This document shows, piece by piece, positions 1 through 15,587 of a DNA stretch of 15,587 bases. Each line of letters starts with the position of its first letter. The stretch's first letter is position 1. Under the pieces are notes generated by a model. That model searched no databases, was not told the DNA's origin, and saw only the letters and a list, made by a program, of their open reading frames with translations. The stretch comes from Leptolyngbya sp. SIO4C5 (GTDB lineage: Bacteria; Cyanobacteriota; Cyanobacteriia; Phormidesmidales; Phormidesmidaceae): assembly GCA_010671965.1 (NCBI GenBank), contig JAAHIC010000024.1, forward strand, positions 1-15,587. The letters run 5' to 3'. Both the position numbers and the translations under genes were made by a program.

Positions 1-4
1 TGCC

Positions 5-682
5 ATGGCTAAACATGTCTCTATCAAAATCTCTCCTTACGGTCAGATAGAGGTGGTTGTTCCCCGCCAGTTTGATACTCGGCGACTCCCCGAAATTCTA
101 GAGAAAAAGCAGACCTGGATTGAGCAAACCCTGGCTAGATTGGCAGCCCAGCGGCAGTCAGCCGATGCGGCTCTAGCTGAAACGAGACCCAGCCAGATAC
201 AGCTGCGATCGCTCGACGAAATTTGGGATATTGTCTACCAGCCCAGCCAGAGCGATCGGCTTCAGGTCAAGACGCTTAGCCCACAGCGACTAGCCGTCAC
301 GGGTCCCGTAGCAGAAACCGCAATCTGTCAGGAAGCTTTACGGCGCTGGCTGCAGCGTAAAGCCCAGCAGATTTTGCCGCGCTGGCTGCAGCGCCGGAGT
401 CGAATAGCGGGGTTGCCCTATAAACAAGTTGCTATTCGGGGCCAGAAAACACGCTGGGGCAGTTGCTCTAGCCAGCAGCACATCAGCCTTAACTACAAGC
501 TCTTGTTTCTGCCGCCGTCCCTAGTAGACTACGTGCTAGTTCACGAGCTTTGCCATACCCGGCAAATGAATCACTCCCCGGCCTTCTGGAGTCTAGTAGC
601 GCAGCAAATGGCAGACTATCAGCAGCACAAAACCCAGCTTAAACAGGCGTGGCAGTACATCCCACGGTGGGTAGAGCAGTAA
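5..682 (+). CDS. YgjP-like (M48/DUF45 type) zinc metallopeptidase
   Basis: This is a predicted cytoplasmic zinc-dependent peptidase of the YgjP/SprT-like group; substrates of this family are not known. The sequence shows HELCH at residues 180-184, giving two zinc-binding histidines and the catalytic glutamate, and a third histidine six residues on (H190, in MNHSPAFW). The family hallmark RWGSCSS lies about 30 residues before the HELxH. The 225-residue length is close to the usual 220-250. The ATG at position 5 may not be the true start. The first residues (MAKHVSIKISPYGQIEVVVP) match a stretch that in relatives usually follows 10-20 further residues, and the frame is open to the window edge, so the 5' end is probably missing. 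It lies about 290 bp upstream of the Fur gene on the same strand. Identification of the family is firm; the biological role is unknown. Confidence 0.85.
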   Translation: MAKHVSIKISPYGQIEVVVPRQFDTRRLPEILEKKQTWIEQTLARLAAQRQSADAALAETRPSQIQLRSLDEIWDIVYQPSQSDRLQVKTLSPQRLAVTGPVAETAICQEALRRWLQRKAQQILPRWLQRRSRIAGLPYKQVAIRGQKTRWGSCSSQQHISLNYKLLFLPPSLVDYVLVHELCHTRQMNHSPAFWSLVAQQMADYQQHKTQLKQAWQYIPRWVEQ

Positions 683-974
683 AAGGGACAGGCGCAAGCT
701 GGCGTAAATTCGGGATTATGGACAGCAAGGCTAACTCTAAGCTAAAGTGGTACTGACTATGTTTTAGGAAAGTGCTGAGCCAGTCGCTAATTGTATCTGT
801 TTGCGATGGATTAGTGACTCTATCATAGTCGAGCCTGAGCCAACTTCCCTTCTCATAAGCGGCATCCAGCGGGCTAGATTAGCCCTGTCGTTACTTTCAG
901 AATTCAGCCACGATAGAATTTGGAGCGGGAAACAAGCTTGGGGTTATCAGCCGTTTTCTCAAGGGGATTGGAGT
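683..974 (+). promoter_or_regulatory. Fur gene upstream region
   Basis: This 292-bp gap between the metallopeptidase stop and the chosen Fur start should hold the fur promoter. The frame of the Fur gene is open back to a TTG at 801, but the residues it would add do not look like a Fur N-terminus. A possible -10 is TAGAAT at 914-919, with a very weak -35 (TTACTT at 891-896) 17 bp upstream. The hexamer AGAATT occurs twice, at 899-904 and 915-920, flanking that site, which could reflect an operator. I see no strong inverted-repeat Fur or PerR box. All of these site calls are tentative. Confidence 0.25.
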
Positions 975-1427
975 ATGACATCAATGCCAAGTAAAGCAAA
1001 CACTAACAAGCCACTTCGATCTTTAGACGACGCGCTGGAGCGCTGCCAGGAGTTAGGAATGCGCCTGAGCCGTCAGCGGCGCTATATCTTAGAACTGCTT
1101 TGGCAGGCCCAAGAACATCTTTCAGCCCGCGAAATCTATGACTGTCTCAATCGCCAGGGCCGGGAAATTGGGCACACATCCGTTTATCAAAACTTAGAAG
1201 CGCTATCAGAACAGGGCATTATTGAATGTTTAGAGCGCTCTGATGGTCGTCTTTATGGCAACATCAGCGATTCCCACAGCCATGTCAACTGTTTGGACAC
1301 CAACCAAATTATTGACATTCACGTGGAGCTGCCGGCAGAGGTCATTCGTCAAATCGAGGCCCAAACGGGCGTTACTATTACGGACTATCGCATCGATTTT
1401 TACGGCACCAAAACTCAGAGCGCGTAG
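975..1427 (+). CDS. Fur-family transcriptional regulator, FurC/PerR-like
   Basis: This is a metal-dependent DNA-binding repressor of the Fur superfamily. The N-terminal winged helix includes RLSRQRRYILELLWQ, then HLSAREIYDCLNRQG and the recognition-helix segment GHTSVYQNLEAL. The C-terminal dimerisation/metal domain includes the histidine-rich DSHSHVNCLDTNQIIDIHVE. It has no CxxC pairs, so it lacks the Cys4 structural zinc site of Bacillus PerR. From memory this pattern, especially HSHVNCLDTNQI, matches the cyanobacterial FurC (PerR) branch rather than FurA or Zur. The start at 975 gives 150 residues, typical for the family, with AAGGGG at 961-966 as a ribosome site; a longer reading from TTG 801 would add 58 unrelated residues. 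By family knowledge a FurC/PerR would respond to peroxide and iron, but no peroxidase gene lies nearby. Fur family is secure; the PerR assignment is inference. Confidence 0.85.
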   Translation: MTSMPSKANTNKPLRSLDDALERCQELGMRLSRQRRYILELLWQAQEHLSAREIYDCLNRQGREIGHTSVYQNLEALSEQGIIECLERSDGRLYGNISDSHSHVNCLDTNQIIDIHVELPAEVIRQIEAQTGVTITDYRIDFYGTKTQSA

Positions 1428-1466
1428 TCTGCCACATTATCTACGGCAAGCGTAGCGGTAATCAAC

Positions 1467-1530
1467 AAAAAACAAGCTGCTCTCCTGTAGTGAAAGCAGC
1501 TAGTGCTGTTGTGGAAATTAGCTTGTTTTT
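1467..1530. terminator. Bidirectional terminator-like inverted repeat
   Basis: AAAAACAAGCT at 1468-1478 is a perfect 11-bp complement of AGCTTGTTTTT at 1520-1530, so both strands end in a T-run after the stem. The 41-base loop contains a second, overlapping stem, GCTGCT (1476-1481) with AGCAGC (1495-1500). It sits between the Fur gene (+) and the convergent micropeptide/dnaN unit (-), where a shared terminator is expected. A separate small hairpin, CTACG-GCAAG-CGTAG at 1441-1455, lies just after the Fur stop codon. The long loop makes the large stem less certain. Confidence 0.5.
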
Positions 1531-1564
1531 GCGTGAGCGAGATTAAAGCTGGAGGCGATCGCGC

Positions 1565-1639
1565 CTATTTGTTAAAAACGTCGCGAGTAAATAAAACCAA
1601 GACGGTGCCAAAAACAACGGCGGCAAAAGCAAGATCCAT
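1565..1639 (-). CDS. Putative 24-residue single-span membrane micropeptide
   Basis: Reading the minus strand from ATG at 1639 gives a 24-codon ORF ending in TAG: MDLAFAAVVF, then GTVLVLF, then TRDVFNK. Residues 3-17 form one hydrophobic span and the charged tail (R19, D20, K24) would lie in the cytoplasm by the positive-inside rule. A strong ribosome site, AGGAG, sits seven bases before the ATG. An in-frame ATG at 1663 would add eight residues but has no ribosome site. It lies 132 bp downstream of dnaN on the same strand and just before a terminator-like repeat, so it could be co-transcribed with dnaN or have its own promoter. The form resembles the small subunits of photosystems, cytochrome b6f or NDH-1, but it does not match PetN, PetG, PetL, PetM, PsbM, PsbT, PsbX or PsaM as I remember them. 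Function unknown. Confidence 0.5.
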   Translation of the reverse strand: MDLAFAAVVFGTVLVLFTRDVFNK

Positions 1640-1706
1640 GAAAAGTCTCCTAAGGTGTGACATCAATCAGCGCCAACCCAGTCGCTAAAAGGCTGGCTGG
1701 CCTCTT

Positions 1707-1736
1707 CCCTAACTTAACGCGATCGCTCTGTTAGGG
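1707..1736. repeat. Inverted repeat around a HIP1 site downstream of dnaN
   Basis: CCCTAAC at 1707-1713 is the perfect complement of GTTAGGG at 1730-1736, and the 16-base loop contains the HIP1 octamer GCGATCGC at 1719-1726. It lies 35 bp past the dnaN stop, between dnaN and the micropeptide gene. It could form a hairpin that weakens or processes the dnaN transcript. There is no T-run after the stem, so a classical terminator is not supported. Confidence 0.35.
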
Positions 1737-1771
1737 TACAGACTGGTATCACCCTCTATTTTTCCCGCCTA

Positions 1772-2911
1772 TCAGCCGCGAATCTGCACGGGCATAACCA
1801 GATAAGTCATTTTAGAGCCGCCCAGAGGAGACAGGACAGCAGGGCTGGTCGCGCTGTTGCACTGAAGCTGCACTTCTGAAGTATTTAAGACTTTGAGGCC
1901 ATCGAGCAGGTACCGCACGTTAAAAGCAATGTCTATGCTGTCGCCGGTAATTTGGGCCGCCACGTTTTCGCGACCGCTACCGACTTCCTGAGCTTCTACC
2001 GTCAGAGCGATCGCCTGCTCCTCGTTGTCGAGACTTAGTTTGACAATGTTGTTCTTTTGGTCGGCCAGTACGGCGATGCGCTCTAGGGCTAAGACAAACA
2101 GCTTGCGATCGACCGTCATTTGGCGGGAGAACTGGCGAGGAATCAGTTGGCGATAGTTGGGATATTGGCCTTCGAGCAGGCGGGTGGTGATTCGCTGCTG
2201 GCCTAGCTCAAAAATCACCTGGGTTGGATCAAAGCGAAGCGCAATGGCTTCGCTGCCCTGATGCATCTGCAAGACTCGCTCCAGTTCGCGCAGTGCTTTG
2301 CCGGGTACGGTCACTTCGATGGCCGTTTCCTCGACAGCCTTTTCTACAGGCGGCTCAGTCGTCTGGACTACCGCAAGACGGTGCCCATCTGTGGCAGCAA
2401 ACTCCAGCGCTGCTGTTTCGCTAAGCAGGTGTACGCCGGTCAGGACCTGTTTTGTCTCGTCAGTGCTGGCCGCAAAGAGGGCACCCCGCAGCCCTTCCAG
2501 CAATACTTCCGGCGAAAGTTCTGTCGCCTGCCCCGCTTCTACCTCAGGCAAATTGGGGTATTCATCGGCACTCAGTCCCCGCACCTGGTAGTGTCCGGAA
2601 GCGCAGGTCAGCGTGATCACCGTTTCGGCTTCAGTTTCTTCTAAAACAAGGTCTTCATTGGGCAGACGAGAAACAATATCCCCCAGCAGCTTGGCGGGCA
2701 AAGTTAGGCGACCTGAGCGTTCTACCTGAGCGGCAAAGCAGGTTTGTATGCCCAAACTTTCATCAAATCCCGTCAGCGCGACCTGCTGAATTTCTGCATC
2801 AGCCTTGAGCAAAACATTGCCTAAAATGGGCTTACTAGGGCGAGAAGGCACGGCCCGACTGACTAGGGAAAGATGGGTATTTAATTCGCTCTGAGAACAA
2901 ACGAACTTCAT
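1772..2911 (-). CDS. dnaN: DNA polymerase III subunit beta (sliding clamp)
   Basis: This encodes the ring-shaped clamp that tethers DNA polymerase III to DNA and recruits partner proteins carrying clamp-binding motifs. The 379-residue product has the normal length, with three repeats of the clamp fold. It starts MKFVCSQSELNTHLSLVSRAVPSRP, where the SRAVPSRP type of segment is typical of domain I, and contains ATDGHRLA in domain II. The C-terminus YLVMPVQIRG carries the conserved residues lining the partner-binding pocket. The ATG at 2911 has no clear ribosome site. The gene points away from the DnaA-box cluster beginning about 150 bp upstream, so it is transcribed with the replication fork and may be sensitive to DnaA binding there. 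No truncation or frameshift is seen. Confidence 0.97.
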   Translation of the reverse strand: MKFVCSQSELNTHLSLVSRAVPSRPSKPILGNVLLKADAEIQQVALTGFDESLGIQTCFAAQVERSGRLTLPAKLLGDIVSRLPNEDLVLEETEAETVITLTCASGHYQVRGLSADEYPNLPEVEAGQATELSPEVLLEGLRGALFAASTDETKQVLTGVHLLSETAALEFAATDGHRLAVVQTTEPPVEKAVEETAIEVTVPGKALRELERVLQMHQGSEAIALRFDPTQVIFELGQQRITTRLLEGQYPNYRQLIPRQFSRQMTVDRKLFVLALERIAVLADQKNNIVKLSLDNEEQAIALTVEAQEVGSGRENVAAQITGDSIDIAFNVRYLLDGLKVLNTSEVQLQCNSATSPAVLSPLGGSKMTYLVMPVQIRG

Positions 2912-3050
2912 GGATTTTGTGGGGTTTCAAGGCGTTTAATCTAGCGAACCAGGCAGCTTACTCAGGATTCTAAGGGCTGGATGCCAATCGTAACACCCTT
3001 GGCTAGAAGTTCAATCTGAAAAGTTTCCTCAGCCTTAAGATCTTCTCCTG

Positions 3051-3104
3051 GTTTAAAAGCTTTTTAAAAATAGTAGTAGTAGGGGCTGTGGAAAATGTGG
3101 AAAA
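3051..3104. other. Predicted DnaA-trio unwinding element of oriC
   Basis: Reading the plus strand: an AT-rich stretch (3051-3070, including TTTTTAAAAA), then TAGTAGTAGTAG at 3071-3082, then GGGC at 3083-3086, which with the last G of the repeat makes GGGGC, then two exact, abutting DnaA boxes in TGTGGAAAA orientation at 3087-3095 and 3096-3104. This is the order and polarity of the basal unwinding system described in Bacillus subtilis, where a DnaA filament grows from tandem boxes across a GC-rich spacer onto single-stranded repeats written 3'-GAT-5'. Four perfect repeats are seen here. The sequence is direct observation; the role as the opening site is inferred. Confidence 0.7.
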
Positions 3105-3149
3105 GATGGGGGATCGTCCATATAGAAATGCTTTAAGCGATCGCGGGCC

Positions 3150-3201
3150 TGTGGAAAACTTGTGGAAAACAAAACAGGTTTTCCACAAGCCTTGTGGATC
3201 C
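3150..3201. repeat. Palindromic DnaA-box cluster in oriC
   Basis: Three exact boxes and one degenerate box are interleaved as inverted repeats. CTTGTGGAAAAC at 3159-3170 is a perfect 12-bp complement of GTTTTCCACAAG at 3178-3189, with a 7-base spacer. The second arm also pairs with the next site, since CCACAAG at 3183-3189 and CTTGTGG at 3191-3197 are separated by one base. A further box (3150-3158) lies two bases upstream of the first arm. The arrangement would place DnaA monomers in opposite orientations and could extrude a hairpin. Confidence 0.75.
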
Positions 3202-3208
3202 TCAGTTT

Positions 3209-3281
3209 TTTTCCACTATAGAGTCTGATTTATCCCCTAACTTTCCACAGTTTTTCCACAGAGAAGAATTAGTTTTCCACA
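3209..3281 (+). other. Rightward DnaA-box array in oriC
   Basis: Four plus-strand boxes follow in the same orientation: TTTTCCACT at 3209-3217 (last base differs), CTTTCCACA at 3241-3249 (first base differs), and exact TTTTCCACA at 3252-3260 and 3273-3281. Start-to-start distances for the last three are 11 and 21 bases, close to one and two helical turns, so they should lie on one face of the helix. An AT-rich run follows at about 3294-3310 and could be a second opening region or the promoter of the rightward gene. Confidence 0.75.
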
Positions 3282-3411
3282 GGCTGAATCCGCAATTTTT
3301 TAAAATTCTTTACCTAATGTTAACTGAGCCAATCCCGAAATCTGTCTTAGAAAAGGCATAGCTATCCTGAAACCGCCATAGAATAGCGTCATCCTTTTTG
3401 GGTTGCAGCTA

Positions 3412-4653
3412 ATGATGTATTCTTCCTCTGCCGATCCGCTTCAGGCTGGCTGGTATGCAGCCTTGGGAGCGCTGCAGCGTATGGCACGTTTGCCCCAGCA
3501 GCCTCAGCAGCTTAGTCAAGACTGGCAGCAACTCCAGCAGCGTCCCGCCAGCTTTTTTGAGGATTTGAGGACAGAAGGTGCCTCAGTTGCTCACGCTTGG
3601 GAGCAGCGCTGGCCCCGTTTGGGGAGAGAGGCTTGTGGCGCTCAGGCTTTACCCAAATTTATTACCCGTCCCAGCGAGCAAACATTTTTGCCGCCCTACG
3701 ACCTGAAAAATACCCGACTTTTTGGCTTTGTCTTGGAGGGGTCATTGGCGAGGCTGCAAACGCTCTGCGATCGCTTCCTGAATCAGCCTGCTGACGGAGC
3801 GGTGTATTATCAGGCGGCGATTCCCTACGTTGTAGTTAGCTTTCAGCAGATGGGACATGTCAGCTCAGTCAATCTGCCTGATGCTGACCGAGGATATCTG
3901 TCTGAGCAAGAAGTAGCGATTTGGGTTTTGACCCTGGCAGGGAAGAAATATGGCCCCGTCTTTCAGGCAGAGCGCTTGGCCTGGTTTATCCCCTACATGT
4001 TTGCCAGCAATGAGCCGATTATTGCCTCTGGCCGAGAAGTCTGCGGCTTTCCTAAAGAATTAGGCAAATTTAAGCTCCCCGATCTGAACCATCTGACGGA
4101 GCCAGCTCACCTGCAGGCGCTAACCTGGCAGACTCTATCGGCCCAAACTCCAGCCCGCTGGGAAACGCTGATCGAAGTCAAAGCCGCTGAGATGGCTAAA
4201 CCCGTCAGGCACTGGCAGAGTGCTGTGGAGGCAGGCAGCCATTTGGCCGAACTGCTGTTGGGCGGTCAGCATCCTGTCGATGTACCCGGCTGGGAGCTGC
4301 CGTTTAATCTAGCTGACTATTTGCTGAAAGAGGAGGTGCCCTTTGTGCTGCTAAAGCAGTTTCGGGATGCCGTTGTAGGCGATCGCGCTTGCTATCAGGC
4401 CATTGTAGAAACGCCAGCACAGCTAACGGCCTTACACGCTGGCGGGCTGCTGGGCACAGAACAGCTGGGCTACAAGTTTGAGGTCGAAATCGGGCAGTTT
4501 GCTAGCCATCCGCTGGTGCAGGAACTTGGACTCACCGCACAGGCAGGCAGCCTGCAACCCCACGGGCCTGCCCTAATACCTGTCAAATTTGCTTTCTGGC
4601 TAGATTTCGACTTTCGCCTGCAGAACGGCAAGATTATCTGGCAGGCTCGCTAA
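3412..4653 (+). CDS. Acetoacetate decarboxylase-fold family protein
   Basis: The C-terminal 300 or so residues belong to the acetoacetate decarboxylase superfamily, whose members use a Schiff-base lysine for decarboxylation or related aldol/dehydration chemistry. The signature is visible: NEPIIASGREVCGFPKELG, with GRE at residues 207-209 and the presumed Schiff-base Lys215 six residues after the glutamate. Classical enzymes have a second lysine directly after it; here it is Glu216, so the true reaction may differ. The 413-residue product is longer than the usual 245-260 because of an N-terminal extension of about 90 residues, rich in Gln, with no signal peptide. I chose ATG 3412 (ATG 3415 is equally possible) over TTG 3403; no strong ribosome site marks either. 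It is followed after 117 bp by a desaturase-like flavoprotein on the same strand, suggesting a shared pathway. Substrate unknown. Confidence 0.8.
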   Translation: MMYSSSADPLQAGWYAALGALQRMARLPQQPQQLSQDWQQLQQRPASFFEDLRTEGASVAHAWEQRWPRLGREACGAQALPKFITRPSEQTFLPPYDLKNTRLFGFVLEGSLARLQTLCDRFLNQPADGAVYYQAAIPYVVVSFQQMGHVSSVNLPDADRGYLSEQEVAIWVLTLAGKKYGPVFQAERLAWFIPYMFASNEPIIASGREVCGFPKELGKFKLPDLNHLTEPAHLQALTWQTLSAQTPARWETLIEVKAAEMAKPVRHWQSAVEAGSHLAELLLGGQHPVDVPGWELPFNLADYLLKEEVPFVLLKQFRDAVVGDRACYQAIVETPAQLTALHAGGLLGTEQLGYKFEVEIGQFASHPLVQELGLTAQAGSLQPHGPALIPVKFAFWLDFDFRLQNGKIIWQAR

Positions 4654-4770
4654 AGGCTTGAGGCCCCTCTAAGTTAGGCAATATGGAATTTATCCCGTTT
4701 TGGCCAGTTTTTGCCGAAAAGAACCGCATCGGTACTGAGGACATAGCTAATTAGCCCCCCAAGAAAAAAT

Positions 4771-7101
4771 ATGTCTGAACTTCCTCCGCGCCAAAAAATC
4801 GCCATTCTCGGCGGCGGCATGGCCTCTTTGACCACTGCTTATGAGCTGACAAGCCAGCCTGGCTGGGACAGCCTCTACGAGATTACGGTTTATCAAATGG
4901 GCTGGCGGCTAGGCGGTAAAGGCGCTAGCGGTCGCAATTTGCAGACCCATGCCGATGCGCCTGAACCCACCTATCGGATTGAAGAACACGGCCTGCATAT
5001 CTTTTTCGGCTTTTATGAAAATGCCTTCCGCATCCTGCAGCAGTGCTATGCCGAGATGGGCGGCAACGGGCCATTGGCGACGGTTGAAGATGCTTTTAAG
5101 CCCCACGATTTAATTGTGCTGCAGGAATATGTCAACGCCCAGTGGCAGCCGATTGCGCTAAATTTTCCACCTAATAATCTGCGGCCCTGGACAGGGGGCG
5201 GCAACTTTTCGCTGTGGCAGCATTTTTGCACCACCATTCGCTTTGTGCTGCAGCTATTTGTCGAGTACCGCCAAATTCAGCGATCGCCCCAAACGCCTGA
5301 GACAGCTACCCCACCGTTTCTCGAAACCCTAATTGAGCAGTTTGAGATTGGCCGCGAAGTTTTAGAGCTAGCTTTTGACGGCGTGTTTTTACATTTGCCA
5401 GAGCAACTGCTGCGATCGCTGCTGCAGGAGCCTCAGCGCTGGCAGGCTTGGCTCAGCAGTGCTGCCGAAAGAATAGATAAGACACTAAAGCACTGGGATG
5501 TTGGCGCAGAAGGGACGTTTCTGCATCTAGCGCTGCAGCTAGCCGAGGCCCTGCCGGAAAATCCCAGCTTTCACCGCCGCGAACACCACAGCCTGCTAGT
5601 TCAGCTATTGGAGCGCTTTGGCGATCGCTTTAGTCTCCGCTGCGCCACCGATTCAGATCAGATGCACGAAGGCCACTGGCGCATTGCCCTGATTGATATT
5701 GCTTTAGCCAATCTACGGGGACTGCTGGCTGACGGCATTGTCTATCACGGTTCCCTGGCAGCGATCGACCACCTTGATTACCGAGAATGGCTGCTGCATC
5801 ACGGCCTGCGCCCTAGCAGTTTGCAGTCGGCCTTTGTTCGCGTACTTTATGACTTGGTCTATGCCTTTCCCGGCGGCGATATTACCCAGCCGCGACTGGC
5901 GGCTGGGGTGGCGGTGCGCATCCTGATTACCGTCATCTTTCAGTACAACGGGGCGGTGATGTGGAAGATGCAGGGGGGCATGGGAGATGTCGTCTTCACG
6001 CCGCTCTATACGGTGCTGCAGCGGCGGGGCGTCAAGTTTGAGTTTTTCCAGCGAGTGCGGCATTTGCATCTGAATGCAGAAAAGACGGCGATCGCCCGTA
6101 TTTCACTGGGGCGTCAGGCACAGCTCAAGCATCCCGATCGCGGCTACGAACCGCTGATCTCGGTTAAGGGTATGCGGTGCTGGCCCAGCGAGCCGCACTA
6201 CGATCAACTGGTTGAAGGGGAAGAACTAAAGCAGCAAGGCATTAACCTAGAGTCCTACTGGTCACCTTGGAAACAGCGAGAAACGCCGGTTGAGCTAGAA
6301 GCGGGCCAAGACTTTGATCTAGTGCTGCTAGGCATTTCGCTGGCGGCGCTGCCGGATATCTGTCAGGAACTGGTTGCCGCTAGTTCGAGCTGGAAAACTT
6401 TGCTTACAGACACCCAAGCCAAAACTGTGCCGACTCAGGGGGGACAGCTCTGGCTAAAATCGACGCTGCCGCAGCTTGGCTGGCTGCTGGCGAGTCCGGT
6501 TGTTGGGGCCTATGTGGAGCCGCTGGATACCTACGCCGACATGAGCGATCTGCTGCCGAAAGAAAACTGGCCAGCGGCCCACTATCCGCACTCTATTGCC
6601 TACTTCACGGGGGTTATTGCCGATCCGGGGATTCCCCCTGCTGAGGCATATGATTTTCCGGCTCAGGCTCAGGCGACAGTCGATGCGCGATCGCTCCACT
6701 TCTTGACCAACGATATTGGCTACCTGTGGCCGCTGGGAACCGCTGCTGGCGAGCCGCGATCCCTGGAGGCCAACCTGCTGGTCGATCTAGATGACGGGGA
6801 AGGCTTAGCCGAACGCTTTCAGTCTCAATACTGGCGAATCAACATTTTCCCTACAGAGCGCTATGTGCTCTCTTTACCAGGGACGCTGGCGCAGCGGTTA
6901 AAAGCCGATGAATCCGGCTTTAGCAATCTCTATTTGGCCGGTGACTGGATCAACAATGGCTATAACGCTAGCTGTATTGAAGCAACCGTCATGTCTAGTA
7001 TGCAAGCAGCCAGAGCTATCCTGAAGCAGCAATTCAATTCGAGTTACGGAAAACAAATTATTGGTGAATGGGACTCCTGGATGTTTGGAAAATATGCGTA
7101 A
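4771..7101 (+). CDS. FAD-dependent desaturase-like oxidoreductase (carotenoid desaturase/amine oxidase superfamily)
   Basis: This is a predicted FAD/NAD(P)-binding oxidoreductase resembling phytoene desaturase relatives (COG3349-like). The N-terminal Rossmann nucleotide-binding motif is KIAILGGGMASLTTAYEL (glycines at residues 14-16), followed by GWRLGGKGASGRN and the segment EEHGLHIFFGFYENAFRI, which matches the HGxHxFFG region of carotene desaturases. The C-terminal FAD-contact motif is YLAGDWINNGYNASCIEA (residues 721-738). At 776 residues it is much longer than the usual 450-650; the extra length is a middle insert of roughly 200 residues, and no transmembrane span is obvious. No strong ribosome site precedes the ATG. 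It lies downstream of the decarboxylase-fold gene and may act on the same substrate. Flavin-dependent oxidation or desaturation is likely; carotenoid specificity is not shown. Confidence 0.8.
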   Translation: MSELPPRQKIAILGGGMASLTTAYELTSQPGWDSLYEITVYQMGWRLGGKGASGRNLQTHADAPEPTYRIEEHGLHIFFGFYENAFRILQQCYAEMGGNGPLATVEDAFKPHDLIVLQEYVNAQWQPIALNFPPNNLRPWTGGGNFSLWQHFCTTIRFVLQLFVEYRQIQRSPQTPETATPPFLETLIEQFEIGREVLELAFDGVFLHLPEQLLRSLLQEPQRWQAWLSSAAERIDKTLKHWDVGAEGTFLHLALQLAEALPENPSFHRREHHSLLVQLLERFGDRFSLRCATDSDQMHEGHWRIALIDIALANLRGLLADGIVYHGSLAAIDHLDYREWLLHHGLRPSSLQSAFVRVLYDLVYAFPGGDITQPRLAAGVAVRILITVIFQYNGAVMWKMQGGMGDVVFTPLYTVLQRRGVKFEFFQRVRHLHLNAEKTAIARISLGRQAQLKHPDRGYEPLISVKGMRCWPSEPHYDQLVEGEELKQQGINLESYWSPWKQRETPVELEAGQDFDLVLLGISLAALPDICQELVAASSSWKTLLTDTQAKTVPTQGGQLWLKSTLPQLGWLLASPVVGAYVEPLDTYADMSDLLPKENWPAAHYPHSIAYFTGVIADPGIPPAEAYDFPAQAQATVDARSLHFLTNDIGYLWPLGTAAGEPRSLEANLLVDLDDGEGLAERFQSQYWRINIFPTERYVLSLPGTLAQRLKADESGFSNLYLAGDWINNGYNASCIEATVMSSMQAARAILKQQFNSSYGKQIIGEWDSWMFGKYA

Positions 7102-7208
7102 ATATTGATCGAAGCTGTAGTTTGTCGAAAATAGTAACGGCTTAATTCAGGGTGGGCATTTATCCAAATGTTGCGGTGATTGGCTCTCGGTCTTGGCTCT
7201 TTTGTCTG

Positions 7209-7239
7209 TGTAGCCGATGACAAAAGCTACAGCTTTTTT
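7209..7239 (+). terminator. Possible intrinsic terminator after the oxidoreductase gene
   Basis: TGTAGC at 7209-7214 pairs with GCTACA at 7226-7231, and is followed by GC and a run of six T at 7234-7239. An alternative compact hairpin, AAAAGC-TACA-GCTTTT (7222-7237), overlaps it. It lies about 108 bp past the oxidoreductase stop and 56 bp before the kinase-cyclase start, so it would separate the two transcription units. The stem is short, hence moderate confidence. Confidence 0.45.
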
Positions 7240-7294
7240 GCCCAGGTCACGCTTCAATTCAATTAGTCTCTAGCGCCCTCTTCTAAGTACCTTC

Positions 7295-10200
7295 ATGATT
7301 GTGCTGCCGGGCTACGATATTTCAGAGATTATCAATCGTGGAACTCGGATTGACGTTTACCGAGGGCTGCGCCAGGCCGATCAGCAGCCGATTGTGGCTA
7401 AAGTGCTTAAGGCTCAGTATCCCCAACTGCAGGATATTGCCAAGCTGCGGCACGAATATCAGCTAACTAATTCGCTAGCGATCGCCGGTGTTGTCAAGTC
7501 CTATACCCTGGAAAAATATCACAATGGCCTAGCCCTGATCCTAGAAGCGTTCGGTCATGAATCGCTGCGACAGGTGATGCAGCGTCAGCGGTTTACGCTG
7601 GCCGAATTTTTGGAGATTGCCATTCAGCTAGCGGACATCTTGGGGCAGCTCCATCAGCAGGGCATCATTCACAAAGATATCAAGCCAGCCAATATTATTT
7701 TCGATATTTCGGCGAAGACGGTCAAAATTACTGACTTTGGCATTTCTTCACTGCTGTCTCAGGAAACTCAGGCTCACAGCAGTCCCCGCGAGTTTCAGGG
7801 CACGCTGGCCTATATGTCACCGGAACAAACCGGGCGCATGAACCGCTCCATCGACTATCGCACCGATCTCTATTCCCTAGGTGTCAGCTTTTATGAAATT
7901 CTCACCGGACAGTTGCCGTTTGATGCCCGCGATCCAATGGAAATTGTTCATGCTCATATTGCCAAAACGCCGCTGCCGCCTCACGAGCTGCGGGCTGAGG
8001 TTCCGCCAGCTGTGGCAGCAATTATCTTGAAGCTGCTGGCGAAAACCGCAGAAAATCGCTATCAAAATGCTTTTGGTTTGAAAGCCGATCTAGAGCGCTG
8101 TCTAACAGATTGGCAACAGACAGGTCAAATAGAGCTTTTTACTTTGGGGCAGCAGGACTACTCTGGCAAGCTGCAAATTTCTCAAAAGCTCTATGGTCGT
8201 GAAGCTGAGGTGCAAACCTTACTGGCCGCTTTCGATCGCATCACTCAGACGACCCAGCAGGCGGAACTCGTTCTGGTCTCTGGCTACTCTGGCATTGGCA
8301 AGTCTGCTTTGGTGAACGAAATCTACAAGCCAGTGACACAGCAGCGGGGCTATTTTATTGCTGGCAAGTGCGATCCGCTGCAGCGCAATATGCCTTATGC
8401 CCCTTTTCGGCAGGCTTTTCAAGAACTGGTAGCGCAGCTTTTAGCCGAAGATATTTATCAGCTTTCCCACTGGCAGGCGCAGCTATTGTCAATGCTGGGT
8501 GAACAGGCCCAGGTGATTATTGATGTCATTCCGGATGTGGAGCTGATTATCGGCCCCCAAGCGCCCGTGCCAGAACTCAGCCCCGTTGAGGCCCAGACCC
8601 GCTTCAACCAGGTCTTCATAGAGTTTGTGCAGGCGTTTACCCAGGGCAGCCAGCCGCTAGTGCTGTTTATTGACGATTTACAGTGGGCGGATGCGACCTC
8701 ACTCAATCTGCTACAGCTTTTGGCAACGACGCTGCAGCCTGGACGCCTGTTGCTGATGGGAGCCTATCGCAATCATGAAGTTGAGGCGGGACATCCACTG
8801 CGAGAGGCGATCGCAACTATCCAGCAGCAGGGCGGCTCGATTCATCAGCTTGAAGTCGGCCCATTACTTGCCACCCAGATCGCCAATTTGCTAGCCGATA
8901 CGTTTGTAAATAATACGCCCACCGAAATCCAGCCCCTAGCCGCCCAGCTTTGCGCTCAAACCCAGGGAAATCCCTTTTTTTTGAGACAGCTCCTGCAATC
9001 TCTGGCCCAGCAACAGCACCTCAAATTTGACTTTGCCCAAGGGCGGTGGCAGTGGAATATTAGAGACATCAGAGCCTTAGGCCAAGTCGATTTAAGCGTT
9101 GCCGATCTGCTGGCGGCTAACATTGGACGCCTGCCGGCGGCGACTCAAACGGTGCTGAAGCTAGCCGCTTGCCTGGGAAATCAGTTTGACCTATCAACGC
9201 TGGCACTCATTTGTCAGCAATCGCCCCTGACGCTGGCCCAAAATCTTTGGCCCAGCCTACAGCAGGGACTGGTCTTGCCGCTCAGCGGTGAATATCAGCG
9301 TTCTTTAGCTCTAGAAGAAGAAGATTTAGAACAGTTTGCGCTCGAAGAGACGATTTGGGAATATCGCTTTCTCCACGACCGAGTCCATCAGACCGTTTAC
9401 CAATTGCTCTCAGCGCAGCAGCAACAGGAAACTCACCTTAAAATTGGCCGTCTTCTACTGCAGCAGACATCTCCCTGCAAGCAACAGGAGAAAATATTTG
9501 ATATTGTCAATCAGCTCAATATCGGCTCCGCCGCCATTGCCGACCTAGCGGAGCGTCTGACGCTAGCTCAGCTCAACCTAGCCGCTAACCACAAAGCCAA
9601 ACGAGCTGCTGCTTTTGAATCTGCCCGTCGCTATGCGCAAGTCGGAATTGAGCTCCTGGGAGAAACCCTTTGGCAAAGCCATTACAGTCTGGCCCTAGAT
9701 CTGCATATAGAAGCGGCAGAAACCGCCTATTTTGTAGGCGCTCTAGCCGATAGCCAGGATTGGATACAGCGAGTTTTAACGCACGGGGTGACGCTGATTG
9801 ACCGCGTCAAAGCCTATGAAATTCAAATTCGGGTTTTAATTGCTCAAAAGCAGCTTGTAGAAGCTGTGCAGCTGGGCTTATCTACCCTGAAGCTGCTGCA
9901 CATCAATCTGCCAGAAACGCCGACCGAAGCTCAGACAGGGCAGGCTCTGATGGCGACGGCTGAGCTGATTGCCCGCCAAACCATTCAGCGACTAGGGCGG
10001 CTGCCCCGGATGAGTGAACCCCGCGCTCTGGCAGCCACTCAAATTTTGGGCGCGATTTCAGCAGCGGCCTACGTTACCAACCCCCAGCTATTTGCGCTAC
10101 TCCAGACCCAAATTATTCAGCTCTCGGTTGAGTATGGTAATGCGCCGCAGTCTGTTTTAGCCTATTCCAACTACGGTTTACTGCTGTGCGGCCTGCTCAA

Positions 10201-12688
10201 TCAGATTGAAGCTGGTTATCAATTAGGGCAGGTTGTTTTAGACTTGCTGGCTCAGTTTCCGTCAAAGGAGCTATCCGCCAAAATTATCTTTATGGTGGCT
10301 AACTTCATCAATCCCTGGAAGTTTCATCTGCGGGAAAGTCTGCCCAATCTACGCTCTAGCATTGATACCGGCCTAGAGGCAGGTGATTTGGAATATGCCA
10401 CCTGGGGTTACTGGCGCGTTGTCCATTTTTCCTACCTGACAGGTGAACGGCTAAACGAGCTAGAGGCCCGGTTAGAAAACGCCTGCGCGGCTGTAAAGCG
10501 CCTAAAGCAGGAGGCCCAGCTCAATCTAATTCAGCTACAGGCTCAAGTGGTGGCGAATTGGCGGGGCAAGAGCGCTAATCCGGTACGCTTAGTCGGTGCT
10601 TACTACGATGAAGCGGCCTGCCTTAGTCAGTATGGGGCTACAGGTAATATTTTGGGCTTCTATGAACTGCATTTGCACCAGCTCATATTGCACTATGGGT
10701 TTAAGCAATACGAAGCAGCTCTAGAACATGCCGAGGCGGCAGCCAGCTATGTCATGGGCGTCCCTGCCGCTGTTGAGGTAGCGCTGCTATATTTCTATGA
10801 CTCACTGACACGGTTGGCGCTGCTGTCGGCTGAGATGGATCGGGAGCATGGGGACTGGCTCGGCCAAGTGGCGGCAAATCAGACGAAGCTCAGCCACTGG
10901 GCTAGCTATGCGCCGATAAACTACCAGCATAAATATGACCTCGTTGCTGCTGAACTGGCCAAGGTGAGGGGCGAGGTGCAGCAAGCAATGGCGCTGTACG
11001 ATGTGGCTATCGAGGGTGCCAAAAGAGCCGCCTATCTGCAGGAGGAAGCGCTTGCCTGTGAGCTGACTGGCGAATTCTATCTCAGCCTCAAGCATGACCG
11101 CATTGCTAGAGCCTATCTGCTAGACGCTTTCTACGCCTATCTTCGCTGGGATGCTAAGGCTAAGCTGACCGATTTGGAACAGCGCTACCCGATGTGGCTG
11201 AGCCAGTCTGCGCCAGAACCGCGATCGCTCTCTTCTAACGGCTTTACCACCACTACTACCTCTTCCAGCAGCAAGAGCCTGTCGTTAGACATGGTTTCTA
11301 TTGTCAAAGCTTCGCAAACGATTGCTGAAGAGATTGTCTTAGACAGTTTGCTAGCGCGTCTGATGCGAATTCTGATTGAAAATGCCGGGGCAGAAGTGGG
11401 CTACCTGATTTTGCACCAGGAGGATGACTGGACGATTCAGGCGGAGGGCCAGGTCAACTCATCTCAGGTTCAGGTGCTGCAGTCAATTGCTCTCACAGAT
11501 GAGCGGGCGCGATCGCGCTTGGCGATCGCCGTCATCAACTATGTCATTCGCACCCAGGAGAGCGTGGTTCTCAGCGATGCCGCCTCTGACAGCCGCTTTG
11601 CTAGCGATGTCTATATTCAGCAGCGGCAGCCCCAGTCTGTTTTGTGTGCCCCTTTGGCCTATCGGGGACGGCTCAGCGGCGTCATTTATTTAGAAAATAA
11701 CTTAGCCACAGATGCCTTCACCTTCGATCGCTTAGAAACCCTCAATCTGCTAGCGGCTCAGGCCGCCATTTCAATCGAAAATGCTTTGCTCTACCGCCAG
11801 CAAAAAAAGCTCAACCAAGATCTGGCTATTCTCAATCAGAATTTAACGGCGCTAAATCAGGCCTATGAGCGCTTTATTCCCCGGCAGTTTTTGCAATTGC
11901 TCAACAAGCGCAGCATCGTCGATGTCAAGCTAGGAGATCAGGTGCAGCGAGAAATGTCGGTGCTCTTTGCCGATATTCGGGCGTTTACGGCCATTTCTGA
12001 GCAGATGACACCCGCAGAAAATTTTCGCTTTATTAATACGTTTCTCTCACGCATGGAACCAGCGATCGCCGAGCATGGTGGCTTCGTCGATAAGTACATC
12101 GGCGACGCCATCATGGCCCTGTTTGACGGCACGGCTGACAATGCGCTGCGAGCCGCCATCACGATGCTGCGAATTTTAGCCGACTTCAACCAGCAGCAGC
12201 GCCTGAGAAACCAGCCCTCCATTCGCTTAGGCATTGGCATCAACACAGGTACGCTGATGCTAGGCACAGTCGGTGGTAACAGCCGCATGGACAGTACTGT
12301 AATTAGCGATGCGGTCAATGTCGCCTCCCGGATCGAACAGCTGACCAAAGAATATGGGGCGGCGCTGCTCATTTCGCAGCACACCTTCATGCAGCTAGAC
12401 GACCCCAATCGCTATGCTCTCCGACTGGTGGGTCATACTACCGTGCGCGGCAGAATCTCAGCCCTGAGCGTGTATGAAGTTTTCGATGCCGACCCTATTC
12501 AGGTCTTGCGGGCAAAAAACGCGACGCGCAGTTTATTTGAACAGTCTCTCGTGCAATATGCTGAAGCAAACTGGCAGACAGCGGCCCAGGGATTTGAGTC
12601 CTGTCTCCATCAAAACCCTGCCGATCAGATTGCGCAGCTTTATCTAGATCGCTGCCAGCAGCGACTAAACCATCAAGGCAACTCATAG
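7295..12688 (+). CDS. Multidomain Ser/Thr kinase - AAA ATPase - GAF - class III adenylate cyclase
   Basis: This 1797-residue signalling protein joins four modules. First, a Ser/Thr kinase domain (about 7-270) with Lys36, catalytic Asp128 in HKDIKPAN and Asp147 in DFG; its glycine loop is degenerate (NRGTRIDVYRG). Second, a predicted-ATPase domain (about 290-560) with Walker A GYSGIGKS at 330-337 and Walker B LVLFIDDLQWAD ending in D460-D461, followed by a long helical, TPR-like region to about 1320. Third, a GAF sensor domain (about 1333-1500) and a helical linker. Fourth, a cyclase domain (about 1554-1730) with metal aspartates D1560 and D1604, purine-selecting K1600 and T1668, and N1675/R1679. 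The Lys/Thr pair is that of class IIIb adenylate cyclases such as Anabaena CyaB1. A TPR-like tail ends the protein. Similar cyanobacterial kinases often end in a histidine kinase instead. No transmembrane span is evident. The GAF ligand is unknown. Confidence 0.92.
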   Translation: MIVLPGYDISEIINRGTRIDVYRGLRQADQQPIVAKVLKAQYPQLQDIAKLRHEYQLTNSLAIAGVVKSYTLEKYHNGLALILEAFGHESLRQVMQRQRFTLAEFLEIAIQLADILGQLHQQGIIHKDIKPANIIFDISAKTVKITDFGISSLLSQETQAHSSPREFQGTLAYMSPEQTGRMNRSIDYRTDLYSLGVSFYEILTGQLPFDARDPMEIVHAHIAKTPLPPHELRAEVPPAVAAIILKLLAKTAENRYQNAFGLKADLERCLTDWQQTGQIELFTLGQQDYSGKLQISQKLYGREAEVQTLLAAFDRITQTTQQAELVLVSGYSGIGKSALVNEIYKPVTQQRGYFIAGKCDPLQRNMPYAPFRQAFQELVAQLLAEDIYQLSHWQAQLLSMLGEQAQVIIDVIPDVELIIGPQAPVPELSPVEAQTRFNQVFIEFVQAFTQGSQPLVLFIDDLQWADATSLNLLQLLATTLQPGRLLLMGAYRNHEVEAGHPLREAIATIQQQGGSIHQLEVGPLLATQIANLLADTFVNNTPTEIQPLAAQLCAQTQGNPFFLRQLLQSLAQQQHLKFDFAQGRWQWNIRDIRALGQVDLSVADLLAANIGRLPAATQTVLKLAACLGNQFDLSTLALICQQSPLTLAQNLWPSLQQGLVLPLSGEYQRSLALEEEDLEQFALEETIWEYRFLHDRVHQTVYQLLSAQQQQETHLKIGRLLLQQTSPCKQQEKIFDIVNQLNIGSAAIADLAERLTLAQLNLAANHKAKRAAAFESARRYAQVGIELLGETLWQSHYSLALDLHIEAAETAYFVGALADSQDWIQRVLTHGVTLIDRVKAYEIQIRVLIAQKQLVEAVQLGLSTLKLLHINLPETPTEAQTGQALMATAELIARQTIQRLGRLPRMSEPRALAATQILGAISAAAYVTNPQLFALLQTQIIQLSVEYGNAPQSVLAYSNYGLLLCGLLNQIEAGYQLGQVVLDLLAQFPSKELSAKIIFMVANFINPWKFHLRESLPNLRSSIDTGLEAGDLEYATWGYWRVVHFSYLTGERLNELEARLENACAAVKRLKQEAQLNLIQLQAQVVANWRGKSANPVRLVGAYYDEAACLSQYGATGNILGFYELHLHQLILHYGFKQYEAALEHAEAAASYVMGVPAAVEVALLYFYDSLTRLALLSAEMDREHGDWLGQVAANQTKLSHWASYAPINYQHKYDLVAAELAKVRGEVQQAMALYDVAIEGAKRAAYLQEEALACELTGEFYLSLKHDRIARAYLLDAFYAYLRWDAKAKLTDLEQRYPMWLSQSAPEPRSLSSNGFTTTTTSSSSKSLSLDMVSIVKASQTIAEEIVLDSLLARLMRILIENAGAEVGYLILHQEDDWTIQAEGQVNSSQVQVLQSIALTDERARSRLAIAVINYVIRTQESVVLSDAASDSRFASDVYIQQRQPQSVLCAPLAYRGRLSGVIYLENNLATDAFTFDRLETLNLLAAQAAISIENALLYRQQKKLNQDLAILNQNLTALNQAYERFIPRQFLQLLNKRSIVDVKLGDQVQREMSVLFADIRAFTAISEQMTPAENFRFINTFLSRMEPAIAEHGGFVDKYIGDAIMALFDGTADNALRAAITMLRILADFNQQQRLRNQPSIRLGIGINTGTLMLGTVGGNSRMDSTVISDAVNVASRIEQLTKEYGAALLISQHTFMQLDDPNRYALRLVGHTTVRGRISALSVYEVFDADPIQVLRAKNATRSLFEQSLVQYAEANWQTAAQGFESCLHQNPADQIAQLYLDRCQQRLNHQGNS

Positions 12689-12924
12689 ATTCAGCTAAGG
12701 CCCTTATACTGATAGGCTAAAGTTCATAAAATGAGCTATCGGGTCCAGGAATCAGTAGATCGATGATTTTGTCTGAATACACATTGTCGATTCTGCGAGG
12801 AACTGATAACTTACTTAACAATTCATTGCGAATATTTCGCTGGGCTAGATATCTTGCTAAGTTCTAGGCAAACACCTAGCGGGTGCCCGAACGCTCCAAT
12901 TGCAACGCAGGAATACGGATAACG
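12689..12924. other. Intergenic region upstream of the two-gene operon
   Basis: This 236-bp gap separates the kinase-cyclase stop from the chosen start of the next gene and presumably carries that operon's promoter. The only structure I see is a short hairpin, CTAGG at 12864-12868 with CCTAG at 12875-12879 around a six-base loop. There is no T-run, so it is not a convincing terminator. No good -35/-10 pair stands out and I find no small ORF with a ribosome site. Confidence 0.3.
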
Positions 12925-13986
12925 ATGACTCAGCGCGATAGCTCCAAGGCTCCTACCTTAGATACTCCAGAAATGCCCCCCTCGGCGGCGATGGGTGAGA
13001 TGGATGCGGCTAATCTGGTCGATGCCTATGCCGACGATCTGATGGGCGATCTCTTTGGTGATGTCGATCGCATTTTGGAGGGAGAAACTGAGCTAGCAGA
13101 TGACTATGCTGAGCCGGATGCGGAAACGACCTACGCCAATGAAGCGTTTTCAGGCGCTATTGTGCCGATTGGTGCTGGCCTAAAGCCCGCTCCCCCAACT
13201 CTGGCTTTCTCAGCGCTGTCACCTCCTGTAGCGGCTGCCTCCGCTGAAGCCGCTCCACCTCGCCGCTGGTTTGGTCGCCCTTTCGATCGCTTCTTTTTAG
13301 GCGCGGCCTGCATGTCTCTGGTGTTTACCCTGCTGTTGTGGCTGGTAGATAGCCAATACCGCAGCCGCCAGGGCACTGTCGCGCCTGAACTAGAGCTCAC
13401 CCCTGCTGAACTGCAAGCAGAAGCCGATCGCCAGTATTTAGAGTATTTAGAGCGATCGCTCAACGTGATTGAGCAACAGCAGGCTCAGGTCGCCACAGCC
13501 CCCAATGCGGCTCAGCTTCCCCCGGTCGCTCTGACGCCGCCGCCACCGGCAGGAACGCTGCCTCCCCTACCTGGTAGTGCTGCCACCTCGCCCCGGCCTA
13601 GCGTAATCGAGCGGGTCTACGTGCCGGTTTATCAACCACCCCAGACCTTGGCGACGGCACCCACAGTAACTCCTTTGCCACCGCGGCCAGCGCCAGCAGC
13701 CCCCGCTTCCCCCACTGCGCCGCCAGCTCCCGCGTCGCCAGCCGCTAGGCTGCCCCAGCCCGCTCAGACGGCCGCCGCTCCAGCCGTGACCCATCTGCTC
13801 GTCGGAATTTTAGAACTGGGCGATCGCTCTGCCGCTTTGTTTGAAATAGACGGAGCGCCCCAGCGCGTTTATTTGGGGCAGCCTATTGGCTCTAGCGGTT
13901 GGACCCTAGTGTCTGTAGCCAATCAAGAGGCGGTAATCCGTCGCAATGGGGATGTGCGTTCGGTACTCGTAGGGCAAAAATTTTAA
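12925..13986 (+). CDS. Proline-rich single-span membrane protein with GspC/PilP-like C-terminal domain
   Basis: I do not recognise a named family for this 353-residue protein. It has an acidic, probably cytoplasmic N-terminus (about 1-115), a transmembrane helix (about 123-143, FFLGAACMSLVFTLLLWLV), a short charged helical stretch (about 155-190), a long Pro/Ala-rich linker (about 195-285) and a compact C-terminal domain (about 289-353). The last, with VGILELGDRSAALFEIDG, VYLGQPI and VLVGQKF, resembles the beta-rich domain of type II secretion GspC and type IV pilus PilP, which bridge the inner membrane machine to the secretin. That comparison rests on the pattern only. I chose ATG 12925 (CAGGAA at 12908-12913) over an in-frame GTG at 12883. 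The next gene starts 15 bp after its stop, so the two form an operon. A periplasm-facing envelope role is inferred. Confidence 0.7.
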   Translation: MTQRDSSKAPTLDTPEMPPSAAMGEMDAANLVDAYADDLMGDLFGDVDRILEGETELADDYAEPDAETTYANEAFSGAIVPIGAGLKPAPPTLAFSALSPPVAAASAEAAPPRRWFGRPFDRFFLGAACMSLVFTLLLWLVDSQYRSRQGTVAPELELTPAELQAEADRQYLEYLERSLNVIEQQQAQVATAPNAAQLPPVALTPPPPAGTLPPLPGSAATSPRPSVIERVYVPVYQPPQTLATAPTVTPLPPRPAPAAPASPTAPPAPASPAARLPQPAQTAAAPAVTHLLVGILELGDRSAALFEIDGAPQRVYLGQPIGSSGWTLVSVANQEAVIRRNGDVRSVLVGQKF

Positions 13987-14001
13987 TTTCAGGAATGCAG
14001 C

Positions 14002-14613
14002 ATGGGTCTATTTGAAGATCTCAGCCGATTTTTAGAAACGCGGCTGGATGAGTTTCTGCGAGCGCATCCCCACCTAGAGCTAATGGCGCTGGAAGAGCAG
14101 CTCCGTGGGCAGGAAGAAGACGCGATCAATTTACTGGGCGATCTGAAGCGGCGCGAGAAGCAGCTAGAAGACAGTATTCTCTCGACGGCCCAGGAAATTC
14201 AGCGCTGGCACGAACGGGTCAAGAAAGCAGAATCAGCCAATCGCCAAGATCTAGGCCGCGCTGCCCAAGAGCGGGAGGCCTCCCTATTGCGCCAGGGAAA
14301 TCATCTCTGGGGGCAGATGAAGGGCACCAAAGAGCGGATTGAACAGACCCGTGAACTGCAGCGACAGGTGCACGAGAAACGGCGAGAGCTAAAGGTGAAA
14401 ATTGCGCAAGCGGAAGCCGATCGCGCTGCTCAGCGAGCTAAAGCAACTGCTACCGCCGCCAAAGATCCGGCTGCCGCTGCTTGGGGAAATAAAGGCTGGA
14501 ATCAAAGCCCCTACACTACTTTTGATCGCCCCGTTGATCCGCTAGAAGAAACCTTTCAGCGCTGGGAAACGGAAGAAGAATTAGAAGACCTTAAGCGCCA
14601 GATGGGGCGGTAA
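14002..14613 (+). CDS. PspA-like coiled-coil protein, cyanobacterial family (possibly TIGR04376)
   Basis: This 203-residue protein is charged and predicted to be mostly coiled coil from about residue 20 to 150, with no signal peptide or transmembrane span. The start MGLFEDLSRFLETRLDEFL and the internal pattern EIQRWHERVKKAESANRQDLGRAA recall PspA/IM30 proteins (an amphipathic first helix, then REDLAR-like motifs), but it is shorter and the C-terminal 50 residues are polar and low in complexity. I recall a cyanobacteria-specific family TIGR04376 of this form but cannot verify it. AGGAA at 13991-13995, six bases before the ATG, marks the start. It follows the GspC/PilP-like gene by 15 bp, suggesting translation from one mRNA and a joint envelope-related role. 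Function unknown. Confidence 0.75.
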   Translation: MGLFEDLSRFLETRLDEFLRAHPHLELMALEEQLRGQEEDAINLLGDLKRREKQLEDSILSTAQEIQRWHERVKKAESANRQDLGRAAQEREASLLRQGNHLWGQMKGTKERIEQTRELQRQVHEKRRELKVKIAQAEADRAAQRAKATATAAKDPAAAAWGNKGWNQSPYTTFDRPVDPLEETFQRWETEEELEDLKRQMGR

Positions 14614-14655
14614 TTGTGCCTATAAGATTCTTGGCGATCGCAGCAGTTTTCTCTC

Positions 14656-14676
14656 GCTGGAGACTCTGCTTCCAGC
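14656..14676. terminator. Weak hairpin between convergent genes
   Basis: GCTGGA at 14656-14661 pairs with TCCAGC at 14671-14676, extendable by one G-T pair. It lies in the 92-bp gap between the coiled-coil gene (+) and the multicopper oxidase gene (-), where a shared terminator is expected. No T-run follows on either strand, so a role in stopping transcription is only suggested by position. A HIP1 octamer is at 14634-14641. Confidence 0.3.
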
Positions 14677-14705
14677 CAAAAGCTTAATTCATCTTTAACC
14701 ACTGA

Positions 14706-15587
14706 CTACAGCGGACGCATCTCTGAAATGGGCAGAGCAGGTTCCGAGCAGGGGCTAGGTCCACCCTGACCGACTTCAAACTGGGTCATCATGTCATGGT
14801 CTTCATGCACCAGATTGTGGCAGTGCATCATAAACTTGCCTTTGATATAGTCACCATTGCGGGTGCCAAACTGGGCTGCCACCCGGACCGTTTCAAACTC
14901 ATGAATTGCGAAGACATCCTTCCAGCCTCGTTCATGTTCTGGCGGCTGAATGCCGTTGCGATCGATGATTTGCCAGTCTACTAAATGAATATGCACCGGA
15001 TGAGTCCAGCCGCTACCCACATTAGTGAGTTCCCAAATTTCGATATCGCCGGGTTCTGGGTTGGCATCGACGCGATAGGGATTCCAGACTTTGTTATTAA
15101 TCAGCCACTGGGTTGAGCTGCGACCAAAGCGGAATGTGCGGGTGCGCACCGGACGGCCTTCGCGTTCTGCTCGCTCTAAGATTGACTCGACCGGACGGAG
15201 AACCTGGGGTAAATCGCTAGAGTCATTTGGACTGCCCGCCATCACGTCAAAGCGCATCAAGACCTGCGATCGCCCGCTGGAGTCAATATTAGTGTCTAGG
15301 GCCGGACTGCGCAGATAAACCGACGTGTCTGGCTCATAAGCCGAAAAATCAATCACAAATTCATAGCGCTCCGCCGGGAAAATTCGTAGGGTCTTGAAGG
15401 GCGATCGCCGCGTTGGCGTTAAGGGTACGGGAGCACCCAGCAGTCCGGCATCGGTGGCAATCACCGAGAGCGTTTCACCCAGGGTTTGACGCTGAGAATC
15501 GAGGCTGAGTACGAGCTGATAGGCCCTTGATACCGAGGCGTTCAATACCCGGAAGCGATACTTGCGCCGCTCAACTGGCATGTAGGG
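14706..15587 (-). CDS. Multicopper oxidase, C-terminal part (5' end outside window)
   Basis: This is the C-terminal portion of a laccase/bilirubin-oxidase/CotA-type multicopper oxidase, an enzyme that oxidises a substrate at a type 1 copper and reduces oxygen to water at a trinuclear cluster. Counting from the first visible Met (at 15581), HPVHIH at residues 194-199 supplies type 1 and trinuclear ligands, and HCHNLVHEDHDM at 253-264 supplies the HCH ligands, the type 1 Cys and His, and the axial Met264. The phrase VERRKYRFRVLNAS near the start belongs to the middle cupredoxin domain of the family. The frame stays open upstream of that Met (Pro-Tyr), so the gene continues beyond the right edge, and the first domain with its two N-terminal HxH motifs and any secretion signal are missing from view. 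HLVDWQII is closest to the bilirubin oxidase pattern. It is likely periplasmic; substrate unknown. Confidence 0.92.
   Translation of the reverse strand, partial: PYMPVERRKYRFRVLNASVSRAYQLVLSLDSQRQTLGETLSVIATDAGLLGAPVPLTPTRRSPFKTLRIFPAERYEFVIDFSAYEPDTSVYLRSPALDTNIDSSGRSQVLMRFDVMAGSPNDSSDLPQVLRPVESILERAEREGRPVRTRTFRFGRSSTQWLINNKVWNPYRVDANPEPGDIEIWELTNVGSGWTHPVHIHLVDWQIIDRNGIQPPEHERGWKDVFAIHEFETVRVAAQFGTRNGDYIKGKFMMHCHNLVHEDHDMMTQFEVGQGGPSPCSEPALPISEMRPL

Follow-up and report, generated by a model that had tools for sequence, protein, structure and literature searches.

The closest described counterparts of the locus analysed here are bacterial origins with a basal unwinding system (BUS), defined as at least three DnaA-trios, with a middle A and the consensus 3'-GAT-5', beside a DnaA box (PMC8287927), the strand that bears the trios running on 5' of the TGTGGA strand of the box (PMC8287927, PMC8235120). 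In Bacillus subtilis the BUS is described as DnaA-boxes 6/7, a GC spacer and DnaA-trios (PMC6669920, PMC8287927, PMC10721633), and two residues of the B. subtilis initiator have been assigned their roles, Ile190 in binding single-stranded DNA and Arg264 as the arginine finger (PMC8287927, PMC10721633). Within the cyanobacteria, DnaA of Synechococcus elongatus separated its cognate scaffold in vitro in a reaction for which both boxes and trios were needed (PMC8287927). In the same phylum dnaA is essential in S. elongatus, dispensable in Nostoc 7120, Synechocystis 6803 and Synechococcus 7002, and missing from some free-living cyanobacteria (PMC7198777).

Here we analyse a stretch of 15,587 nucleotides from the draft genome of Leptolyngbya sp. 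SIO4C5 (the window), in which a block at 3051-3104 very probably marks, to judge from its sequence, the chromosome opening site of this cyanobacterium. We consider it highly likely that the block is the BUS of oriC, at which DnaA is loaded and the duplex opened.

Organization of the block and its box array

The relevant features are listed below, with offsets counted from the end of the trios.

1772-2911, minus strand: dnaN, sliding clamp (PF00712, PF02767, PF02768)
3051-3070, plus strand: AT-rich tract, GTTTAAAAGCTTTTTAAAAA, lying past the trios and predicted to open after them
3071-3082, plus strand: four DnaA-trios, TAGTAGTAGTAG, each 5'-TAG-3' (3'-GAT-5'), the predicted single-stranded target of DnaA
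3083-3086, plus strand: GC spacer GGGC, 4 nt, between the trios and box 1
3087-3095, minus strand: DnaA box 1, trio-proximal, exact, TGTGGAAAA on the plus and TTTTCCACA on the minus strand, offset 4
3096-3104, minus strand: DnaA box 2, exact, abutting box 1, TGTGGAAAA on the plus strand, offset 13
3150-3158, minus strand: DnaA box 3, offset 67, a modal place in relatives
3161-3169, minus strand: DnaA box 4, offset 78, 2-bp gap to box 3
3179-3187, plus strand: DnaA box 5, offset 96, where the orientation flips
3209-3217, plus strand: DnaA box 6, TTTTCCACT, one mismatch, offset 126, a place filled in a minority of relatives
3241-3249, plus strand: DnaA box 7, CTTTCCACA, one mismatch, offset 158, a place filled in a minority of relatives
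3252-3260, plus strand: DnaA box 8, offset 169
3273-3281, plus strand: DnaA box 9, far end of the array, offset 190

A sequence-only reading of this DNA had described an AT-rich tract, four perfect TAG repeats and two abutting exact DnaA boxes in that order, and the letters of the plus strand bear this out. It had also given the spacer as GGGGC; the first G of this belongs to the fourth TAG, leaving the 4-nt GGGC. The order and polarity, which it had likened to those of B. subtilis, equal those of the B. subtilis BUS as described (PMC8287927, PMC8235120, PMC10721633). Four perfect trios are present at 3071-3082 where at least three are required, and the trio strand runs on 5' of the TGTGGA strand of the box. 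A BUS is expected to have a GC-rich spacing of about 4 bp to the proximal box and 10-13 bp to the more conserved box; these distances are 4 and 13 bp here. Tandem co-oriented boxes, the commonest though optional arrangement, occupy 3087-3095 and 3096-3104, and an AT-rich element lies past the trios both in the window sequence and in the AT profile of its relatives.

Because dnaN starts at 2911 on the minus strand, the trio side of the block faces the gene, with the TAG repeats about 160 bp upstream of it. No second copy of TAGTAGTAG occurs on either strand of the 15.6-kb window. The nine boxes extend over about 200 bp, the first four in one orientation and the remaining five in the opposite one. 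The 5.6-Mb draft genome has 53 exact copies of TTTTCCACA, seven of which fall within the 195 bp from 3087 to 3281; the two further boxes there carry one mismatch each, so that the box cluster beside dnaN or dnaA that is expected of an oriC is found here with dnaN adjacent.

One DnaA gene was found in the window genome, on a contig other than that of the block. The encoded protein is complete: its residues 9-459 of 465 align with B. subtilis DnaA as it stands in the cryo-EM BUS complex 8btg (E 2.7e-130), and by a count on the alignment its I207 and R281 fall opposite I190 and R264 of 8btg. The genome that carries the block thus encodes a DnaA in which both residues needed for a BUS, the Ile that binds ssDNA and the arginine finger, are present. 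With every sequence-level feature tested being present, the block would be expected to work like a BUS.

Other features of the window and its genome may be recorded here. On the far side of the origin, the frame at 3403-4653 (plus strand) has a weak acetoacetate decarboxylase-like match (PF06314, 31.8 bits) confined to residues 182-229. The 1797-aa protein encoded at 7295-12688 (plus strand) combines Ser/Thr kinase, AAA_16 ATPase, GAF and guanylate/adenylate cyclase domains in one chain, and the adjacent plus-strand frames at 12883-13986 and 14002-14613 (367 and 203 aa) have no Pfam match at 0.001. A 19.6-kb contig of the same genome (locus L264, contig C1, 6400-8200) shows by eye about six iteron-like repeats, CGCTGAATTGGTACACAT, with four exact DnaA boxes around them; this is perhaps a plasmid replication origin.

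Conservation in register upstream of dnaN

For the comparison with relatives we took the best 80 dnaN loci by match to the window DnaN, of which 79 were used (L049, with no upstream DNA, was left out), making 80 regions with the window, each of up to 700 bp of upstream DNA (196 bp only in L057). A strict block, comprising a trio with at most one mismatch, a box with at most two and a spacer of 0-16 bp, occurs in 65 of these 80 best-match regions, as against 0/80 on the opposite strand and a mean of 0.05/80 in dinucleotide shuffles; seven other trinucleotides placed in the trio slot gave 0 or 1 of 80 in the same test. The spacer of the 65 strict matches is 4 bp in 31, 13 bp in 30, 16 bp in two, and 12 and 7 bp in one each, and so either 4 or 13 bp in 61. 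Since 13 is 4 plus one 9-bp degenerate box, the distance between trios and box pair is nearly constant. A looser test (total mismatch at most 3; spacers of 4, 5 or 13 bp) recovers the block in 69/80 regions, with 5/80 on the opposite strand and 0.0 in shuffles. Among the 15 regions that miss the strict block, several (L036 and L044 are examples) have trios that are visibly degenerate yet in register.

Under a still looser match, which takes in 74 of the 80 best-match regions, the last ten trio positions hold 1.4-2.0 bits per column and the box columns mostly 0.8-2.0 bits (no more than 0.4 in the final column of box 1), as against 0.0-0.8 in the flanks. The expectation that TAG repeats, spacer and boxes are kept as a unit upstream of dnaN in relatives is therefore confirmed, with flanks far less conserved, and the repeats neither vary freely nor shift relative to the boxes in the regions with the strict block.

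The rest of the array is near-fixed in its spacing. In 69 of the 80 best-match regions, reverse boxes with at most one mismatch recur at offsets 4, 13, 66-68 and 77-79, and forward boxes at 95-97, 124-127, 146, 157-158, 167-170 and 188-191, the places at 124-127, 146 and 157-158 being occupied in a minority of regions. The place of box 1 (offset 4) is within one mismatch in 45 of the 69 and that of box 2 (offset 13) in 58, and of the 61 best-match regions with an exact forward box, 54 have the last such box at a distance of 188-192 bp from the end of the trios. The same offsets recur in 39 block loci collected by pattern from several families, a set in which offset 4 is partly imposed by anchoring on the block pattern.

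Predicted path of opening

By analogy with B. subtilis, Helicobacter pylori and S. elongatus, we infer that two DnaA molecules on the abutting double-stranded boxes at 3087-3104 would form a platform from which further DnaA would be passed over the 4-bp GC spacer to the plus strand, one molecule per TAG trio from 3082 to 3071. The growing filament would stretch the plus strand, opening of the duplex would proceed from 3071-3082 to the AT tract at 3051-3070, where the helicase would be loaded. The seven other boxes, at 3150-3281, would aid DnaA assembly from their near-fixed array.

The origin could instead open at the AT-rich stretch 3294-3323 beyond the array, with the TAG repeats playing no part as entry point. 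In nearest-neighbour stability this stretch is as low as 3052-3081, and the AT tract named as the alternative, 3294-3310, melts just as easily, so that stability does not decide; the melting profile, tried as judge between the two sides, finds both equally unstable and returns no verdict. AT content to the right of the last forward box is raised in relatives too (0.45-0.71 over 50 bp; 0.55-0.71 from 10 to 50 bp), but this enrichment is weaker than that on the trio side, where the AT fraction reaches 0.81-0.89 at -30 to -16 from the trio end (73-74 regions, window included) against an upstream-region mean of 0.54. Moreover, the window carries no TAG trio beside the last forward box, and on the opposite strand the strict test for trios gave 0/80 and the looser one 5/80. 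Opening beyond the array is accordingly quite improbable in our judgement. Conservation, polarity and AT profile favour opening at 3050-3082, as the sequence-only reading had predicted.

Spread through Cyanobacteriia and independence from dnaN

Searching 339 Cyanobacteriia genomes with the pattern TAGTAGTAGRGSCTGTGGAAA at up to two mismatches, we found the block in 189 of them (one match in 184, two in five); the reversed pattern, used as control, gave 11 matches in 10 of the 339. Of the 50 genomes in the window's own family, 37, among them the window genome, carry the block and 13 do not. These counts are lower bounds, because the pattern misses divergent trios as well as diverged boxes, through which family f20 is probably under-counted.

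The block does not follow dnaN. It is intact away from that gene in six f19 genomes (G083, G173, G241, G274, G343 and G350) and in G344, where dnaN lies on another contig or from 14 kb to more than 1 Mb away, and in G027 the block with its full array adjoins dnaA while dnaN is elsewhere. In the window's family the distance between the block and a match to DnaA domain IV is about 0.4-0.6 kb in at least 15 genomes. The usual statement for cyanobacteria is that dnaA and dnaN lie apart; one genome (G302, C1:2631510-2633624) has dnaA, block and dnaN in that order, and in this it resembles B. subtilis, in which the gene order is dnaA-origin-dnaN.

The persistence of the block where dnaN lies elsewhere makes it independent of that gene and argues against its being conserved as part of a dnaN leader or promoter. 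Trinucleotide repeats arise by slippage and those of the window lie 160 bp upstream of dnaN, as would suit a chance microsatellite or a piece of the dnaN leader or promoter. Such origins for the repeats are barely credible given the fixed register in relatives, the near absence of other trinucleotides from the trio slot, and the retention of the block in register in genomes where dnaN has moved away.

Absence of the block from lineages that lose dnaA

Twelve of the 339 genomes are without a match to the DnaA DNA-binding domain, and at up to two mismatches none of the 12 has the block, nor do 138 of the 327 dnaA-bearing genomes. Loss of dnaA is observed in six families (f6, f7, f11, f12, f13 and f23; 47 of the 339 genomes), the losses in f11 being taken from a separate survey that yielded 17 dnaA-less Cyanobacteriia. 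The 35 dnaA-bearing genomes of these six families are likewise without the block at up to two mismatches, and it is present in 189 of the 292 genomes of the remaining families.

A further set of 79 genomes was picked by us, not at random, to include the 17 dnaA-less Cyanobacteriia. Three had no dnaN match (two of them dnaA-less), and the other 76, 15 without and 61 with dnaA, were read over up to 800 bp upstream of dnaN (168 bp only in G101, 692 in G179). At total mismatches of at most 2, 3 and 4, the block is found in 0, 0 and 1 of the 15 dnaA-less regions and in 18, 19 and 20 of the 61 dnaA-bearing ones. The published permissive definition of trios was applied in simplified form, as three NAN triplets no more than 16 bp from a box with at most two mismatches on either strand. 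It returned 13 of the 15 dnaA-less regions against a mean of 11.4/15 in shuffles, and so, at two box mismatches, fails to tell dnaA-less regions from shuffled ones; with boxes held to one mismatch it gave 0/15 dnaA-less and 32/61 dnaA-bearing regions. The strict block is the more specific of the two, and the TAG block was chosen for the phylogeny because the permissive rule is too unspecific.

Boxes and array persist in some genomes without TAG trios. Co-oriented exact box pairs, 0-25 bp apart, occur in 2 of the 17 dnaA-less genomes versus 48 of 49 dnaA-bearing genomes that were without the block in earlier scans (reversed-pattern control, 2 matches across the 66 genomes). One dnaA-less genome, G103, has three exact copies of TTTTCCACA in tandem, 21 bp apart, on a second contig (C2:18150-18200). 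A template of ten array positions was compared with 44 block-less sequences of dnaA-bearing genomes, consisting of dnaN sides together with the dnaA sides of G058 and G115; three are dnaN sides of genomes whose block lies elsewhere (G027, G083 and G274). At least three positions are retained in 13 of the 44, whereas 228 mononucleotide shuffles never gave more than two, and the dnaA-less regions score 0 (12 regions) or 1 (three regions). The trio slot of the 13 array-keeping sequences is not TAG-like, and four NAN triplets stand there in G024 only; with the slot of G166 outside the fetched DNA and a fit that tolerates 1 bp either way, loss of trios here means loss of the TAG block, and a divergent trio is possible in places. 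Genus g57 of family f15 (G179 and G283) keeps dnaA and 5 and 6 of the ten array positions with TAG trios absent, and is a candidate for trio loss outside the families with observed dnaA loss.

These data bear on whether the block might be a vestige or a regulatory DnaA site in a chromosome replicated without DnaA, as in Nostoc 7120 or Synechocystis 6803. Several cyanobacteria can dispense with DnaA (PMC7198777), and the partial retention of the array in 13 of 44 block-less sequences means that boxes alone are no proof of an active origin. Coarse GC-skew sampling at the block in four single-contig genomes (10 x 20 kb in each) also shows a sign change in only one, G302, and none in G011, G280 and G408; the window genome is a draft of 1203 contigs. 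On the other side, conservation is among the highest in the trio columns, for which binding at a promoter alone would have no use, and families that lost dnaA are without the block. We therefore regard a vestigial or regulatory block, in an organism that replicates without DnaA, as improbable.

Order of loss

The order in which block and gene disappear was examined on a DnaN tree of 77 rows, a quick search on a single gene with long branches. Unordered parsimony on this tree counts seven changes of the block and seven of dnaA. Read as losses only, 7 of 7 dnaA losses fall where the block had already gone, on branches that amount to 36% of the eligible length (p 0.0008), and in the unordered reconstruction 6 of 6 do so (55% of eligible length; p 0.027), p-values that are rough given the single-gene quick tree, its long branches and the author-chosen genomes. 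The unordered reconstruction is itself implausible, requiring that the block be regained four times and dnaA once. In an independent-pairs test on the same tree, pairs that differ in dnaA rarely differ in the block (mean 0.1 of 5, starred branches), because the dnaA-bearing sister is already without it; the result fits prior loss of the block and carries no significance alone.

The absence of the block from dnaA-less genomes and from their sampled relatives suggests that the block decays before the gene. Tentatively, and with not quite even confidence, we propose that DnaA-dependent replication can be recognised by the TAG block, and that decay takes the trios and GC spacer first, while array spacing and dnaA may persist, then the boxes and finally dnaA. 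Since all dnaA losses in the DnaN tree, six or seven, lie in lineages already without the block, the block would on this proposal predict from sequence which cyanobacteria need dnaA. The losses on the tree agree with the published dispensability experiments (PMC7198777), families f6, f7 and f13 perhaps belonging to the groups studied there. If the opening element decays ahead of the gene, sequence alone could rank species by their dependence on DnaA and name the strains to test. The question bears on how an essential initiator becomes dispensable in cyanobacteria.

Comparison with described origins

Cyanobacterial origins described from DoriC and Ori-Finder (PMC6323995, PMC4674748, PMC10225481) share with the window a cluster of TTTTCCACA boxes, usually by dnaN, and DoriC 10 annotates trio-like sequences as well (same sources); the descriptions in those sources, as far as they were available to us, are without a class-wide TAG block, a fixed array geometry or a link between trios and loss of dnaA. 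In the listed titles and abstract openings of the openly licensed literature, neither class-wide conservation of trios in cyanobacteria nor the order of loss appeared, and we did not find a precedent in print for the class-wide conservation of the TAG block or for loss of trios ahead of dnaA. A clean cyanobacterial example, which the sequence-only reading had valued as informative, is not new in kind, since S. elongatus DnaA has already been shown to unwind its own trio scaffold (PMC8287927). That oriC has the same element in a different organism of the same phylum, compared here by description rather than by letters (PMC8287927).

The H. pylori oriC is alike in that trio sequence and polarity matter for opening, which was mapped there by permanganate and P1 nuclease, and differs in its bipartite origin and other box sequence (PMC8235120). 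From the B. subtilis BUS the window departs in its TTTTCCACA boxes that abut without a gap, in its four perfect TAG trios, and in the position of dnaA on another contig. The two are alike in their 3'-GAT-5' trios, their polarity, the AT tract past the trios and the two co-oriented boxes, and in a 4-bp GC spacer, 5'-GGCC-3' in B. subtilis (PMC8235120) and GGGC here. They also agree in the distal box, which in relatives of the window is more often near-exact than the proximal one (58 versus 45 of 69).
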